A stretch of DNA of 64,000 bases. It comes from Gaiella sp. GTDB taxonomy: Bacteria; Actinomycetota; Thermoleophilia; Gaiellales; Gaiellaceae. A model generated the notes under the pieces. That model was given only the letters and a program-made list of their open reading frames with translations, was not told the origin of the DNA and searched no databases. This document shows positions 1 through 64,000 of this stretch, piece by piece. The position numbers and the translations under genes were made by a program. The stretch covers positions 1,550,001-1,614,000 of the forward strand of contig JAOSJZ010000001.1 of assembly GCA_027493885.1 (NCBI GenBank). Direction: 5' to 3'. The first letter of the stretch is position 1; every line of letters starts with the position of its first letter.

Positions 1-1
1 C

Positions 2-382
2 GCGCCGACTCCGACGGCGGCGGCCCGGCTCGTCGTGCCCGATCTCGACGAGCTGCGCGGCAGGCTCGATCGTGCCCGCGACCGGCTCGCCGCCGGACCC
101 GCGCGGCTCCTCGAGCGCGACCGGACGCGTGTCGAGCGTATGGGCGAGCGGCTTCGCGCCGCGCCCGGTCTGCTCCTCGAGCGGCGACGCGCGGCCCTCG
201 ATCGCTCGTCGGCGCGCCTCGGGGCGCTCTCGCCGCTCGCGACGCTCGCCCGCGGCTATGCGATCGTCCGCGCCGGCGGCGAGGTCGTCCGCGACGCCCG
301 GTCGGTCGCGGCGGGCGGCGTCGTCGGCGTCCAGCTGGCCAGCGGCTCGCTCGCCGCGCGCGTCGAGGAGGTACGGCCGTGA
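2..382 (+). CDS. xseA: Exodeoxyribonuclease VII large subunit, C-terminal part (cut by window edge)
   Basis: This is the last 126 codons of the large, catalytic-scaffold subunit of exonuclease VII, which degrades single-stranded DNA in both directions. The frame is open from base 2 and starts with the family motif TPTAAA, followed by a long charged coiled-coil region. It ends with the conserved stretch LSPLATLARGYAIV, where the C-terminal domain contacts XseB helices. The stop codon overlaps the GTG start of xseB by 4 nt, so the two subunits are translationally coupled. The start lies upstream of the window. The product is cytoplasmic and acts in DNA repair. Confidence 0.93.
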   Translation, partial: APTPTAAARLVVPDLDELRGRLDRARDRLAAGPARLLERDRTRVERMGERLRAAPGLLLERRRAALDRSSARLGALSPLATLARGYAIVRAGGEVVRDARSVAAGGVVGVQLASGSLAARVEEVRP

Positions 383-606
383 GCCCCGAGCCCACGTTCG
401 AGGAGCTCCAGCGCGAGCTCGACGAGCTCGTCGCGCGGCTCGAGCGCGGCGACGTCCCGCTCGACGAGGCGCTCGCGCTCTGGCGGCGAGGCAACGAGCT
501 CTACCGCGCCTGCGTCGAGCGGCTCGATCGCGCCGAGCTCGAGATCGAGGAGCTGCGCTCGGGCGACCCTCCCGCTGCGCGTGACAGCGACGCGCCGACA
601 GGGTAA
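379..606 (+). CDS. xseB: Exodeoxyribonuclease VII small subunit
   Basis: This 75-residue helical protein is the small subunit that wraps XseA in exonuclease VII. It begins MSPEPTFEELQREL and carries the family pattern of FEELxxELxxLVxxLExGxxxLxEALxLWxxGxxL over residues 7-50, followed by CxxxLDxAExxIEEL. The length is typical for XseB. The GTG start at 379 overlaps the xseA stop codon. The C-terminal tail is not conserved. A short gap of 10 bp separates it from the next gene, so it probably shares the transcript with the downstream cNMP-binding and sigma-factor genes. Confidence 0.93.
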   Translation: MSPEPTFEELQRELDELVARLERGDVPLDEALALWRRGNELYRACVERLDRAELEIEELRSGDPPAARDSDAPTG

Positions 607-616
607 GGTCGCCGCC

Positions 617-1027
617 ATGGCACAGCCGAGCCCCGACCTGATCCGCGGCATCCCGATCTTCTCCGATCTCGACGACCCGTCGATCTCCCAGCTCGCGACC
701 GACTTCATCGAGCGCGAGTTCGAGGCCGGCCAGGCGATCGCGACGGAGGGCGAGGGAGGGCTCAACTTCTTCGTCGTCGAGAGCGGCACCGCCGACGTGT
801 CGGTGGGCGGCAAGCAGGTCGGATCGCTCGGGCCGGGCGCGTCGTTCGGCGAGATCGCCCTCGTCGACAAGTCGGCTCGCTCGGCGACCGTCACGGCGAC
901 CTCGCGCCTGCGTGCCTTCGCGCTTCCCGTGTGGAGCTTTCGGAGCTTCGCGGAGTCCCGTCCGACCGTGACGTGGAAGCTGCTCGAGCTGCTCGCGGAG
1001 CGGCTCCGCGCCGCCGAGCAACGGTAG
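617..1027 (+). CDS. Stand-alone cyclic-nucleotide-binding domain protein
   Basis: This 136-residue protein is essentially one Crp-like cNMP-binding jelly roll. The phosphate-binding cassette is visible as FGEIAL at residues 77-82, with the conserved arginine near residue 88 in KSARSATV. The upstream glycine-rich turn is VVESGTADVSVGG. There is no HTH or catalytic domain, so it probably works as a sensor that binds a partner. It sits directly before an ECF sigma factor. A second cNMP domain occurs 4.5 kb downstream, fused to an MFS transporter at 4270-5946, which suggests a shared ligand. The ATG at 617 is preferred over upstream in-frame starts because the domain begins here. Confidence 0.85.
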   Translation: MAQPSPDLIRGIPIFSDLDDPSISQLATDFIEREFEAGQAIATEGEGGLNFFVVESGTADVSVGGKQVGSLGPGASFGEIALVDKSARSATVTATSRLRAFALPVWSFRSFAESRPTVTWKLLELLAERLRAAEQR

Positions 1028-1039
1028 GAGCCGGCCGCG

Positions 1040-1627
1040 GTGGACGCCGCGTCGGATGCCGAGCTGGTCGAGCGCTGCCGCGCGGGCGACGACGTCGCCT
1101 GGGCGGCGCTCGTCGATCGCTACGCCCGCTATGTGCACGCAATCCTGACGCGCGTCTACCGCCTCGGGCAACACGACGCCGAGGACGTGTTCCAGGAGGT
1201 CTTCGCACGGATCTTCGAGCGGCTCGACACGCTTCGCGACACCGATGCGCTGCGGCCGTGGATCGCCCAGACCGCCCGCAACTGCGCGGTCGACGCGCTC
1301 CGCCGCTCCGGGCGCGAGGTGCCCGTCGACGAGGTTCCCGAGGGCGCAGACGACGGTCTCGCGCGGCTCGACGAGGCGCTCACGGTGCACGCGGCGCTCG
1401 ACCGGCTCTCGCCCGAGTGCCACGAGATCCTCGACCGCTTCTTCTGCCGGGACGAGAGCTACCGCACGATCGGGGCCGAGCTCGGGCTCCCCGCGGGCAC
1501 GATCGCGAGCCGGATCGCGCGCTGCCTCTCGCGCCTTCGCGACGTCCTCGATCCCGGCGCGGGGAGAGCCCGGGGAAGAAAGTCGGCCCCTTCGACGTCG
1601 GGTATGCAGGTGGAAGAACGACGATGA
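1040..1627 (+). CDS. ECF-type RNA polymerase sigma factor
   Basis: This 195-residue sigma-70 family factor has region 2 at about residues 8-75 (DVFQEVFARIFERL and LRPWIAQTARNCAVDALRR) and region 4 at about 115-165 (LSPECHEILDRFF through TIASRIARCLSRLRDVL). There is no region 3, as in ECF factors. The start is GTG at 1040, 12 nt after the previous stop. The stop overlaps the next ATG (ATGA at 1624). No recognisable anti-sigma factor follows; the next product is a small helical protein that could play that role, but this is only an inference. Target promoters cannot be assigned from the sequence. Confidence 0.9.
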   Translation: MDAASDAELVERCRAGDDVAWAALVDRYARYVHAILTRVYRLGQHDAEDVFQEVFARIFERLDTLRDTDALRPWIAQTARNCAVDALRRSGREVPVDEVPEGADDGLARLDEALTVHAALDRLSPECHEILDRFFCRDESYRTIGAELGLPAGTIASRIARCLSRLRDVLDPGAGRARGRKSAPSTSGMQVEERR

Positions 1628-1869
1628 CGCCCGAGGAACGAATCGCCGAGCTCCTGCGTGCCGTGCCCGCGCCGCCACAGGGATGGGTGGAGGCCGCGAA
1701 GGAGCTGCCCCGGACGAGCCGGGAGCTGGACGCGATCCTCGAGCGCGTCGAGCAGGCAGAGCGTCTGCGCGAGCTCGCCGTCCGCGAGCTCGAGGAGCTG
1801 CTCCGCGCCGAGGGCGTCGAGCCGACGCCGGCCGTCGTCTCCCACCTGCGCCGCCGTCTCGCGTCGTGA
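1624..1869 (+). CDS. Small acidic helical protein of unknown function
   Basis: This 81-residue protein, starting MTPEERIAELLRAVPAPPQGW, overlaps the sigma-factor stop (ATGA) and the following GTG (GTGA), so it is translationally coupled on both sides. Residues 1-40 are proline-containing and residues 35-80 are a predicted charged amphipathic helix (ELDAILERVEQAERLRELAV). There is no signal peptide, membrane segment or cysteine. I do not recognise a family. Its place right after an ECF sigma factor makes a regulatory partner possible, but no zinc-anti-sigma motif (HxxxCxxC) is present. Confidence 0.75.
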   Translation: MTPEERIAELLRAVPAPPQGWVEAAKELPRTSRELDAILERVEQAERLRELAVRELEELLRAEGVEPTPAVVSHLRRRLAS

Positions 1870-2444
1870 CGGCCGCGACGACGGGGCTCCAGCTCGCGGC
1901 GCTTCCGGTCGGACGCCTGCACGACGTGCTCGCGCAGGCCGGGCCGGGGCCTGCCGGCGGATCCGCTGCCGCGATCGCCACCACGATGGCGTCCGGCCTC
2001 GTCCGCCTCGTCGCCCGCGTCTCGCACGAGTGGGAGGAGGCACCGGGCATCGCGGCGCAGGCCGCCGCGCTCGGCGACCGGTCGCTCGAGCTTGCGGACG
2101 AGGACCACCGCGCGTACGCGCACGCCGTCGATCAGCTGCGTGCGCCCGACCGCGACGCCGCGCTCGGAAGAGCGCTGCGCCGCGCGGCCGAGATCCCGCT
2201 CCTGATCGCCGAGGCGGCCGCGGACGTCGGCGCGCTCGCGGCCCTTGCTGCCCGGGAGGGCGAGGAGTCCGTCCGCGGAGACGCGTGGGCGGCCGCGACG
2301 CTCGCGGAGGCGGCCGGGGTCGCGGCGGCGCGGCTCGTCCACGTGAACCTCTCGACCCGGCCCGACGACGAGCTCTCGACGCGAGCCGAGCTCGCCGCAC
2401 GCTCGGCCACCGCGGCACGCGAGGTGGCCCTCGCCGCCACGTGA
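1866..2444 (+). CDS. Cyclodeaminase/cyclohydrolase (FTCD_C) family protein
   Basis: This 192-residue, almost wholly helical protein matches the C-terminal domain of formiminotransferase-cyclodeaminase. The N-terminal signature AGPGPAGGSAAAIATTMASG (residues 25-44) is the family's glycine-rich folate-binding loop. Stand-alone members are usually methenyltetrahydrofolate cyclohydrolases or formiminotetrahydrofolate cyclodeaminases acting in one-carbon metabolism. No histidine-degradation gene lies nearby, so the cyclohydrolase role is the safer guess. The GTG start at 1866 overlaps the previous stop, and its own stop overlaps the next GTG at 2441. Confidence 0.82.
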   Translation: MTAATTGLQLAALPVGRLHDVLAQAGPGPAGGSAAAIATTMASGLVRLVARVSHEWEEAPGIAAQAAALGDRSLELADEDHRAYAHAVDQLRAPDRDAALGRALRRAAEIPLLIAEAAADVGALAALAAREGEESVRGDAWAAATLAEAAGVAAARLVHVNLSTRPDDELSTRAELAARSATAAREVALAAT

Positions 2445-3256
2445 GCACGCGCCCGGTCCCAGCCTGGAGCCTGCCGCCCGGGGACGCGCCGCGGGTTGAG
2501 GCGGACCCTGCCTGGCGCGCCGCCGTCACCCGCGACTGGGCGATCGGCGGCTCGAGAGGGGACGTCGACGTCTGCATCGTCGACAGCGGCGTCGACCCGG
2601 CACATCCGCTCGTCCGTCCGGTGGCGAGCGCGCATGCGGTCGTGCGCAAGGGCGACGAGGTGGGGATCGTCGCCGACGAGGTCGGCGACGTATGCGGCCA
2701 TGGCACGGCGTGCGCGGGCATAGTCCGGGCGCTCGCTCCCGACTGCCGGCTGCACAGCGTCCGCGTCCTCGGCCAGGGAGCGACGGGCGCGGCGGACCTG
2801 ATCCTCGCCGGTCTCCGGCACGCGGTCGAGGCAGAGCACCGGGTGATCAGCCTGAGCCTCTCGACGACGAAGCGCCGCTTCGCGGAGGAGCTGCACGAGC
2901 TGGCCGACCTCGCGTACTTCGAGCGGACGATCCTCGTTGCCTCCGCACACAACCTGCCGGTCGACAGCTACCCCTGGCGGTTCTCGTCGGTGATCTCGGT
3001 CGGCAGCCACGAGGAGCGTGACCCGCTCGTCTGGTACGCAAACCCCGACCCGCCGGTCGAGCTCTTTGCGCGCGGCGTGGATGTCGAGGTCGCCTGGCCC
3101 GGGGGCGGGACGCTGCGCTGCACGGGGAACAGCTTCGCGGCGCCGCACGTGGCCGGCATCGCCGCGCTCGTTCTCGCGAAGCACCCGGAGCTGACGCCGT
3201 ACCAGCTGAAGAGCGTGCTGCACCTGACGGCGACGAACGCAGGAGGATCGACATGA
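2441..3256 (+). CDS. Subtilisin-like (S8) serine protease, no signal peptide
   Basis: This 271-residue protease has a complete S8 catalytic set: Asp48 in CIVDSGVD, His87 in GHGTACAG, Ser231 in GNSFAAPHVAG, and Asn171 (SAHNLP) as the likely oxyanion residue. It begins with MSTRPVPAWSLPPGD and shows neither a signal peptide nor a recognisable propeptide, so it is probably cytosolic. That is unusual, because most subtilases are secreted. It is coupled by 4-nt overlaps to the cyclodeaminase-like gene and to the GAF gene (preceded by an AGGAGGA ribosome-binding site at 3241). Cytosolic subtilases often process specific peptides. A repeat-bearing small peptide is encoded convergently at 3979-4167, but a link between the two is only a hypothesis. 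Confidence 0.9.
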   Translation: MSTRPVPAWSLPPGDAPRVEADPAWRAAVTRDWAIGGSRGDVDVCIVDSGVDPAHPLVRPVASAHAVVRKGDEVGIVADEVGDVCGHGTACAGIVRALAPDCRLHSVRVLGQGATGAADLILAGLRHAVEAEHRVISLSLSTTKRRFAEELHELADLAYFERTILVASAHNLPVDSYPWRFSSVISVGSHEERDPLVWYANPDPPVELFARGVDVEVAWPGGGTLRCTGNSFAAPHVAGIAALVLAKHPELTPYQLKSVLHLTATNAGGST

Positions 3257-3904
3257 GCGACGAGACGGAGGCGCGCGGCGCCGCGGCCGCGGGGATGCTC
3301 GGCGGGGACGAGAACACCTTCCGTGAGCTCCTGCAGTCGATCGTCGACGTCGCGCGCACGATCTTCGGCGGCGAGGCCGCCTCGATCTTCCTCCTCGACG
3401 GCGAGGCGGACGAGCTCGTGTTCGAGGCCGTCTCCGGCCAGGGCGAGGAAAGCCTCGTGGGCTCGCGCTTCCCCCTCGAGCACGGGCATCGCGGGCTTCG
3501 CGCTCTTCACCCGCCAGCCGATCGTCGTGGACGACCTCGCGTCCGACCCCCGCTTCTCGCAGGAGCGCGCCGAGACGACCGGCTACGTACCGTCGAGCAT
3601 CGTCGCGTCGCCGCTGCTCCACGGCGAGCGAGCGCTCGGCGTGCTCTCGGTGCTCGACCGGGCCGCCGACCGGCCGTTCGGGTTGAGCGAGCTCGAGCTC
3701 CTCTCCCGCTTCTCGACGCAGGCCGCGATCGGCCTCGATCTCTTGCTCCGGGCGCGCGGCGCGCGAGCGGCGATCGCCGGCGACGGCACCGGCGGCCTCG
3801 TCGCCCGCGTCGCGGCGCTGCTCGAGGAGGCGGACGACGACGCCGGTCGCCGTCTCCTCGAGGCGCTCGAGCAGGTGCTCGCGGGTCGCACGGCCAAGGC
3901 GTGA
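3253..3904 (+). CDS. GAF-domain sensor protein, single-base frameshift
   Basis: The gene starts at ATG 3253 with an excellent AGGAGGA Shine-Dalgarno. The first 77 codons read MSDETEARGAAAAGML through SRFPLEHG, and the GAF domain then continues one frame over as GIAGFALFTRQPIVVDDLASD, SSIVASPLLHGERALGVLSVLDR and FSTQAAIGLDLLLRAR. Removing one G from the GGG at 3484-3486 gives an intact 216-residue protein with one GAF domain at about residues 20-175 and a helical tail. No output domain is present. It is the last gene of the coupled operon and probably senses a small ligand. The frameshift looks like a run-length error because the rest is well conserved. Confidence 0.8.
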
Positions 3905-3912
3905 CCGGAAGC

Positions 3913-3940
3913 GGAGACGGCGCCGGGAGGCGCCGTCTCC
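3913..3940 (+). terminator. Strong GC hairpin after the GAF gene
   Basis: Perfect 12-bp arms GGAGACGGCGCC (3913-3924) and GGCGCCGTCTCC (3929-3940) enclose a GGGA loop, 9 bp past the GAF stop. There is no T-tract, as is common in high-GC actinobacteria. It lies between convergent genes and could end transcription from both sides. Confidence 0.7.
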
Positions 3941-3978
3941 AACCGTCGGCCCCCGCGCGGCGGGGCCGAGACGGAAGC

Positions 3979-4167
3979 TCAGCCGACGTCGACCGGGCCG
4001 CCGGTGTCGACCGGGCTGCGCCCGACGTCCACGGGGCCGCCCACGTCCACGGGGCTCCGGCCTACGTCCACGGGGCTACCGGTCTCCAGCATGTGCCCCT
4101 CGAAGTCCTCGCCCTCGGTCGCCTCGTCCGCCTCGTCGAGGTCGATCTTCTCGCGCTCGTCCGACAC
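3979..4167 (-). CDS. 62-residue acidic peptide with five C-terminal PVD(V/T)G repeats
   Basis: A strong Shine-Dalgarno (AGGAGG, minus strand, 4178-4173) lies 5 nt before a GTG start at 4167. The product has a very acidic first half (residues 1-24, with EGEDFEGHML at 18-27). A repeat region at 31-62 has units SPVDVGR, SPVDVGG, PVDVGR, SPVDTGG and PVDVG. Repeat codons differ synonymously (CCC GTG GAC versus CCG GTC GAC), so the repetition seems kept at protein level. There is no signal peptide or membrane segment. The leader-plus-repeat form resembles multi-core precursors of modified peptides, but no known modifying enzyme is adjacent. It is divergent from the MFS-cNMP transporter and convergent with the subtilase operon. 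Its function is unknown. Confidence 0.75.
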   Translation of the reverse strand: MSDEREKIDLDEADEATEGEDFEGHMLETGSPVDVGRSPVDVGGPVDVGRSPVDTGGPVDVG

Positions 4168-4206
4168 CGTTGCCTCCTTTTGCCGTGACACCCGTGCGGG
4201 CATCCT

Positions 4207-4260
4207 CACCCCACCCGACGTGCGAGCGGGATGAAATCTTCCCGCATTTCTGGTGGGGTG
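4207..4260. promoter_or_regulatory. Nested inverted repeats between divergent genes
   Basis: Outer arms CACCCCACC (4207-4215) and GGTGGGGTG (4252-4260) are a perfect 9-bp pair. Inside them lie GCGGGA (4226-4231) and TCCCGC (4240-4245). The structure sits between the repeat-peptide start (4167) and the transporter start (4270) and could be a shared operator or a transcript hairpin. It would fall inside the coding region if the upstream ATG at 4231 were used. Confidence 0.55.
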
Positions 4261-4269
4261 CGCAAGAGC

Positions 4270-5946
4270 ATGACCGGATACGCCTCGTCCGAGAGGGAGA
4301 GCCGCGCGCGAGCTGCCCTGCGCTCGCTCGGCGCCGTCGCCTCGAGCCCGGCGCTGCGCCGGCTGCAGCTCGCCTGGCTCGGCTCGATCCTCGGCAACTG
4401 GGCCTACCTCGTCGCGCTCGGCGTCTACGCGTACGACCAGGGTGGCGCCGCCGCCGTCGGCCTCGTCGGGCTCATCCGCCTGATTCCCGGCGCGCTCGTC
4501 TCGCCCTTCGCCGCAGCGCTGGTCGACCGGTACTCGCGGGTGGGCGTGATGGTTGCCTCGGACGTCGTCCGGGTCGTCCTGATGGCCCTCGCGGCGCTCG
4601 TGATCGCGACCGACGGGCCGGCGCCGGTCGTCTATGCCCTCGTGGCGCTGACGACGGCGGCGGGCACCGTCTTCCGGCCGGCACAGGCCGCGCTCCTGCC
4701 GTCGCTCGTATCGACGCCCGGGGAGCTGACGGCGTCGAACGCCGCAGCGAGCACGCTCGAGAGCGTGGGCACCTTCCTGGGCCCCGCGCTCGGGGGCGCG
4801 CTGCTGGCGGTCAGCGACCCTGCGACCGTGTTCGCCGCGAACGGGGCCACCTTCCTCTGGTCGGCGCTGCTCGTCCTCGGCCTGCGCGGGCGCGAGCAGC
4901 CCCGGGAGGCGCCGGAGCCGCCGGCCGGGCCCGCCGTAGGCGCCTCGAGCGGCGTCCTGGCGGGGATCACGACGATCGTGCGCGAGCCGGCGCTCCGCAC
5001 GCTCGTCGGCCTGTATGCCGCGCAGACGCTCGTCGCCGGTGCGCTCAACGTGCTCGTCGTGGTGACGTCGTTCGAGCTGCTCGGGCTCGACGATGCCGGC
5101 GTCGGCCTGCTCTACGCGGCCGTCGGCGTCGGCGGGCTGCTCGGCGGGCTCGTCGCGCTGCTTCTCGCCGCCCGGGGGCGTCTCGCCCGTGACTTCGCGA
5201 TCGGCCTCGCACTCTTCGGTCTCCCGCTCGCCCTGATCGGGGGCCTCCCCGTCTCCGTGGTCGCGGTCGTCGGGCTGGCGATCATGGGAATCGGCAACTC
5301 CATCGTCGACGTCAACGCGCTCACGATCATGCAGCGCGCCGTCCCCGACGCGGTCCTCGGCCGTGTGCTCGGGGCGCTCAACGGGCTGCTCCTCGCGACG
5401 CTCGGCCTCGGCGCGCTCGTCGCTCCCGCCCTGATCGCGCTGACCAGCACGGAAGCCGCGCTCGTCGTGACGGGCGCGCTGCTGCCGGTGCTCGTGCTGT
5501 TCGCGCGCCCACGGCTCCGCGCGCTCGACCGTGCGACCGGGGCGCCGGAGGCGACCGCGCTGCTCCGCCGGGTGCCGTTGCTCGCCGCGCTGCCGGAGGC
5601 CGTGCTCGAGCGGCTTGCGCGCGAGGCGGTGCACGCGAGGTTCGCGGCGGGCACGCCGATCATCCGCGAGGGAGACGTCGGCGACCGGTTCTACGTCGTC
5701 GAGTCGGGATCGGTCGAGATCCGCGGCCGGCGCTTCGGCGCGGGCGACTCGTTCGGCGAGATCGCGCTCCTGCGCGACGTCCCGCGAACGGCGACGGCGA
5801 TGGCCGTGACGGACGTCCGCGCCCTTGCGCTCTCGCGCGACCCGTTCGTCGCCGCGGTCACCGGCCACGCGCCGAGCGCCGCGGCGGCCGACACCGTGAT
5901 CGCGGCGCGGCTCGGCTCCTTCAGCGTCGGGAACGCCCCTCTGTGA
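4270..5946 (+). CDS. MFS transporter with C-terminal cyclic-nucleotide-binding domain
   Basis: This is a fusion of about 558 residues. The first ~420 residues form a 12-helix MFS permease of the EntS/macrolide-efflux type (LQLAWLGSILGNWAYLVALG, PGALVSPFAAALVDRYSR, ALLPSLVSTPGELTASNAA). The last ~120 residues are a Crp-like cNMP-binding domain (LLAALPEAVLERLAREAV, FYVVESGSVEIRG, FGEIALLRDVPRTATA). The domain should be cytosolic and may gate or sense transport. Start choice: ATG 4270 (MTGYASSERESR) is preferred, since ATG 4231 would translate the nested inverted repeat; neither has a strong Shine-Dalgarno. The 3' end overlaps the convergent membrane-protein gene by 26 bp. The substrate is unknown; its divergent partner encodes the repeat peptide. 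Confidence 0.85.
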   Translation: MTGYASSERESRARAALRSLGAVASSPALRRLQLAWLGSILGNWAYLVALGVYAYDQGGAAAVGLVGLIRLIPGALVSPFAAALVDRYSRVGVMVASDVVRVVLMALAALVIATDGPAPVVYALVALTTAAGTVFRPAQAALLPSLVSTPGELTASNAAASTLESVGTFLGPALGGALLAVSDPATVFAANGATFLWSALLVLGLRGREQPREAPEPPAGPAVGASSGVLAGITTIVREPALRTLVGLYAAQTLVAGALNVLVVVTSFELLGLDDAGVGLLYAAVGVGGLLGGLVALLLAARGRLARDFAIGLALFGLPLALIGGLPVSVVAVVGLAIMGIGNSIVDVNALTIMQRAVPDAVLGRVLGALNGLLLATLGLGALVAPALIALTSTEAALVVTGALLPVLVLFARPRLRALDRATGAPEATALLRRVPLLAALPEAVLERLAREAVHARFAAGTPIIREGDVGDRFYVVESGSVEIRGRRFGAGDSFGEIALLRDVPRTATAMAVTDVRALALSRDPFVAAVTGHAPSAAAADTVIAARLGSFSVGNAPL

Positions 5947-7028
5947 GGACGCGGCCCTTGTCGCCGGAGGCCCGCTCCTCGCGTGCGGCGTCCGCCTCGA
6001 CCAGCTCGTCGAGGGCGTCCTCCGCGGATGACTCCTCCTCGTCCTCCATCCGCCGGAGGGCGGCGAGCGAGAGGCCTTCGCGGGCGAGCATCACGAGGCC
6101 GACCCCGACGCCGACCGACATCTCGACGGCCTGGAGCACGAGCCCGAAGGCAAACCCCGTCCCGTAGGCGACGCCGTACTGGACGAGCGGCAGGGCGACG
6201 GCGGCCTGCAGGAGCCCCACGTTCCCCGGCCACAGCGGAAACACGGTCGCGATGTTCATCAGGAGCAGCACGAGCGCAGCGGCCGGGAGCGGGACGTCGA
6301 GGGTGAACGCCGCCGTCACGGCCCACACCGCGAACAGCTGGAACGTCCACCCCACGGTCTGGAAGAAGATCGCCGCGACGGCGGCAGCCGGGGCGCGGAG
6401 GACGGCAAGGCCCTGGCGCGCCATCGCGAGCAGCCGGCGCACGGTCTGCTGCCCGTGCGTGGGCAGCCCCGTCGGCGCGGCGGGCCGAGATGACCGCCAG
6501 CGCCAGCAGCCCGAGCCCGACCAGGCCGACGACGATCACCCCGGTGACCGCCCAGTGGGGAAGCTTGGCGGTCGCCATGACGTAGGCGACGAGCAGCGCG
6601 ATCGGGAAGAGGTCGAAGAGGCGGTGCGCGAACACCGTCCCGAGGAGCGTGGCGCTCGTCCCCTTCCCGTGCGGGACGTGCCGGCGGAGGACGGCGACAC
6701 GCGCGAGCTCGCCGGCACGCGCCGGCAGCACGGCGTTTCCGAGCAGGCCGACGCCGAACGCGGAGAACACCTGCCGGAAGGGCGGCCGCGGCGGCGGCAT
6801 CGCATGGTGGATCGTCACGTTCCAGGCGAGTGCGCGCGCGAGGACCGACAGCAGGTTGAAGACCACGGCGACGACCACCCAACGCCAGGCGACGAAGTCG
6901 AACGCGTGGTAGACGGTGTTCCAGTCGGGCCCGCGCCACCAGAGCGCCAGGATCGCGAGCACGAGCATCGCGAGGACGAAGAGCCCGCGAGCCCACGGGT
7001 TCCGCGAGAGCGCGACCAACCGGCTCAT
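5921..7028 (-). CDS. Lysylphosphatidylglycerol synthase TM-region / flippase-like membrane protein (UPF0104), frameshifted
   Basis: The protein starts MSRLVALSRNPWARGLFVL at 7028 and has repeated hydrophobic helices of the UPF0104 (LPG_synthase_TM) family, with the motif GLLGNAVLPARAGELARVAVL near residue 95 and FPLWPGNVGLLQAAVALPL in the C-terminal half. The first half and second half lie in different frames. Removing one base from the C4 run at 6467-6470 joins ARRADG to LPTHGQQTVRRLLAM and gives 368 residues. The C-terminal tail is acidic and cytosolic. The start overlaps the stop of the upstream glycosyltransferase (ATGA), so both belong to one unit, plausibly making or moving a glycolipid. 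Confidence 0.8.
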
Positions 7029-8178
7029 GCGGCGGCGGCCTCGCGCACCGGCGACCGCGGGGCGCCGGCGACGCGCTCGTAGATTGCCTCGAGGCGCCGG
7101 GCGATGTCCGGCCACGCGTAGTGCCGCTCCGCCCGCTGTCGCGCGGCAGCACCCATCGCCGCGCGGCGCGGCTCGTCGGCCAGGAGCGCCTCGACCGCGG
7201 CGACGAGCGCGGCGTCGTCGTCCGGCGGCACCGACAGCGCCGTCTCCCGGGTCACGACCTCGCGATACCCCTCGATGTCCGACGCGACGACCGGCGCCGC
7301 GCACGCGAACGCGCGCGTCAGCACCATCCCGAAGCTCTCGCCGCCGAGCGACGGCGCGAGGAGCGCCTTCGTCGAGCAGAGGAGCTCGGTGAGCGCGTCC
7401 TGCGAGAGGAAGCCCACCACGTCGATGCCCTCGTCGGCGACGCCGAGCCTCGTGAGCAGCAGACGGACGGCGAGCGGGTCGGCGCCCGCGACGACGAGAC
7501 GCGCCCCCGTGCGCCGCCGCAGCTCCGGCCACGCGCGGAGCAGCACCTGGAGCCCCTTGCGCGGCTCGTGCCTGCCGGCGAAGACGACCGTGTGCTCGCG
7601 CCCGCCCGGATCGGCGTCAGGCGGGATCAGGACCCCGTTGGGAACGACCTCCCAGGGCCCGCCGAGCCAGCGGTCGGCCGAGTCGCGGGCGCGCTGCGAC
7701 ACCGCGATGCGCTGGTCGACACGATCCATCAGGAACCCCCACGCAGGCATCCCGAGGCGCATCCACCCGAGCTCGCCCGACGCGTGGTGGGTCGCGACGA
7801 TCGGCTCCTTGGCGAGCGCGAGCACGGCGATGCAGATCGCGGGCGTCATCGGCTCGTGAAGGTGGAGGACGTCGAAGCGCTCGCGCTCGAGCACCCGCCG
7901 GATGCGGAAGAAGGACCGCGGGCTGAGCACGATGTTCGGCAGCGACCCGTTCGCCGGCACGATCACCGACCGGCCGACGGGAATCACGTTCGACGGCGGA
8001 TCGCCGTGCCGCCCGACGCGGGGATGGAGCGCGCGCGTGAACTGCCCGGGCGGGTCGTTGCCCATCACGAGCCGCACCTCGTGACCTCGCTCCTCGAGCG
8101 CGGCCGCCTGCAGCTCCGCATGCTCGACGACCGCCCCCAGAACGACCACGAGAACGGCACGACGATGCCGATCTTCAC
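7025..8178 (-). CDS. Family 4 glycosyltransferase, frameshifted near N-terminus
   Basis: This retaining GT4 enzyme has an N-terminal acceptor domain (HAELQAAALEERGHEVRLVM, DVLHLHEPMTP) and a C-terminal donor domain with VVFAGRHEPRKGLQVLLRAW and the EX7E-type region GGESFGMVLTRAFACAAPVV. It resembles PimA/PimB-like mannosyltransferases. A natural GTG start at 8178 reads KIGIVVPFSWSFW, but joins VVEHAELQ only if one base is added to the C5 run at 8134-8138. The repaired product has 384 residues. Without that repair the gene would begin at a GTG at 8149 and lack the first beta strand. It is coupled to the flippase-like gene, suggesting glycolipid or phosphatidylinositol mannoside synthesis. Confidence 0.85.
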
Positions 8179-8234
8179 GCGGGGAGCCTACAAGCGCCGC
8201 GCCGCCCGGCGGGCCCGAGCCTGCCGAGGCGCGC

Positions 8235-8681
8235 CTACGGGACCGCGGTCGCCTGCAGCCGCTCCCAGGCGTCGCCGAGTGCGCGCAGCCCGTCCTCGTC
8301 GAACTGGTCGACGAAGCGGGCCCGGACCCCGGCGAGATGGGTCGGGCGGGCCTCCGCGAGGCAGGCGGCGCCCTCGTCGGTCAGCTGCGCCCAGAGGACG
8401 CGGCGGTCCTCGGCGCAGGGTGCGCGTTCGACGAGCCCCCGCGCCTCGAGGCGGTCGACGAGGCGCGTGATCCCGCTCTGGCTCAGGAGGACCGAGCGCG
8501 CGAGCTCGCTCATCCGGAGCCGGTGCTCTGGCGCGGCCTCGAGGTGGAGCAGGACCTCGTACTGGGTCAGCGGAAGCCCGTGTCTCGTCTCGAGCTCCCG
8601 GTCGAGCGCGCGGACGAGCTCGGCGTGCGTGCGCAGAAAGCCGCCCCAGGCGGCGAACTCGAGCGCGGAGAGCTGTTTCAC
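8235..8681 (-). CDS. MarR-family regulator, likely MhqR-like
   Basis: This 148-residue winged-helix regulator reads SALEFAAWGGFLRTHAELVR, then PLTQYEVLLHLEAAP, with the recognition region RMSELARSVLLSQSGITRLVDRLEARGL and the wing APCAEDRRVLWAQLTDEG. GTG 8681 is preferred because AAGGA lies 6 nt upstream. ATG 8696 sits inside a 14-bp palindrome and has no Shine-Dalgarno. The gene is divergent from a ring-cleaving dioxygenase and an esterase, the same content as the Bacillus MhqR regulon for quinone stress. It probably represses itself and the divergent operon. Confidence 0.88.
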   Translation of the reverse strand: MKQLSALEFAAWGGFLRTHAELVRALDRELETRHGLPLTQYEVLLHLEAAPEHRLRMSELARSVLLSQSGITRLVDRLEARGLVERAPCAEDRRVLWAQLTDEGAACLAEARPTHLAGVRARFVDQFDEDGLRALGDAWERLQATAVP

Positions 8682-8689
8682 GTGCTGTC

Positions 8690-8714
8690 CTTGCATATGC
8701 AAGTACAGTGTACT
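8690..8714. promoter_or_regulatory. Palindromic operator candidates for the MarR regulator
   Basis: CTTGCATATGCAAG (8690-8703) is a perfect 14-bp palindrome of the size and AT-centred type bound by MarR dimers. It abuts a second inverted repeat, AGTAC/GTACT with a 3-nt gap (8702-8714). Both lie in the short region between the MarR start (8681) and the divergent dioxygenase start (8784). Confidence 0.7.
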
Positions 8715-8783
8715 CGAAGGGACAGGCACAATCCATCACCGCCTCACGCGCAGTGCCCCCGGGCGCCGCGCCGACCGACCGCC

Positions 8784-9707
8784 ATGCAGCTCGAGGGCAT
8801 CCACCACGTCACGTGCATCACGGGCGACGCGCCCGGGAACGTCGACTTCTACACGCGGGTCCTCGGCCTGCGGCTGGTGAAGAAGACGGTCAACCAGGAC
8901 GACCCGACCGTCTACCACCTCTTCTACGCCGACGAGGACGGGAGCGCCGGCGCCGATATCACGTTCTTCGAGTATCCCGGGGCACGGCGCGGGCGCGCGG
9001 GCACGGGGATGGTGCACACGATCTCGTTTCGGGTCGCCTCGGACGACGCGCTCACGTTCTGGGAGGACCGCCTCGCCGCCGAGAGCGTCGAGACGAGGCG
9101 CGCTCCCGGCCGCCTGCGCTTCGCCGACCCCGAGGGCCTGGGGCTCGCGCTGGTCGTCTCGGAGGTCGCAGACGAGCCGCTCGTCGCGAAGCATCCCGAG
9201 ATCGCCCCGGACGTCGCGCTGCAGGGTTTCGACGGCGTCCGCGCCTTCGCAGGGGATCCCGAGCCGAGCCGGAGCCTGTTGGAGCGCGTGCTCGGGTTCA
9301 CGGCGACCGGGCCCGCCGGCTGGCAGTGCCGCGGCGCGAGCCGGGGCGGGCTCTACGGGTACGACCGCGCGCCGGCCGGGGCCGGCATGCCGGGCGCGGG
9401 AACGGTCCATCACGTCGCCTGGGCCTCCACGATGGCAGACCACGAGGAGTGGCAGCGCCAGGTCTCCGAGGCCGGGATGCATGCGACACCGGTGATCGAT
9501 CGGTTCTGGTTCCGCTCGGTCTACTTCCGCGAGCCGAGCGGCGTCCTCTTCGAGCTGGCGACGCTCGGGCCGGGCTTCGCGATCGACGAGGACCCCCGGC
9601 ACCTCGGCGAGGCGCTCATCCTCCCGCCGGCCTTCGAGCACCTCCGCCCGAAGATCGAGCCGGTGCTGACACCGCTGCCCGACCCGCGGGCCGCGTGGAC
9701 GGCGTGA
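8784..9707 (+). CDS. mhqO: Ring-cleaving dioxygenase of the glyoxalase/VOC superfamily (MhqO-like)
   Basis: This 307-residue protein has two vicinal-oxygen-chelate modules. The first starts QLEGIHHVTCITGDAPGNVD with FYTRVLGLRLVKKTVNQDD, as in Bacillus MhqO/MhqA; the second has TVHHVAWASTMADHEEWQ and the metal glutamate in GVLFELATLGPGF. Histidines at IHHV, MVHTI and VHHVA are likely iron ligands. Family members open the ring of hydroquinones or catechols. The ATG at 8784 fits the family N-terminus. Its stop overlaps the GTG of the esterase gene (GTGA, 9704-9707). The MarR palindrome lies about 80 bp upstream, so induction by quinones or phenols is likely. Confidence 0.87.
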   Translation: MQLEGIHHVTCITGDAPGNVDFYTRVLGLRLVKKTVNQDDPTVYHLFYADEDGSAGADITFFEYPGARRGRAGTGMVHTISFRVASDDALTFWEDRLAAESVETRRAPGRLRFADPEGLGLALVVSEVADEPLVAKHPEIAPDVALQGFDGVRAFAGDPEPSRSLLERVLGFTATGPAGWQCRGASRGGLYGYDRAPAGAGMPGAGTVHHVAWASTMADHEEWQRQVSEAGMHATPVIDRFWFRSVYFREPSGVLFELATLGPGFAIDEDPRHLGEALILPPAFEHLRPKIEPVLTPLPDPRAAWTA

Positions 9708-10357
9708 GCGGCGCCGTCGCCCCGCTACCGGCGTTGTGGCGCGAGGCGCGTGGCGAGCCCGAGGGAGCGCTTGTCCTGCTCCACGGCCGCGGCGCCGACG
9801 AGCACGACCTCTACCCGCTGCTCGATCTCTTCGACCCCGGGCGGAGGCTGCTCGGCGTGACACCAGGTGGCCCGCTCGACCTCGCGCCGGGAGGGCGCCA
9901 CTGGTATGCGCTCGGCGGCATCCCGACCCCCGATTCCGCGACGTTCCACGCGACGGCCTCCCGGCTCGCCGCGTTTCTCGACACGCTGCCCGTGCCGATG
10001 GGGCGGACCGTGCTCGGCGGCTTCTCGCAGGGCGCGGTGATGGCCTACGCGTTGAGCCTCGGGCCGGGCAGGGAGCACCCCGCCGCGCTCGTCGCCATCT
10101 CCGGCTTCCTGCCCCGCGTCGAGGGCTGGCCGCTCGAGCTCGAGCGGCTCGCCGGCGTCCCGGTCGCGATCGCGCACGGCGCTCTCGATCCCGTCATCCC
10201 GGCGCAGTTCGCCACGGAAGCGGCAGCCGCGCTGACGTCCGCCGGCGCGGACGTCCTGCGGCTGCAGAGCCCCGTGCCCCACATGGTCGACCCGGACTGG
10301 GTCGAGCCGATCCGCGGGCTCGTTCAGGGCGCACTCGCGCCCCGACACGCGGAATAG
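9704..10357 (+). CDS. mhqD: Carboxylesterase / phospholipase-like hydrolase (MhqD-like)
   Basis: This 217-residue alpha/beta hydrolase has the nucleophile elbow GFSQGAVMA, the aspartate in ALDPVIPAQFA, and the histidine in SPVPHMVD. The oxyanion region is LVLLHGRGADEHDLYPL, typical of the carboxylesterase/phospholipase family (PF02230) and of Bacillus MhqD. Its GTG start overlaps the dioxygenase stop, so the pair is co-translated. In Bacillus, MhqD and MhqO are co-regulated by MhqR against methylhydroquinone. The precise substrate here is not known. Confidence 0.85.
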   Translation: MSGAVAPLPALWREARGEPEGALVLLHGRGADEHDLYPLLDLFDPGRRLLGVTPGGPLDLAPGGRHWYALGGIPTPDSATFHATASRLAAFLDTLPVPMGRTVLGGFSQGAVMAYALSLGPGREHPAALVAISGFLPRVEGWPLELERLAGVPVAIAHGALDPVIPAQFATEAAAALTSAGADVLRLQSPVPHMVDPDWVEPIRGLVQGALAPRHAE

Positions 10358-10367
10358 ACTCGCGCGC

Positions 10368-11375
10368 ATGCTCCTGCCCGACGTCGGCCTCGCCGAGCTC
10401 CACACGCACCTCGGCGGCTCGGTCGCGTCGGACATCATGTGGAGCCTCGCGCACGAGCAGGGCATCGCCCTTCCGGTCAAGGACTACTGGGCCTTCGACG
10501 CGCTCGTCACGGTCTCCGACCCGCGCGGCGTCCGGAGCCTCGACGAGCTCGACGCGATCTACCACTGGACGGAGCTGATCCAGTCGTCGCCGCTCGCGGT
10601 CGAGCGCTCCGTCCACGCGGCGATCGGCGGGGCGTACCGCTCGCAGCGCATCACGACGCTCGAGCTGCGCTTCAACCCGATGAAGCGAAATCGCGGCGGC
10701 GAGCGCGACCTCGACCACATCATCCTCGCCGCGATCCGGGGCCTCGACATCGCGCGGCTCGAATACCCGCAGGTGCGCGCGGGGCTGATCCTGATGATGG
10801 ACAGGACGTTCGACGCCCGCCAGAACGAGATCATCGTCGACAAGGCGCTCACGTGGTCGAGTCGCGGCGTCGTGGGCGTCGACATCGCCGGTCCGCGCCC
10901 CGGCGGCCTCCGCTACGACTACACGCAGGTGGCGCCGATGGTCGAGACGGCGCGCGCCGCCGGGCTCGGCGTGACGATCCACGTCGGCGAGGAGGGCGAG
11001 ACGGGTGCGGAGGAGATCGGCGAGGTGGTCGAGTCGCTCCGGCCCGACCGGATCGGCCACGGAATCCTCGCGGCTCGCGACCCCGGCCTCATGACGCTGA
11101 TCCGCCGGGCGGAGGTGACGCTCGAGATCTGCCCGACCTCCAACCTGCTGACGAAGGCGCTCGCCGGCGAGGACGAGGTGCGCGAGACGTTCCGCCGGTT
11201 CGTCGAGCACGACGTGCCCTTCACGATCGCCACCGACGGCCCCGAGATGATGCGCACGCACCTGCGCGACGAGTTCGCGCTCGTCCACCGGATCGGCGCG
11301 CTCGACGAGGAGGGCCTGGCGGCGGCCAACGCGCGCGGCCATGCGGCGTCGTTCGTGCGACACGCGGGCCGGTAG
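10368..11375 (+). CDS. Adenosine-deaminase-family amidohydrolase with altered active-site motif
   Basis: This 335-residue TIM-barrel protein begins with the metal motif HTHLGG (residues 12-17) and keeps IHVGEEGETG, the IGHGI histidine, and CPTSN. The terminal motif, however, reads ATDGPEMM where adenosine deaminases have TDDP, so the second aspartate used in substrate binding is a glycine. The family match is firm but the substrate (adenosine, aminofutalosine, adenine or another) is not. It starts 10 bp after the esterase gene and may share its transcript. A short antisense-strand gene follows convergently. Confidence 0.8.
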   Translation: MLLPDVGLAELHTHLGGSVASDIMWSLAHEQGIALPVKDYWAFDALVTVSDPRGVRSLDELDAIYHWTELIQSSPLAVERSVHAAIGGAYRSQRITTLELRFNPMKRNRGGERDLDHIILAAIRGLDIARLEYPQVRAGLILMMDRTFDARQNEIIVDKALTWSSRGVVGVDIAGPRPGGLRYDYTQVAPMVETARAAGLGVTIHVGEEGETGAEEIGEVVESLRPDRIGHGILAARDPGLMTLIRRAEVTLEICPTSNLLTKALAGEDEVRETFRRFVEHDVPFTIATDGPEMMRTHLRDEFALVHRIGALDEEGLAAANARGHAASFVRHAGR

Positions 11376-11377
11376 GG

Positions 11378-11629
11378 CTACGCCGCGGCGGCGGGGCCCG
11401 AGCCCGGGGCGTCGTCGCCCGAGTCCGGCTCGGGGTCGAGGTGCAGCCGGTCCAGGAGCTCGCCGGCCTCCTCGTCCGCCTTCTCGACGGCGTCGTAGAA
11501 GCGCCCGCCCGTGGCGTCGTCGAGCCGGTCCTCGACCTGGTGGACTGCGTCGATGGCGGCGTAGTCCGCCTCGGTCAGTGCCCGATCGGCACGGCCGAAC
11601 AGTCGCCGGATGGAATCGAGAAGGGTCAT
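11378..11629 (-). CDS. Small acidic protein of unknown function
   Basis: This 83-residue protein starts MTLLDSIRRLFGRADRALT. Residues 1-60 look helical and amphipathic, and residues 61-83 form a low-complexity Asp/Glu/Pro/Gly/Ala tail ending PAAAA. There are no cysteines, signal peptide or membrane segments. It is convergent with the deaminase-like gene (2 bp between stop codons) and divergent from the EamA exporter. I do not recognise a family. No good Shine-Dalgarno precedes the ATG. Confidence 0.6.
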   Translation of the reverse strand: MTLLDSIRRLFGRADRALTEADYAAIDAVHQVEDRLDDATGGRFYDAVEKADEEAGELLDRLHLDPEPDSGDDAPGSGPAAAA

Positions 11630-11711
11630 CGTTGAAACCGTAGATGCTCCGCACGCCGTCCACCACTGCGAGCCGTCTCACACGGGGGTGCCTCGCCGCG
11701 TTTCCCCCTGG

Positions 11712-12722
11712 ATGAGCCGTTCACGCGTCCAGCTGTGGGTGGCGCTCTGGGTCGTGTACCTCGTCTGGGGTTCGACCTACCTCGGGATCAAGCTCGCCGT
11801 GCGGACGCTGCCGCCGCTGCTCACCGCGGGCACCCGCTTCCTCGCCGCGGCCGCGATCCTCGGCGCGATCCTCGCGCTCGTTCGCCGCCCGCTCCGCGTC
11901 ACCCGGCGTGAGGCGCTGGCGGCCGCCGGCCTCGGCGTCGCCCTGCTCGCGTGCGGTGTCGGCATGGTGCACGTCGCCGAGACGAGGATCGACTCTGGCG
12001 TCGCCGCGATGATCGCCGGCTCGGTGCCGCTCCAGGTCGTCGTCTGGCGGGCCCTGGCCGGCGAGCGGGTCGCCCGCCCCACGGTGCTGGCGGCGGCCGT
12101 CGGCCTCGCCGGGCTCGCGCTCGTGGTGGGGCCGGACGGCGTCAGCGGCGGCTCGGTCGCGATCGGCCTGCTCGTCATGCTCGCCGCGTCGATGGCGTGG
12201 TCGCGCGGCTCCTTCGTCTCGCGGCGGCTCGCGCTTCCCGCCGATCCCTTCGTCGCAACCGTCTACGAGATGCTCGGCGGCGGGCTCGTGCTCACCGCGG
12301 TGGCGCTGGCCGCCGGCGAGGGAGGCGACCTGGGCGCCGACGCGTTGCAGCCCGGTCCCCTCGCGGCCTGGGCCTATCTCGCGATCTTCGGCTCGGTCGT
12401 CGGCTTCAGCGCGTACGTTTGGCTCCTGCGGAACGCGCCGATCTCGCAGGTCGTCACGCACCAGTACGTCAACCCGCTCGTCGCCGTCGCCCTCGGCGCG
12501 CTCCTGCTCGGCGAGCGCCCCGGGCCGACGACGCTCGCCGGCGCCGCGCTCATCGTGGGCGCGGTCGTCGTCACGGCCCGCCACGAAGGGGGGCAGCGCG
12601 CAGTCGGCGTCGGAGCCCGAGCCCGGGCTGGAGCCGGAGCAGCAGGCGGCTTAGCCCTGCGGGCTACGCCTCGACGCGCGTGCGCTGCGCGGCGAGGAAC
12701 TCGAGCAGGTCGGAGCGCGTGA
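11712..12722 (+). CDS. EamA/DMT-family exporter (RhaT/YdcZ type), probable 3' frameshift
   Basis: This ten-helix drug/metabolite transporter begins MSRSRVQLWVALWVVYLVWG and has the two EamA repeats (GSTYLGIKLAVRTLPPLLTA, then VGFSAYVWLLRNAPISQVVT). As read, the frame runs to 12722 and overlaps the convergent cystathionine beta-synthase gene by 59 bp with a meaningless basic tail. If one G is removed from the G6 run at 12588-12593, the protein ends at 12654 with an acidic tail ending PEQQAA (313 residues) and no overlap. That version is more believable. The substrate is unknown. Confidence 0.82.
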   Translation: MSRSRVQLWVALWVVYLVWGSTYLGIKLAVRTLPPLLTAGTRFLAAAAILGAILALVRRPLRVTRREALAAAGLGVALLACGVGMVHVAETRIDSGVAAMIAGSVPLQVVVWRALAGERVARPTVLAAAVGLAGLALVVGPDGVSGGSVAIGLLVMLAASMAWSRGSFVSRRLALPADPFVATVYEMLGGGLVLTAVALAAGEGGDLGADALQPGPLAAWAYLAIFGSVVGFSAYVWLLRNAPISQVVTHQYVNPLVAVALGALLLGERPGPTTLAGAALIVGAVVVTARHEGGQRAVGVGARARAGAGAAGGLALRATPRRACAARRGTRAGRSA

Positions 12723-14076
12723 GGATCGCGACCGGCTTCCCGGCGCGCCCGACGACGACGGCGCCGCCGCTCGCCCCGGTCAGCTCGGCGAACACCTCGT
12801 CGACCGTCGCCGCCGCGTCGACCGTGGCGAGCGGCGGCTGCATCGCGACCGCGACGTCGTCCGAGAGCGCGTCCGGGTCCCGGAACACGCGGTCGAGGAG
12901 GCTACGCTCGGAGATCGAGCCGACGATGTCGGTCAGCTCGTCGGCCGGCTCGTGCCGGACGACGGGCAGCTGCGAGATGCCGTAGCGCTGCATCAGGTCG
13001 ATTGCCGCGCCGACCTTCTTGTGGGCGTCGACGACGACGAGCTCGGGCACGGCGCCTTCGTCCCCGTTCTTCGTGCGAATCACCTGGCCGACCGTCGGCA
13101 CCGCCGCGCGCCGCTCCATGAAGCCGTACTGGATCATCCAGTTGTCGTCGTAGAACTTCGAGAGGTACGAGCGGCCGCCGTCCGGGAAGGTCATCAGGAT
13201 CGTCGCGCCGGGCCCGAGGCGCTTGGCGACCTCGAGCGCCGCCCACGCGGTCGTGCCGCACGAGCCGCCCACGAGCAGCCCCTCCTCCCGCGCGAGCCGC
13301 CGTGCGGTCAGGAAGGAGTCGCGGTCGGACACGCGCACCCACTCGTCGACGACGGCGGGATCGACCGTCTCGGGCCACGTGTCCTTGCCGATCCCCTCGA
13401 CGAGGTACGGATGCAGCGGGTGCGCGTCGTCCGCGGTGAAGACGGAGCCCTCCGGGTCGACGCCGACGATCCTGACCTCGGGCTTGCGCTCCTTGAAGTA
13501 ACGCCCGACGCCGGTGATCGACCCGCCCGTCCCGACCGAGACGACGATCGCGTCCACCTCGCCGCCCGTCTGCTCCCAGAGCTCCGGGCCCGTGGTCTCG
13601 TAGTGGGCGTCCGGGTTCGCCTGGTTCGAGTACTGGTCGGGCTTGAAGCCGCCGGGAATCTCCTCCGCGAGCCGGTCGGAGACGGAGTAGTAGCTCTCGG
13701 GCGAGTCGTGCTCGACAGCGGTCGGCGTGATCACGACCTCGGCGCCGTAGGCGCGAAGAGTCGAGATCTTCTCCTGGCTCATCTTGTCGGGCATCACGAA
13801 GATGCAGCGATACCCCTTGTGCGCCGCCGCGATCGCGAGGCCCACGCCGGTGTTCCCCGAGGTCGGCTCGACGATCGTTCCGCCCGCGCGGAGACGGCCG
13901 TCGCGCTCGGCGGCCTCGATCATCGCGAAGCCGATCCGGTCCTTGTTCGACCCTCCGGGGTTCATGAACTCGAGCTTCGCGAGCAGCGTCGCGCCCGTCT
14001 CCTGCCCGAACGAGACCAGCCTGACGATCGGCGTGCCGCCGACCAGGTCGAGGAGGGTCGGGTACTCGCGGCCCAT
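12664..14076 (-). CDS. cbs: Cystathionine beta-synthase (PLP core plus paired CBS domains)
   Basis: This 470-residue enzyme condenses homocysteine with serine or O-acetylserine in transsulfuration. The PLP lysine is Lys45 in GGSNKDRIGF, the phosphate loop is PTSGNTGVGL (about 71-80), and the second cofactor loop is VGTGGSITGVG. Residues from about 340 form two CBS modules (VGAAIDLMQRYGISQLPVV and ATVDEVFAELTGASGGAVVV), which usually sense adenosyl ligands. There is no N-terminal haem domain. The architecture separates it from plain cysteine synthase CysK. It is transcribed alone; a palindromic repeat lies 17 bp upstream of its ATG. Confidence 0.9.
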   Translation of the reverse strand: MGREYPTLLDLVGGTPIVRLVSFGQETGATLLAKLEFMNPGGSNKDRIGFAMIEAAERDGRLRAGGTIVEPTSGNTGVGLAIAAAHKGYRCIFVMPDKMSQEKISTLRAYGAEVVITPTAVEHDSPESYYSVSDRLAEEIPGGFKPDQYSNQANPDAHYETTGPELWEQTGGEVDAIVVSVGTGGSITGVGRYFKERKPEVRIVGVDPEGSVFTADDAHPLHPYLVEGIGKDTWPETVDPAVVDEWVRVSDRDSFLTARRLAREEGLLVGGSCGTTAWAALEVAKRLGPGATILMTFPDGGRSYLSKFYDDNWMIQYGFMERRAAVPTVGQVIRTKNGDEGAVPELVVVDAHKKVGAAIDLMQRYGISQLPVVRHEPADELTDIVGSISERSLLDRVFRDPDALSDDVAVAMQPPLATVDAAATVDEVFAELTGASGGAVVVGRAGKPVAILTRSDLLEFLAAQRTRVEA

Positions 14077-14092
14077 GCGCGCGGAAGCCTAG

Positions 14093-14125
14093 CCGGGGTC
14101 TGGTGCCGGAGGTGCCTGACCCCGG
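14093..14125. repeat. Intergenic palindrome, CCGGGGTC type
   Basis: Arms CCGGGGTC (14093-14100) and GACCCCGG (14118-14125) flank two GGTGCC words in direct orientation. It is a relative of the better hairpins at 21603-21631 and 37426-37461. It lies between the NlpC 3' end and the cbs 5' end and may end the cell-wall gene's neighbour transcript or be a dispersed repeat. Confidence 0.6.
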
Positions 14126-14145
14126 TGGCGCCCGAGCGGCCCGGG

Positions 14146-14655
14146 TCAGCTCGCGGCCACCCGCCGCGCGCCGACGGGAGGATACGACCGCGCGTCGAGC
14201 GCCTCGACCTCGACCCTCCGCCCGGACTGCGGCGCGTGGATCATCCTGCCCTGCCCGACGTAGATCCCCACGTGCCCCAGGCCGGGGAAGAAGACGAGGT
14301 CGCCCGGGCGCATGGCCCGGAGCGGCACCGGCCGCCCGCTGCCGTACAGCGCCGCGGCGTTGTGCGGGAGGCTGATCCCGAGCCGGGCGTACACCCACAT
14401 CACGAGGCCGGAGCAGTCGAACCCTCCCGGTGAGGCGCCGCCCCACACGTAACGGACGCCGAGCTGCGCGCGGGCCAGGCGCGCCGCACGCTCGCCGAGC
14501 GGAAGCCGCACCGGCCGGGCCGGCAGCCTGAACGCCACCGGGCTCTCGAGGCGGAGGCCCCGTATGGGCGCGACCGCGTCCGCGTCGGCCGTGCTACCGG
14601 CGACGGCGAGGACCGCCGCACAGGCGATCACGGGAATGGCGAGGCGAGGACGCAT
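14146..14655 (-). CDS. Secreted NlpC/P60 peptidoglycan endopeptidase
   Basis: The protein has an N-terminal signal peptide (MRPRLAIPVIACAAVLAVAG, cleavage near ADADAVA) and one NlpC/P60 domain. The catalytic cysteine is in GGFDCSGLVMWVY, the histidine in GLGHVGIYVG, and the third polar residue is probably the histidine in MIHAPQSG. The family cleaves gamma-D-glutamyl-meso-diaminopimelate bonds. Start at ATG 14655 (169 residues) places the signal peptide at the N-terminus; an in-frame GTG at 14715 would add 20 residues before it. It is transcribed in the same direction as, and downstream of, purH. Confidence 0.87.
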   Translation of the reverse strand: MRPRLAIPVIACAAVLAVAGSTADADAVAPIRGLRLESPVAFRLPARPVRLPLGERAARLARAQLGVRYVWGGASPGGFDCSGLVMWVYARLGISLPHNAAALYGSGRPVPLRAMRPGDLVFFPGLGHVGIYVGQGRMIHAPQSGRRVEVEALDARSYPPVGARRVAAS

Positions 14656-14750
14656 CGGCACGGGAGGGCAGCACGGGACGGCGTCGAGCGCGAGGGCCGC
14701 GGGAGCGCGGTGCACCGTCGGTGTCGGCGAAGGCAGGACGGTAGCAGCCG

Positions 14751-16292
14751 TCAGTGACGGAAGTGCCTGCGCCCCGTGAGGACCATCGTCGCCCCGGCGG
14801 CGCGGACAGCGTCGAGCACCTCGGGGTCGCGCCGGGAGCCTCCCGGCTGGATGATCGCCCGGACGCCCGCCTCGAGCGCCAGTTGCGGGCCGTCCTTGAA
14901 GGGGAAGAACGCGTCGGAGGCGAGCACCGCGCCCTCGAGCGAGTGCCCTTGCTCATGGGCCTTGCCGACCGCGAGGCGTACGGCGTCCACGCGGCTCATC
15001 TGCCCCGCGCCGATCCCGATGGTCTGTCCTCCGCGCGAGATCACGATCGCGTTCGACGTGACGTGCTTCGAGACCGTCCACGCGAACAGGAGCTCCTCCC
15101 AGAGCGCGGGGTCGGGGTCGCCGCACGCGACGTCCATCGCGTCGAGGGGATCGCCGTCGGCATCGCGGTCCTGAACGAGCAGCCCCCCGAGGACTCGTCG
15201 GAGGTCGCGCTCGCTCGTCACGAACGCGCGCCGCTCGCCGTCCTGGAGCACGCGGGCCTTCTCCTTCGCGGAGAGCTCTTCGAGCGCGGCCTCGTCGTAG
15301 CCGGGCGCGAACACGACCTCGACGAACTGCGCCGCGAGCGCCTTGGCGAGGACGGCGCCGACCGGCCTGTTCACTACCACGACGCCACCGTAGGCCGAGA
15401 CCGGGTCGGCGGCGAGAGCCTTCTCGTACGCTTCCTCGACGGTGTCGGCGACCCCCACGCCGCAGGGGTTCGCGTGCTTGACGATCACCGCCGCCGGCCC
15501 GTCGAGCTCGAGCGCCAGGAGGCGCGCGGCCGAGAGGTCGCCGAGGTTGTTGAACGAGAGCGGCCGTCCCTGCAGCTGCTCCACGCGGGCGAGGAGGTGT
15601 GTTCTCGCGCCCTTCTGCGCGTAGTAGGCGGCGCGCTGGTGAGGGTTTTCGCCGTATGGCAGATCGAGGTACCGCTCGAACACCGGGACGTACGTCTCGG
15701 GGAACGCGTCGTCACGGCCGAGCCAGCCCGCGACCGCGGCGTCGTAGGCCGCGGTGCGCTGGAACGCGCGAGCCGCGAGCGCCCTCCGCGTCGCCGGCGC
15801 GATCTCCGCGCGGAGGCGCAGCTCCTCGACGACCGCATCGTAGTCCTCCGGCCGGCACACGGGCACGACGTGCGCGTGGTTCTTGGCCGCGGCGCGCAGG
15901 AGAGCCGGGCCGCCGACGTCGATCTGCTCGATCGCATCCTCCCACGCGACGTCGAGCCGTCCGACCGTGCGCTCGAACGGGTAGAGGTTGACGCAGACGA
16001 GGTCGATCGGGCCGATCCCGTGCGCCGCGAGCTGCGCCATGTCCTCCGGGACGTCGCGGCGCGCGAGGATCCCGCCGTGCACCGCCGGATGGAGCGTCAC
16101 GACGCGGTGTCCGAGGAGCTCGCCGAACCCCGTCAGCTGCTCGAGCGGAGTTGCCGGAATCCGCTCGTCGGCGAGCGCCTTCGCCGTCCCGGTGCTCGCG
16201 AGCAGCTCGACGCCGAGCCCGGAGAGCTCGCGCGCGAACGCCGCGAGGCCGGTCTTGTCGTAGACCGAGAGGAGGGCGCGGCGGATCGTCAC
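14751..16292 (-). CDS. purH: Bifunctional AICAR formyltransferase / IMP cyclohydrolase
   Basis: This 513-residue enzyme performs the last two steps of IMP synthesis. The N-terminal methylglyoxal-synthase-like cyclohydrolase domain covers about residues 1-190 (LLSVYDKTGLAAFARELSGL, LASTGTAKALADE, RVVTLHPAVHGGILARRD). The formyltransferase domain has the catalytic Lys-His pair in VIVKHANPCGVGVAD and GGQTIGIGAGQMSRVDAV. The GTG start at 16292 overlaps the purN stop. It is the last gene of the purL-F-M-N-H operon; NlpC follows about 95 bp downstream. Confidence 0.95.
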   Translation of the reverse strand: MTIRRALLSVYDKTGLAAFARELSGLGVELLASTGTAKALADERIPATPLEQLTGFGELLGHRVVTLHPAVHGGILARRDVPEDMAQLAAHGIGPIDLVCVNLYPFERTVGRLDVAWEDAIEQIDVGGPALLRAAAKNHAHVVPVCRPEDYDAVVEELRLRAEIAPATRRALAARAFQRTAAYDAAVAGWLGRDDAFPETYVPVFERYLDLPYGENPHQRAAYYAQKGARTHLLARVEQLQGRPLSFNNLGDLSAARLLALELDGPAAVIVKHANPCGVGVADTVEEAYEKALAADPVSAYGGVVVVNRPVGAVLAKALAAQFVEVVFAPGYDEAALEELSAKEKARVLQDGERRAFVTSERDLRRVLGGLLVQDRDADGDPLDAMDVACGDPDPALWEELLFAWTVSKHVTSNAIVISRGGQTIGIGAGQMSRVDAVRLAVGKAHEQGHSLEGAVLASDAFFPFKDGPQLALEAGVRAIIQPGGSRRDPEVLDAVRAAGATMVLTGRRHFRH

Positions 16293-16831
16293 GCGGCGAT
16301 CAGCTCCTTCACGACCTCGGGCAGGAGACGATGCTCGACGGCCTGCACCCGCGTCCGGAGCGTCTGCGGCGTGTCGCCCGGCTCGACGGGGACGGGCTCC
16401 GCGCGGATCACGGGGCCGGTGTCCATGCCCTCGTCGACCCAGTGCACCGTGGCGGCTGTCTCGGGAACCCCAGCGGCGAGCACGTCCTCGATCGGGTGCG
16501 GGCCCGGGAAGGCTGGAAGCGGCGCCGAGTGGGTGTTGACCACCCGTCGGCCGAAGACCTCGAAGAAGCGTGGCCGCAGCAGATGCATGTAGCCGGCGAG
16601 CACCCCGAGCTCGACGCCGCGCTCGAGGAGCCAGCGCGCCAGCGCCTCGTCGCGCGCCTCGCGGGAGGAGTAGTCCTCGGCGCCGAAGACCGCCGTGGGG
16701 ATGCCGGCCGCCTCGGCGCGTGCGAGCGCCGGGACGCCCGGCCGGTTCGAGGCGACCGCCACGATCGGGAGACCGGCGTCGATCAGCGCCTGGAGGTTCG
16801 TCCCCTCGCCGCTCACGAGCACCCCGATCAC
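16289..16831 (-). CDS. purN: Phosphoribosylglycinamide formyltransferase (GART)
   Basis: This 180-residue 10-formyl-THF-dependent enzyme has GVLVSGEGTNLQALID at the N-terminus and the catalytic Asn and His in VVNTHSAPLPAFPGPHP. The catalytic Asp is in VDEGMDTGPVI. The GTG start at 16831 overlaps the purM stop (GTGA), and its stop overlaps the purH GTG, so three purine genes are tightly coupled. The family loop usually reads HPSLLPAF; here HSAPLPAF is a mild variant that keeps the catalytic histidine. Confidence 0.94.
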   Translation of the reverse strand: MIGVLVSGEGTNLQALIDAGLPIVAVASNRPGVPALARAEAAGIPTAVFGAEDYSSREARDEALARWLLERGVELGVLAGYMHLLRPRFFEVFGRRVVNTHSAPLPAFPGPHPIEDVLAAGVPETAATVHWVDEGMDTGPVIRAEPVPVEPGDTPQTLRTRVQAVEHRLLPEVVKELIAA

Positions 16832-17787
16832 GCGTCGCTCCAGCCGACGCCCTCGACGCCCGCCTCGATCCGGCCGATCAGCAGGTCGCCGGGCGCCAGG
16901 TCCGCGGCCGGGACGACGGCGCAGTAGCCGATCCCGAGGTTGAACACGCGACGGAGCTCGTCCTCGGCGACGCCGCGAGCCGCGAGCCAGCCGAACACGG
17001 CGGGGCGCTCCCAGGACGATGCGTCGACCACCGCGCCCACGCCGGGGGGGAGGACGCGCGCGAGGTTGCCGGCGATCCCGCCGCCCGTGACGTGCGCGAG
17101 CGCGCGAACGTCCGCCCGGGCGCGAAGCGCTCTCACCTCGTCGAGGTAGCAGCGCGTCGGGGGGAGCAGGAGCTCGTCGTCGAACGGGCCCTCGCCGACG
17201 ATGCGGCGCACGAGCGAGAAGCCGTTCGCGTGGATGCCCGCGGAGCGAAATCCCACGACGACGTCGCCGGGCGCCACGCGCGAGCCGTCGATCAGGTCCT
17301 CGCGGTCGACGAGGCCGACGACCGTCCCGCAGAAGTCGAGCTCCTCGTCGCGATAGATGCCGGGCAGCTCGGCCGTCTCGCCGCCGAGGATCGCGCAACC
17401 CGCGGCCCGGCAGACCTCGGCGGCGCCCTCGACGAGCTCGACCACGTGTGCGGGGTCGATCGTCGCGGCCGCGACGTAGTCGAGGAAGAAGAGGGGTGTC
17501 GCGCCGGTTGTCGAGACGTCGTTGATTCCGTGGGCGGCGAGGTCGGCGCCGCACCAGCGGAGCCGGCCGGCGCGTCGGGCCAGGACGAGCTTCGAGCCGA
17601 CGGAGTCCGTCGACGCGGCGAGCAGGCGGCGGTCGTCGATCGCGAAGAGCCCGGCGAACGCCCCGAAGCTGCCACGGACGGCGGGCGTGCGCGTCGAGTC
17701 GACGGCCGCGCGCAGGCGGTCGACGATCGCCTCGGCGGTGGCGAGCGAGACGCCGGCGGCGGCGTACGTCTGGTCGTCCGGCGGCAC
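16828..17787 (-). CDS. purM: Phosphoribosylformylglycinamidine cyclo-ligase (AIR synthetase)
   Basis: This 319-residue enzyme makes aminoimidazole ribotide. Visible family motifs are YAAAGVSLATAEAIVDRL, STDSVGSKLVLA, GADLAAHGINDVSTTGATPL, the ATP loop GGETAELPGIYR, and HVTGGGIAGNLARVLP. The start is GTG 17787. A 252-bp gap with short tandem repeats separates it from purF, so it may have its own promoter or be part of a longer transcript. Confidence 0.95.
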   Translation of the reverse strand: MPPDDQTYAAAGVSLATAEAIVDRLRAAVDSTRTPAVRGSFGAFAGLFAIDDRRLLAASTDSVGSKLVLARRAGRLRWCGADLAAHGINDVSTTGATPLFFLDYVAAATIDPAHVVELVEGAAEVCRAAGCAILGGETAELPGIYRDEELDFCGTVVGLVDREDLIDGSRVAPGDVVVGFRSAGIHANGFSLVRRIVGEGPFDDELLLPPTRCYLDEVRALRARADVRALAHVTGGGIAGNLARVLPPGVGAVVDASSWERPAVFGWLAARGVAEDELRRVFNLGIGYCAVVPAADLAPGDLLIGRIEAGVEGVGWSDA

Positions 17788-17913
17788 GCTGCGAGCGTAG
17801 TCGACTGCCCGGCGGAAGTGGCCGCATACCGTGCCCCGGACGGGGGATGCGCCCGTCAGCGCCCGTCCGCCGCGCGACTGCCTGGCGCTGCGGTCGAGGG
17901 CGGCGAGACGCCG

Positions 17914-17963
17914 GATGGCGGGATGGCGGGTGGCGGGTCGGCGGGTCGGCGGGTCGGCGGTGG
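17914..17963. repeat. 8-bp-period minisatellite between purF and purM
   Basis: The 252-bp gap 17788-18039 holds no convincing gene. Its middle is a run of about six imperfect 8-bp units: GATGGCGG twice, then GGCGGGTC-type units. It is likely slippage-prone. The gap also has a short C-rich stretch near 17988-18035. Confidence 0.6.
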
Positions 17964-18039
17964 TATGCCGCAGGCTGCCGCCACGCTCCCGGGGGCAGGC
18001 CTCCCTCTCACCCGTCCCGTCTCTTGCCCCCGTCCGTCT

Positions 18040-19422
18040 TCAGCGCGCCGCCGTCTCGAAGCGGTGCTTCGCGGCAGGCCCGTTGGCCGGCACGCGCGTG
18101 GGGTAGCTGCGCGTGAAGCACGCGCGGCAGACGTCCTCCCCGGGAATGCCGGTCGCCCACTGCATCCCCTCGAGCGAGAGGTACCGCAGGCTCGTGGCGC
18201 CGACGTGCTCGCGCATCTCCTCGACGGAGCGGTGGGCGGCGGCGAGCTCCGCCTCGTCGGCCATGTCGATCCCGTAGAAGCAGGGAGAGACGACGGGAGG
18301 CGACGAGATGCGCACGTGCACCTCGGCTGCGCCGCCGTCCTCGAGCATCTGGACGAGCGCGCGCATCGTGTTGCCGCGGACGATCGAATCGTCGACGATC
18401 GCGAGTCGCTTGCCGGCGATCTCGTCGAGCGGGTTGAACTTGAGCCGGATCCCCTGGCGGCGGAGCTCCTGGTCGGGCTCGATGAACGTCCGGCCGACGT
18501 AGCGGTTCTTGATCAGCCCCTCCTCGAACGGGATCCCGGAGCGCTTCGCGAAGCCGATCGCAGCGGGCGTGCCGGAGTCCGGGATCGGCATCACGAGGTC
18601 GGCTTCGACCGGCGCCTCCTCGGCGAGGCGCTCCCCCATCCGCACCCGCGCGGCGTGGACCCCGGTGCCGCCGAGCGTCGAGTCGGGGCGCGCGAAGTAG
18701 ACGTGCTCGAAGATGCACGCGGCGTGCCGGCCGCGCGGAACCGCCTGCGCGGAGTGACAGCCGTCCTCGTCGACCCATACCACCTCGCCCGGGAGCACGT
18801 CGCGAACGACGTCGGCGCCGACAAGGTCGAGCGCGCACGTCTCGGAGGCCACGACCCAGTCCTCGCCGATCCGCCCGAGCGTGAGCGGGCGGATCCCGAA
18901 CGGGTCGCGAAACGCGACCAGCGTCCCGTCTGCGACCGCGACGATCGAGTAGGCGCCGTCGAGCCTACGCATCGCGGCCCCGACCGCCTCGGGCAGCGGC
19001 GCCGGGTCGCGGCCGAGCAGCGCGGCGATCACCTCCGTGTCCGAGGTGGAGGCGATCCGTACGCCCGACGCGAGGAGCTCGTCGCGCAGCGGGGCCGGGT
19101 CGACGAGGTTCCCGTTGTGCGCCAGCGCCACCGTGCGGGCTGCGCCGTGGTGGACGAGCGGCTGGGCGTTCGACCAGTGGGCGCCGCCGGTGGTCGAGTA
19201 GCGCGTGTGGCCGATCGCGACCTCGCCGGGAAGCGCCGCGAGCTTCTCCTCGTCGAACACCTGCGGGACGAGCCCCATCTCGCGGAGCGCCGTGACCCGT
19301 CCGTCGTCGGAGACGGCGATCCCGGCGGACTCCTGACCGCGATGCTGGAGGGCGAAGAGACCGAAGTAGGCGAGCCGCGCGACGTCGCGCTCGCGTGAGC
19401 GGATGCCGAAGACGCCGCACAT
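18040..19422 (-). CDS. purF: Amidophosphoribosyltransferase
   Basis: This 460-residue enzyme catalyses the first committed purine step. The N-terminal nucleophile is Cys2 directly after Met (MCGVFGIRSRERD), so there is no propeptide. The glutaminase region has ALQHRGQESAGIAV, and the PRPP-binding loop is LAIVDDSIVRGNTMRAL. C-terminal cysteines in SPCFYGIDM and DVCRACFTRSYPT match the iron-sulfur-cluster type of PurF. The ATG at 19422 overlaps the purL stop by one base (TGATG). The enzyme is normally feedback-inhibited by purine nucleotides. Confidence 0.95.
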   Translation of the reverse strand: MCGVFGIRSRERDVARLAYFGLFALQHRGQESAGIAVSDDGRVTALREMGLVPQVFDEEKLAALPGEVAIGHTRYSTTGGAHWSNAQPLVHHGAARTVALAHNGNLVDPAPLRDELLASGVRIASTSDTEVIAALLGRDPAPLPEAVGAAMRRLDGAYSIVAVADGTLVAFRDPFGIRPLTLGRIGEDWVVASETCALDLVGADVVRDVLPGEVVWVDEDGCHSAQAVPRGRHAACIFEHVYFARPDSTLGGTGVHAARVRMGERLAEEAPVEADLVMPIPDSGTPAAIGFAKRSGIPFEEGLIKNRYVGRTFIEPDQELRRQGIRLKFNPLDEIAGKRLAIVDDSIVRGNTMRALVQMLEDGGAAEVHVRISSPPVVSPCFYGIDMADEAELAAAHRSVEEMREHVGATSLRYLSLEGMQWATGIPGEDVCRACFTRSYPTRVPANGPAAKHRFETAAR

Positions 19423-21518
19423 CAGGCTTCCCCCTCGTAGGCGCAGGCGAGCTCCGCGAGCGGGATTCCGAGGAGCGCGTCGCCGCCGACCGTGCCGATC
19501 CGGCGCACCTCGACGTCTGCGCCGGTCGGGTCGGGCTCCACGTCGCCCGATGGCAGCGCGACGATCACCTGGCCGCCGACTTCGCCGAAGAGCGTGAGCG
19601 CGTCGTCCTCGAGGTCGAGCTCCGCGCCGGCGGCGCTCCAGAGCGCTGCCTCGGCGAGGGCGACGGCGAGCCCACCCTCGGCGGCGTCGTGGACGAGAGA
19701 GGCGTGCTGCGCGACCCGGCTGGCGTAACGGACCAGCGCGCCCTCGCTCGCGAGGTCGAGTGAGGGTGACCCCCCGAGCGAGCCCCAGCGCGCCTGCGCC
19801 TCGGAGCCCGCGAACGTGAGCGGGGAGCGCGAGCGCGCCAGCAAGATCGCGTCGCCCTCCCTCCAGCCGCGCGGCACGCGGCGCACATCGGGGACGAGAC
19901 CGACGCACCCGACGACGGGCGTCGGCGGGATCGACCGGCCGTCCGTGTCGTTGTAGAGCGAGACGTTGCCGGAGACGACCGGCACGCCCAGAGCCTCGCA
20001 GGCGAGCGCCATACCCTCGATCGCCTCGGCGAGCTCCCACCCGACCTCGGGCTTCTCCGGATTGCCGAAGTTGAGACAGTCCGTGAACCCGATCGGCTCA
20101 CCGCCGGCGCAGGCGACGTTCCGCGCAGCCTCGAGAATCGCGAGCTGCCCAGCGAGCCGGGGATCGAGGACGCCGAGGCGGCTCTGACCGTCGAGCGTGA
20201 CGGCGATGCCGCGCCACTCGGGACGCAGCCGCAGCACGGCGGCGTCGAGGCCCGGCCGGCGGACGGTGCGCGACTGGACGAGCTGGTCGTAGCGGCGCGT
20301 CACGAAGGCGCGCGAGCGGAGCGCCGGCGAGGCGAGGAGCTCGCGCAGCGCTTGTCGTGCCGGCGGCGTGGTGGTGGTCGTCTCGGATGGGGGCGTCCGG
20401 GGCTCCCGAGCGACGGCGTAGCGGGGGCACTCGCCGGTCAGAAGCCGTGCGGGGATCGCGCCGACCTCCTCGCCGTTCCAGGTCGCACGGAGGATTCCCG
20501 TCGCGGTGACCTCGCCGATCACCGCGCGGTGGAGCTCCCAGCGGTCGATCACTGCCTCGACCTCGCCGAGGCGCTCCGGCTCGACGATCGCGACCATCCG
20601 CTCCTGCGACTCGGAGATCATCACCTCCCACGGCTCCATCCCCTCCTCGCGCTGGGGGACTCGGTCGAGGCGGACATCGATCCCGTAGTCGGCCGCCATC
20701 TCCGACAGCGACGACGCGAGCCCGGCGGCGCCGCAGTCCTGCAGCGAGCGGACGAGTCCTCGCTCGACGAGCTCGACCGACACCTCGATCAGCCGCTTGC
20801 CGGTGAACGGATCGCCCACCTGGACGGACGGGCGCTTGTCGGCATCGTCGTCGCCGAGCTCGGCGCTCGCGAGCACGGAGGCGCCGCCGATCCCGTCGCG
20901 TCCGGTCGTCGCTCCGTAGAGCACGACCAGCGCCCCCGCCGCCGTCGCCTTCGCCCGGACGACGCGCTCGGCCGGGAGCAGCCCGACGCACATCGCGTTG
21001 ACGAGACAGTTAGAGGCGTAGTCCTCGTCGAAGACGATCTCGCCGCCCACGTTCGGCACTCCGACGCAGTTGCCATAATGGCCAACGCCGTCGACCGCGC
21101 GCGAGAAATGATCGTCGGGCTCGCCGAAGCGGAGCCCGTCGAGGAGCGCGACCGGACGGGCACCCATCGCCGCGATGTCGCGGAGGATGCCGCCGACGCC
21201 CGTCGCGGCACCCTGGAAGGGCTCGACGGCGGACGGGTGGTTGTGGCTCTCCACCTTGAACGCGACCGCGAGCCCCTCACCAAGGTCCAGCACGCCGGCG
21301 TTCTCGCCGGGACCCTGCAGAACGCGCGGCCCGTCGCTCGGCAGGCGGCGCAGGAGCAGCGCGGAGTGCTTGTAGCCGCAGTGCTCCGACCAGAGCAGCG
21401 AGAAGACCGCGAGCTCGAAGTGGTTCGGCTCGCGCCGAAGCAGCGAGACGATGCGGTCGAGCTCCCCGTCCGTGAGGCCGAGCTGACGATGGAGCGGCTG
21501 TTCCGCGACCTGGCTCAG
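19422..21518 (-). CDS. purL: Phosphoribosylformylglycinamidine synthase subunit II, non-canonical start
   Basis: This is the small-type PurL (about 698 residues), the ATP-dependent amidotransferase subunit that works with PurQ and PurS. Motifs include KVESHNHPSAVEPFQGAATG, GGEIVFDEDYASNCLVNAM and DCLNFGNPEKPEVGWEL. Coding sense clearly continues upstream of the first standard start (GTG 21293): QLGLTDGELDRIVSLL, REPNHFELAVFSLLWSEHCG and RVLQGPGENAGV. An in-frame TAG lies at 21530-21528. The only plausible initiator between is CTG at 21518 (CTG AGC CAG), unless an indel hides a start further up. No purQ or purS is present upstream in this window. Confidence 0.9.
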   Translation of the reverse strand: MSQVAEQPLHRQLGLTDGELDRIVSLLRREPNHFELAVFSLLWSEHCGYKHSALLLRRLPSDGPRVLQGPGENAGVLDLGEGLAVAFKVESHNHPSAVEPFQGAATGVGGILRDIAAMGARPVALLDGLRFGEPDDHFSRAVDGVGHYGNCVGVPNVGGEIVFDEDYASNCLVNAMCVGLLPAERVVRAKATAAGALVVLYGATTGRDGIGGASVLASAELGDDDADKRPSVQVGDPFTGKRLIEVSVELVERGLVRSLQDCGAAGLASSLSEMAADYGIDVRLDRVPQREEGMEPWEVMISESQERMVAIVEPERLGEVEAVIDRWELHRAVIGEVTATGILRATWNGEEVGAIPARLLTGECPRYAVAREPRTPPSETTTTTPPARQALRELLASPALRSRAFVTRRYDQLVQSRTVRRPGLDAAVLRLRPEWRGIAVTLDGQSRLGVLDPRLAGQLAILEAARNVACAGGEPIGFTDCLNFGNPEKPEVGWELAEAIEGMALACEALGVPVVSGNVSLYNDTDGRSIPPTPVVGCVGLVPDVRRVPRGWREGDAILLARSRSPLTFAGSEAQARWGSLGGSPSLDLASEGALVRYASRVAQHASLVHDAAEGGLAVALAEAALWSAAGAELDLEDDALTLFGEVGGQVIVALPSGDVEPDPTGADVEVRRIGTVGGDALLGIPLAELACAYEGEA

Positions 21519-21602
21519 GAGGTCAGTCTAGCCGTGGCGCCTGTCGACTCACGGCGCCGCCGTCGGTGCGGGTCACGCGGCCACTCCCGGCAACGCGTCA
21601 CC

Positions 21603-21631
21603 GGGGACAGGCACCTGCGGTGCCAGTCCCC
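21603..21631. repeat. Intergenic palindrome GGGGAC-A-GGCACC hairpin
   Basis: GGGGAC (21603-21608), A, GGCACC (21610-21615), loop TGC, GGTGCC (21619-21624), A, GTCCCC (21626-21631). It is a near-perfect hairpin in the gap between divergent purL and EamA genes, 18 bp before the EamA start. It belongs to the same family as 37426-37461. Confidence 0.7.
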
Positions 21632-21648
21632 TCGGGTAGCGTCGCGCC

Positions 21649-22506
21649 GTGGCCCGCCGCGACACCGGTCTCCTGCTCGTGCTCGCTGCGATCTGGGGCT
21701 CGTCGTTTCTCTTCATCAAGCTTGGAGTCGAGGAGCTCGAGCCCGCCGTGGTCGTCCTCGGCCGCCTCCTCGTCGGCATCCTCGTGCTGCTGCCGGTGGT
21801 CCTGATGCGGGGCTCGCTGCCGGATTTCCGCTCGATGTGGCTCCCGTTCCTCGTGCTCGGCGCGCTCAACAACGCGGTGCCGTACTGGCTGCTCGCGTTC
21901 GCCGAGACGCGGATCGACTCGGGGCTCGCCGCAGTGATGCAGGCTTCGGCGCCGATCCTGACGGTCGTGCTCGCGACGCGCATCGACCCGTCGCAGCGCG
22001 TTCGCGGGGTACGGCTGGTCGGGATCGCCGTCGGCTTCTTCGGCGTCGCGCTGCTCGTCGGCGTCCAGGAGGGAGGCCAGCTGGTCGGGGCGCTCGCCGT
22101 GCTCGGCACGTCGACGTGCTACGCGCTCTCGGTCCTCTACGCCGGGCGGGCGGTCAGGCGCGTGCCGGCGCTCGAGGTGACGACCGGCCAGCTCGCGATG
22201 GGCGTGCTGCTCGCGGCCCCGGCTGCGCTTCTCCAGCTTCCCTCGGAGGCGCCGCCGGCGAAGGCGGTCGCCGCGATCGTCGCGCTCGGCGTGCTCGGCA
22301 CGGGGGTCGCCTACGTCCTCTACTTCACCCTCATCTCGCGCGCCGGCGCCTCGCGCGCGATCCTCGTCACATATCTCGTGCCCGGGTTCGCGCTCGTCTA
22401 CGGAGCGCTGCTCCTCGACGAGCCGATCACGACGTCGGCCGTCGCTGGGCTCGCGTTGATCCTCGGTGGAACGGCGCTCGGGACCGGCTCCCGATTGCGC
22501 CGCTAG
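21649..22506 (+). CDS. EamA/DMT-family transporter
   Basis: This 285-residue, ten-helix drug/metabolite exporter begins with GTG 21649 (ARRDTGLLLVLAAIWGSSFL) and shows two EamA repeats, with FAETRIDSGLAAVMQASAPI in the first and ISRAGASRAILVTYLVPGFA in the second. It is the second EamA protein in the window; the one at 11712 is only distantly similar. It is followed after 9 bp by a GNAT acetyltransferase, probably on the same transcript. The substrate is unknown. Confidence 0.88.
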   Translation: MARRDTGLLLVLAAIWGSSFLFIKLGVEELEPAVVVLGRLLVGILVLLPVVLMRGSLPDFRSMWLPFLVLGALNNAVPYWLLAFAETRIDSGLAAVMQASAPILTVVLATRIDPSQRVRGVRLVGIAVGFFGVALLVGVQEGGQLVGALAVLGTSTCYALSVLYAGRAVRRVPALEVTTGQLAMGVLLAAPAALLQLPSEAPPAKAVAAIVALGVLGTGVAYVLYFTLISRAGASRAILVTYLVPGFALVYGALLLDEPITTSAVAGLALILGGTALGTGSRLRR

Positions 22507-22515
22507 CGTGGCTGC

Positions 22516-23031
22516 GTGAACGTCTCGCTGCGCCGCGCGACGGCCGACGATGTCGGGTTCCTCGTCGCGCTCGCGGCGCACCCGGACGTCGCGCCCTTTC
22601 TCGCGGCCGTGCGCTCGTCGGCCGCGGAAGCGATCGTGAGCGAGATCGAGCGCGCGACGGGCGAGCCGGAGGGCTTCGGCGTCCTCGTCCTCGAGCTGGA
22701 CGGGGAGCGGGTCGGCACCGCGACCTGGGAGCGCGTCAACCGGCGCTCGCGGATCGCATCCGTGAGCGGCTTCGCGATCGACCCCGCCTTTCGCAGGGGC
22801 GGCGTCGGCGTCGCCGCCGCTCGCGCGGTGCAGCGGCACCTGCTCCGCGACCTCGGCTTCCACCGTCTTCAGATGGAGGTCTACGGCTTCAACGAGCGCG
22901 CCCTTCGCCACGCCGAGCGCGTCGGCTGGGTGCGCGAAGGCGTGCGCCGCCGCGCCTACTGGCGAAACGGCGAGTGGGTCGACGGCGTCCTCTTCGGCCT
23001 TCTCGACGACGAGCTCGACAGCGCCGGCTGA
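22516..23031 (+). CDS. GNAT-family N-acetyltransferase (RimJ/RimL type)
   Basis: This 171-residue protein reads MNVSLRRATADDVGFLVALA. The acetyl-CoA pyrophosphate loop is visible as FAIDPAFRRGGVGVAAARAV, followed by LGFHRLQMEVYGFNERALRH and the RimJ/L-like C-terminus GWVREGVRRRAYWRNGEWVD. Such enzymes acetylate protein N-termini, antibiotics or small amines; the substrate cannot be told. It probably shares a transcript with the EamA exporter. A GGTGTC palindrome follows its stop. Confidence 0.88.
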   Translation: MNVSLRRATADDVGFLVALAAHPDVAPFLAAVRSSAAEAIVSEIERATGEPEGFGVLVLELDGERVGTATWERVNRRSRIASVSGFAIDPAFRRGGVGVAAARAVQRHLLRDLGFHRLQMEVYGFNERALRHAERVGWVREGVRRRAYWRNGEWVDGVLFGLLDDELDSAG

Positions 23032-23047
23032 GCGCCGCCCGCGACGC

Positions 23048-23285
23048 CGGTGTCAGACACCGATTTTGTCAAGGGTGGGACCGTGCCGGTTCCGTGCCAA
23101 TCGATCCACAGCCTCCGCCCGATTCGCGCCGTGGATCGCCCCGCTTCCCGCGGACGGCAGGCACCGGCCGGGCAACCCCGACGTTGCGGCGGACTGTCGT
23201 GTCTGGACAGGGCGGGTGTTGAAGGATCGGCACAGTCCCTGACACCAGGGTTCCCATGACCGCGAGCGGTGTCTGACACCGCTCG
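23048..23285. repeat. Palindrome-bounded non-coding segment
   Basis: The 319-bp gap 23032-23350 has no convincing gene. It holds a palindrome CGGTGTC-A-GACACCG (23048-23062) and, 200 bp on, an 11-bp-arm palindrome CGAGCGGTGTC-T-GACACCGCTCG (23263-23285). The two share a GGTGTC-N-GACACC core and bound the segment like ends of a small non-autonomous element. The first could end transcription of the GNAT gene. A 69-codon open frame inside (23050-23259) starts in the palindrome and has no Shine-Dalgarno. Confidence 0.55.
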
Positions 23286-23350
23286 TCCACCCTTGGCACA
23301 GGTGTGCGTTGCGAAGTAGGCTCACGCGACCCACGAGAGAAGGAGAAGCA

Positions 23351-23509
23351 ATGGGGTTGCTCGTCGCCCTTGGCGTGTTCGTCGCAGCGATCGTCGTCGG
23401 CGTGGTCTTCTTCGTGACCGGACACACCGTGCTCGGCATCATCTTCCTGCTCGCGAGCCTCCCGTTCGCACTCGCCAGCTGGGTGAAGTGGGCCGACCGA
23501 GGGATCTGA
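23351..23509 (+). CDS. Small two-helix membrane protein
   Basis: This 52-residue protein starts MGLLVALGVFVAAIVVGVVF after a strong AAGGAGA Shine-Dalgarno and has two hydrophobic segments (about residues 2-23 and 27-44), ending with WVKWADRGI. It is probably an integral membrane peptide with unknown role. A GC hairpin (23510-23528) directly follows the stop. Confidence 0.75.
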   Translation: MGLLVALGVFVAAIVVGVVFFVTGHTVLGIIFLLASLPFALASWVKWADRGI

Positions 23510-23528
23510 GACCCCGCCGAGCGGGGTC
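23510..23528 (+). terminator. GC hairpin terminator
   Basis: GACCCCGC (23510-23517) and GCGGGGTC (23521-23528) with a CGA loop lie at the stop of the small membrane protein gene. No T-run follows. Confidence 0.65.
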
Positions 23529-23531
23529 GGA

Positions 23532-23562
23532 CGGGGACAGCGGCAGGTACCGCGAGTCCCCG
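23532..23562. repeat. Diverged intergenic palindrome
   Basis: CGGGGAC (23532-23538) and GTCCCCG (23556-23562) flank an AGGTACC core. It looks like a diverged copy of the GGGGAC-A-GGCACC family and lies between convergent genes. Confidence 0.5.
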
Positions 23563-23591
23563 GCGACCCCGGCCTCCGGTCGAGCTCTCGC

Positions 23592-23975
23592 CTAGGCCAC
23601 CACGCCGGGCCGCTCGAGGTTCTGCATGACGACGGCGATCGTCTCGTGCAGCGGGCCCGTCGGGCTGAACTCGACGATCTCGGCGCCCGCGTAATGCAGC
23701 GGCGTGTGGCCGGGCGGCACGTAGTAGGCGTCGCCGGCCTCGTACGTCTCCTCGCGGTCCGCGAAGCGGAAGGCGGTCTTCCCGCTAACCACGTAGCCCC
23801 AGCGCGCGACCTGGCAGCGGTCCTCGGGCAACCCGCGGAACAGCGTCGCGAGATCCCCGTCGGTGGTGTGCTGCTCGAAGCAGACCGTGTACCCGCCCTC
23901 GAGGTCCTCGGTGCGGACGTCGAGACCGTCGAGCGCGACGTGCTGGGAGGCCGTGTCCCTCGATACCTTCGGCAT
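23592..23975 (-). CDS. Cupin-domain protein
   Basis: This 127-residue single-cupin protein starts at ATG 23975 (MPKVSRDTASQHVALDG), behind the strong Shine-Dalgarno AAAGGAG. The barrel is visible in ARWGYVVSGKTAFRFADREE, YEAGDAYYVPPGHTPLHYAG and EIVEFSPTGPLHETI. The metal motif is reduced (PGHTPLHY), so enzymatic activity is uncertain. Proteins like this often bind small molecules. It is adjacent to, and in the same direction as, the LuxR regulator gene upstream at 24067. Confidence 0.8.
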   Translation of the reverse strand: MPKVSRDTASQHVALDGLDVRTEDLEGGYTVCFEQHTTDGDLATLFRGLPEDRCQVARWGYVVSGKTAFRFADREETYEAGDAYYVPPGHTPLHYAGAEIVEFSPTGPLHETIAVVMQNLERPGVVA

Positions 23976-24066
23976 CTCGTCTCCTTTCACGGTTGGACGT
24001 TCCCGAGGCTAGAGGCCGGTGTCCGGGGCGGCTTCGGTCGAAGCACCCAACCTCGCCTGGTGGGCG

Positions 24067-25725
24067 CTATGGGTGGTTCCGCCCAGCGGCTCGGACCAGG
24101 TCGTGCTCGTAGGCGTACGCCGTCGCTGCAGCGCGGGAGGAGACCTGCAGCTTCGCGAGGATGTTGCTCACGTGCCGGTCGATCGTCCGCGCGCTCGAGA
24201 CGAGCTCCCGGGCGATCACCTTGTTCGTGTTGCCGACGGCCACGAGCCGGAGCACCTCGAGCTCCCGAGGGCTCAGCCCGTGCCCCGCGGCGACCTTCGC
24301 ACCGCTACCCCCACGGCCGAGGCGCCCGAGATCGTGCGCGGCACCCAGCTCCTGGAAGGCGCCGCGGGCGGCGGCGAGCTCGAGCGAGGCCGAGTCGTCG
24401 TCACCGAGGGCACGGCAGGCGAGGCCGACGAGCTCGCGCGCTCGCGCCTCCTCGTACGGCGCGCCGAGCTCCTGCCAGGTCTCGAGCGCCCGCCGCAGCG
24501 ACACGAGCGCGCGTACCGGCTCGCGCTCGGCGAGCTCGACCGCGCCCCGCGCATGGGACGCGGCTCCCTGCAGGAGCTCGCTCCCGATAGCGGTCGCCAA
24601 CCGCTCGAGCTTCGCGCACGCCCTCGCGGCGGCAGGGACGTCGCCCACGGCCAGGTGGATCTCGACGGCCGCAGCGAGCAGGCCGGCGCGTCGGTGCGGC
24701 ACGGTCGTCTCGCCGAGCACGCGGTGGATCGCCGCCGACGCCGCCTCGTCGCGCCCCTGCGAGAGGCGAAGGAGCGCGAGGCCCGGCTGCGGCTCGTGCC
24801 CGAGGCGACTCGCCTCCCGGTAGGCGCGCTCGGCCTCGGCCAGCTCGCCCCGGACGCGACGAAGCTCCGCCTGCCGGTAGAGGGCGTCCGCGGCCGCGAC
24901 CTGGTTGAAGCCGGCCGCGAGCCGCTCCGCCGCCCGCCTCGCCTCGAGCAGCGCGTCATCCCAGTCGCCTGCGAGCTGCAGGATCTCGGCCCGGTGCACG
25001 AGGCAGCGGCCGGTGAACGCCACGAGATCGGACTGGCCGTCACACCAGCGGCTGAGGGCCGTGGTCCACTCGCGCGCCCGGCGCACCTCGTAGACCTCCT
25101 GACACGCGAGGATCACGCCGCAGTAGACGAGCCCCGCGACGATCGGCGAGAGCTCGCTCGTCTTCAGGGTCACCATCGCCTCGTCGAGGAGAGCAAGGCC
25201 CTCGGCCATCCTGCCGCCGGTCGCCAAGAGCTGGCCCTGAGCATGGGTCGCGAGGGCGAAGAGGTCGGCGTCGCCGAAGCGCCCGCCGATCGCCGCCGCC
25301 TCGCCCGCCGCGGTGGCCGCGGCCTCCCACTCCCCCGCCGCCGCGTGGCGGAAGATGCTCGGGATCACCGCGTAGCCACGCTCGACGCAGTCGCCCTCGT
25401 CGTCGAGGAGGCGCTGCGCCCGCGCGAGCCAGCCGGTCGCCGGGCCGATTTCCCCACGCATCAGGTGGTTGATGCCGATCCAGCCCGCGCAGCGAGCGGC
25501 GCGACGGCGGTTGCCGACCTCCGCGTAGCGCTGCTGGGCGCGCTCGAGGACGGCCATCCACTCGTCGTCACGGCCGAGCATGTACGCGGTGGTGGCGAGG
25601 AGCTCGAGGTCGGCAGGCTGGAGCGGCCTCTCACCGTCCTCCTGCACGAGCGCGCCGTACGCGTCCCGCCAGGCCCCGGCGGCGTAGGACGCTCGGCCAC
25701 GCTCGAGTGCGTCGGTGGGCTCCAT
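24067..25725 (-). CDS. LuxR-family regulator with TPR-like helical sensor region
   Basis: This 552-residue protein has an N-terminal helical-repeat region over about residues 1-470 (for example WRDAYGALVQEDGERPLQPA and AAREGEW-like TPR pairs) and a C-terminal HTH at about 485-545: LSPRELEVLRLVAVGNTNKV, ELVSSARTIDRHVSNILAKL. There is no AAA/P-loop, unlike the regulator at 47080-49709. Class members respond to unknown signals through the helical region. It lies next to the DHA2 exporter (25781-27244), whose promoter carries the GTGCGG-N4-CCGCAC motif, so that gene is a candidate target. Confidence 0.88.
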   Translation of the reverse strand: MEPTDALERGRASYAAGAWRDAYGALVQEDGERPLQPADLELLATTAYMLGRDDEWMAVLERAQQRYAEVGNRRRAARCAGWIGINHLMRGEIGPATGWLARAQRLLDDEGDCVERGYAVIPSIFRHAAAGEWEAAATAAGEAAAIGGRFGDADLFALATHAQGQLLATGGRMAEGLALLDEAMVTLKTSELSPIVAGLVYCGVILACQEVYEVRRAREWTTALSRWCDGQSDLVAFTGRCLVHRAEILQLAGDWDDALLEARRAAERLAAGFNQVAAADALYRQAELRRVRGELAEAERAYREASRLGHEPQPGLALLRLSQGRDEAASAAIHRVLGETTVPHRRAGLLAAAVEIHLAVGDVPAAARACAKLERLATAIGSELLQGAASHARGAVELAEREPVRALVSLRRALETWQELGAPYEEARARELVGLACRALGDDDSASLELAAARGAFQELGAAHDLGRLGRGGSGAKVAAGHGLSPRELEVLRLVAVGNTNKVIARELVSSARTIDRHVSNILAKLQVSSRAAATAYAYEHDLVRAAGRNHP

Positions 25726-25780
25726 GCAGGTCGCGCGCTGCGGCGCAGCCCATTATCCGCCCTGACCGGAGCTGCGGGCG

Positions 25781-27244
25781 CTACGCGGCGACGGGTGCGA
25801 CCTCGCCCTCGGCGACCGCGACCACGTCGCGGCGGCGGAGGAGGGCGAAGAGCAGCACGGCCGCGATCGCGAGCAGGATCGCGCTGCCCAGCCACGCGAC
25901 GTGGAAGCCGTCCACGAGCGCGCCCGCCTGGTCGGCCTCGGTCGGCCGGCGACCGAGCGAGGACAGCGTGTCCGTGGTCCGGTTCGTCGCGAAGGTCGAG
26001 AGGAGGGCGAGCCCGAGCGCACCGCCGATCTGCTGCGACGTGTTGAAGAGCCCCGAGGCGAGACCGGCGTCCTCGCCGGGGACGCCGCTCGTCGCGATCA
26101 GCGTGATCGGGACGAACACGAGCCCCATCCCGACGGACGTCAGGAGGATTCCCGGCAGGAAGTCGGTCGCATAGGACGAGTCCGGCGTCAGGCGCAGGAA
26201 CGACAGCAGCCCGAGCACCGCGAAGCCCATGCCGATCAGCGGGACCTCGCGCGCGCCGAGCGCCGGCACGAGCTTCTGCGAGATCGTCGCGCCGACGATC
26301 ACGCCGGCGGTGAACGGGACGAACGCGAAGCCTGCCTCGAGCGGCGAGAAGCCGAGCACCCGCTGGAGGTAGAGGGTGTTGAAGAAGAACATCGCGAACA
26401 GCCCGGCGGCCACGATCAGCATCGCGACGTTCGCGCCGCGCACGGTCTTCACCGCGAAGATCGAGAGTCGAACGAGCGGCTCAGCCGACCGCGCCTCGAT
26501 CAGCACGAATCCGGTGAGGAGCACCGCGGACAGCGCGAGGATGCCGAGCACCTCGGTCGAGCCCCAGCCGGACTCCGACGAGCGCACGATCCCGTAGACG
26601 AGTGCGATCAGGCCTCCGGTCACCGTCGCCGCCCCGGCGAGGTCGAAGCTCCGGTGCACGTGCTCGTCCTTCGATTCCGGCACGAAGCGGAGCGAGAACG
26701 CGAACGCGGCGATCCCGACCGGCACGTTGACGAAGAAGATCCACGGCCAGGAGAGCGTCTCCACGAGGAAGCCGCCCAGCACGAGGCCGACGGCACCGCC
26801 GCCGACCGCGATCGCGGCCCAGACGCCGAGCGCCTTCGTCCGCTCCGCGCCCTCCGCGAAGGTCGTCGTCACGATCGAGAGCGCCGCCGGCGAGACGAGG
26901 GCGGCGCCGAGGCCCTGGAGCCCACGCGAGAGGATCAGCATCGTCTCGCCGGTCGCGAGGGCGCAGAGGAGCGAAGCCGAGGTGAAGAGGACGAGGCCCG
27001 CAAGGAACACGCGCTTCCGGCCGATCAGATCGCCCGCGCGACCGCCGAGCAGGAGGAACCCGCCGAAGAGCAGCGCGTATGCGTTGACGATCCACTGCAG
27101 GCCCGACTCCGACATGCCGAGATCGGCCTGGATCGAGGGCAATGCGACGTTCACGATCGTCGCGTCGAGGACGACCATGAACTGGGCGATGCAGACGAGA
27201 ACGAGGACGAGCCACGGGTTGACATGGTGCGCGCGGAGGTCCAC
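25781..27244 (-). CDS. DHA2-family MFS multidrug exporter (EmrB/QacA type)
   Basis: This 487-residue, 14-helix drug:proton antiporter has motif C and D regions: FMVVLDATIVNVALPSIQAD at the N-terminus, GGRAGDLIGRKRVFLAG (motif A) and GAALVSPAALSIVTTTF. The start is GTG 27244 (MDLRAHHVNPWLVL); GTG 27253 is equally possible. Its promoter region contains an inverted repeat GTGCGG-TTTG-CCGCAC 36 bp upstream. It is divergent from the secreted protein gene at 27437 and followed by a LuxR gene on the same strand. Confidence 0.9.
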   Translation of the reverse strand: MDLRAHHVNPWLVLVLVCIAQFMVVLDATIVNVALPSIQADLGMSESGLQWIVNAYALLFGGFLLLGGRAGDLIGRKRVFLAGLVLFTSASLLCALATGETMLILSRGLQGLGAALVSPAALSIVTTTFAEGAERTKALGVWAAIAVGGGAVGLVLGGFLVETLSWPWIFFVNVPVGIAAFAFSLRFVPESKDEHVHRSFDLAGAATVTGGLIALVYGIVRSSESGWGSTEVLGILALSAVLLTGFVLIEARSAEPLVRLSIFAVKTVRGANVAMLIVAAGLFAMFFFNTLYLQRVLGFSPLEAGFAFVPFTAGVIVGATISQKLVPALGAREVPLIGMGFAVLGLLSFLRLTPDSSYATDFLPGILLTSVGMGLVFVPITLIATSGVPGEDAGLASGLFNTSQQIGGALGLALLSTFATNRTTDTLSSLGRRPTEADQAGALVDGFHVAWLGSAILLAIAAVLLFALLRRRDVVAVAEGEVAPVAA

Positions 27245-27279
27245 GCGGCCCACCGTAGCCGGCGCCACGCGTCCCCGAG

Positions 27280-27295
27280 GTGCGGTTTGCCGCAC
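27280..27295. promoter_or_regulatory. Inverted-repeat motif GTGCGG-N4-CCGCAC
   Basis: GTGCGG, TTTG, CCGCAC, 36 bp upstream of the DHA2 exporter. A 16-bp near copy with one mismatch (GGTTTGCSGCACCGCC) is at 27284-27299 and 27372-27387, the second 50 bp upstream of the secreted protein ATG. The same inverted repeat occurs at 36300-36315 upstream of the FAD oxidase. It is a likely operator, perhaps for one of the LuxR regulators. Confidence 0.6.
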
Positions 27296-27436
27296 CGCCA
27301 CGTCGGGGCAGCCCGAAGACGTGGCCGGCGAGAGCAGCCGGGAAATGCTTACGGGATCTTTGCTTCCTCCCGGTTTGCGGCACCGCCCGGTCGGGGAGAA
27401 GCGAGCGTGGATCGCCAGCAACGAAAGGAGACTTGG

Positions 27437-27775
27437 ATGAGGCGGTTCCTCCGCAGGATCTCCGTCAGGCTCGTCGTGCTCGGCACGGTCGGGGTCGTCG
27501 CGCTCGCAGGCGCGGGATCCGCGCTCGCGGCCGACAACCCCGCGCCTCTCCCCCGCGTCGGCTACTGCCTGAGCGGGAAGTTCGTCAACCTCGCGCTGGG
27601 TCAGCCGCTCGTCGACCCGATGTACGAGGGCGCGGTCGTCGCGAACTACATCAAGGGAGTCGGCATCACGTGCAAGGCTCCGCCCCCAGGCTGGGTGAGC
27701 GTCACCACGGCGCCCGACGAGTTCGGCGTCCCCGGTCGGCTGTATCCGTACTGGGTTCCGCCCGCAACGAGCTGA
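27437..27775 (+). CDS. Small secreted protein of unknown function
   Basis: A 112-residue protein with a clear signal peptide (MRRFLRRISVRLVVLGTVGV, cleavage after SALA) behind the Shine-Dalgarno AAAGGAG. The mature part has two cysteines (RVGYCLSG and GITCKAPP) that could form a disulfide, and a Pro/Tyr-rich end (LYPYWVPPATS). I do not recognise a family. The promoter contains a half copy of the GTGCGG-type motif. A strong hairpin terminator follows. Confidence 0.75.
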   Translation: MRRFLRRISVRLVVLGTVGVVALAGAGSALAADNPAPLPRVGYCLSGKFVNLALGQPLVDPMYEGAVVANYIKGVGITCKAPPPGWVSVTTAPDEFGVPGRLYPYWVPPATS

Positions 27776-27791
27776 GGCCCGCGATCGGGCG

Positions 27792-27826
27792 TGGCCGCCC
27801 CGGGGACCGAGAACCCGGGGCGGCCA
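27792..27826 (+). terminator. Strong GC hairpin terminator
   Basis: Perfect 13-bp arms TGGCCGCCCCGGG (27792-27804) and CCCGGGGCGGCCA (27814-27826) with a 9-nt loop lie 17 bp after the secreted protein stop. Confidence 0.75.
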
Positions 27827-27876
27827 GCGTCGCTCGAACCCTGATGCGCGTCGGCGCGTCCTGATCGGCGAATCGG

Positions 27877-28571
27877 GTGAGGGCCGCCGGTCTGGCCGGC
27901 TGCGCACGAGGAGGTCGTCTTCGTCGACGGGGCCACCGTCCACCTCTGGATCACCGAACCGGCGGCGCCTGCGGTGCGAGCGACCGACGACGTCGACGTG
28001 ATCTGCGACGTGACGAGCTACGACGAATACCAGTTGCTCGCCGAACGACTCCGTCAACGCGGACGGCCTCCACGAGGCGATGGGCGAGAACGTCATTTGC
28101 CGCTGGCGCCACCGTGAAAGCGGCCTGGCGATCGATGTCATGCCGATCGCGGAAGACGTGCTCGGCTTCTCCAACCGCTGGTACGAGCTCGGCATCCGAA
28201 CCGCCACCGAACGCAGACTGCCCTCGGGAACCGGCATCCGCGCCGTCACGCCACGGCTCGTGATCGCCACCAAGCTCACCGCCTGGCGCGGACGCGGAGG
28301 AGACGACGTGATCAGCAGCCTCGACGTCCACGACATCATCGTCCTCCTCAACGGACGCCCCGAGCTGGCAGATGAGCTCGCCGCTCAAGGGGAGGAACTC
28401 CGCGCCTACGTCGCCACGGAGCTCGAGCTGCTCCGCACCCACGGGTACTTCGACTATGTCATCCGGGACGCCGTAGCCGGCTACGGCGACGGGGCCACCG
28501 CGCGCGCGGCGATCATCCACGAGCGAATCGACTCCCTCATCGACCGCCTCCGACAAGGACACCTAGACTGA
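27877..28571 (+). CDS. AbiEii/AbiGii-type nucleotidyltransferase, twice frameshifted
   Basis: Coding sense switches frame twice. GTG 27877 reads MRAAGLAG; then EEVVFVDGATVHLWITEPAA and VRATDDVDVICDVTSYDEY lie in the next frame; then from about 28068 ENVICRWRHRESGLAIDVMP, GTGIRAVTPRLVIATKLTAW and DVISSLDVHDIIVLLNGRPE lie in a third. Removing one base near 27899 and one near 28068 gives 230 residues typical of the AbiEii nucleotidyltransferase fold, including the DVDV metal motif. Two indels could be base-calling errors or true decay. AbiEii toxins usually pair with an AbiEi antitoxin; none is adjacent, and chromosomal solo relatives are common. Confidence 0.7.
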
Positions 28572-28575
28572 CCGC

Positions 28576-28983
28576 ATGGCTCGCTACCTGCACACGATGC
28601 TGCGCATCACCGACGTCGAAGCCTCTCGCGCGTTCTACGAGGCGCTCGGGATGGAGTTCCGCCGCGACCTACCGATCGTTCGCAACGGCGAGCTCGAAGC
28701 AACCAACTACTTCTTCGGCTTCCCCGGCCAGGACGAGGAGCTCGAGCTCACCTTCAACCACGACGGCCGCAGCTACGAGCTGGGCACCGCCTACGGTCAC
28801 ATCGCAATCGGCGCCGACGACCTCGACGCCACGCTCGCGCGCCTCGCGGCCGAGGGCATCGAGCCCGAGCGACCGCCCTACCAGGTGCGCGAGGGCGGCG
28901 CGTTCATCGCGTTCGTCCGCGATCCGGACTCCTACCGGATCGAGCTCATCGAGCTCGGCTCCGACCCGCGCCGAGGCAGCTGA
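28576..28983 (+). CDS. Glyoxalase/VOC-family protein (lactoylglutathione lyase-like)
   Basis: This 135-residue VOC protein reads MARYLHTMLRITDVEASRAF, with FYEALGMEFRRDLPIV, a metal glutamate in ELELTFNHDGRSYELG, and the second half YGHIAIGADDLDATLARLAA and FVRDPDSYRIELIELG. The pattern closely follows glyoxalase I (GloA), which converts methylglyoxal hemithioacetals. Actinobacteria usually lack glutathione, so the true thiol or substrate may differ. It starts 4 bp after the AbiEii-like stop. Confidence 0.82.
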   Translation: MARYLHTMLRITDVEASRAFYEALGMEFRRDLPIVRNGELEATNYFFGFPGQDEELELTFNHDGRSYELGTAYGHIAIGADDLDATLARLAAEGIEPERPPYQVREGGAFIAFVRDPDSYRIELIELGSDPRRGS

Positions 28984-29035
28984 CCTCCCTCACCCGCGCG
29001 GCCGCACGCCTCGGCGACGGTAGCGTCGGTCGTCG

Positions 29036-30271
29036 ATGTCCAGTCAGGTGACCGGTTCCTCGTCGGCCTGGCGCATGCTCCGCATGCGCAACTTCGGGCC
29101 GTTCTTCGTCGGCAACGCGGCGTCGGCGAGCGGCACCTGGTTCCAGAACCTCGCGGCGTCGATCTTCGTGTACGAGCTGACGCATTCCGCGCTCTTGCTC
29201 GGCGTCCTCAACGCATGCCAGTTCGGGCCGGTCCTGCTCCTCTCGCCGTGGGCGGGGGGCATCGCGGACGCGTTCGACCGGCGGCTGCTGCTCGTCTACA
29301 CGCAGTCGGCCGCGGTGGCCATCAGTGCGACGCTCGCGGTGCTGGTCTGGACCGGGGCGGCCACGCCGTGGCTCGTGATCGGCTTCGGCGCTGCGCTCGG
29401 CGTGGTCATGGCGATCTCGAGCCCTGCCCAGATGGCGATCGTCGGCTCGCTCGTCCCCCGCGCCGACTTCCCGCAGGCCGTCGCGCTCAACGCGATGACG
29501 TTCAACGTCGCGCGGGCGATCGGCCCGCTCGCGGCGGCGGGAGTGATCGCCGCGTTCGGGATCGCGCCGGCGTTCGCGGTCAATGCGCTGACGTTTCTCC
29601 TGTTCGTCGGAGCGCTGCTCATGGTCTCCCCGACCCCCGTTCCACGCGTTCCCCGGAGCTCGTTCCGCGACAGCATCGGCCTCGTCCGCGCCGATCGGCG
29701 GCTCGCCGGCTACCTCGCGATCGTGATGGCGATCGGGATCACCACCGACCCGATCAACACCGAGGCTCCGGCGATCGTCCACGCCTTCGGCTACTCGCCG
29801 GTCTGGGCGGGCGCCGTCGTGGGCTGCTTCGGTCTCGGCGCGATCATCGCCGCCGTCGCCATGTCGGACAGGGTCGGGCCCTCGCGGCGCCAGATGGCTC
29901 GCAACCTGCTGATCTTCGGAGGCGGCATCGTGCTGATGGCAGCGAGCCCGTGGCTTCCGCTCGCGCTCGCGCTCGTTGTCCTCGCGGGCTTCGGGTACCT
30001 GAACGTGAACGCCTCCGCGACCGCGCAGCTCCAGCTCGGCGTGGCGGAGGAGCAGCGAGGCCGGATCATGGCGCTCTGGTCGATCGCCTTCATGGGGACG
30101 CGACCGTTCGCGAGCCTCGTCGACGGTGCGCTCGCGAGCTGGGCCGGCGTCCGCGTCGCCACGGCGGTGCTGGCGATCCCGGTGCTGCTCGCCGCCGCGA
30201 TCCTCTTGCGCTCGCCGAGCGCAACAAGGGAGCCGGAGACGGTCGGCCTTCCCGGAGAACGCACTATTTGA
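29036..30271 (+). CDS. MFS transporter (EntS / macrolide-efflux type)
   Basis: This 411-residue, 12-helix exporter reads SSAWRMLRMRNFGPFFVGNA, with LSPWAGGIADAFDRRLLLVY (motif A) and LVPRADFPQAVALNAMTFNV, typical of the DHA3/EntS group. The start is ATG 29036. Its stop overlaps the -35 box of the downstream ArsR promoter. The substrate is unknown. It is related in type, but not fused, to the cNMP-MFS transporter at 4270. Confidence 0.88.
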   Translation: MSSQVTGSSSAWRMLRMRNFGPFFVGNAASASGTWFQNLAASIFVYELTHSALLLGVLNACQFGPVLLLSPWAGGIADAFDRRLLLVYTQSAAVAISATLAVLVWTGAATPWLVIGFGAALGVVMAISSPAQMAIVGSLVPRADFPQAVALNAMTFNVARAIGPLAAAGVIAAFGIAPAFAVNALTFLLFVGALLMVSPTPVPRVPRSSFRDSIGLVRADRRLAGYLAIVMAIGITTDPINTEAPAIVHAFGYSPVWAGAVVGCFGLGAIIAAVAMSDRVGPSRRQMARNLLIFGGGIVLMAASPWLPLALALVVLAGFGYLNVNASATAQLQLGVAEEQRGRIMALWSIAFMGTRPFASLVDGALASWAGVRVATAVLAIPVLLAAAILLRSPSATREPETVGLPGERTI

Positions 30272-30297
30272 CAACTACATAGTTGTTCAGTTACCTT
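30268..30297 (+). promoter_or_regulatory. Promoter with embedded ArsR operator
   Basis: TTGACA (30268-30273) is a perfect -35, with an 18-bp spacer to TACCTT (30292-30297). The palindrome ACAACTA-CA-TAGTTGT (30271-30286) overlaps the -35 and spacer, a classic autorepressor site for the ArsR gene 34 bp downstream. This AT-rich island stands out in GC-rich surroundings. Confidence 0.75.
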
Positions 30298-30330
30298 GCC
30301 GCGGTTGCCTTCCCCGACCACGGAGCCCGA

Positions 30331-30671
30331 ATGACCCTTCCGCACCCTCTACCCGATCCCATCGTCGAGCTCGTCGCGCGCCGGTTTCGCGTGATCGGCG
30401 AGCCCATGCGGATCCGCATCCTCGACCGCCTGCGCGACGGCGAGACGACCGTCGCCGAGCTGACCGCGAGCCTCGGCACCTCCCAGCAGAACGTCTCCAA
30501 GCACCTCGGCGTCCTCCACGAAGCCGGCATCGTCGGCCGCCGGAAGCGAGGAAACAACACGCTGTACGTCATCAGCGACGACAGCGTCCTCGGTCTCTGC
30601 GAGACGGTCTGCGGGGGCCTACAGCGCCAGTTCTCCGACCTCGCCGAGCTCGTCGGGGGGCCGTCCGATGA
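30331..30671 (+). CDS. ArsR/SmtB-family repressor, 3' frameshift
   Basis: The winged-helix protein reads DPIVELVARRFRVIGEPMRI, the recognition helices VAELTASLGTSQQNVSKHLG, and the wing RRKRGNNTLYVISDDSV. A cysteine pair in GLCETVCGG near the C-terminus could bind metal or sense redox. As read, the frame runs without a stop into the MMPL gene. Adding one G to the G6 run at 30655-30660 ends the protein at a TGA (30669-30671) that overlaps the next ATG, giving 113 residues. It probably represses itself, the DUF2892 gene and the MMPL gene through the 30271-30286 operator. Confidence 0.85.
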
Positions 30672-30883
30672 GCTACCGGAACGTGTCGCTCCAGCGCGTC
30701 CTCTTCGGCCTCGCGGGCACGATGACGCTCCTCGCGGTCGTCCTCGCCGTCACCGTGAGCCCTTGGTTCCTCCTGCTCGCCGTGTTCGTCGCGGTGAACC
30801 AGTGGCTGTTCGCGCTCGTCGGCGCATGCCCCGCCTCGCTCGTGCTCGGCCGCGCGGTTTGCGGCGGGGAGGGATGCAGATGA
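30668..30883 (+). CDS. DUF2892 (YgaP-like transmembrane) protein
   Basis: A 71-residue protein with two membrane helices (VLFGLAGTMTLLAVVLAVTV and FLLLAVFVAVNQWLFALVGA) and cysteines at GACPASLVLG and VCGGEGC. This layout matches the DUF2892 inner-membrane domain, which elsewhere is fused to rhodanese. It is coupled to ArsR upstream and MMPL downstream by 4-nt overlaps. ArsR plus DUF2892 gene pairs are common, and a sulfur-related role has been suggested for the family. Confidence 0.82.
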   Translation: MSYRNVSLQRVLFGLAGTMTLLAVVLAVTVSPWFLLLAVFVAVNQWLFALVGACPASLVLGRAVCGGEGCR

Positions 30884-33003
30884 CCGTCGTCGACAAGGGA
30901 GCGAAGACGGGCGAGGCTGAAACCACGCCCGTGAAGGTCGGGCCGATCGGGCGGCTCGGACGGTGGACGACTGCTCACACGCGGCTCGTCGTCATCGCCT
31001 GGGTCGTCGTCGCCGTCGGTCTCGGCGCGCTCGCGCCCAGGGCCGAGCATGCGCTCTCCGGCGCAGGCTGGGAGGCGTCCGGCTCCGAGTCCGTGGCCGC
31101 ACGCGCTGCGATCGACGCCTCGTTCGGCGGTCAGGGCGGCTACGCGCTGATGGCAGTCGTGCACGGCACCGGTGACCTCGACGCCACCGTCGCGGAGGCG
31201 ACGAGGATCCTCGAGGCCGACCCCCGCGTCTCGGGCGTCGCTCCGCCCCAGGTGTCGAAGGACGGGCGGACCGTGATCCTGAGCGGCGGCGCCGCGGCGA
31301 ATCCCACCGAGATGGTGCGCGCCGCGGACGATCTCAAGGGGAAGCTCGCCGACCTCTCGCAGGGCGCGACGACCGTCAGCCTCACCGGCGCCCCGGGCAT
31401 GTGGTCCGACTTCAACGAGGCGAACAAGAACGCGATGTTGAAGTCGGAGGTCATCTCGTGGCCGATCACGCTCGCGATCCTCGTGCTGGCGTTCGGCTCG
31501 CTGGTCGCCGCCGGCCTGCCGCTCCTGCTCACGATCCTCGGCCTGATGGCCTCGGCGGGGAGCCTCTTTCTCATCACCCATCTCTTCGACGTCTCGATCT
31601 GGTCGATGAACTTCGCCCTCATGTTCGCGCTCGCGCTCGGGATCGACTACGCCCTGTTCATCGTCGCGCGCTTCCGCGGCGCCCACTTCGGCTCTTCGCT
31701 CACGACGCGTGACGCGGTCGCCGTCACGATGGACACCGCCGGCAAGGCGGTGCTCTTCTCGGGTGTGACCGTGCTGATCTCGCTGTCGGCCGTGATGCTC
31801 GTGCCGAGCCCCGCGTTCCGCTCGATGGCTCTCGGGATCATGCTCTCGGTCGTCTTCATCCTCCTCGCGACGCTGACGCTCCTGCCCGCGGTGCTCGGGT
31901 GGCTCGGCGACCGCGTCGACAAGCTGGCGCTGCCCTGGGTGCACGCCGGCGAGCACCGCTCGCCGCGCTTTGCCCGCTGGGGCGAGCGCCTCTGGCGACG
32001 TCCCGCGCTCTTCGGCATCCCGGCTGTCGCGATCCTCCTCGTCCTCGCGGCGCCGGTGCTGCGGCTCGACACCGGGATGCCGTCGATCAAGGTCGTGCCG
32101 GGAAGCGACGGCTCGCGCGTCGGCTACACGCAGGTGCAGGACGCCTTCGGGCCCGGCGCGCCGGGGACGCTGCAGGTCGTCGCGCCGGCGGCCGACGCGG
32201 CGCGTGTCGAGTCGGTGGTCGGGGCGGATCCCGGCATCGCGGCGGCCGGGCCGGCCCAGCGCTCGGGCGAGCGCGCCCTCGTCCTCGCCGTCCCCACTGC
32301 CGACCCGTCCGATCCGGCCGTGGGCGCGACGATCGACCGGCTCCGCGCCGCACTCCCACCCGAAGCGCTCGTCGGTGGCGCGGCGGCGGAGAACCACGAC
32401 CTCGAGCAAGCGCTCGCTGCGAAGACCTTGCCCGTCTTCGGAATCGTCCTGGGTCTCGGCTTCCTGCTCCTCCTCGTCGCGCTGCAGGCGCCGCTCATCG
32501 CCCTCGCCGGAGTCGTCACGAATCTGCTCGCGACCGCTGCGGCGTTCGGGGTCGGCGTCCTGATCTTCCAGGACGGGAGCCTCCAGGGTCTGCTCGGCTT
32601 CGAGTCGCAGGGCTTCCTCAACGCCTGGGGACCGGTGTTCTTCTTCGCGATGATCTTCGCGATCTCGATGGACTACACCGTGTTCCTGCTCTCCTCGGCC
32701 AAGGAGCACTGGGACCGGTCGCACGACGCGCACGAGGCGATGGTGGGCGGCGTCGCGCACTCGGGCCGCACGATCTTCGCCGCGGCGGCGGTGATGGTCG
32801 CCGTGTTCTTCACGTTCGCGCTCTCCGGACCGATCCCGCCGAAGGAGATGGGCGTGATCCTCGGCGTCGCCGTGCTCCTCGACGCGATGCTGATCCGGCT
32901 CGTGCTGATGCCGGTGCTCCTGCGCGTGATGGGGCGTCACGCCTGGGCGCTGCCGCGGTGGCTCGACCGCATGCTGCCGGACGTGACCTTCGGGCATTCC
33001 TGA
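30880..33003 (+). CDS. MMPL/RND-family transporter
   Basis: This 707-residue transporter has 12 predicted helices in two halves, each with a large extracytoplasmic loop (ASGSESVAARAAIDASFGGQ; SRVGYTQVQDAFGPGAPGTL). Core helices show FALMFALALGIDYALFIVAR and FFFAMIFAISMDYTVFLLSS, the paired proton-relay regions of MMPL proteins. Start ATG 30880 overlaps the DUF2892 stop; an ATG 6 nt earlier is possible. The apparent continuous frame with ArsR is explained by a missing base. Members export lipids or drugs; the substrate here is unknown. Confidence 0.9.
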   Translation: MTVVDKGAKTGEAETTPVKVGPIGRLGRWTTAHTRLVVIAWVVVAVGLGALAPRAEHALSGAGWEASGSESVAARAAIDASFGGQGGYALMAVVHGTGDLDATVAEATRILEADPRVSGVAPPQVSKDGRTVILSGGAAANPTEMVRAADDLKGKLADLSQGATTVSLTGAPGMWSDFNEANKNAMLKSEVISWPITLAILVLAFGSLVAAGLPLLLTILGLMASAGSLFLITHLFDVSIWSMNFALMFALALGIDYALFIVARFRGAHFGSSLTTRDAVAVTMDTAGKAVLFSGVTVLISLSAVMLVPSPAFRSMALGIMLSVVFILLATLTLLPAVLGWLGDRVDKLALPWVHAGEHRSPRFARWGERLWRRPALFGIPAVAILLVLAAPVLRLDTGMPSIKVVPGSDGSRVGYTQVQDAFGPGAPGTLQVVAPAADAARVESVVGADPGIAAAGPAQRSGERALVLAVPTADPSDPAVGATIDRLRAALPPEALVGGAAAENHDLEQALAAKTLPVFGIVLGLGFLLLLVALQAPLIALAGVVTNLLATAAAFGVGVLIFQDGSLQGLLGFESQGFLNAWGPVFFFAMIFAISMDYTVFLLSSAKEHWDRSHDAHEAMVGGVAHSGRTIFAAAAVMVAVFFTFALSGPIPPKEMGVILGVAVLLDAMLIRLVLMPVLLRVMGRHAWALPRWLDRMLPDVTFGHS

Positions 33004-33092
33004 GGCGCCGCCGGCCGACGCGCCGGGCGGGGCAAGTACCAGTCTGTTGCTTGCCCCGCGCCGCGGCGCGGGGTACGTGCGAAGATCGCGGC

Positions 33093-33473
33093 ATGGCCTA
33101 CACCGTGTTCCACGCCGCCGACCTCGACTGGCACCCGCGCCACGAGGGCGACCCGCGGCTCGTCTCGGAGCTCTCGGACTCGATGACTCGCTCGCGGGCG
33201 AACCTCTACCGGTACCCGCCGGGCGCTGTCGGACGGCGTCACAGCGACCCCGTGCAAGAAGAGGTCTTCGTCGTCCTCGACGGGACGCTCACGATCCACA
33301 TGGGCGAGGGTGACGCGCCGGAACGCGACGAGCTCGAGCGCGGCAGCGTCCTGATCGTGCAGCCGGGGACCGTGCTCCAGCTCTCGAACCGCGGTACCGA
33401 CGAGCTCCGCCTCTTTGTCTACGGCGCTCCGCCCGAGCACGGCGAGGCGACGTTCTACCCGGCTGTCGAGTAG
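33093..33473 (+). CDS. Cupin-domain protein
   Basis: This 126-residue protein reads MAYTVFHAADLDWHPRHEGD, with the cupin motif RYPPGAVGRRHSDPVQEEVF (His and two Glu as metal ligands) and the second motif RGSVLIVQPGTVLQLSNRG. It is a small conserved-barrel protein, likely metal-binding. It has a different sequence from the cupin at 23592. The start is ATG 33093. It stands alone between the MMPL gene and the secreted repeat protein. Confidence 0.82.
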   Translation: MAYTVFHAADLDWHPRHEGDPRLVSELSDSMTRSRANLYRYPPGAVGRRHSDPVQEEVFVVLDGTLTIHMGEGDAPERDELERGSVLIVQPGTVLQLSNRGTDELRLFVYGAPPEHGEATFYPAVE

Positions 33474-33650
33474 GACGCGCGCTCACCGGCGTCTCCGAGC
33501 GGCCGGCCCGACGCGGCCCCGAGGCTGTGTGGTCGCTGTACGGAATCCGCAAGGGAACGGTAAGCGCGGGGATTCGCTTCGCACGACCGGGTAACGGCCA
33601 GGGGTGCGGATCGCACGGCGATCCACCAGCGACAAGGAAGGAGGCTGGAC

Positions 33651-34757
33651 ATGGCAAGACGCGCAAAGAGCCTGCTCGGCCTGGCTGCGGCGATGACCGG
33701 GGTCTCCCTGCTCTGGCTCGCCGGAGCCGGGACGGCGGCGAGCGAGGCGGTGCCGACGAACACGACCGAGCCGCGCATCCTGGGCGACCCGAATGTCGGG
33801 TCCACGCTCACCGCGACCCGGGGGCTCTGGACGGGGAGCCCGACGTCCTATCGATTCCAGTGGGTCCGTTGCCCCGACTCCGGCGGACGCCCGGACGGCG
33901 CCGACTGCGCCGCGATCGGCGGCGCCACGACACAGCAGTACGTCGTCGCGGAGGCGGACGCCGGCCGGCGGCTACGCGTTCGCGTGACGGCGTCGAATGC
34001 GGACGGGCCGCAGACGGCGGCGTCGAACGCGACGCCGAAGGTCGGCGAGGTCACGATGCCGGTCAACACGCGGCCGCCGACGATCTCGGGCACCGTCGCG
34101 GTGGGCTCGACGCTTCGGGCCGACCCGGGCGAATGGACGAACCGTCCAGGCTTCGCCTACCAGTGGCGCCGCTGCAACACGAACGGCGGCGGCTGCTCCG
34201 ACATCCGCGGCGCGGACGGGCAGACGTACCGGCTGGGGCAGGCCGACCGCGGGACGACGATCCGCGTTCGCGTGACGGCGAGGTCCGGGGGCTCGATCGC
34301 GACGGCGACGTCGGTCCCGACCGCGGTCGTCCGGGCGACGGCTCCACCGGCGGCCACGAACGGCTGTCCCGCAGGCACCGGGCCGATCCGCGCCGACAGG
34401 CTCTCCGCTCCGGCGCGGATGCTGATCCAGGGACAGCAGCTCGTCCCGGCTGTCGTCACGGGAGGCACGAACAGCCTCACGGCGCGGTTCCGCGTCACCG
34501 CTTGCGGCGGCCGGCCGGTGCAGGGCGCCGAGCTGTACGCGACTGCCGTCCCCTACTTCCAGTTCACGCCGCGCCGGCAGCCGACCGGCTCGGACGGCTG
34601 GGCGACGCTCCGGATGGGCCGGCTGGGCGGCTTCCCCGCCAATCCCGGGCAGCAGGAGCTGCTCGTGATGATGGTGCGGGCGACGAAGGGCGGAACCGTC
34701 CTCGGCGGGGTCTCGACCCGTCGCCTCGTGTCGTTCCCGGTCAACCTCGCGACCTGA
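33651..34757 (+). CDS. Secreted protein with two Thermoleophilia-type beta repeats
   Basis: A 368-residue protein with a signal peptide (MARRAKSLLGLAAAMTGVSL, cleavage near GTAASEA) behind an AGGAGG Shine-Dalgarno. Two repeats of about 90 residues follow (about 38-125 and 133-220). Each has P-x-I-x-G-x3-VGSTL, then W and YQW-x-RC-type strands, a Cys pair, and R-V-R-V-T-A (for example FQWVRCPDSGG and YQWRRCNTNGGGC). This extracellular module is very common in Thermoleophilia. The C-terminal ~140 residues form another predicted beta domain with a Cys pair (NGCPAG, TACGGRP). It is likely surface-associated. Function unknown. Confidence 0.82.
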   Translation: MARRAKSLLGLAAAMTGVSLLWLAGAGTAASEAVPTNTTEPRILGDPNVGSTLTATRGLWTGSPTSYRFQWVRCPDSGGRPDGADCAAIGGATTQQYVVAEADAGRRLRVRVTASNADGPQTAASNATPKVGEVTMPVNTRPPTISGTVAVGSTLRADPGEWTNRPGFAYQWRRCNTNGGGCSDIRGADGQTYRLGQADRGTTIRVRVTARSGGSIATATSVPTAVVRATAPPAATNGCPAGTGPIRADRLSAPARMLIQGQQLVPAVVTGGTNSLTARFRVTACGGRPVQGAELYATAVPYFQFTPRRQPTGSDGWATLRMGRLGGFPANPGQQELLVMMVRATKGGTVLGGVSTRRLVSFPVNLAT

Positions 34758-34770
34758 CGGGGGAGGGGCC

Positions 34771-34796
34771 GGCGCCGGCGTGCGGAGCCCGGCGCC
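34771..34796. terminator. Hairpin between convergent genes
   Basis: GGCGCCGG (34771-34778) and CCGGCGCC (34789-34796) with a 10-nt loop lie 14 bp past the secreted protein stop. It may serve both this gene and the convergent FAD oxidase gene ending at 34866. Confidence 0.55.
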
Positions 34797-34865
34797 TCCG
34801 GTTCCTCAGCCGGGGGCGGGAGGGAAGGGGGAGCGGCGGCCTCCCCCTACCTCCCTCGCCCCGGC

Positions 34866-36233
34866 TCAGCCGATCTCGTGCTTGGCGCGAAGCACGCCGT
34901 CGGGATCGGCCTGGGCTCGAATCTCGGCCAGCCGGCGGTAGCGGTCGCCGGGATAGAACGTGCTCGCGTCCACGTCCCGCTCGCTGAGGTTGAAGTACGC
35001 CGTCCGCGCTAGCCACGGCTCCGACGCCGAGCGGAGCGCCTCGATCCGCTCGTCGATCGCCGCGACGGCCTCGGAGCTCGGCGCGATCCCGACCGCGTAC
35101 ACGGCGTAGGGCGCCTCGAAGTGCGAGAGCACGCCGCCGTTCGGGTCGGGGCGGCCGAGGGCTCCCTCGAGGTGCCTGAGCTCGACCGAGATGAGCGGCG
35201 AGGTGCCGTCCATCGCGGCGGCGCCGGCAATCGCGGACGCCGCGTCCGGATCGAACGCGTCGAGCATCCAGCCCTCGCCACGGGCCGGGGCGGGGCCGGG
35301 CGGGTCCTGGTGGAGCTCGGTCAGCGTCGCGGCCGGCACGGTCGCGAAGGTGTCGAGCTCGGGCCCGAGCTCGAGCAGCGGCCGGAGAAGCTCGCGACCC
35401 GCGACCTCGTCGCCGAGGAACGCCGCCTCGACCACGACGAGCTGCCGGCCGCGGAGCGGCTCGGGCATCTCCGGGATCGGCGGGATCTGGAGCAGCCGGC
35501 CGACCGACGTCACCTCGTCCGGGACGTCCTTCGTCCACGCGGCCCAGGCGCCGAGCACCTCCCTGGCGCGCTCGACCGGCCAGACGAGCCAGCCGGCGAA
35601 CGCCTCGGTCACGGGGTACAGCGCGATCTCCATCTCCGTCACGACGCCGAAGCTGCCCCCGCCGCCGCGGAGCGCCCAGAACAGGTCGGCGTTCGTCTCC
35701 GCGTCACAGTGGACGACCTCGCCGTCCACTGTGACGAGCTCCGCCGAGAGCACGCTCGACGACGAGAGCCCGTGCTTGCGCGCGAGCCAGCCGATCCCTC
35801 CGCCGAGCGAGTAGCCGACGACGCCGACGTCGTGGGCCGACCCGTGCAGCGCGGTGAGCCCGTGCGGGACGGCGGCCTCGACGACCTCGGCCCAGATGGT
35901 GCCGGCCCGGACGCGAGCGACCCGCGCCGCCGCGTCGATCTCGACGCCGGTCATCCGGGACGTGTTCACGAGCAGCGTCTCGTCGAGCGGCGTCCCCGGA
36001 GCTCCGTGTCCCGTCCCCTGGACGGCAGTTCGAAGCCCGAGCTCGCGCGCGTACGCGACCACGGAGACGACGTCGCCGGTGGTTCGGGGGAGCGCGACGA
36101 CGGCGGGGCGTTGGTCGACGGCGAGGTTCCAGGCGCGGCGGGCGTCGTCCCAGCCGGAGTCGCCCGGGAAGACGAGGACGCCCGGCGAGACGGTCGTCCG
36201 GACGGCGGCGTGGCTGTCGATGAGCTGTGGCAT
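34866..36233 (-). CDS. FAD-dependent oxidoreductase of the BBE (berberine bridge enzyme-like) family
   Basis: This 455-residue protein has an FAD-binding PCMH domain over about residues 35-205: PAVVALPRTTGDVVSVVAYA, the likely covalent His site GTGHGAPGT, GGGIGWLARKHGLSSSSVLS and LFWALRGGGGSFGVVTEMEI. The BBE C-terminus contains AYFNLSERDVDASTFYPGDR. No second covalent cysteine is obvious. There is no signal peptide. Substrates of this family are alcohols, sugars or secondary metabolites and cannot be told here. The gene is monocistronic with a GTGCGG-N4-CCGCAC site 67 bp upstream of its start. Confidence 0.88.
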   Translation of the reverse strand: MPQLIDSHAAVRTTVSPGVLVFPGDSGWDDARRAWNLAVDQRPAVVALPRTTGDVVSVVAYARELGLRTAVQGTGHGAPGTPLDETLLVNTSRMTGVEIDAAARVARVRAGTIWAEVVEAAVPHGLTALHGSAHDVGVVGYSLGGGIGWLARKHGLSSSSVLSAELVTVDGEVVHCDAETNADLFWALRGGGGSFGVVTEMEIALYPVTEAFAGWLVWPVERAREVLGAWAAWTKDVPDEVTSVGRLLQIPPIPEMPEPLRGRQLVVVEAAFLGDEVAGRELLRPLLELGPELDTFATVPAATLTELHQDPPGPAPARGEGWMLDAFDPDAASAIAGAAAMDGTSPLISVELRHLEGALGRPDPNGGVLSHFEAPYAVYAVGIAPSSEAVAAIDERIEALRSASEPWLARTAYFNLSERDVDASTFYPGDRYRRLAEIRAQADPDGVLRAKHEIG

Positions 36234-36299
36234 GGGTGGGGTCTCCTCGTGTGTGGCGATGTCGTGCCTGCAGCCTTGCGACGACCTGCGGCGCGTACG

Positions 36300-36315
36300 G
36301 TGCGGTTGCCCGCAC
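36300..36315. promoter_or_regulatory. Inverted-repeat motif GTGCGG-N4-CCGCAC (second site)
   Basis: GTGCGG, TTGC, CCGCAC, upstream of the FAD oxidase. Both arms are identical to the site at 27280-27295, suggesting a common regulator. The rest of the 145-bp gap 36234-36378 shows no gene. Confidence 0.6.
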
Positions 36316-36378
36316 GGCGGGCGGGTGTCGACCGGCGTCGTGACGACGTCCGCCGCGAGTCACCACGAGCGGCGACGC

Positions 36379-37380
36379 TCAGAGGCGCGCCGCGAGCGAC
36401 GCCGCCGCCTCAGCGGCGAGTCGCGCGGCGTCGCGCTGCGCGCCGGCGGCGGACCCTGCCAGCTCCACGAGCGTGATGCACGCCGCTACGTCCTGCAGGG
36501 CACCGGGATCGGCGTCGCCGATGACGAGCCCGGCAGCCACTGCGAGCGTGCCCGCCTCGCGGAGGACGTGACCGACGACCTTGCCCGCGAACGACGTTGC
36601 GTCGAGCCTGCCCTCGCCGGTGAGGACGAGAGACGCGGCCGCCAGCGACGAACGGAGCCCGACCGTCTCCGCGACGAGCGCGGCGCCCGGGACGAGCCTC
36701 GCGCCGTGCGCGGCGAGCCCGCCCGCGAGACCGCCGGCGGCTCCGGAGCCCGGCAGGTCGCGGACGTCGACGCCGCGCTCCTCCCGGAACCGCTCGGCGA
36801 GCCGCACGAGCCGGAGCTCGAGCTCGGCGACCGTCGCCGCGTCGGCTCCCTTCTGCGGGCCGAAGACCCGCGCGGCTTCGACGAACGTCGTCGAGACGTC
36901 GCAGGCAACGAGGACGTCGGCGCCGCGCAGGTCGAAGGCGAGTGCCTCTAGCGCACCGAGGCCGCCGTCGACCGTCGCCGAGCCGCCGACGGCGACGATC
37001 GCACGCCGCGCACCCGCGTCGAGGGCCGCCGCGAGGAGCTCGCCCGTCCCGGACGTCGTCGCGCGAAGCGGTTCGTTCGCGCCGGCGACGAGCGCGAGGC
37101 CGCTGGCGCGGGCCATCTCGATCACGGCGGTGTCGCCGCGGATCCCCCACTCGGCGTCGACGGGGCCTCCGAGCGGCCCCGTCACGCGACTCACACGGCG
37201 GTCGCCGGCCGCGGGGCAGAGGACGTCGAGCGTGCCCTCGCCGCCGTCGGCGAGCGGGAGCCGCACGGCGGGGCGGCCGGTACGCGCGACACCGGCCGCC
37301 AGCGCCTCCGCCGCCTCGCGCGCCGTCAGCGTGCCGCGAAACTTGTCGGGGCAGCAGAGGACGGGCCGGGCGTCCGTCAC
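36379..37380 (-). CDS. Glycerate kinase (GarK/GlxK type)
   Basis: This 333-residue enzyme phosphorylates D-glycerate to 2- or 3-phosphoglycerate. Motifs: CCPDKFRGTLTAREAAEALA, LPLADGGEGTLDVLCP, the glycine-rich GTGELLAAALDAGARRAIVA, GGSATVDGGLGALEAL, and LTGEGRLDATSFAGKVVGHV. The start is GTG 37380; an ATG 12 nt upstream is also in frame. Upstream lies a hairpin repeat and the SRPBCC gene on the same strand. It could use glycerate from glycolate or sugar-acid breakdown; no other such genes are near. Confidence 0.9.
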   Translation of the reverse strand: MTDARPVLCCPDKFRGTLTAREAAEALAAGVARTGRPAVRLPLADGGEGTLDVLCPAAGDRRVSRVTGPLGGPVDAEWGIRGDTAVIEMARASGLALVAGANEPLRATTSGTGELLAAALDAGARRAIVAVGGSATVDGGLGALEALAFDLRGADVLVACDVSTTFVEAARVFGPQKGADAATVAELELRLVRLAERFREERGVDVRDLPGSGAAGGLAGGLAAHGARLVPGAALVAETVGLRSSLAAASLVLTGEGRLDATSFAGKVVGHVLREAGTLAVAAGLVIGDADPGALQDVAACITLVELAGSAAGAQRDAARLAAEAAASLAARL

Positions 37381-37425
37381 GCAGCCGAGCATACGACGAC
37401 GTCGAACCACACTCGGGCAGGGCCA

Positions 37426-37461
37426 CCGGGGGTCAGGCACCTGACGGTGCCAGACCCCCGG
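37426..37461. repeat. Perfect 36-bp intergenic palindrome
   Basis: CCGGGGGTC (37426-37434), A, GGCACC, loop TGAC, GGTGCC, A, GACCCCCGG (37453-37461). It is the best copy of the dispersed palindrome family and starts 1 bp past the SRPBCC stop, so it may also act as that gene's terminator. Confidence 0.75.
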
Positions 37462-37462
37462 C

Positions 37463-37897
37463 TCAGGCGTCCGCTCCGAGGAGCTCCCCGAGCCGCCGGA
37501 AGTCGCTGCGCGCCCTCCGCTCCGCGGCCCGGCGCACGAGCGGGCCGCCGAGGCCGACGAGCTTCCCCGCGTCCGCCTCGGCCTCGACCAGGAGGAGCGT
37601 GCCCACCTCGGCCGGCTCGAGGAGGTGGCGGATCGTGACGTGCACGGGCCCGGCGACCGTGCGCAGCGAGAACTCCTTCCCCGGCTCCGCGGCGACCACC
37701 TCGAGCGTCGACTCCGCGCGCTTGCCGAGGAACGACCGCACCTCGGTGAATGTCGCCCCGGCGGGTAGCGGCCCGCCCGGAGCCCCACGCACCTCCTCGA
37801 CGTCCGCCTGCCAATCGGGCAGATGAGCCGGGTCGGCGAGGTAGGCGTAAACCTCCGCCGGCGGCCGCGTGATCTCGACCGCCAGCTCGTACCTCAT
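37463..37897 (-). CDS. SRPBCC-family (START-like) polyketide cyclase/dehydrase protein
   Basis: This 144-residue protein reads MRYELAVEITRPPAEVYAYL, then ADPAHLPDWQADVEEVRG, EVRSFLGKRAESTLEVVAAE and TIRHLLEPAEVGTLLLVEAE. The fold binds hydrophobic ligands in a deep pocket. ATG 37897 overlaps the stop of the upstream carbamoylase gene (ATGA). The two are therefore translationally coupled, though a functional link is not obvious. Confidence 0.82.
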   Translation of the reverse strand: MRYELAVEITRPPAEVYAYLADPAHLPDWQADVEEVRGAPGGPLPAGATFTEVRSFLGKRAESTLEVVAAEPGKEFSLRTVAGPVHVTIRHLLEPAEVGTLLLVEAEADAGKLVGLGGPLVRRAAERRARSDFRRLGELLGADA

Positions 37898-39134
37898 CCC
37901 GCCGCTACCCAGTCGATCGTCTTCGACGCGAGCCGGTCGAGCGCCGCGACGGAGACCTCGATGTGCTCGGGCTTCGTGTCCTCGAGCTTCGTGTGCGAGA
38001 GGCCGCGCAGGCTCTGCACGAACAGCATCACCGTCGGGACGCCCGCGCGCGCGACCTCGGCAGCGTCGTGGAGCGGCCCAGACGGAAGGCGGTGCGACGC
38101 CCCCGCGACCTCGCGGATCGCGTCGTCCGCGAGCCCGATCAGGGTCTCGTCGAACAGGATCGGCTGGATCGACCAGAGCCGCTCCCAGGCGACGTCGATC
38201 CGCTCCTCCGCCGCGAACTCGCGCGACAGCTTCTGCGCGCGCGCGAGCATCGAGGCGAGCTTCGCCGCATCGAGGTGGCGCTGGTCGAGCAGCTGCTCCG
38301 CGGTCTCGACGACCGAGGTGACGATTCCCGGCTTGCAGACGACGCCGCCGGAGGTGCACACGGCGCCGTCGCCGGTCTCGCGGGCGATGTCGCGGATCGC
38401 GAGCGCGAGCTTCGCGGCGCCGGCAAGCGCGTCACGACGCTGCTCCATCGGCGTCGACCCGGCGTGTGCGGCCTGGCCCGTCCACGTGATCCGGTGGCGC
38501 TCCACGCCGAACGTCCCGAGCACGGCGCCGAGTGGCAGGTCGAGCGACTCGAGCACCGGGCCCTGCTCGATGTGGAGCTCGAGGTAGGCCGCCGCGCTCT
38601 CGAGCTGGGAGCTGGCCTCGAGTGCTCGGTCGAGGTCGACGCCGAACGCGCCGACCGCCTCCGGCAGCGAGACCCCGTCCCGGTCGACCAGCTTCCGGAG
38701 CTCGTCCTGGTCGGCCATCGACCCGCCCGCGGCCGAGGAGCCGAAGAGGGAGCGGCCGAAGCGGGCGCCCTCCTCGTCGGCCCAGTCGACGAGACGCACG
38801 GTGACGGGCGGCGTCCCTCCTCTGCGATCCGCCGCAGCACCTCCGCGCCGGCGAGCGCGTTGAGGCAGCCGTCGAGCCAGCCGCCGTTGGGCACCGAGTC
38901 CATGTGGCCGCCGATCAACACCGCCCGGTCGGACTCGCCGCGCAGCGTGTACCAGTCGTTGCCGGCGGCGTCGCGCTCGATCGCGAGCGAGAGGTCGGCA
39001 AGCGAGTCGGCGAGCCACGCGCGCGCCCTTGCCCACGTCTCCGTCCAGGCGACGCGCTGCTCGCCGTTCTCGTCGCCGGTCAGCGACCGCAGCTCGCGGA
39101 GGCGGGCGACGACGCGCGCGGGGTCGAGCGGCAT
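37894..39134 (-). CDS. Zn-dependent M20 amidase (beta-ureidopropionase / allantoate or carbamoyl-amino-acid hydrolase), frameshifted
   Basis: The first frame covers MPLDPARVVARLRELRSLTG to LRRIAEEG, including the metal motif GGHMDSVPNGGWLDGC. The second covers TPPVTVRLVDWADEEGARFG, YLELHIEQGPVLESLDLPLG and GVPTVMLFVQSLRGLSHTKL. Adding one base to the C3 run at 38815-38817 joins them into 413 residues. The family hydrolyses N-carbamoyl groups of beta-alanine, amino acids or allantoate with two metals. The neighbours (importer, dihydropyrimidinase) favour N-carbamoyl-beta-alanine or N-carbamoyl-amino acids. It is divergent from the importer genes with a 53-bp shared promoter region. Confidence 0.85.
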
Positions 39135-39187
39135 GCGCCGAGCTTAACGCCGTCGAGCCTGCCGCCGTGTGGTGGAATGCGCGCCAC

Positions 39188-40057
39188 ATGGAGGCGGCGG
39201 CGAGCGAACGGCGCGTGTGGAAGGTCGTCCCGGGCCTCTCGAAGCTCGCGACCTACGCGATCGTGATCGTCGCCCTCTGCGCCGCGTGGGAGGGCTACAA
39301 GTGGCTCTGGGAGACGACGGGCTGGACGTGGCCGTTCCTCGTCGACGACACGACGATGCCCCACCTCTGGGACATCCTGAAGGCCTTCGGCGAGCCGGTC
39401 ACGACGGGCGGCCCGGCGCTGATCCACCCGCTGCTCGACGCGGCCTGGTTCACCGCGAAGGAAGCGATCGCCGGCTTCGTCCTCGGGGCGGTCGTCGGCT
39501 TCGCCCTCGCGGTGCTGCTCGTCCACTCGCGCCTGCTCGAGCGCGGTCTCCTCCCCTACATCGTCGCCTCGCAGACCGTGCCGATCCTCGCGATCGCGCC
39601 GATGGTCGTGATCGGTCTCGGCTCGAAGGGCGTCGAGGGCTGGAAGGCGGTCGCCGTCCTCGCCGCGTACCTGACCTTCTTCCCGGTCGCGATCAACGCG
39701 CTGCGCGGCCTCCAGTCGGCCGACCCGCGCGCCTTCGAGCTGATGGAGTCCTACGCCTCGAGTCGCTGGAGCATCCTCTGGCGGTTGCGCGTGCCGGCGT
39801 CGCTGCCGTACCTCTTCACCGCCCTCAAGATCTCGGCGACCGCGTCGGTGATCGGCGCCATCATCGGCGAGACACCCGCATCGATCCAGGAGGGGCTCGG
39901 CGGAGCGATCGTCAACTTCAACCAGTACTACTCGCTGCAGCCGACATTCCTCTGGGCGACGAACATCGTCTGCGCGGTGCTCGGGCTGGTGCTGTTCGGC
40001 GCCGTCGCATTGACCGAGCGCCTCGTCCTGCGGCGCGCGCCGGAGCACTACGCATGA
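39188..40057 (+). CDS. ABC transporter permease (NMT1/THI5-like importer)
   Basis: This 289-residue membrane protein has a cytosolic N-terminus and 6-7 helices. The EAA loop for ATPase contact is FELMESYASSRWSILWRLRVP. Other motifs: YIVASQTVPILAIAPMVVIG and LKISATASVIGAIIGETPAS. The start is ATG 39188 (MEAAASERRVWKVV). Its stop overlaps the ATPase ATG (ATGA). It belongs to the nitrate/taurine/pyrimidine-type importer family. The pair partner is the permease at 40866. Confidence 0.9.
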   Translation: MEAAASERRVWKVVPGLSKLATYAIVIVALCAAWEGYKWLWETTGWTWPFLVDDTTMPHLWDILKAFGEPVTTGGPALIHPLLDAAWFTAKEAIAGFVLGAVVGFALAVLLVHSRLLERGLLPYIVASQTVPILAIAPMVVIGLGSKGVEGWKAVAVLAAYLTFFPVAINALRGLQSADPRAFELMESYASSRWSILWRLRVPASLPYLFTALKISATASVIGAIIGETPASIQEGLGGAIVNFNQYYSLQPTFLWATNIVCAVLGLVLFGAVALTERLVLRRAPEHYA

Positions 40058-40869
40058 GGGGGCGGGGCGACAGCGTCGTCTCCATCCAGACGCTCACGAA
40101 GTCCTTCAGCACGGGCGTCACGGCCCTGCAGGACATCGACCTCGAGATCGCCCCCGGCGAGTTCATCTCGCTGATCGGGCCGTCGGGCTGCGGCAAGTCG
40201 ACGCTCCTGCGGGTCATCGGCGACCTCGTGGAGCCCACCTCGGGGACGCTCCGCGTGAACGGCAAGACGGCGCACCAGGCCCGGGTCGACCACGACTACG
40301 GGATCGTCTTCCAGGACGCCGTGCTCTACGACTGGCGCACGGTGCAACGCAACGTGTCGCTCCCGCTCGAGCTGCTCGGCTGGGACCGCGCGAAGCGGAA
40401 GGAGCGCGTCCGCGAGATGCTCGAGCTCGTCGAGCTGACCGGCTTCGAGTCGAGCCGGCCGTGGCAGCTCTCGGGCGGGATGCAGCAGCGCGTCTCGATC
40501 GCGCGCGCGCTCTCCTTCGACCCCGCCCTCCTCCTGATGGACGAGCCCTTCGGCGCGCTCGACGAGATGACCCGCGAGCGGCTCAACATGGAGCTCCTGC
40601 GCATCTGGGAGAAGTCGGGCTCGACCGTCGTCTTCGTGACGCACTCGATCCCGGAGGCAGTGTTCCTCTCGACGCGCGTGGTCGTGATGTCCGCGCGGCC
40701 CGGCCGGATCGCGGCCACGATCGACGTCGACCTGCGACAGCCGCGAGGCGGCGAGACGCGCGAGGACGCGCGGTTCTTCGAGCTCGTCACCGAGGTGCGC
40801 GAGGCGCTCGCCGCCGGGCACGGCGAGGCCGCGGGCGGCCGCTCGTCGTCCGTGGAGGAGCTCTTCTGA
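40054..40869 (+). CDS. ABC transporter ATP-binding protein
   Basis: This 271-residue ATPase has Walker A in LIGPSGCGKSTLLRV, the Q-loop in IVFQDAVLYDWRTV, the signature LSGGMQQRVSIARAL, Walker B in LLLMDEPFGALDEMT, and the H-loop in VVFVTHSIPEAV. It is the SsuB/TauB/NrtD type, energising the two flanking permeases. The ATG overlaps the first permease stop. Its own stop is overlapped by a CTG that appears to start the second permease, behind a GGAGGAG Shine-Dalgarno at 40854-40860. Confidence 0.94.
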   Translation: MRGRGDSVVSIQTLTKSFSTGVTALQDIDLEIAPGEFISLIGPSGCGKSTLLRVIGDLVEPTSGTLRVNGKTAHQARVDHDYGIVFQDAVLYDWRTVQRNVSLPLELLGWDRAKRKERVREMLELVELTGFESSRPWQLSGGMQQRVSIARALSFDPALLLMDEPFGALDEMTRERLNMELLRIWEKSGSTVVFVTHSIPEAVFLSTRVVVMSARPGRIAATIDVDLRQPRGGETREDARFFELVTEVREALAAGHGEAAGGRSSSVEELF

Positions 40870-41693
40870 GCTCGACCGTCGTCGAGCCGATCCCGCCCGG
40901 CTTCGGCCGGGAGATCGGCACACGCCTCGTGGACTGGGTCCCGGCGGTCGTCGTCTTCCTCGTCGGGATCGGGCTCTGGCAAGGGCTCACGACGCTCTTC
41001 GACGTGGAGACGTTCCTGCTCCCCAAGCCCTCCGAGATCGCGCAGGCGTTCTGGGAGGACAAGGCGACGCTCTGGGACTACGGGCTCTACACGTTCAAGG
41101 AAGCGGCGGGCGGGTTCGTGCTCGGCTCGAGCCTCGGCATCCTCACCGCGCTCGTCCTCGCACGCTTCCGGACGGTCGGGCTCGCGCTGATGCCGTTCGC
41201 CGTCGCGGCGAACGCGGTGCCGATCATCGCCTTCGCGCCGATCACGAACAACTGGTTCGGCCTCTTGAACCCGTTCTCGAAGATGGCGATCGCCGCGGTC
41301 CTGTGCTTCTTCCCCGTGATGGTCAACACGCTGCGCGGGCTCACGTCGGTCAACCCGCGCGCGATCGAGCTGATGCGCTCGTACGCGGCGGGGAACGCCT
41401 CCGTGTTCCGCCACGTCCGGATCCCGAGCTCGCTCCCCTTCATGTTCACCGGGCTCAAGGTGGCGGCGGTGCTCTCGATGATCGGCGCGATCGTCGGCGA
41501 GTACTTCGGCGGCCCGACGAACGCGCTCGGCGTGAGCATCCTGAACGACACGCAGCTGTTCAACTTCCCGCGCGCCTGGGCGGGGATCGCGCTCGCGAGC
41601 GCCTTCGGGATCGCGTTCTACGGCGCGGTCGCGCTCGCCGAGCGGCTGACGACGAGCTGGCACCCGTCCACACGCGGCTTTCGCGGCGAGTGA
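40866..41693 (+). CDS. ABC transporter permease with apparent CTG start
   Basis: A 275-residue permease homologous to the first: WVPAVVVFLVGIGLWQGLTT, AVAANAVPIIAFAPITNNWF, the EAA loop IELMRSYAAGNASVFRHVRI and LKVAAVLSMIGAIVGEYFGG. No ATG, GTG or TTG lies before residue 21. CTG 40866 overlaps the ATPase stop in the same 4-nt way as ATGA/GTGA pairs elsewhere here, and GGAGGAG lies 5 nt upstream. The alternative GTG at 40929 would drop the cytosolic N-terminus and has no comparable ribosome-binding site. CTG initiation is therefore the best reading. Confidence 0.88.
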   Translation: MSSTVVEPIPPGFGREIGTRLVDWVPAVVVFLVGIGLWQGLTTLFDVETFLLPKPSEIAQAFWEDKATLWDYGLYTFKEAAGGFVLGSSLGILTALVLARFRTVGLALMPFAVAANAVPIIAFAPITNNWFGLLNPFSKMAIAAVLCFFPVMVNTLRGLTSVNPRAIELMRSYAAGNASVFRHVRIPSSLPFMFTGLKVAAVLSMIGAIVGEYFGGPTNALGVSILNDTQLFNFPRAWAGIALASAFGIAFYGAVALAERLTTSWHPSTRGFRGE

Positions 41694-41755
41694 CCAGGGT
41701 CCAGAATGGCAACCACGCGGCCGATGGGGTCGCACGAAACCCGGAGGAGGGCGAA

Positions 41756-42871
41756 TTGAGGAAGCAGTGGGTCATGGCCGTCGCCGTGCTCGCCGGCGCG
41801 GCGTTCGCGGCGTGGGTCGCCGTCGCGGCGGCGGCGCCCGAGCAGAAGGCGGCGACGAAGGTCAACCTGCAGCTCAAGTGGGTCACGCAGGCGCAGTTCG
41901 CCGGCTACTACGCGGCACTCGAGAAGGGCTACTACGACAAGGAAGGCCTCGACGTCACGATCAAGGTCGGCGGCCCGAGCATCACGCCGGAGACCGTCGT
42001 CGCGGGCAAGCGGGCCGAGTTCGGCGTCGACTGGCTCCCGAGCCTGCTCGCGACGCGCGAGAAGGGATCGAACCTCGTCTCGATCGCCCAGGTGTTCGCC
42101 CGCTCGGGGATGACCGAGCTCACCTGGCGTGACAGCGGGATCGACACGATCAAGAAGATGCGGGGCAAGAAGGTCGGGGTCTGGTGCTGCGGCAACGAGC
42201 CCGAGCTCTTCGCCGCCTTGAACAAGAACGGGATCGACCCGAAGAACCCGAACGACGTCACGATCGTCAACCAGCCGTTCGACATGCAGCTGTTCCTCAA
42301 GCGCCAGGTCGACGCCGCGGCGGCGATGACCTACAACGAGCTGGCGCAGGTGCTCGAGACGAAGAACCCGAAGACGGGCAAGCTCTACACGATGAAGGAC
42401 CTGAACGTCTTCATGATGTCCGACCCGAAGGTGGGGACGGGCATGCTCGAGGACAACCTGTTCGTCCGCGGCGACTGGATCGCCGAGAAGGCCAACCAGG
42501 CGACCGCGGTGAAGTTCCTCAAGGCCTCGTTCAAGGGGTGGGTCTACTGCCGTGACCACCGGGCCGAGTGCGTGAGCTTCGTGCTGAAGAGCGGCTCGCT
42601 CCTCGGCAAGGGCCACCAGACCTGGATGATGAACGAGATCAACGCGCTGATCTGGCCGAACCCCAAGGGCATCGGCCTGCCGCCGGCCGGCGCGGTCGCG
42701 CAGACGACGAAGATCGCGAAGACGTACGGCGTGATCACGAAGACGCCGAAGGGGGCGACCAACTACGCCTACGCTGCACGGGCTGTCGCGCAGCTGAAGA
42801 AGGAGGGCGTGGACGTCCTCGGCAAGAAGTGGAAGAAGGCGGTGGTCAAGGTGACGCCGGGCGGGAAGTAG
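41756..42871 (+). CDS. NMT1/THI5-like ABC substrate-binding protein, TTG start
   Basis: A 371-residue secreted binding protein. The TTG start at 41756 follows GGAGGAGG at 41742-41749. Its signal peptide reads RKQWVMAVAVLAGAAFAAWV, with cleavage before APEQKAAT. The mature part has NLQLKWVTQAQFAGYYAALE, GVWCCGNEPELFAALNKNG and GMLEDNLFVRGDWIAEK. This is the NMT1/THI5-like fold (PF09084) used for pyrimidines, thiamine precursors and riboflavin. Location between the importer and dihydropyrimidinase suggests a pyrimidine or hydantoin-like ligand. No lipobox cysteine is visible. Confidence 0.9.
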   Translation: MRKQWVMAVAVLAGAAFAAWVAVAAAAPEQKAATKVNLQLKWVTQAQFAGYYAALEKGYYDKEGLDVTIKVGGPSITPETVVAGKRAEFGVDWLPSLLATREKGSNLVSIAQVFARSGMTELTWRDSGIDTIKKMRGKKVGVWCCGNEPELFAALNKNGIDPKNPNDVTIVNQPFDMQLFLKRQVDAAAAMTYNELAQVLETKNPKTGKLYTMKDLNVFMMSDPKVGTGMLEDNLFVRGDWIAEKANQATAVKFLKASFKGWVYCRDHRAECVSFVLKSGSLLGKGHQTWMMNEINALIWPNPKGIGLPPAGAVAQTTKIAKTYGVITKTPKGATNYAYAARAVAQLKKEGVDVLGKKWKKAVVKVTPGGK

Positions 42872-42899
42872 AGAGAACGACCGAGGAGGGAGATCCGCG

Positions 42900-44309
42900 A
42901 TGTCCGTACTGATCAAGGGCGGCCGCATCGTCACGGCGGCCGACGACTACGTCGGCGACGTCTTCGTCGACGGCGAGCGGATCTCGCTGCTCGGAGAGGC
43001 GCTCGACGTGAGCGCCTCTACGGTGATCGACGCGACCGGGAAGCTCGTGCTTCCCGGTCTCGTCGACCCCCACACGCACCTCGACATGCCGTTCGGCGGC
43101 ACGACCACGATCGACGACGTCACGTCGGGGCACACGGCCGCCGCGTTCGGCGGCACAACCTGCCACGTCGACTTCTGTATCCAGGGCCGGGGCCAGAGCT
43201 TCGCCGACGCGCTCGCCGCCTGGCACGGAAAGCGCGACGGCAAGGCGATCATCGACATGGGCTTCCACATCGCCGTCACCGACCTGTCGGCTCCGGGACG
43301 GCTCGACGAGCTCGCGACGCTGCCCGACCAGGGCATCACCTCGTACAAGCTGTTCATGGCCTACAAGGGCGCGCTGATGGTGGACGACCAGACGCTGTTC
43401 CGGACGATGGAGGTCGCGGCGAGGACCGGCGCGCTCGTGATGGTGCACGCCGAGAACGGCGACGCGATCGACGTGCTCGTCTCCGACGCGCTCGCCGCAG
43501 GCAACACCGCGCCGGTCTACCACGCGCTCACCCGCCCGCCCGAGACGGAGGGCGAGGCGACGAACCGCGCGATCCAGCTCGCCCGGGTCGCGGGCTGCCC
43601 GCTCTACGTCGTCCACGTCTCCTGCAAGGAGTCGGTGGAGCCGATCATGCTCGCGCGCGAGAAGGGCTGGGACGTCTGGGGCGAGACGTGCACGCAGTAC
43701 TTCTTCGTCGACACGACGTTCCTCGAGCGACCGGACTTCGAGGGCGCGAAGTACGTCTACACGCCGCCACCGCGCGACAAGGCGAACCAGGACGTGCTCT
43801 GGAACGCGGTGCGGACGGACGTCCTCTCGGCGATCTCGACCGACCACTGCGCGTTCCTCTGGGATGGCCAGAAGACGATGGGGCGCGACGACTTCTCGAA
43901 GATCCCGAACGGTGGGCCCGGCCTCGAGAACCGGCTCCACATGATCCACCACTTCGGCGTCGGCGAGGGGCGCATCACGCTCAACCGGATGGTCGAGCTC
44001 CTCTGCACGAATCCAGCGAAGCTGTTCGGCCTCTACCCGCGCAAGGGGACGATCGCCCCCGGCTCGGACGCCGACCTCGTGATCTTCGACCCGTCCAGGC
44101 GGAAGACCATCACCGCCGCCGACCAGCACTCGAAGACCGACTACAACCTCTACGAGGGCACGGACGTGACGGGCGACGTCGACACCGTTCTCGTCCGTGG
44201 CACGGTCGTCGTCGAAGACGGCGAGCTCAGGGTGGAGCCGGGGTTCGGCGAGTTCGTCGAGCGCGCGAGGTTCGGCGAGGAGCTGCACGCCGCGACGGCG
44301 ACCGCCTGA
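42900..44309 (+). CDS. hydA: Dihydropyrimidinase / D-hydantoinase
   Basis: This 469-residue cyclic amidohydrolase opens dihydrouracil, dihydrothymine or hydantoins. The metal-binding residues are in VDPHTHLDMPFGG (HxH), the carboxylated lysine is in TSYKLFMAYKGAL, and further histidines are in VMVHAENGD and YVVHVSCKES. The aspartate is in AISTDHCAF. The length and GGTTTIDDVTSGHTAAAFGG match the dihydropyrimidinase group. A strong AGGAGGGAG precedes ATG 42900. It follows the binding-protein gene by 28 bp, and the carbamoylase at 37894 would act next in the pathway. Confidence 0.93.
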   Translation: MSVLIKGGRIVTAADDYVGDVFVDGERISLLGEALDVSASTVIDATGKLVLPGLVDPHTHLDMPFGGTTTIDDVTSGHTAAAFGGTTCHVDFCIQGRGQSFADALAAWHGKRDGKAIIDMGFHIAVTDLSAPGRLDELATLPDQGITSYKLFMAYKGALMVDDQTLFRTMEVAARTGALVMVHAENGDAIDVLVSDALAAGNTAPVYHALTRPPETEGEATNRAIQLARVAGCPLYVVHVSCKESVEPIMLAREKGWDVWGETCTQYFFVDTTFLERPDFEGAKYVYTPPPRDKANQDVLWNAVRTDVLSAISTDHCAFLWDGQKTMGRDDFSKIPNGGPGLENRLHMIHHFGVGEGRITLNRMVELLCTNPAKLFGLYPRKGTIAPGSDADLVIFDPSRRKTITAADQHSKTDYNLYEGTDVTGDVDTVLVRGTVVVEDGELRVEPGFGEFVERARFGEELHAATATA

Positions 44310-44339
44310 CCCGGGTGTCCGCCCCTGGTGTCCGACCCC

Positions 44340-44457
44340 GGTGTCCGACTTCAGTCGGACACCTCCGGCGGTTGGTGTCGGACTGAAGTCCGACACGAGG
44401 CACGCGTCCGGCGAGCGCACCCCTCCGGCGGTTGGTGTCGGACTGAAGTCCGACACC
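44340..44457. repeat. Three related hairpins with a 35-bp direct repeat
   Basis: Hairpin 1: GGTGTCCGACT/AGTCGGACACC (44340-44363). Hairpins 2 and 3: GTGTCGGACT/AGTCCGACAC at 44375-44396 and 44435-44456, inside an exact 35-bp direct repeat (44362-44396 and 44422-44456, period 60). They fill the 161-bp gap between convergent genes. They may act as a two-way terminator or as a palindromic repeat cluster. Confidence 0.75.
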
Positions 44458-44470
44458 GGGGGAACACAGG

Positions 44471-45412
44471 CTACGGCACGAGGACGAGCTTCGTGCCGGC
44501 GCCCTCGGCCTGGCGGCGCCACGCGTCGCCGACGTCGTCGAGCGGAACGCGCTCCAGCTCGAGCCGGATCTCGCCGGCGACGGCGTGGCCGACGAGGCGC
44601 CGGTAATGCTCGGCGAGCGCGGCGGGCGGGACGAGGTAGTTCGTGTGCCCGAGGAGCGTCAGATTCTTGCCGCGGACCGCGCCCGACGCGAGCTCGCTCG
44701 TCGGCCCGGCCGACTGGCCGAGGTTGACGACGGTCGCGAACGGGGCCGCCGCCTGGACGGCCGCCGCAGCGGGGGCTCCCCACAGCACGTCGAACACGAA
44801 CGTGGGGCCGTCGCCGCCGCACGCCTCGCGGAACGCGGACACGAGATCCTCGTTCTCGCCGAGCCTGACCGTCGCGTCCGCTCCGAGCGAGGCGGCGCGC
44901 TCGAGCCCCTCGGCACTCCTGCCCGCCGCGACGACGCGCGCTGCGCCGAGGAGCTTCGCGGTCTGCACGGCGACAAGGCCCACCGTGCCGGTTGCGCCGA
45001 GAACGAGAACCGTCTCGCCGCCGCCGAGAGGCGCGCGCCACGCGAGCGGCAGCCAGCCGGCCAGGCCCGCGATCCCGAGGGCCGCCGCGAGCACCGGATC
45101 GGCATCGCCGGGAAGCTCGACGACCGACGACTCGCCGACCGAGACGCGCTCGGTCATCGCGCCGCCGCGCGAGATCCCGAGGCCGCCGTCGAAGATCCAG
45201 ACGACCCTGCCCTCCGCGGTGCGGCCGACCGCCTCGCAACCGGGAACGTACGGCAGCGGCGGGTGCCCGAGATAGTGGAGCCCGCGCGAGACGGCGAGGT
45301 CGATCGGGTTGAGCGGCGCGGCCAGCACCTCGAGGACGTCTTCACCCTCGGGCGCCGTCACCTCGCCGACCCCGGGCGCGGCCTCGAGCTCGCGGATCAG
45401 GGCGGCCCTCAC
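44471..45412 (-). CDS. Zinc-free medium-chain alcohol dehydrogenase / quinone oxidoreductase
   Basis: This 313-residue MDR protein reads VLAAPLNPIDLAVSRGLHYL, then YVPGCEAVGRTAEGRVVWIF and the Rossmann NAD(P) loop VLGATGTVGLVAVQTAKLLG, followed by AAGRSAEGLERAASLGADAT. No structural zinc cysteine cluster is present, which fits NADPH:quinone reductases (zeta-crystallin type). It ends convergently against the hydantoinase gene, across the hairpin cluster. The substrate is unknown. Confidence 0.85.
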   Translation of the reverse strand: MRAALIRELEAAPGVGEVTAPEGEDVLEVLAAPLNPIDLAVSRGLHYLGHPPLPYVPGCEAVGRTAEGRVVWIFDGGLGISRGGAMTERVSVGESSVVELPGDADPVLAAALGIAGLAGWLPLAWRAPLGGGETVLVLGATGTVGLVAVQTAKLLGAARVVAAGRSAEGLERAASLGADATVRLGENEDLVSAFREACGGDGPTFVFDVLWGAPAAAAVQAAAPFATVVNLGQSAGPTSELASGAVRGKNLTLLGHTNYLVPPAALAEHYRRLVGHAVAGEIRLELERVPLDDVGDAWRRQAEGAGTKLVLVP

Positions 45413-45630
45413 CTCCCGAGCCTATCGGCTCGATGGAGCGCGGGCGGCCACGTTCGCGCGACGCGGCGCGGACGGCCCTCGGCCGTCCGCGCCGCACCCA
45501 GCGGGCAGAGGATCGCCCGGTCCTCTAGTCGACAGGCGGCGCCGAACGAGCCGTGCGTCGCGCCCGGCAACGGAGCCTTTGCGGGCTTCTTCGCGAACAC
45601 CGACTCGAACGCGACGAGCTGCCAGGTCCC

Positions 45631-45999
45631 CTAGCTCGAGGTGAAGTGCTCCGGGGTCGTGAAGCCGTTCGGGTGCGCCTGCTCGTTGCAGAACGACGCT
45701 CCGGGCGCCAGACCCGGGATCGTGAAGTGGAATCCAGGGCCGGGCCCGCCCGGGACGGCCGCTCCGCCACCGTTTGCCTGGATCGCGGCACCGACCTCGC
45801 CTGCCGGCGGCCAGTCCAGCCCGCCGCCAATGCCGCCGAGCCCGGTGACGTAGTCGCCGATCACATGCTGGCCGTGGACTTCGATGCCGCCGAGACCGCT
45901 GCACGTCGCTCCCTCGTGTGCGGAGGCGGTCGCACCGGTGTACGCAGCCAGTAGCGCGCAGGCCGCGATGGCGCCGACGATCTGTCTGCTTCTCTTCAT
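45631..45999 (-). CDS. Small secreted protein of unknown function
   Basis: A 122-residue protein with a signal peptide (MKRSRQIVGAIAACALLAAY, cleavage after ATASA) behind a strong AAGGAGG. The mature part is glycine-rich, with two cysteines (GATCSGLGG and ASFCNEQAHPN). The frame ends at TAG 45633-45631. Beyond it, the same frame continues with GTWQLVAFESVFAKKPAKAP and a third cysteine before running on to 45409, so an original protein may have been longer. I do not recognise the family. The rest of the gap 45413-45630 shows nothing else. Confidence 0.7.
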   Translation of the reverse strand: MKRSRQIVGAIAACALLAAYTGATASAHEGATCSGLGGIEVHGQHVIGDYVTGLGGIGGGLDWPPAGEVGAAIQANGGGAAVPGGPGPGFHFTIPGLAPGASFCNEQAHPNGFTTPEHFTSS

Positions 46000-46024
46000 G
46001 GCGTCCTCCTTGTGGTTGTCGTTC

Positions 46025-46318
46025 TCACGTGGCGACCGGCACCGGGTCGGGCCGGACGATGACGGTGTCGGCGACCTTGACGATCTCGTCCACGGGCAGG
46101 TCCGCGGCCGTCGCATGGCGACGGACCGCCTCGGGGCTCGACGCCTGGTAGACGCAGACGGTCCCGACCGAGCCGTCGAGCTCCTCGAGCACGTAGCTGC
46201 GGATCCACGCGACGTCGTCGGACATGCTCTCGCCCGCGGCGGTCGAGCGCTCGGCCGCGGCCGCGAGGTCGGTGGCCGTCCGCCAGCCGCCGCGCCGCAG
46301 GATCACGTAGGTCTCCAT
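46025..46318 (-). CDS. DUF4242 / SCO4226-like small protein
   Basis: This 97-residue protein starts METYVILRRGGWRTATDLAA after AAGGAGG and continues VAWIRSYVLEELDGSVGTVC and YQASSPEAVRRHATAADLPV, matching the DUF4242 family (ferredoxin-like fold; SCO4226 binds nickel). Two such halves often dimerise. It precedes the secreted protein gene on the same strand, so the pair is probably one unit. Its promoter has CGGGC-GGCA-GCCCG (46367-46380), an inverted repeat in the same spacing class as GTGCGG-N4-CCGCAC. Confidence 0.78.
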   Translation of the reverse strand: METYVILRRGGWRTATDLAAAAERSTAAGESMSDDVAWIRSYVLEELDGSVGTVCVYQASSPEAVRRHATAADLPVDEIVKVADTVIVRPDPVPVAT

Positions 46319-46413
46319 CCAGGCCTCCTTCTTCGTCGGTCTCGACTCCGTCGAAGGTAGGCCGAACGGGCGGCAGCCCGAATCGGCGGAACTGCCTACG
46401 TTTCGTCTTCGCG

Positions 46414-47068
46414 CTACCGGTCTTGGAGGCGCTCTCGCCGTTCCGGGAGCCCCTGCGCGACCAGCGCGATGACCTCGACCTCCCGTCGCGTCAAGCCTGC
46501 CGGGTTCGCGCGGGTGGATGCCCGTGGCCCCGCGTGGCAGTGCGACGCCGAGCTCTCGCAGGCGCCGCGCCACCACGGAGCCGAGCGGCGCGGCACCGCG
46601 CTGCGAGCAGATGTCGAGCGCCTCGCGCAGCCCGGCCTCGGCGTCTGCCTCCGAGCGGGAGAGCGCGAGCTCGCGGCGCGCGGGGACCGCCTCGAGGTGT
46701 CTACGGCCTCCCGCCCCACGGTGCTTGCCTCGGGTGTGCGACCCGCTGACCACAATGCGTGGCGAGCAGCCGTCCGCCCACCACCCGTGCGAGGTCGTGG
46801 ATCGGGCCGAGCGGTCTCGGCGTGAAGAGCGCCTCGCAGGCGCCCGTCACGACTCGCACGCGATCACGGGCGTGCTCCTCGAGCTCGCGAACCAGCGTCG
46901 TCTTCCCGATCCCCGCCTCTCCCGCGACGAGAGCGATCCGACCCGAGCCCGCCAGGGACGTCGTGAGCGCCTCCTCGAGGGTCGCGAGCGCCCCCTTCCG
47001 TTCGAGGAAGGGGACGGCGGCGTCGGACGAGGCATCCGTTCGCTCACGCGCGCAGGGGCTGTCGCCAT
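46414..47068 (-). pseudogene. Remnant of a large LuxR regulator with internal deletion
   Basis: The N-terminal part reads FLERKGALATLEEALTTSLA, GRIALVAGEAGIGKTTLVRE and ALFTPRPLGPIHDLARVVGG, the AAA-like ATPase start of a giant LuxR protein. It then jumps, after about 30 codons of nonsense, to sequence from near the C-terminus: ALSRSEADAEAGLREALDIC, LGSVVARRLRELGVALPRG and NPAGLTRREVEVIALVAQGL. The DNA-binding helices that should follow are missing (PERRERLQDR and stop). Roughly 600 codons of the middle are gone. The parts resemble the intact gene at 47080-49709, so this is a decayed tandem paralogue. Confidence 0.8.
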
Positions 47069-47079
47069 TCCCTACCCGG

Positions 47080-49709
47080 CTAGCGGACGTCGAGGAGGCC
47101 GAGACGACCAGCCGCGGCGACCGCCTCACCGCGGGTGCGGGCGCCGAGCTTGCGCAGGAGCGCGGAGACGTGGTGGTCGACCGTGCGAGGTGAGAGATAG
47201 AGCCGCTCGGCGATGCCCGCGTTGCGCAAACCCTCGGCGACGAGCACGAGGACCTCGAGCTCGCGGGGCGTCAGCGCCGCTTCATTCGCTCTCGTGGCCG
47301 CCCGCGGGCCCCGTGGGACGGCGCGAGCGCCGGACGCGCGCAGCCTTCGCGCGATCAGGGTCGCGAGCGGGCGCGCACCCAGGCGGAGGCACTCCGCGTG
47401 CGCCTGCCGGAGCGCCCCGACGTCGTCGGTGCGTGACAGCGCGAGCGCCGCCTCGTAGGGGCAGCTCCGCTCGGCCCACTCCCCGGCCGCCTCGTGCCAG
47501 CGACCGGCAAGGGCGAGCGCGTATGGGCTCGAGCTGGCGGCGGGCACTTCACCGGGAAGCCCTGCCAGCCTGCGCCAGAAGTGGAGGCGCGCGGCGGCAC
47601 GCGGGTCGCCGAGCTCGCTCGGCCCCATGAGCATCGTCGCGGTGGCTGCCTCGACGTCGTCCACCGCGCGCTCGAACCAGGCGACCTCCGCCCGCGCCGC
47701 AGCGAGGTCGACGTGCGCGAACTCCTCCTCGAGCGGGACGCCGACGGCGGCCGCCTCGGCAAGCGCGTCTCTCGCTCCCGGGTCACCCCGTCGCGTGCGG
47801 ACGAGCGCCAGGACGCACAACGCCTCGTGGTGCGTCCAGGGCGACTCTCGCGGGTCGTCGAGAACGGCCTCGGCATACGCGACGGCGTCGTCCCAGCGGC
47901 CGCGGTCGAGTGCCCAGCGCGCCGCGATCGCCAGGACGTTGATGCGCCACAGGTCCTCGGTGTGCTCGGTGCAGTACTCGATCGCGTCGGCGATGAATCG
48001 CTCGGCGAGGTCGTGCCGGTGCCGGTCCATCGACCGGAAGACGAGGGCGTTCAAGCCGCGGGCCGCGACCTCGTGCTCGCCCTTCCGCCGCGCGGCGTCG
48101 ACCGCGTCCTCGAGCATGCTCAGGCCGTGACCGAAGTCGCGGCGGGCGGTCGTGCTCGCGACGGTGACCCGCGCGTGTCCGGCGATCCTCTCGTCGCCGA
48201 AGCGCCCGCCGACCGCCAGCGCAGCACGTGCTCGCTCGAGGCAGACGTCGAGGTCGCCACGTCCCAGCGCCTCGAGCGCCTGCGTGTGGAAGACGTATGC
48301 GTGCTCGCGCTGCTCGGGGCGGTCCGCGGCGAGCTCGACCGCCCTGGCCGCGGCGTCGGCGGCCTCGCCGTTGTAGCCACGGCACCAGAGATAGTCGGTG
48401 AGCTCGGTCAGCGCGCGCGCCTCCTCGACGGGTGCGCCCTGTTGCTGCCTGCACCGGATCGCCTCCCGGATGACGTCGATCGCTTCTGTCTGGTCGTCCG
48501 CGAGATAGCACGCACGCGATCGTCCCTCGAGCAACGCAGCGCGCTCGCCCGGCGGCAGGTCGTCGCCGAAACGGAGCGCACGGGCATACTGGGCGGCCGC
48601 CTCCCGGTATGCCCCTATCCTCGCCGCCTGCGCGGCCGCGGCAGGCGCGAACCGGAGCACGGCGTCCCGGTCCGCCGCCCGCTCGGCGTGATGCGCGAGG
48701 CGCGCGAGGTCGCCCGATCCTCGCGCCGTGTCCGCGAGAGCGAGGAGCACGGCGCGGTGCAGCGCGAGACGCCGGGTCGGCGAGAGCGACTCCTCGACAG
48801 CCACGCGCGCGAGCTCGTGGCGGAAGGCGACGCGGTCGCCCTCCACGTGCAGAACGCCCGATGCGAGGCATTCGTCGATCGAGTCGGACGCCTCGCCGAC
48901 CACGGTGAGGATCGTCACGGCGTCGAGCGCAGGCGGCGCGACGGAGGCGGCCTCGACGACCGCGGTCGCGTGCGGACCGAGCCTGGCCACCCGCGCGAGC
49001 ACGGCGTCGCGCACGGTCGGCGGGACTTCATTCCCGCCCGCGGCAAGCGCCTCGGTCACGTAGAACGGATTCCCGGACGTCAGCCGGTAGAGGGCGGCCG
49101 GGTCGACGGCGCACCCGTCGGCCAGCAACGCCACCCCCGGCTGCCGTCAGCGGCTCGACCTGCAGGCGGCGCACGCCGTCGGCCGTGGCGAGGTCGCCGA
49201 GCAGGACCCGCAGAGGATGCTCTCGCTCGAGCTCGTCGTCGCGGTACGTCGCGACGACGAGCGTCGGGGGTGCCGGCGACGCGCCGGCCGAGGACACGAA
49301 GCACGTCGAGCGTCGCCTCGTCGGCCCAGTGCACGTCCTCGAGGACGAGGAGCAGCGGCGGGTCCTGCTCGCCCGCCGCGAGCAGCGCGGCCGCCACCGC
49401 GTGCGCGCCGGCATCGGCACGGATCGCCTCGGAGACGACGGGCGGCGCGGCGGCGGCGACCTCGAGGAACGGGCCGAGCGGAGGGGGGGTGACGAGCGGA
49501 TCGCACCTCCCCCAGAGCCTGGTGGCTTCCCGATCCACCTCGTCGACGAAGCGCCGCGCCAGCGCGGTCTTGCCGATGCCCGCCTCACCGCCGACGAGGA
49601 GAAGCGCACCGTCCCCCGCCCCGGCGCCACCGAGTGCCGCCTCGAGCGCGGCGAGCAGGTTCTCGCGTTCCAGCAGCGCTCCGGTCCTCGCGGACTCGAC
49701 GATCGCCAT
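47080..49709 (-). CDS. Giant LuxR (LAL-type) regulator with AAA-like ATPase, two frameshifts
   Basis: The repaired protein has about 875 residues. The N-terminus has Walker A GGEAGIGKTALARRFVDE and Walker B LLLVLEDVHWADEATLDVL; then LVVATYRDDELEREHPLRVL, a long helical-repeat middle, and the C-terminal HTH LTPRELEVLVLVAEGLRNAG, LYLSPRTVDHHVSALLRKLG. Frames are joined by removing one base from the G5 run at 49266-49270 and one from the C5 run at 49134-49138. The start is ATG 49709 (MAIVESARTGALLE). It is divergent from the class III aminotransferase and may regulate it. A palindrome overlaps its start. Confidence 0.85.
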
Positions 49710-49724
49710 CGTCAGATCCTGACG
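49710..49724. promoter_or_regulatory. Short palindrome at the LuxR start
   Basis: CGTCAG-ATC-CTGACG lies immediately upstream of the LuxR ATG, within the 107-bp divergent promoter region shared with the aminotransferase gene. Its position would suit autoregulation. Confidence 0.4.
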
Positions 49725-49816
49725 GCTCGGGTGAGGTCTGCGCAATCCCGCAGCCCGACGAGGTCCCGCCGCTCGAGGGCTACGATCGGGGAACGAGCGA
49801 GCGAAGGAGCGTGGAG

Positions 49817-51169
49817 ATGGCCATCGTCGAGGCGAACCCGAACCTCGGTGCCGAGATCGTCGCGGACGCGAAGGAGTACGTCCTCTACTCCTGGTCGGTG
49901 CAGGACCAGATCAACCCGATCGCGGTCGCGGGAGCCGAGGGGCGTCACTTCTGGGACTACGACGGCAAGCGCTACCTGGACTTCGCCTCGCAGCTCGTCA
50001 ACGTCTCGATCGGGCATCAGCACCCGAAGATCATCCAGGCGATCAAGGACCAGGCCGACGTGCTCTGCACGATCGGCCCGCCGATGGCGAACGAGTCCCG
50101 CTCGCGGCTCGGGCGGATGCTCGCCGAGGTCACGCCGGGCGACCTCTCCGTCTCCTTCTTCACGAACGGCGGGGCGGAGGCGAACGAGAACGCGGTCAAG
50201 CTCGCGCGCCTCGTCACCGGCCGCAACAAGATCATCGCCCGCTATCGCTCCTACCACGGCGCGACCAACGGGGCCGTCACGCTGACCGGCGACCCGCGCC
50301 GCTGGGCGGTCGAGCCGGGCATGCCCGGCGTCGTACGGATGTTCGACCCCTATACCTACCGCTGCCCGGCCGGGCATCCCGACCCGTGCCCGGTCTGCAC
50401 GGGAGCGCCGCATCTCGAGGAGATCCTCGCCTACGAGGGCGCGCACACCGTGGCGGCGGTGATCCTCGAGACGGTGACGGGCACGAACGGGATCATCCCA
50501 CCGCCGGACGGCTACCTCAGGGCAATCCGCGAGGTCTGCGACCGGCACGGCATCCTGCTGATCCTCGACGAGGTGATGGCCGGGTTCGGCCGCACCGGCA
50601 AGTGGTTCGCCTGCGAGCACTGGGACGTGGTGCCGGACATCGTCACGGTGGCGAAGGGGATCAACTCCGGCTACGTGCCGCTCGGAGCGATGATCGCGCG
50701 CGGCGAGATCGTCGACCAGGTGCGCGGCCGCTTCTTCCCCGGCGGGCTGACGTACGCGGGCCACCCGCTCGCCTGCGCCTCCGCGGTCGCGTCGATCGAG
50801 GCGTTCCAGGAGGAGCGGGTCGTCGAGAACGCGGCAGAGATGGGTGCGCACATCGGCGACTCGCTGCGGGCCCTCGCCGACCGCCATCCGTCGGTCGGCG
50901 ACGTGCGCGGTCTCGGCTGCTTCTGGGGCCTCGAGCTCGTGAGGAACCGCGTGACGAAGGAGATGCTCGTACCCTTCAACGCCTCGGGCGAGGCGGCGGC
51001 TCCTGTGGCCCGGCTCGCGAAGGCGGCGCTCGACCAGGGCCTCTACCTGATGACCCACTGGAACGTGGTCATGGTCGTGCCGCCGCTGACGATCACGCGC
51101 GAGGAGGTCGACGCCGGTATCGCGATCCTCGACGAGGCGCTCGCGATCGCCGACGAGTACGCGAGCTGA
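49817..51169 (+). CDS. Class III (omega) aminotransferase
   Basis: This 450-residue PLP enzyme reads ADAKEYVLYSWSVQDQINPI, with FTNGGAEANENAVKLARLVT, the LDEVMAGFGRTGKWFACEHW region, the PLP lysine in DIVTVAKGINSGYVPLGAMI, and FPGGLTYAGHPLACASAVAS. A short Cys/His stretch (RCPAGHPDPCPVCTG) is present at about 175-190, as in some close relatives. Such enzymes use beta-alanine, GABA or taurine with pyruvate or oxoglutarate. It could remove the beta-alanine produced by the pyrimidine cluster at 37.9-44.3 kb. AAGGAG precedes ATG 49817. Confidence 0.88.
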   Translation: MAIVEANPNLGAEIVADAKEYVLYSWSVQDQINPIAVAGAEGRHFWDYDGKRYLDFASQLVNVSIGHQHPKIIQAIKDQADVLCTIGPPMANESRSRLGRMLAEVTPGDLSVSFFTNGGAEANENAVKLARLVTGRNKIIARYRSYHGATNGAVTLTGDPRRWAVEPGMPGVVRMFDPYTYRCPAGHPDPCPVCTGAPHLEEILAYEGAHTVAAVILETVTGTNGIIPPPDGYLRAIREVCDRHGILLILDEVMAGFGRTGKWFACEHWDVVPDIVTVAKGINSGYVPLGAMIARGEIVDQVRGRFFPGGLTYAGHPLACASAVASIEAFQEERVVENAAEMGAHIGDSLRALADRHPSVGDVRGLGCFWGLELVRNRVTKEMLVPFNASGEAAAPVARLAKAALDQGLYLMTHWNVVMVVPPLTITREEVDAGIAILDEALAIADEYAS

Positions 51170-51198
51170 GCCTGGGGCACACCCTCCCCCGGGCGACC

Positions 51199-51972
51199 TC
51201 AGCCGGGGCGACGGACGAAGTCCGCGATCACCGCCGCGGTCTCGTCGAGCGCGTCCCAGAGGACGGTGTGGCCGCCGGCGACGGTGACGACCTCGAGCAG
51301 GTCGCCGAGCGCTGCGCGGTGCCCGTCGAGCAGGTGGTCGTAGGGGACGTACGACTCGGCACCGAGGACGAGCAGCGTCGGCACCCGCACGTCTGCGAAG
51401 GAGGGCGGTGGCGCGGCCATCTCGCCGTAGGCGGCGACGACCGCCGCCTGCGTATAGCGGTAGCGCCAGCCGTCCTCCTCCTCGACCATGTGCTTGCGGA
51501 GCTCGGCCTCGACCAGCGGTCGCGGGGCGTCGTGAAGCTGGCTCTCCTCGTAGCGACGTACGACCGCGGCGGCGAAGCTCCGGTAGACCCGCTCGCGGCG
51601 TGCGTTCTCGGCGGCGAAGAGCGCGACATGCGGCGGCAGCAGGATCGCCGGGTCGAGGAGCACGAGCCGCTCGACGGCGCCCGGCCGCCGAGCCGCCTGC
51701 TCGAGCGCGAGGCGCCCGCCGAACGAATGGCCGAGCCAGATCGGGGCGTCGCCCACCGAGCCCTCCACCGCGTCCAGGTGGTCGCGCAGGCGCCACGGCG
51801 GCTCACGAGGGGAGTCGCCGTGGCCGAGGAGGTCGGGCGCGAGCACGCGATGCGACGGGGCGAGCCGCGCCGCCAGGTGCTCGAAATGCCGCCCGCTACT
51901 CGTCACTCCGTGGAGGCAGACGACGGCCGGCGCCTGCTCATCGCCCCATGCATGAACGTAAAGGCGGCTCAT
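51199..51972 (-). CDS. Alpha/beta hydrolase
   Basis: This 257-residue hydrolase has the oxyanion region VVCLHGVTSSGRHFEHLAAR, DLLGHGDSPREPPW, the nucleophile in IWLGHSFGGRLALEQAA, the acid near VLGAESYVPYDHLL, and the histidine in TVAGGHTVLWDALDET. There is no signal peptide. The start is ATG 51972 (MSRLYVHAWGDEQ), preferred over a GTG-like start 9 nt upstream. It is convergent with the aminotransferase (29-bp gap). Substrate unknown. Confidence 0.87.
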   Translation of the reverse strand: MSRLYVHAWGDEQAPAVVCLHGVTSSGRHFEHLAARLAPSHRVLAPDLLGHGDSPREPPWRLRDHLDAVEGSVGDAPIWLGHSFGGRLALEQAARRPGAVERLVLLDPAILLPPHVALFAAENARRERVYRSFAAAVVRRYEESQLHDAPRPLVEAELRKHMVEEEDGWRYRYTQAAVVAAYGEMAAPPPSFADVRVPTLLVLGAESYVPYDHLLDGHRAALGDLLEVVTVAGGHTVLWDALDETAAVIADFVRRPG

Positions 51973-52303
51973 CCAGACCACCCGACGCGGCCCCCGCGTC
52001 GCCGGAGACGCGTGACGCGCTCGGGCCCGGCACTCCGTGCGTGCGCTCCCGGCGCACCGGCTCGATTCCGGCGCAGACGGCCGCCGGGCCTATCGAGGCG
52101 GAGACGGCAGCGGCGGTCGCCGCCGTCGCCGTCGCCGTCGCTTTGGTCCACTCCCCCTTGGGGGAGCGAGCCCCCTGGATTCACCGTAGCGGCAGATGTG
52201 TGACAGGACTGTGCCGGCTTCGTGCCGGATCCGTGACGAGGGCAGAGCGCCGTCCACCGTCGCACCGGAGATGCCATGCCGGCCGAACGACGCACCGACC
52301 GGG
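51973..52303. other. 331-bp intergenic region without a gene
   Basis: No convincing gene is visible. It has an Ala/Val-rich low-complexity GC stretch at about 52090-52140, a C5/G5 hairpin (CTCCCCC and GGGGGAG, 52151-52166), and the words GTGCCGG twice at 52209-52230. The latter resembles a stretch at 23081-23098 (15 of 18 bases). It probably contains the hydrolase promoter and the peroxiredoxin terminator. Confidence 0.5.
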
Positions 52304-52774
52304 TCACGCGTCGTGGCCGAGCGTCTCGAGCGACTCCGGCACCATCTCGGTCCGGCGCGTCGAGCCGTCTTTGACGAGCGTCCAGATCACGATCCCTTCC
52401 CTGTCGATGAGGAAGGTGCCGCGGATCGGTGCGCCGTTGTCCTCGTTGAACACGCCGTAGCGCTTCGCCGTCTCGCCGTGCGACCAGAAGTCGGACGCGA
52501 ATGTGTACTCCGCCCCGAGCTCGCGCTTCCACGCCTGCCGCGCCGCCGAGGTGTCGCACGAGACGAACACGATCTCCGTGTTCGCGTTGCGGAACGAGTC
52601 GAGGTTCTCCTGCAGGTCGAGCGCCTCCTCCGTGCAGACGGGCGTGAACGCGAACGGGTGGAACACGAGCAGGATGTTGGAGCGGCCGAGGTAGCTCGAG
52701 AGACGAACGCGCGGCCTCCCCGGCGTCTCCTCCAGGTCGAACTCCGGCGCCCTGTCACCCGTCACGATCGCCAT
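52304..52774 (-). CDS. AhpE/Prx5-like peroxiredoxin
   Basis: This 156-residue thiol peroxidase reads MAIVTGDRAPEFDLEETPGR, with the peroxidatic cysteine in FHPFAFTPVCTEEALDLQEN (PxxxTxxC) and VFVSCDTSAARQAW. A second, possibly resolving, cysteine sits in VSCDT. The arginine of the active site is in APIRGTFLIDREG. It most resembles one-cysteine actinobacterial AhpE. ATG 52774 is the natural N-terminus; it overlaps the 3' end of rarA by 20 bp on the same strand, so the two are likely co-transcribed. Confidence 0.9.
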   Translation of the reverse strand: MAIVTGDRAPEFDLEETPGRPRVRLSSYLGRSNILLVFHPFAFTPVCTEEALDLQENLDSFRNANTEIVFVSCDTSAARQAWKRELGAEYTFASDFWSHGETAKRYGVFNEDNGAPIRGTFLIDREGIVIWTLVKDGSTRRTEMVPESLETLGHDA

Positions 52775-54038
52775 CGACCGTACCCTCCGCCTCCTCGCCG
52801 TTCGGGGACGGAACATAGTACGCCCGGCCTCTCAGGCTCTCGGGAAGGTGGTCGACGCCGGCCCGCGCGGGATCGTCGTGGGGTGAGACGTAGCCCTCGC
52901 CGTGCCCCCGCGCCGCGGCGCCGCGATAGTGGGCGTCGCGCATCATCGCCGGCGGTGGCGCGATTCCGTCCCGGCGCACATCGGCGCGCGCCGTCCAGAT
53001 CGCCCGCGCGGCCGCGTTCGACTTCGGCGCCCGGGCGACGTAGATCGCCGCCTGGGCGAGGTTGAGCTGCGCCTCGGGGAGGCCGACATGCTCGACTGCC
53101 TGTGCGGCGGCAACGGCCACGACGAGTGCTCTCGGGTCGGCGTTGCCTACGTCCTCGCTCGCCGCGATGACGATCCGACGCGCGAGGAAGCGAGGATCCT
53201 CGCCCCCCTCGAGCATCGCGGCGAGGTAGTAGACGGCGGCGTCCGGGTCGCTCCCTCGCATCGACTTGATGAACGCCGAGGCGAGATCGTAGTGGCGGTC
53301 GCCGGCGCGGTCGTACCGGAGTGGGCGCTTGCGCGCGACATCCTCGACGTGGCCGACCGTGAGCTCCTCACCCGCGGCCGTCGCGGTCTCCCAGGCGAGC
53401 TCGACCGTCTGTAGCGCCGTCCGGGCGTCGCCGCCCGCCCGCCGCGCGATCTCGGCGGAAACCTCCTCGGGCACGGTCGCCCCCAGCGCGTCGGCGCCGC
53501 GGCGGATCACCTGCTCGAGCTCCTCGAGCGTCAGCGGCTCGAGCTCGATCACGGTGCACCGGGAGAGCAGCGCCTGGTTGACCTCGAAGTAGGGATTCTC
53601 GGTCGTCGCGCCGATCAGCGTCACGAGCCCGTCCTCGACCGCGTGGAGCACCGAGTCCTGCTGTCGCTTGTCGAACCGGTGGATCTCGTCGATGAAGAGC
53701 AAGGTCCGGACGCCGTTTCCGCCCAGGCGGTCTCGTGCGCGGGCGAGCACGGCGCGTACATCGTCGACCCTCGCCGAGACTGCGGAGAGCTCCTCGAACG
53801 CCGCCGACGAGGCGTCGGCGACGATCCGCGCGATCGTCGTTTTCCCCACGCCGGGGGGGCCGTGGAGGATCATCGACGGCGCCCGTCCCTCCTCGATCGC
53901 CCGCCGCAGCGCCGTGCCAGGGCCGAGCACGTGCTGCTGGCCGACGAGATCGTCGAGCGTCCGCGGTCGGACCCGGTGCGGAAGCGGCGCGAGCACGTCC
54001 CCGCGCGCAGCCGCGGCGTCGCTGAAGAGGTCGCCCAC
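52755..54038 (-). CDS. rarA: Replication-associated recombination protein A
   Basis: This 427-residue AAA+ ATPase acts at stalled replication forks. Motifs: LDDLVGQQHVLGPGTALRRA, Walker A in LHGPPGVGKTTIARIV, Walker B in LLFIDEIHRFDKRQQDS, sensor 1 in TLIGATTENPYFEVNQALLS, and the C-terminal oligomerisation part with SAFIKSMRGSDPDAAVYYLA and SEDVGNADPRALVVAVAAAQ. The start is GTG 54038 (MGDLFSDAAAARG). It is divergent from the decayed tryptophan dioxygenase with only 21 bp between starts. Confidence 0.94.
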   Translation of the reverse strand: MGDLFSDAAAARGDVLAPLPHRVRPRTLDDLVGQQHVLGPGTALRRAIEEGRAPSMILHGPPGVGKTTIARIVADASSAAFEELSAVSARVDDVRAVLARARDRLGGNGVRTLLFIDEIHRFDKRQQDSVLHAVEDGLVTLIGATTENPYFEVNQALLSRCTVIELEPLTLEELEQVIRRGADALGATVPEEVSAEIARRAGGDARTALQTVELAWETATAAGEELTVGHVEDVARKRPLRYDRAGDRHYDLASAFIKSMRGSDPDAAVYYLAAMLEGGEDPRFLARRIVIAASEDVGNADPRALVVAVAAAQAVEHVGLPEAQLNLAQAAIYVARAPKSNAAARAIWTARADVRRDGIAPPPAMMRDAHYRGAAARGHGEGYVSPHDDPARAGVDHLPESLRGRAYYVPSPNGEEAEGTVDGDRDG

Positions 54039-54059
54039 CCGGCCAGTATGCTCACCGCG

Positions 54060-54437
54060 ATGTCCGCGACGGGCGAGGACTTCGACACGCCGGTCCTGCC
54101 CGGAGCGGCGGCGTCCGACTACGAGCGCTATGTCCGCACGGACGGGCTGCTCGCGCTTCAGAAGGGGCCGGACGACCGCATGCGCCGGAAAGGGCTCATC
54201 TCTCGGGTCGTCTACCAGTCGTCCGAGCGCTCGCCCCGGCGCGCCGCGTGCGACGCCGCAGAGGCCGTCCCCCTCGTGAAGGCTGATCAGCTCGAAGAAG
54301 CGGCTCGCCAGCTCCGGCGGCCGCTCTCCCGCCTCCGCTTCGTCACCGAGCAGCTCGACATGCTCGAGGAGCTCTCGCCGCGGGGGCCCCAGGACGTCCC
54401 GAACGGGCTGACGACGGGGCCGAAGGTCGAGGCCTAG
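54060..54437 (+). pseudogene. Decayed, truncated tryptophan 2,3-dioxygenase
   Basis: The 125-codon frame starts MSATGEDFDTPVLPGAAASD and YERYVRTDGLLALQKGPDD, strongly like the N-terminus of tryptophan dioxygenase (KynA). It continues RVVYQSSERSPRRAACDAAE where the family has HQSSELWLKLA, then LRRPLSRLRFVTEQLDMLEE and SPRGPQDVPNGLTTGPKVEA with a stop. The conserved LWLK and SPWEFQEVR motifs, including haem-pocket residues, are destroyed, and about 55% of the usual ~280 residues are missing. No other kynurenine-pathway genes are near. The possibility of a repurposed short protein cannot be excluded. Confidence 0.65.
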
Positions 54438-54440
54438 TCG

Positions 54441-55729
54441 GTGTCTCTCCGCGAGGAGGTCACGCGACTCCTGCAGGAGCTGATCCGCCGCGACACGGTC
54501 AACCCGCCGGGCAACGAGACCCGCGCGGCGACCGCGCTCGAGCGCTACCTCACCGGGAACGGCGTCGCCTGCCGGCTGCTCGCGAAGGCGCCCGAGCGCG
54601 CCAACCTCGTCGCCCGGCTCGAGGGAGGTGACGGGCCGGGACTGCTCCTGCTCGCGCACACCGACACCGTGCTCGCCGATCCGGCCGAATGGACGCGCGA
54701 CCCCTGGTCGGGCGACCTCGTCGAGGGGAGATCTGGGGCCGCGGCGCCCTCGACATGAAGGGGCATGTAGCCGCCGCGGCGGTCGCCTTCGCCTCGCTCG
54801 CGCGCGAGGGCGCGCGCCTGCCCGGCGACGTCGTCCTCGCGCTGACCGCGGACGAGGAGGTGGGCGACGACTACGGCGCCTCCTGGCTCGCGCGCGAGCA
54901 TCCCGATGCCGTCCGGACGGCGTTCGCTCTGAACGAGGGCGGCGGCGAGCGCTGCGTCTTCGGCGGCCGTGTCTACTACCTCTGCGCCGTGGGCGAGAAG
55001 GCGACCGCACCGTTCAAGCTTCGGCTTCGAGGGCGCAGCGGGCACGCGTCCGACCCGCACGCCGCCGACAACGCGCTCCTCCGCGCGGGACCGGTGCTCG
55101 AGGCGCTCGCCCGCCTCGAGCCGCCACGGACGCTCGTCACCGAGGTGCGGGGCTTTCTCGAGACGATCCTCGGCGAGGTGCCTCCGGTCGAGGAGGCGCT
55201 CGACCGGGCGCGCTCGCTGCACCCGCTCGCGGGACAGCTCCTGGCGCCCCTGCTCGCCGCGACCCTCTCCCCCACGATGATCGAAGCCTCGCGCAAGCGG
55301 AACGTGATTCCCGGGACGTGCGTGATCGAAGTCGACTGCCGCCTGCTGCCCGGACAGCGGCGCGACGAGGTGGAAGCGCTCCTCCGCGCCGGCGTCCCGG
55401 GCGGCTGGGAGCTCGAGTGGATCGTCGCAGAGCACGTGGGCGGGACGAGCTCGCCGCTCGAGACCCCTCTCTGGGCTGGGCTCGAGGCCTGGGTCGAGGA
55501 AACCGAGCCGGGCGCCCGGCTCGCGCCGGTCGTCTGCGCGGGCTTCACGGACAGCCACTACCTGCGCAAGCATCTCGGGACGACCGTCTACGGGTTCTTC
55601 CCACTCCGCGCGATGGACGTGGAGCTCGCGGCGAGCCTCGTCCACTCGGCCGACGAGAGGATCGCGGTCGACGACCTGGAGCTCGGCGTCGACCTCTTCC
55701 GCCACGTCGCCACCACCCTCCGAGCGTGA
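54441..55729 (+). CDS. M20-family metallopeptidase (ArgE/DapE type), frameshifted
   Basis: The N-terminal frame reads MSLREEVTRLLQELIRRDTV and LLLLAHTDTVLADPAEWTRD (metal His/Asp). The rest lies one frame over: GEIWGRGALDMKGHVAAAAV, LTADEEVGDDYGASWLAREH, GHASDPHAADNALLRAGPV and VCAGFTDSHYLRKHLGTTVY. Adding one G to the G4 run at 54725-54728 gives 429 residues with all metal-binding motifs. It is a di-zinc amidohydrolase with unknown substrate. GTG 54441 follows the dioxygenase remnant by 3 bp. Confidence 0.87.
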
Positions 55730-55945
55730 GTGACGGGAGGGCTCGAGGATCGCGCCGCCGGCTGGATCCGCTTCGCGCGGAGGGAGGGGCAAGACGCGTA
55801 CTGGGCCCACGCGCTCGTCGGCAACCGGAACGGGATCCGGTCTCGCTTCGCGAGCCGCCGGTGCCCGCTCGAGTCGTGCTCCCAGGCGCCCGAGCGCAAC
55901 CGGGCTTGCGATCGGGGCGGTGCGCGAGCGGCGGCTTCCCGGTGA
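55730..55945 (+). CDS. Doubtful small open frame
   Basis: A 71-codon frame begins at a GTG directly after the M20 stop (MTGGLEDRAAGWIRFARREG, DAYWAHALVGNRNGIRSRF) and ends in an Arg/Ala-rich tail. There is no Shine-Dalgarno and no family match I can see. It may be chance in GC-rich DNA. The following 65 bp hold a direct repeat (GTGACGAGGGTC at 55942 and 55992, period 50), the second copy running into the next gene's start. Confidence 0.25.
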   Translation: MTGGLEDRAAGWIRFARREGQDAYWAHALVGNRNGIRSRFASRRCPLESCSQAPERNRACDRGGARAAASR

Positions 55946-56258
55946 CGAGGGTCACCGCCGTGGACGCGCGCCGCTGGCTCTGCTCTCGCGAGTGACGAGG
56001 GTCCCGAGCCGTGGATAGAGCACGTGCGACCGCGGGCACGCTGCTCTTCCTCGTCCTCGTACCCGGAGTGGTCGCGGGCGTGATCCCCTGGGCGCTGACC
56101 GGATGGGAGGCGGGCGACGCCCCGGGGTCGTCTCGCCTCTTCAGAGTCGTCGGCGCCGTGGTCCTCGTGGCCGGCATCGCCGTCCTGCTGGAAGGCGTTC
56201 GGCCGGGTTTGCGCTCGAAGGACGCCGGACACCCGCGCCGGTTGCCCCCACGGAGCGT

Positions 56259-56868
56259 CGTGACACTGGTGGGAAGATCCCCCAGAGGGGGCTACCTTGG
56301 CAGAGAAGAGTATCTGGGAGCGATTGATCAGGAAGCTCCGCCCTCCGCGCCGGAGGACGACCCGATCTACTCGAATCCGCTGATCGTGCTGTCACCGAGG
56401 CCACGGACGCCATCCGCGCCCGATACCTCGCAGACCCCGACGGAGCAGCCGCAGCCCACGCAGCCCGAGGAGCAGTAGATGGAGAAGAGTCCGTTCTCGG
56501 AGGGGTGCGAACTGCGTCACATCTCGGGGACGAGATGGGAGTTGGTCGACCCGAAGGGGCGACAGGTGGCTACGACGATCCTCGACTTGCAGGTCGTTCC
56601 GCCTACTTCCGGGTCTTCCCCCGAACCTCCCAGGAGCAGTTCGACGCAGCAGTAGGGCCAGGAGCCACCTCCTACCACGAGGCCCGCCAGGCGGGCCGGG
56701 ACGCCGCTTTCAACCACGGCGCCCAGAGCGCCTTCGAGAACGACGAGGGCCGTGTCGTGGAAGCGATGGTCAACGTGTCCGAGAGCACGGCGATCCCGGC
56801 CGCGGTCTGGGCAGAGGAGCTGACCCACTGGGTGCAGACGTTCTTCCCGGGAGCCAAGAAGACCCTCA
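56259..56868. mobile_element. Foreign-looking ~610-bp insert (phage or element fragment, or chimeric join)
   Basis: This stretch replaces the middle of the methyltransferase. It opens with a CCCCC-AGA-GGGGG hairpin (56279-56291) and has visibly more A/T and different codon choice (for example GAG AAG AGT). Two frames are open together from 56328 to 56655: one holds the 58-codon ORF at 56479; the other reads ADRAVTEATDAIRARYLADP, AYFRVFPRTSQEQFDAAVGP and VNVSESTAIPAAVWAEELTH up to the junction. No transposase, integrase or terminal repeats are visible. Confidence 0.45.
56479..56655 (+). CDS. Small ORF inside the insert
   Basis: A 58-residue frame starting MEKSPFSEGCELRHISGTRW begins directly after a TAG (TAGATG). 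It continues ELVDPKGRQVATTILDLQVV and ends in a Pro/Ser-rich tail with SSSTQQ. The preceding frame ends PTEQPQPTQPEEQ. Tight stop-start packing and short length are phage-like. No family is recognised, and an alternative overlapping frame is also open, so this is only a candidate. Confidence 0.4.
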   Translation: MEKSPFSEGCELRHISGTRWELVDPKGRQVATTILDLQVVPPTSGSSPEPPRSSSTQQ

Positions 56869-57068
56869 CTGCTGCTCCGCCCGATCCTCCTCGTCTACGC
56901 GACCGTGTTCGTCCTCGCCGTCGCCCTGTTCGTACGCTGGTACGAGGAGCCGACGCTCGCGCGCAGGTATGGCGGCCTGGGCGAGGCCTACCGGGGCGCC
57001 GTCCCCGGCTGGTGTCCTCGGCGGACGCCGTGGAGCGGCGACGACTCAGAGGATTTCGAACGAACGAC

Positions 57069-58354
57069 ATGCGCGAAGGCGCTCGGGCCCCGGAGGGTGG
57101 GTGGCGCGCGACCGACTACAGTCACTTCCGAGGCGTCCGCACACGGCGCCGCCGTCGCGACGCGACAACGACCCCAATGCCGAGAAACGGTTCCAGCGGA
57201 CGTGCGGCCGAGGTGCTCCAGGTCCACGAGGCCGACGGAGCGCTCGAGCGGATCGAGGCATGGCTCCGCGACAGAGGCTTCTTCGCGCCCGGCGGGGAAT
57301 CGCTCGTCGCGGATCTCTACCTCGGCTACGGGCTCTCCGAGACGATCCGTCGCACCGCCGCGCCTGCCCCGCCGGAGCCCTGCTCGCTTCCACTCGCCGC
57401 GTGTGCCGTCCGGTCGAGGGCTCATGATGTCGAGAATGGCAACGAGAATCGGGATCTGGAGATCGGACGCTGGGAGCGGACGTGGGCCGAGCGCGACCAC
57501 GCTGCCGCGGTCGGAGCGGTGCGGGCGGCGATCGCCCGCGGCGACGTCTACCAGGTCAACCTCGTGCAGCATCTCTCGGCGCCGTTCGCGGGGAGCGCGC
57601 GCGCGCTCGCCGCCCGCCTCGCCCCTCTGACACAACCGAACGACGCGCCACTCGGCGACAGCGACTGGCGGCTCTTCGAGGGGAAGGCTGGACGATCCTC
57701 TCCGCCTCGCCCGAGCTCTTCCTCTCCCGCCGCGGACGGACGCTCCGAACCCGGCCGATCAAGGGGACCAGGCCCCTCGGCGACCGGGCGGAGCTCCTCG
57801 CGTCGGCCAAGGACGCCGCCGAGCACGTGATGATCGTCGACCTCGAGCGGAACGACCTCTCGCGCGTCTGCCTCCCGGGCAGCATCCGCTGGCCGGAGCT
57901 GATGGCCGCGGAGACGCTCGCGGGCGTCGAGCACCTCGTCTCCACCGTCGAGGGCACGGTGCGGTCCGAGGTCGGTCTCGCCGGGATCCTGCGGGCGACG
58001 TTTCCGGGCGGTTCGGTGACCGGCGCGCCGAAGATCGCGGCGGTCGATCTCATCGCTTCCCTCGAGCCGGTGGGGCGAGGAGCATCGATGGGAGCGCTCG
58101 GCCGCGTTCACGGAAACGGCGACCTCGAGCTGGCCCTGACGATCCGCACGTTCGCGATCGCCGGCGAACGGATCCACCTCTGGGTCGGCGGCGCGATCGT
58201 GTGGGACTCCGACCCGCACGAGGAGGTCGCGGAGTCGCTCGTCAAGGCCGCCCCGCTCCTCGAGGCGGCCGGTGCGCCGCTCGGGGGCCGTAGGACCGGG
58301 GTGGGCGGAACCGCCGTGCGACGTACCGGACGGCTTGCGAGCAGGCGGCGATGA
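57069..58354 (+). CDS. pabB: Aminodeoxychorismate synthase component I, frameshifted
   Basis: ATG 57069 opens MREGARAPEGGWRATDYSHF. The first frame continues AWLRDRGFFAPGGESLVADL and AAIARGDVYQVNLVQHLSAP. The second frame carries GWTILSASPELFLSRRGRTL, RTRPIKGTRPLGDRAELLAS, IVDLERNDLSRVCLPGSIRW and GSVTGAPKIAAVDLIASLEP, the chorismate-binding motifs. Adding one G to the G4 run at 57680-57683 gives 428 residues. The enzyme converts chorismate plus ammonia to 4-amino-4-deoxychorismate in folate synthesis. Its stop overlaps the pabC ATG. No glutaminase (PabA) gene is in the window. Confidence 0.87.
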
Positions 58355-59184
58355 GCTACCGGCCCCTCGCGGCGGCGGTCTCCGACCTCGGCGTTGTCGA
58401 CCCGGCGCAGGCGGTCGTCGCGGTGAGCGACGAGGGTTTCGCGCGGGGGCGCGCGGCGTTCGAGACGCTGCGCGTCTACGACGGGCGCCCGTTCCGCCTC
58501 GACGAGCATCTTGCGCGGCTCGGAGGCTCGGCGGCGCGGCTCGGGCTGCCCGAGCCCGACGCCGGGGCGCTGCGTACGCTCGTCGAGGCGGCGCTCGAGG
58601 CCGCGGGTGCCGGCGACGTCGGCGTCCGGATCTACTGGACGCCGGGCGCACCGGGAGCCGGCCCGTCGGCGATCGTGCTCGTGTCGGCGATTCCCGACTG
58701 GGTCGAGGAGACGCGGAGGCGCGGCCAGCGGCTCGTCTCGCTCGCCTTCCCGGGTCGTTCGCTCCCCTGGCTGCTCCCGGGCACGAAGTCTGTCAGCTAC
58801 GCGACGCACGTCGCGGCCGAGGCCGAGGCGAGACGCCGCGGCGCCGACGACGCGGTGCTCGTCGACCTCGACGACACGGTGCTCGAGGGCACGGTGACGA
58901 ACGTCTGGTGGCGCGAGCGAGACGTTCTCGTCACCCCAGCGCTCGCGCTCGGCATCCTCGCGGGGGAGACGCGGGCGGCGCTGATCGAGCTCGCGGGCGA
59001 CGAGGGCTACGCCGTCGAGACCGGGGCGTACCCGCTCGAGCGGCTGCTCGGCGCCGACGAGGTGTTCACGTCCTCGTCCGTCCGCGAGGTGATGCCGGTC
59101 GTCGAGGTCGACGGGCGCGCATTCGCGAGCCGGGCCGCCGCGGATGCGCTCCAGCGCGCGTTGCGGCAGCTCGCCGGAGCGTGA
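58351..59184 (+). CDS. pabC: 4-amino-4-deoxychorismate lyase (class IV aminotransferase)
   Basis: This 277-residue fold-type IV PLP enzyme reads VSDEGFARGRAAFETLRVYD, RPFRLDEHLARLGGSAARLG and PGTKSVSYATHVAAEAEARR, where the lysine holds PLP, then VLEGTVTNVWWRERDVLVTP and EVFTSSSVREVMPVVEVDGR. Coupled to pabB by ATGA, it most likely releases p-aminobenzoate for folate. Branched-chain or D-amino-acid aminotransferases share the fold, but the pabB neighbour decides the call. Confidence 0.88.
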   Translation: MSYRPLAAAVSDLGVVDPAQAVVAVSDEGFARGRAAFETLRVYDGRPFRLDEHLARLGGSAARLGLPEPDAGALRTLVEAALEAAGAGDVGVRIYWTPGAPGAGPSAIVLVSAIPDWVEETRRRGQRLVSLAFPGRSLPWLLPGTKSVSYATHVAAEAEARRRGADDAVLVDLDDTVLEGTVTNVWWRERDVLVTPALALGILAGETRAALIELAGDEGYAVETGAYPLERLLGADEVFTSSSVREVMPVVEVDGRAFASRAAADALQRALRQLAGA

Positions 59185-59248
59185 GCCCCCGCGCCGGTCG
59201 TCCGGAGGCGCACGCGGCCCGCACGCGACCGCTCGCTACCCTCACGGC

Positions 59249-60022
59249 ATGGAGAAGCTCCGCGTCGGCGGCATGGCGCTCCAGAACGGCGTCCTCGTCC
59301 ACGGGCCGCGAACGTGGGGCGCCGCCGTGCGCCTGCCGGACGGTACGGTCAAGACTGCGTCGGGCACCAAGCCGCGCATCGCTCTCGGAGAGTCGGTGCC
59401 GTTCGTCCGCGGCCCCGTCCGCCTCGCCGAGGCGTTCGCCGTGCTGCCCGCGATGAAGCGCGTCCTCCCCGAGGCGAGGCTCCCGTTCGAGCGCCCCGCC
59501 GTCGCCGTCGCGCTCGTGGCCGCGTCGACGAGCGCGAGCCTCGTCCGGCGCTCGTCGCTGCCGCTCGCGCCACGCGAGGCCGCGGTTGTGGTCGCGTCGC
59601 TCGTCCCTGCCTTGATCGCGCTGCGCGGCGAGGAGCTGACCTCGTACCACGGCGCGGAGCACGTCTCGATCGGCACCTACGAGACCGGGGAGCGGGCGCC
59701 CAAGGAGCATGAGCGGTGCGGCTCCCATCTCGTGGGCCCGCTCACCATCGCGACGGCTCTCGCCGGCGCTGCCGCGGAGCTCGTTCCCGCCCGCCATCGC
59801 ACTGCGGCGCGGCTCGTCGGCGCCCTCGGCGCGGTCGGGGCCGCCGTGGAGGTCTTCGGCTGGATGGGCCGCAACCCGGAGCGACGGCTCTCCCGTGCGC
59901 TGGCGCGGCCCGGCACGGAGCTCCAGCGCCGCCTCTCCACGAGCGAGCCGAGCCCCGCACAGCTAGAGGTGGCAGAGGCCGCGCTCCGCACCGTGCTCGA
60001 GGCGGAGGCGGAGGCGGCTTGA
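59249..60022 (+). CDS. DUF1385-family protein
   Basis: This 257-residue protein starts MEKLRVGGMALQNGVLVHGP, the standard DUF1385 opening (GGxAxxxGVxxxxP). The conserved histidine-rich motif YHGAEHVSIGTYETGE follows near residue 135, then HERCGSHLVGPLTIATALAG with membrane-like helices. Family members look like metal-dependent membrane proteins of unknown role. It sits between pabC and nicotinate phosphoribosyltransferase; its stop overlaps the next TTG. Confidence 0.82.
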   Translation: MEKLRVGGMALQNGVLVHGPRTWGAAVRLPDGTVKTASGTKPRIALGESVPFVRGPVRLAEAFAVLPAMKRVLPEARLPFERPAVAVALVAASTSASLVRRSSLPLAPREAAVVVASLVPALIALRGEELTSYHGAEHVSIGTYETGERAPKEHERCGSHLVGPLTIATALAGAAAELVPARHRTAARLVGALGAVGAAVEVFGWMGRNPERRLSRALARPGTELQRRLSTSEPSPAQLEVAEAALRTVLEAEAEAA

Positions 60023-61110
60023 CGGTCGTCCCCACGCGTCCGAAGCGGGAGCGGCTCGATCCGGCCGTGTTCGACCTGCCGGTCGAGAAGATGCGCGACG
60101 GCTACTACACGGACGCGTACTTCAACTACACGCGCTCGGCGCTGCTGCACGACGACCGCCATCCACGAGTCGTGATGCAGGTGTTCCAGAAGCACCACGC
60201 AATGCTCGGCGGGATGGACGAGGCGCTCGCGATCCTCGAGCTCTGCTCGCACGACCGGGCGGGCCTCACCGTCCATGCCCTCCGCGACGGCGACTGGGTC
60301 GATCCGTGGGAGACGGTGATGACGATCGAGGGCGACTACACGACCTTCGCGCACCTCGAGACGGTCGTGCTCGGCACGCTCGCACGACGCACGCTCATCG
60401 CGACGAACACGGCGCGCGTGCTCGAGGCGGCGAACGGGAAGCCGATCATCTTCATGCCCGCTCGTCACGACCATCACCGCGTGCAGACAGGCGACGGCTA
60501 CGCCGCCTACGTCGCAGGCGCCGTGCTCGGGGCCGAGATCGGCGTCACCTCGGACGCGCAGGCGTCGTGGTGGGGGGGTCGGGGCGTCGGCACGGTGCCG
60601 CACTCGCTGATCGCCTCCTACGGCGGGAACACCGTGCTCGCCGCGACGAAGTTCGCCGAGTGGGCGCCGGAAGACTTCCACATCACAGTGCTCGTCGACT
60701 TCGACAACGACTCGGTGCGCACGGCGCTCGACGTCGCCCGTGCTCTGGGCCCGCGACTCTGGGGCGTTCGCCTCGACACCTCGGGTCAGCTCGTCGACCG
60801 CGCGCTCTGGGACGAGATGGGCGACTTCGACCCGCGCGGGGTCAACGAGCGCCTCGTGCGCAAGGTGCGCGCCGCGCTCGACGAAGACGGGTTCGAGCAC
60901 GTGCGCATCGTCGCCTCCGGCGGCTTCACGGTGGCGAAGATCGAGACGTTCGAGCGTCGCGGCGTCCCCGTCGACGCGTACGGCGTCGGCTCGTCGCTGA
61001 TCCGCGGCGAGAACGACTTCACCGGGGACATCGTGATGGCCGACGGGAGGCCGACGGCGAAGGTCGGGCGGGCATACCGGTCGAACCCGCGGCTGGAGCT
61101 CGTCGAATGA
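60019..61110 (+). CDS. Nicotinate phosphoribosyltransferase, TTG start
   Basis: This 363-residue NAD-salvage enzyme joins nicotinate to PRPP. Motifs: FDLPVEKMRDGYYTDAYFNY, FMPARHDHHRVQTGDGYAAY, ASYGGNTVLAATKFAEWAPE, LWGVRLDTSGQLVDRALWDE and IVASGGFTVAKIETFERRGV. The short length matches the archaeal/actinobacterial type. The start is TTG 60019, which overlaps the DUF1385 stop (TTGA); no ATG or GTG lies near. Its stop overlaps the ATG of a 29-codon ORF, and nicotinamidase follows. Confidence 0.92.
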   Translation: MTVVPTRPKRERLDPAVFDLPVEKMRDGYYTDAYFNYTRSALLHDDRHPRVVMQVFQKHHAMLGGMDEALAILELCSHDRAGLTVHALRDGDWVDPWETVMTIEGDYTTFAHLETVVLGTLARRTLIATNTARVLEAANGKPIIFMPARHDHHRVQTGDGYAAYVAGAVLGAEIGVTSDAQASWWGGRGVGTVPHSLIASYGGNTVLAATKFAEWAPEDFHITVLVDFDNDSVRTALDVARALGPRLWGVRLDTSGQLVDRALWDEMGDFDPRGVNERLVRKVRAALDEDGFEHVRIVASGGFTVAKIETFERRGVPVDAYGVGSSLIRGENDFTGDIVMADGRPTAKVGRAYRSNPRLELVE

Positions 61111-61196
61111 CCGCGAGCTACCGGGCCGCGGCGGCGCGCGTCCGGGAGCACCTGCTCGGCCCCGAGCCTGCCCCCGTCGCGGCGGGAACGGCGTGA
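61107..61196 (+). CDS. 29-residue coupled mini-protein in the NAD salvage operon
   Basis: The frame MTASYRAAAARVREHLLGPE ends PAPVAAGTA. It begins at an ATG overlapping the phosphoribosyltransferase stop (ATGA) and ends with a TGA overlapping the nicotinamidase GTG (GTGA). A predicted amphipathic helix spans residues 3-17. It could be a true small protein or a relay that couples translation of the two enzymes. No family is known to me. Confidence 0.5.
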   Translation: MTASYRAAAARVREHLLGPEPAPVAAGTA

Positions 61197-61822
61197 GCAG
61201 ACCCCTGCTCTGGGACGTCGACACGCAGGTCGACTTCGTCCACGCCGACGCGAAGCTCCCCGTTCCGGGCGCCGAGGACGCGGTGCCCGCGATGGCGCGC
61301 CTCGTCCGCTGGGCGGCCGAGCACGACCTGACGCACCTGGCGACGGCCGACGACCACGAGCTGACCGACCCCGAGATCTCCGACGAGCCCGACTACGAGG
61401 CGACCTACCCGCCGCACTGCCTGCGCGGCACCCCCGGCGCGGCGAAGATCCCCGAGACGGCGCAGCGTGACCCGCTCCCGGTCTCGCTGACGCCGTACCC
61501 ACCCTCCCTCGTCCCGCGGCTCGTCGACGGCCATCGCGAGCTCCTCGTCCTCAAGAAGACCTACAGCCCGTTCTCGAACCCGAACCTCGATTCCGTGCTC
61601 ACGGCGCTCGCCCCGAGCGAGGCGATCGTGTTCGGCGTCGCGACCGATGTCTGCAACCACGCCGCGATCATGGGGCTCCTCGCGCGCGGCGTCGCCGTCG
61701 CGTTCGTCGAGGACGCCTCGCGCGGCCTCTCGGAGGAGCGCGTCGCCGCCGTCCTCCAGCAGTGGCGCCGCGGCGGTGTCCGCTTCACGACCGCCGACGA
61801 GGTCGTCGCGACGGCCCCGTGA
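61193..61822 (+). CDS. Nicotinamidase / isochorismatase-family hydrolase
   Basis: This 209-residue enzyme has the catalytic triad of the family: Asp in LLWDVDTQVDFVHAD, Lys in ELLVLKKTYSPFSNPN, and Cys in GVATDVCNHAAIMGLLARG. Metal-binding residues are in TADDHELTDPEIS (Asp/His) with ATYPPHCLRGTPGAAKI. Together with the upstream nicotinate phosphoribosyltransferase it forms the deamidating NAD salvage route. GTG 61193 overlaps the 29-codon ORF stop. Confidence 0.9.
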   Translation: MSRPLLWDVDTQVDFVHADAKLPVPGAEDAVPAMARLVRWAAEHDLTHLATADDHELTDPEISDEPDYEATYPPHCLRGTPGAAKIPETAQRDPLPVSLTPYPPSLVPRLVDGHRELLVLKKTYSPFSNPNLDSVLTALAPSEAIVFGVATDVCNHAAIMGLLARGVAVAFVEDASRGLSEERVAAVLQQWRRGGVRFTTADEVVATAP

Positions 61823-62004
61823 GGCGGCCGCCGCTCTTCGACCTTGCCCTCGCCGCAGCGGCGGAGCTCGGCTTCGAGACGAGCTGCCGCGACGAGCACG
61901 GGATGCTGCTCCACGCGCTCGCCGCCCGGCGCGGCGTCGACCGCGTCACGGAGATCGGGACCGGGACGGGGGTCGCCACCGCCTGGCTCGCAGCAGCGCT
62001 GCCT
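61819..62004 (+). pseudogene. Truncated N-terminus of an O-methyltransferase-like protein
   Basis: A GTG at 61819 overlaps the nicotinamidase stop and reads MRRPPLFDLALAAAAELGFE, TSCRDEHGMLLHALAARRGV and TEIGTGTGVATAWLAAALP, the SAM-binding start of a class I methyltransferase. The expected next strands are absent; the frame drifts into Arg/Ser-rich sequence that overlaps the next gene. It was once the next gene of the operon and lost its 3' two thirds. Confidence 0.65.
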
Positions 62005-62036
62005 AGGCTCGCCGCCCCGGCTGCCACACTCCGGCC

Positions 62037-62672
62037 GTGCACGCGGAGCGACAGCCGGAGCGGTCCGGTCGGCGCGAGCTCGTTGCCGCCGCTGCCGTCT
62101 ACGTGCTCACGACACTGCAGCTCGCGATCGCGACCTTCGTGCCCGGGCTCCCGCAGTTCGAGGGAAAGGCGTTCGGCGCCCGGCTCCTGGCGTACCCGCT
62201 CCTGATGGCCGCGCCGCCGGCCGTCTGGTGGCTGGCGGCGCGCCGGCCGCCGCTCCGGGAGCTGCCGTGGGGCGCGTTCGCGCTCGTCATGTCCCCGTTC
62301 CTCGTCGACGCGACCGGGAACACGCTCGACCTCTACGACCGCGTCTTCTGGTGGGACGACCTGAACCACTTCGTCAACTGGCTGCTCCTCTGCTGGGGAT
62401 GCGGGCTGCTGCTCGTACGAGGGCGGGTCACTCCCACGTGGGCACTCGGCCTGGCGATCGCCGGCCTCGGAGCGCTGCTCGCGATCGGCTGGGAGATCGC
62501 CGAGTGGTACACGTTCATCCGCGGCGGGACCGAGCTCGAGACGGCATACGAGGACACGCTGGGCGACGAGATGCTCGGCGCCCTCGGCGGGATCGTGGCG
62601 TCGTTGATCGTCGTGCGGACGACGCGCGGTGCTCGACGGCCGATCGCCGATCCTGCCGCAGTCGGTCCCTGA
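62037..62672 (+). CDS. DUF2238 (YjdF-like) membrane protein
   Basis: This 211-residue protein begins at GTG 62037 and has about six membrane helices (LVAAAAVYVLTTLQLAIATF, LLAYPLLMAAPPAVWWLAAR, ALLAIGWEIAEWYTFIRGGT). The conserved DUF2238 features are visible: LYDRVFWWDDLNHFVNWLLL, a WEIAEW motif and YEDTLGDEMLGALGGIVASL. Function unknown. The start lies in the tail of the truncated methyltransferase. Downstream, 62673-62816 holds no gene except scrap reading SYEAMQQAVESGLVDEVLAP in one frame. Confidence 0.75.
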   Translation: MHAERQPERSGRRELVAAAAVYVLTTLQLAIATFVPGLPQFEGKAFGARLLAYPLLMAAPPAVWWLAARRPPLRELPWGAFALVMSPFLVDATGNTLDLYDRVFWWDDLNHFVNWLLLCWGCGLLLVRGRVTPTWALGLAIAGLGALLAIGWEIAEWYTFIRGGTELETAYEDTLGDEMLGALGGIVASLIVVRTTRGARRPIADPAAVGP

Positions 62673-62816
62673 CCCGCGCAGCACGATCTCCCGTCCGGTC
62701 TTCTCGCGCAACCTCCTACGAGGCCATGCAGCAAGCGGTCGAGTCCGGGCTCGTCGACGAGGTCCTCGCTCCACCGCGAAACCGGCCGAGTACGATCGCA
62801 GCGTGAGCTTCCGGGG

Positions 62817-63206
62817 ATGCACCATCTCGGGTTCGCCGTGATCGACCTCGACGAGGCGGTCGCAACCTATGAGCGGCTGTTCGGTGCGACGCTCGAGCAT
62901 CGCGAGGTCGTGCCCGACCAGGGCGTCGAGGCCGCCTCCGTGCTCCTCGGCACGAGCAGGGTCGAGCTCCTCGCCCCCACCGGAGACGACACGCCTGTCG
63001 GGCGGTTTCTCGCGAAGCGCGGCCCCGGGATGCACCACGTGGCGTACGAGGTCCCGGACGTTGGCGCCGCGCTCGCCGGGCTCGAGCGTGCCGGCGCCGA
63101 GCTGATCGACCATGCCCCGCGGCGCGGGCTCTTCGGGCTCGAGGTCGCCTTCGTCCATCCCGACGCCGTCCACGGCGTCCTCACCGAGGTGGTGTGCCCT
63201 GTCTGA
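62817..63206 (+). CDS. mce: Methylmalonyl-CoA epimerase
   Basis: This 129-residue VOC protein reads MHHLGFAVIDLDEAVATYER, LFGATLEHREVVPDQGVEAA, SRVELLAPTGDDTPVGRFLA and RGPGMHHVAYEVPDVGAALA, and ends AFVHPDAVHGVLTEVV. Metal ligands are His3 of HHLG, Glu in VELL, His in MHHVAYEV and Glu in LTEVV. It interconverts R- and S-methylmalonyl-CoA in propionate metabolism. No mutase or carboxylase gene is complete in the window. Confidence 0.9.
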   Translation: MHHLGFAVIDLDEAVATYERLFGATLEHREVVPDQGVEAASVLLGTSRVELLAPTGDDTPVGRFLAKRGPGMHHVAYEVPDVGAALAGLERAGAELIDHAPRRGLFGLEVAFVHPDAVHGVLTEVVCPV

Positions 63207-63426
63207 CGATTCGATCCGCATCGAGCTCGCCTTCGAGGGCGGGCAGATCATCGCGGCGATGGTCTCCCCCGCGACGGCCGACGCCGTCGAGCGTGCCGTG
63301 AGCGCCGGTGCCGGCGGAGCGGTCGACCTCGACACGGACGACGGCCGCATCACGGTCGTCGTACCGCGCGTCGTCTACTTCAAGCGCTTCACGAAGGGCG
63401 CCCAGCCCGGCTTCCTGCGCGCATGA
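63199..63426 (+). CDS. Small protein of unknown function with apparent CTG start
   Basis: This 75-residue beta-rich protein reads SDDSIRIELAFEGGQIIAAM, with VDLDTDDGRITVVVPRVVYF and KRFTKGAQPGFLRA at the end. It overlaps the epimerase 3' end by 8 bp, and its stop overlaps the next ATG (ATGA). The only start near the conserved N-terminus is CTG 63199, with GAGGTGG 6 nt upstream; the first ATG would leave only about 55 residues. I do not recognise a family. Its constant place after the epimerase may indicate a link. Confidence 0.7.
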   Translation: MSDDSIRIELAFEGGQIIAAMVSPATADAVERAVSAGAGGAVDLDTDDGRITVVVPRVVYFKRFTKGAQPGFLRA

Positions 63427-64000
63427 GCTTCGCCGTCGGCGCCGGCGCCTACGACCGCTTCATGGGGCGGTACTCGACGCCGCTCGCGCCGGTCTTCGCC
63501 GGGCTCGCCGGGGTCGAGGTGGGTGCGCGCGTGCTCGACGTCGGCTGCGGGCCGGGCGCGCTCACGACCGAGCTGGCACGGATCGCGAGGCCTGAGGCGG
63601 TCGCCGCCGTCGATCCCTCGCCCGCGTTCGTCGAGGCGGCCCGCGAGCGCAACCCGGGCGTCGAGGTGCGGCACGGGTCCGCCGAGAGCCTGCCGTACGC
63701 CGACGGCGCGTTCGACGCCGCGCTCGCGCAGTTGGTCGTCCACTTCATGCCGGACCCCGCCGTGGGCCTGCGCGAGATGCGGCGCGTGACGCGGGCAGGC
63801 GGCACGGTGGCCGCGTGCGTCTGGGACCACGCGGGAGGCGCCGGCCCACTCGCGCGCTTCTGGGAGGCGGCCCGCGGCATCGACCCGGCGGTGGAGGACG
63901 AGTCCCGGCTCCCCGGCGCCCGCAAGGGAGACCTGGAGCGGCTCTTCGTGGATGCGGGGGCTGCGCGATGTCGAGGAGCGGCTGCTCTCCGTCGAGGTCG
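63423..64000 (+). CDS. Class I SAM-dependent methyltransferase (cut by window edge, probable frameshift)
   Basis: The protein begins MSFAVGAGAYDRFMGRYSTP at ATG 63423. The SAM-binding motif is ARVLDVGCGPGALTTELARI, motif II includes AVDPSPAFVEAARERN, and DGAFDAALAQLVVHFMPDP follows, as in the UbiE/Methyltransf_11 group. From the G5 run at 63956-63960 sense continues one frame over (GLRDVEERLLSVEV), so one G is probably extra. The 3' end lies outside the window. Substrate unknown. Confidence 0.85.
   Translation, partial: MSFAVGAGAYDRFMGRYSTPLAPVFAGLAGVEVGARVLDVGCGPGALTTELARIARPEAVAAVDPSPAFVEAARERNPGVEVRHGSAESLPYADGAFDAALAQLVVHFMPDPAVGLREMRRVTRAGGTVAACVWDHAGGAGPLARFWEAARGIDPAVEDESRLPGARKGDLERLFVDAGAARCRGAAALRRG

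What the first reader, a model, noticed from the sequence alone, without database searches (positions are those of the whole stretch)
3979..5946. Leader-plus-repeat peptide beside a cNMP-gated MFS transporter and a cytosolic-subtilase operon
A 62-residue peptide with a strong ribosome-binding site has an acidic leader and five PVD(V/T)G units whose codons vary synonymously. It is divergent from an MFS transporter fused to a cNMP-binding domain. Just across a terminator lies an operon with a second cNMP-binding protein, an ECF sigma factor and a subtilase without signal peptide. Multi-core modified peptides (for example cyanobactins) use leader-repeat precursors, subtilases and exporters. Here the link is positional inference only; no cyclase, lanthipeptide synthetase or ATP-grasp gene is adjacent.
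Basis: partly seen in the sequence, partly recalled or inferred. Interest (0 to 1): 0.75.

Follow-up and report, generated by a model that had tools for sequence, protein, structure and literature searches.

The report
Repeat peptide cut by cytosolic subtilase
A tiny, fast-changing bacterial peptide is encoded beside a protein-cutting enzyme and a membrane exporter in dozens of related bacteria and seems to be switched on with them, which suggests an unrecognised way of making and perhaps exporting custom peptides.

Summary
The 62-aa peptide is real (3979-4167, -) and lies where described. By whole sequence it looks like an orphan, but it is not. In 22 of 22 loci (own plus 21 in relatives) where the subtilase and MFS-cNMP genes are linked, the gap holds a small SD-preceded ORF, divergent from the MFS, with D-[V/F]-E-[A/G/L]-H. 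Family members carry one to five such motifs and are otherwise hypervariable. PVDxG is this species' filler; the conserved element is DFEGH (residues 21-25). An ECF-type promoter, GGGAAGAT-N15-CGTCTAG, precedes 54-58 of 60 peptide genes and, in 22 of 34 loci, the p81-FTCD-subtilase side. In this genome it also precedes a third gene, outside the window, with DFEAH at a domain junction. The subtilase keeps its catalytic residues and has homologs inside aroma-sacti RiPP clusters, whose precursors carry E-V-Q-A-H just before the presumed core. DVEAH fits the register of known S8 RiPP cleavage sites (PatA G(L/V)E(A/P)S; CylA GDVQAE). Best reading: an ECF-controlled precursor-peptide system in which the subtilase cuts after DxEAH and the MFS-cNMP protein exports product. 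Cleavage, export and product function are inferred. The peptides have no Cys and no tailoring enzyme was seen, so it is not shown to be a RiPP.

The parts
617..1027 (+). cNMP-binding-domain protein, 136 aa, head of the ECF operon
   Evidence: PF00027 E 2.7e-15; FGEIAL..ARSAT
1040..1627 (+). ECF sigma factor, presumed reader of the shared promoter
   Evidence: PF04542/PF04545, TIGR02937 above cut-off; conserved at the locus
1574..1599 (+). ECF-type promoter GGAAGA-N16-CGTC inside the ECF 3' end, before the 81-aa gene
   Evidence: 22 of 34 loci with the 81-aa gene; 25 of 34 with a looser pattern; 9 without
1624..1869 (+). 81-aa conserved protein (p81); two homologs resemble the NHLP clan below cut-off
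   Evidence: homologs NF038399 33.5 of 40 bits, PF14407 37.8 of 48 bits; the window copy itself has no hit
1866..2444 (+). FTCD_C (cyclodeaminase/cyclohydrolase-like) protein
   Evidence: PF04961 E 5e-23
2441..3256 (+). S8 subtilase, 271 aa, no signal peptide or propeptide seen; D48, H87, S231 and oxyanion N171 present
   Evidence: PF00082 E 7.7e-29; aligned to subtilisin BPN' from residue 38 to 270; residues located; no hydrophobic stretch in the first 40 residues
3253..3904 (+). GAF-domain protein, split by a frameshift near 3480-3490 in this assembly
3913..3940 (.). 12-bp hairpin between the convergent GAF and peptide genes
3979..4167 (-). the peptide: 62 aa, acidic N-part, one DFEGH, then PVD(V/T)G repeats
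3982..4074 (-). species-specific PVD(V/T)G repeat stretch (residues 32-62), part of the presumed product
4093..4107 (-). D-F-E-G-H (residues 21-25), the conserved motif and predicted subtilase site (cut after H25)
   Evidence: register compared with PatA/CylA/LicP sites
4217..4242 (-). ECF-type promoter GGAAGAT-N15-CGTC of the peptide gene
4231..5946 (+). MFS transporter fused to a C-terminal cNMP-binding domain (start may be the ATG at 4270)
   Evidence: PF07690, PF00027; FGEIALLRDVPRTAT

Best explanation
The peptide is a precursor belonging to a conserved, ECF-sigma-controlled peptide-processing system. The ECF factor (1040-1627) transcribes both the p81-FTCD-subtilase-GAF genes and the divergent peptide gene from the same promoter type. 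The cytosolic subtilase recognises D-[V/F]-E-[A/G/L]-H (P5-P1) and cuts after His, releasing the species-specific stretch that follows (here MLETGSPVDVG...PVDVG). Most relatives carry two or more such modules with similar followers. The product, or smaller pieces of it, is exported by the MFS protein, whose activity is set by a cyclic nucleotide through its C-terminal domain. Shown by computation: gene linkage, shared promoter sequence, motif conservation with hypervariable followers, intact catalytic residues, and subtilase-GAF homologs in RiPP clusters. Inferred: that the neighbouring ECF reads the promoter, the cut and its position, export, cNMP gating, and a species-specific signal or effector role for the product.
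For: (1) Linkage: 22 of 22 loci with subtilase and MFS-cNMP genes on one contig have the SD-preceded motif ORF in the gap, divergent from the MFS. The two genes co-occur (26 both, 2 and 3 singly, 30 neither, of 61 genomes; Fisher 1e-11, phylogeny not corrected). (2) Promoter: strict motif before 54 of 60 peptide genes (58 of 60 looser), 0 of 12,000 mononucleotide-shuffled upstreams; before p81 in 22 of 34; 83 hits in 907 kb of loci against 1 for the reversed pattern. (3) Independent check in the own genome: of 18 motif-pattern sites only two have the promoter within 400 nt upstream, the window peptide and a 362-aa protein with DFEAH at the end of its N-part followed by a hydrophobic stretch and repeats. 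(4) Concerted modules: the 10 aa after the motif are 48% identical within a peptide (n=90) against 9.5% between loci (n=8122), 0 of 1000 permutations, the pattern of multi-copy cores. (5) Subtilase-GAF homologs sit beside radical SAM and aroma-sacti precursors ending E-V-Q-A-H-(G/S)EIAGGALF. (6) Motif register: PatA cuts after G(L/V)E(A/P)S, CylA removes GDVQAE, LicP NDVNPE (passages of PMC10885120). (7) Miltoncostaea oceani, recorded as a pure culture, has the operon, the promoter and two promoter-preceded proteins with [E/T][T/S]EAH (8) or ETQAH (2) units.
Against: No cleavage, product or transport data exist. MFS proteins are not usual exporters of 30-60-aa peptides (recalled), so export of the whole product is doubtful. 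The window peptide has a single motif. Of 11 fetched MFS-cNMP paralogs without a nearby subtilase, only 2 have the divergent motif ORF (L155, L156), 1 has one past its 3' end (L152), and 8 have none found, one of these (L151) with only about 300 nt upstream. G001 keeps the peptide but has no MFS at the site. The subtilase pocket signature (SAHNxPV[E/D]S[Y/F]PW[R/K]F) marks the xEAH lineages, but three subtilases paired with DVEAH peptides have A or R at the acidic site, and the xEAH subtilases are one clade (32 of 58 rows used), so the correlation is one event. The p81 promoter was not found in 9 of 34 loci. 'Cut after H' rests on analogy.
Confidence: 0.6

Rival explanations
1. The peptide is a regulator, not a substrate: an intrinsically disordered decoy or propeptide-like inhibitor of the cytosolic subtilase (which shows no propeptide), or a regulator of the ECF factor or the MFS protein. 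Repeated DxEAH motifs would raise avidity and the filler would be neutral.
For: The subtilase has no room for a propeptide (its match to BPN' starts at residue 38 of 271). Only the motif is conserved and the rest looks like slippage-prone filler. One promoter type precedes both. The peptide can persist without an adjacent MFS.
Against: Concerted similar followers within a peptide are not expected of neutral filler, although slippage could produce them. The same motif lies between an N-part and a hydrophobic stretch in larger proteins under the same promoter and just before the presumed core of aroma-sacti precursors, which fits a processing site better.
Confidence: 0.17
2. The peptide is an ordinary disordered stress or metal-binding protein that happens to share the ECF regulon; the subtilase has other targets.
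For: Median 31% acidic residues, 6% His overall, no Cys and very few aromatics.
Against: His content outside the motif varies from rich to none while D-x-E-x-H stays. Fixed divergent position next to the MFS gene. Subtilase homologs sit in RiPP clusters.
Confidence: 0.13
3. A true RiPP: the follower is modified (for example macrocyclised) by enzymes encoded elsewhere, with p81 (NHLP-like) as a scaffold or recognition protein.
For: Two p81 homologs hit NHLP-clan models below cut-off; the subtilase occurs in radical SAM clusters.
Against: No Cys in 60 peptides, so no lanthionine, thiazole or sactionine chemistry. No maturase is seen among the genes scanned at the window; relatives' loci were only compared with the window's genes.
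Confidence: 0.08
4. The peptide ORF is not expressed, or its resemblance is a chance low-complexity match.
For: Whole-sequence search finds only low-complexity coincidences.
Against: Position, SD and in-frame motif in 22 of 22 loci, promoter in 54-58 of 60.
Confidence: 0.01

Closest known systems
Cyanobactin system: precursors cut by the S8 protease PatA after G(L/V)E(A/P)S (PMC10885120, passages; multi-core layout recalled)
   Same: S8 subtilase; a five-residue recognition motif of similar character (x-V-E-A-x); repeated motif plus variable follower; several copies per precursor
   Different: No PatG macrocyclase or heterocyclase seen, no Cys; motif ends in His; MFS-cNMP protein; ECF promoter; TIGR03895 (PatA/PatG) only weakly matched (32.7 bits, cut-off 421)
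Lanthipeptide S8 proteases CylA, LicP, ElxP (PMC10885120, passages)
   Same: S8 proteases; CylA and LicP remove GDVQAE or NDVNPE stubs, the same kind of P5-P1 sequence; ElxP is cytoplasmic
   Different: No lanthionine synthetase seen; no Cys in the peptides
NHLP/NHLM RiPP systems (TIGR03793, TIGR03796/7; PMC2887384, passages)
   Same: Two p81 homologs weakly resemble NHLP-clan peptides; locus L204 pairs a GAF-subtilase homolog with an ABC exporter fused to a cNMP domain
   Different: p81 scores below curated cut-offs; exporter here is MFS
aroma-sacti clusters (NF045560; StsA-related)
   Same: Homologous subtilase (54-57% identity) plus GAF, a nucleotide cyclase (scanned in L202), precursor ending E-V-Q-A-H then a short tail
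   Different: Radical SAM maturase and aroma-sacti leader domain, neither found at the window locus
QhpE, subtilisin-like protease of quinohemoprotein amine dehydrogenase (NF049966), and T7SS mycosin (TIGR03921)
   Same: The two best NCBIfam matches of the subtilase (92.4 and 101.1 bits); QhpE is also a small subtilase
   Different: Both below cut-off (165 and 278.75); no Qhp or type VII partners among the genes scanned here
ECF-sigma-controlled specialised-metabolite clusters in actinomycetes, e.g. antimycin (titles and abstract starts listed); planosporicin recalled
   Same: A pathway-specific ECF factor transcribing biosynthetic genes
   Different: Different products; the promoter sequence here was derived here

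Membership tests
RiPP (general) | Genetically encoded precursor with a conserved recognition part and a variable core | tested here: met
   Conserved D[V/F]E[A/G/L]H, hypervariable followers
RiPP (general) | Post-translational modification by a dedicated tailoring enzyme | tested here: inconclusive
   No tailoring enzyme among the window genes scanned; relatives' loci were compared only with the window's genes; enzymes in trans not excluded; no chemistry data
RiPP (general) | Proteolytic removal of the leader | not testable with these tools
   Predicted from the motif register and the neighbouring subtilase; needs an assay
Cyanobactin | PatA/PatG-family proteases | tested here: not met
   TIGR03895 32.7 bits against cut-off 421
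Cyanobactin | Core between G(L/V)E(A/P)S and AYDG, heterocyclised or macrocyclised | tested here: not met
   No YDG in any of 60 peptides and no Cys; chemistry itself not testable
aroma-sacti sactipeptide cluster | aroma_sacti domain precursor and radical SAM maturase | tested here: not met
   Peptides: no NCBIfam hit in 28 of 28; no radical SAM among the window genes scanned; both present in L202 and L203
NHLP/NHLM system | NHLP leader above curated cut-off and NHLM exporter | tested here: not met
   p81 homologs 33.5 of 40 and 37.8 of 48 bits; window p81 no hit; exporter is MFS
S8 subtilase | Intact Asp/His/Ser triad and oxyanion Asn in a subtilisin catalytic domain | tested here: met
   D48, H87, S231, N171; aligned to BPN' over residues 38-270. 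The single-sequence fold prediction was too poor to use
cNMP-binding domain | PF00027 with a conserved phosphate-binding Glu and Arg | tested here: met
   FGEIALLRDVPRTAT and FGEIALVDKSARSAT; meaning of the motif recalled; binding itself not tested

The most novel reading that the evidence does not exclude
DxEAH is a general intracellular leader-removal code of a protease-gated secretion system. The same ECF regulon makes two precursor classes. Short acidic multi-module peptides leave through the MFS-cNMP exporter. Larger or hydrophobic proteins (own genome G000:C1 about 1086596; L304, L252) carry DFEAH/DVEAQ directly in front of G[L/M][K/R]E plus a hydrophobic stretch that reads like a Sec signal peptide, so the subtilase cut would unmask an export signal. 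The followers diversify fast and in concert, as expected of species-specific signals or effectors.
Probability: 0.3. Interest if true: 0.87.

Novelty: new variant of a known kind. Interest (0 to 1): 0.74.

Why it matters
It defines a peptide family that whole-sequence similarity cannot see: 28 of 28 members tested have no NCBIfam hit and no convincing Pfam hit. It supplies a promoter and motif by which to find it, and assigns likely substrates to an orphan cytosolic subtilase. The cleavage-site prediction is exact and cheap to test, and the system occurs in a species in pure culture (Miltoncostaea oceani). If right, it is a peptide-making and possibly secretion route in poorly studied bacteria, and a source of cleavable multi-copy peptide scaffolds.

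Tried and rejected
Whole-sequence homology: the genome search gave only noise in 60 relatives apart from the own copy; one weak row there (G005, E 0.78) later proved to be the true neighbour peptide. In genome contigs, 2 of 448 pattern stretches passed tblastn and both are low-complexity coincidences: a myxobacterial protein with PVDTG linkers (L032) and an antisense frame of a regulator gene (L033). Rejected.

PVDxG as the conserved unit: rejected; 1 of 60 peptides has it. Lanthionine, thiazole or sactionine chemistry for the short peptides: rejected, 0 of 60 contain Cys.

The G286 hits of the profile search were dropped as unconvincing: long frames, no subtilase at L211/L212. f36 loci L208-L210: subtilase homologs without a recognisable peptide. 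Extending the f19 layout (DxEGQ repeats, L206): only 1 of 27 genomes of that order has the subtilase, so it stands alone.

Pocket covariation: the xEAH subtilases are one clade (100/98; 32 of the 58 collected rows were used), so the motif-pocket correlation counts once, and three members break the acidic position.

Promoter regulon: of 20 further promoter-like sites fetched in relatives, only two are followed by a motif ORF by my listing (L304, L310); others precede p81-like or unrelated genes or look like chance.

Structure prediction of the subtilase from one sequence: pLDDT 41.7, not used.

Literature: 'aroma-sacti' 0 papers. Multi-term searches listed nothing that looks like this system (listings, with passages read only of PMC10885120 and PMC2887384). 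DVEAH/DVEGH as text gave 14 papers, unrelated by title. Only the open part of PubMed Central was searched.
Full report
WHAT IS THERE. The window holds a 62-aa ORF at 3979-4167 (-), GTG start, AGGAGG at 4173-4178, sequence (M)SDEREKIDLDEADEATEGEDFEGHMLETGSPVDVGRSPVDVGGPVDVGRSPVDTGGPVDVG. The five PVD(V/T)G units differ at synonymous positions. It is divergent from an MFS gene with a C-terminal cNMP-binding domain (4231-5946) and convergent with an operon cNMP - ECF sigma - 81-aa protein (p81) - FTCD_C - subtilase - GAF (617-3904). Between them is a 12-bp hairpin without a T-run. The subtilase keeps D48, H87, N171 and S231 and aligns to subtilisin BPN' from residue 38 to 270; its first 40 residues hold no hydrophobic stretch, so I call it cytosolic. 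Its best NCBIfam matches, mycosin and QhpE, are below cut-off. The GAF gene is frameshifted in this assembly.

IT IS NOT AN ORPHAN. By whole sequence nothing usable was found. A pattern for D-[V/F]-E-G-H, however, hit the gap between the subtilase and MFS genes in several relatives. Among 61 genomes (own plus 60 relatives) the MFS-cNMP protein is found in 29 and the subtilase in 28: 26 have both, 2 and 3 have one, 30 neither (Fisher 1e-11, phylogeny not corrected). The 28 genomes give 31 subtilase places; in 22 of them the MFS-cNMP gene is on the same contig nearby, and 22 of 22 have an SD-preceded small ORF with the motif in the gap, on the strand opposite the MFS gene. The other nine are contigs that end before the MFS would come (G002, G003, G019, G021; G021 still shows the peptide), extra copies in G013 (three, of which two were not fetched wider), one homolog without these partners (G034), and G001, which keeps the peptide but has no MFS there. 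Loci drawn later by peptide profile add many more, but those were selected by the peptide and are not counted. The profile reached 47 of 299 genomes of the class at E<=0.001, all but one in two families of the same order; the exception (G286) is not convincing.

ANATOMY OF THE FAMILY. Sixty peptides of 44-122 aa contain 140 motifs: 3 with one (the window's among them), 39 with two, 14 with three, 3 with four, 1 with five. At the motif, position 1 is D (104) or E (36), position 2 V (121), F (14) or I (5), position 3 E (136 of 140), position 4 A (100), G (31), L (8) or T (1); His is fixed by the search expression. The MAFFT alignment of 28 shows H25 invariant and E23 nearly so, though its members had been picked with the motif. 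Followers are unrelated between species (AENVAENVAE, GNTDGNTD, VDRNADRN, KKHSQALNLEA, PVDVG), yet similar within one peptide: 10-residue identity 0.477 within (n=90) against 0.095 between loci (n=8122), 0 of 1000 permutations. Of 552 SD-preceded ORFs of 40-180 aa in these loci, 55 have at least two motifs and all 55 are these peptides. None of 60 has Cys; median acidic fraction is 0.31. None of 28 matched NCBIfam, and Pfam gave three single weak hits (best E 0.012).

CO-REGULATION. Upstream of the peptide genes lies GGGAAGAT-N15-CGTCTAG, a layout like that of ECF promoters (recalled): strict form in 54 of 60, looser in 58 of 60; the two misses are a truncated contig end and the second gene of a tandem pair; 0 of 12,000 mononucleotide-shuffled upstreams. 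The same element sits in the 3' end of the ECF gene before p81 (window 1574), in 22 of 34 loci with p81 (25 with a looser form; 9 without). Over 907 kb of loci there were 83 hits against 1 for the reversed pattern. In the own genome the element has 5 hits in one form, two of them at this locus, and 2 in another. One of the latter starts 74 nt before the ATG of a 362-aa protein at about G000:C1:1086596. That protein has a ~100-aa N-part ending HPDFEAH, then GMREL plus a hydrophobic stretch, then at least seven MDA(G/S)GGG-type repeats and a C-terminal hydrophobic segment. Of 18 motif-pattern sites in the own genome only this one and the window peptide have the promoter within 400 nt upstream. 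A homolog (L304, DVEAQ-GLRERMAIL...) and a shorter protein of similar build (L252, DFEAH-GLKEGIAVAL..., with AQA after the hydrophobic stretch) also follow the promoter. So promoter and motif find each other away from this locus too. Most of the 20 further promoter-like sites fetched in relatives are not followed by a motif ORF; several precede p81-like or unrelated genes.

DISTANT RELATIVES. The subtilase is found in 11 of 396 phylum genomes at E<=1e-40, own and one same-family genome included. In two large genomes (L202, L203) it is followed by GAF and lies in clusters with a radical SAM protein, a nucleotide cyclase/AAA protein (scanned in L202) and aroma-sacti precursors (NF045560, 75 bits, cut-off 30) that end E-V-Q-A-H-(G/S)EIAGGALF. 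L206 has the same layout as the window (subtilase, GAF, divergent peptide, MFS-cNMP) but repeats of D-[A/T]-E-G-Q. L204 pairs GAF-subtilase with an ABC exporter fused to a cNMP domain, on a contig with an NHLP-like peptide that scores below cut-off. Miltoncostaea oceani (plasmid NZ_CP064357.1) has FTCD_C - ECF - subtilase (55% identical) - GAF - promoter - p81 - MBL - MFS with a cNMP-type C-terminus (by reading), plus promoter-preceded WP_217924931.1 with eight [E/T][T/S]EAH units and WP_217924939.1 with two ETQAH units, and a kinase/cyclase fusion.

HOW IT MOST LIKELY WORKS. A review (PMC10885120, passages only) states that PatA-like S8 proteases cut after G(L/V)E(A/P)S, that CylA removes GDVQAE and LicP NDVNPE. 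D-[V/F]-E-[A/G]-H fits the same register: hydrophobic P4, acidic or amide P3, small P2. That subtilisin S4 is hydrophobic and S2 small is recalled knowledge. In the subtilases of xEAH lineages the S1 region reads SAHNxPV[E/D]S[Y/F]PW[R/K]F with few exceptions; in the DxEGQ locus it reads INNMPGPSFPAEY. This is one correlated change on the tree, not several, and three f2 members have A or R at the acidic site. I infer that the subtilase cuts after His, releasing the follower, and that the MFS-cNMP protein exports product under cyclic-nucleotide control. The own genome has 11 class III cyclase matches, and both cNMP domains keep the FGExAL...R-[T/S]-A-T signature. What the product does is unknown; fast, concerted, species-specific change suggests a signal or effector.

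AGAINST. There is no biochemical evidence. MFS export of peptides this long would be unusual (recalled). Of 11 fetched MFS-cNMP paralogs away from the subtilase, 2 have a divergent motif ORF, 1 has one past its 3' end and 8 have none found; two more paralogs with a motif ORF came in by promoter or profile (L310, L238). The window peptide has one motif. The assay in the next steps settles the first point.

NOVELTY. Each part is a known kind (S8 leader peptidases, cNMP-linked peptide exporters, ECF-controlled clusters), but this combination, the motif, the promoter and the peptide family match no library model tried and were not found in the paper searches made. I file it as a new variant of precursor-peptide processing, not as a RiPP, since modification is not shown.

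Noticed in passing
window 3253-3904: The GAF gene is broken by a frameshift near 3480-3490 in this assembly, while relatives' copies read in one frame; either a sequencing error or a recent lesion.
   Followed up: partly
window 1624-1869 and homologs (L309, L311:11590-11856): Two homologs of the 81-aa protein resemble NHLP-clan RiPP peptides below curated cut-offs (the window copy has no hit); it is itself preceded by the ECF promoter in 22 of 34 loci.
   Followed up: partly
L328:1207-2292 (own genome C1 about 1086596), L304, L252: A second class of promoter-preceded proteins has D[F/V]EA[H/Q] directly before G[L/M][K/R]E and a hydrophobic, signal-peptide-like stretch.
   Followed up: partly
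L204:140-463: NHLP-like peptide (below cut-off) with an aromatic, Cys-containing end (CWQCYMSYYWYWDYYSQTYYE) on the same contig as GAF-subtilase and an ABC-cNMP exporter.
   Followed up: no
L294, L307 and L292, L306, L308: Two further kinds of gene follow the same promoter type in relatives: proteins with a signal-like N-terminus and YGMPRAMPxDYALA-type segments (L294; L307 similar), and an N-terminus M[Y/S]Y[S/H]PxTHLAIA[H/R].
   Followed up: no
L149:1020-1256, L207:10096-10365: Small ORFs near subtilase homologs of the other clade contain DVAGF or ETAGY, possibly that clade's recognition motif.
   Followed up: no
L311:2156-2713 and 17945-18253: Both Miltoncostaea xEAH/xQAH proteins end in SDVRLKxxIRAV.
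   Followed up: no
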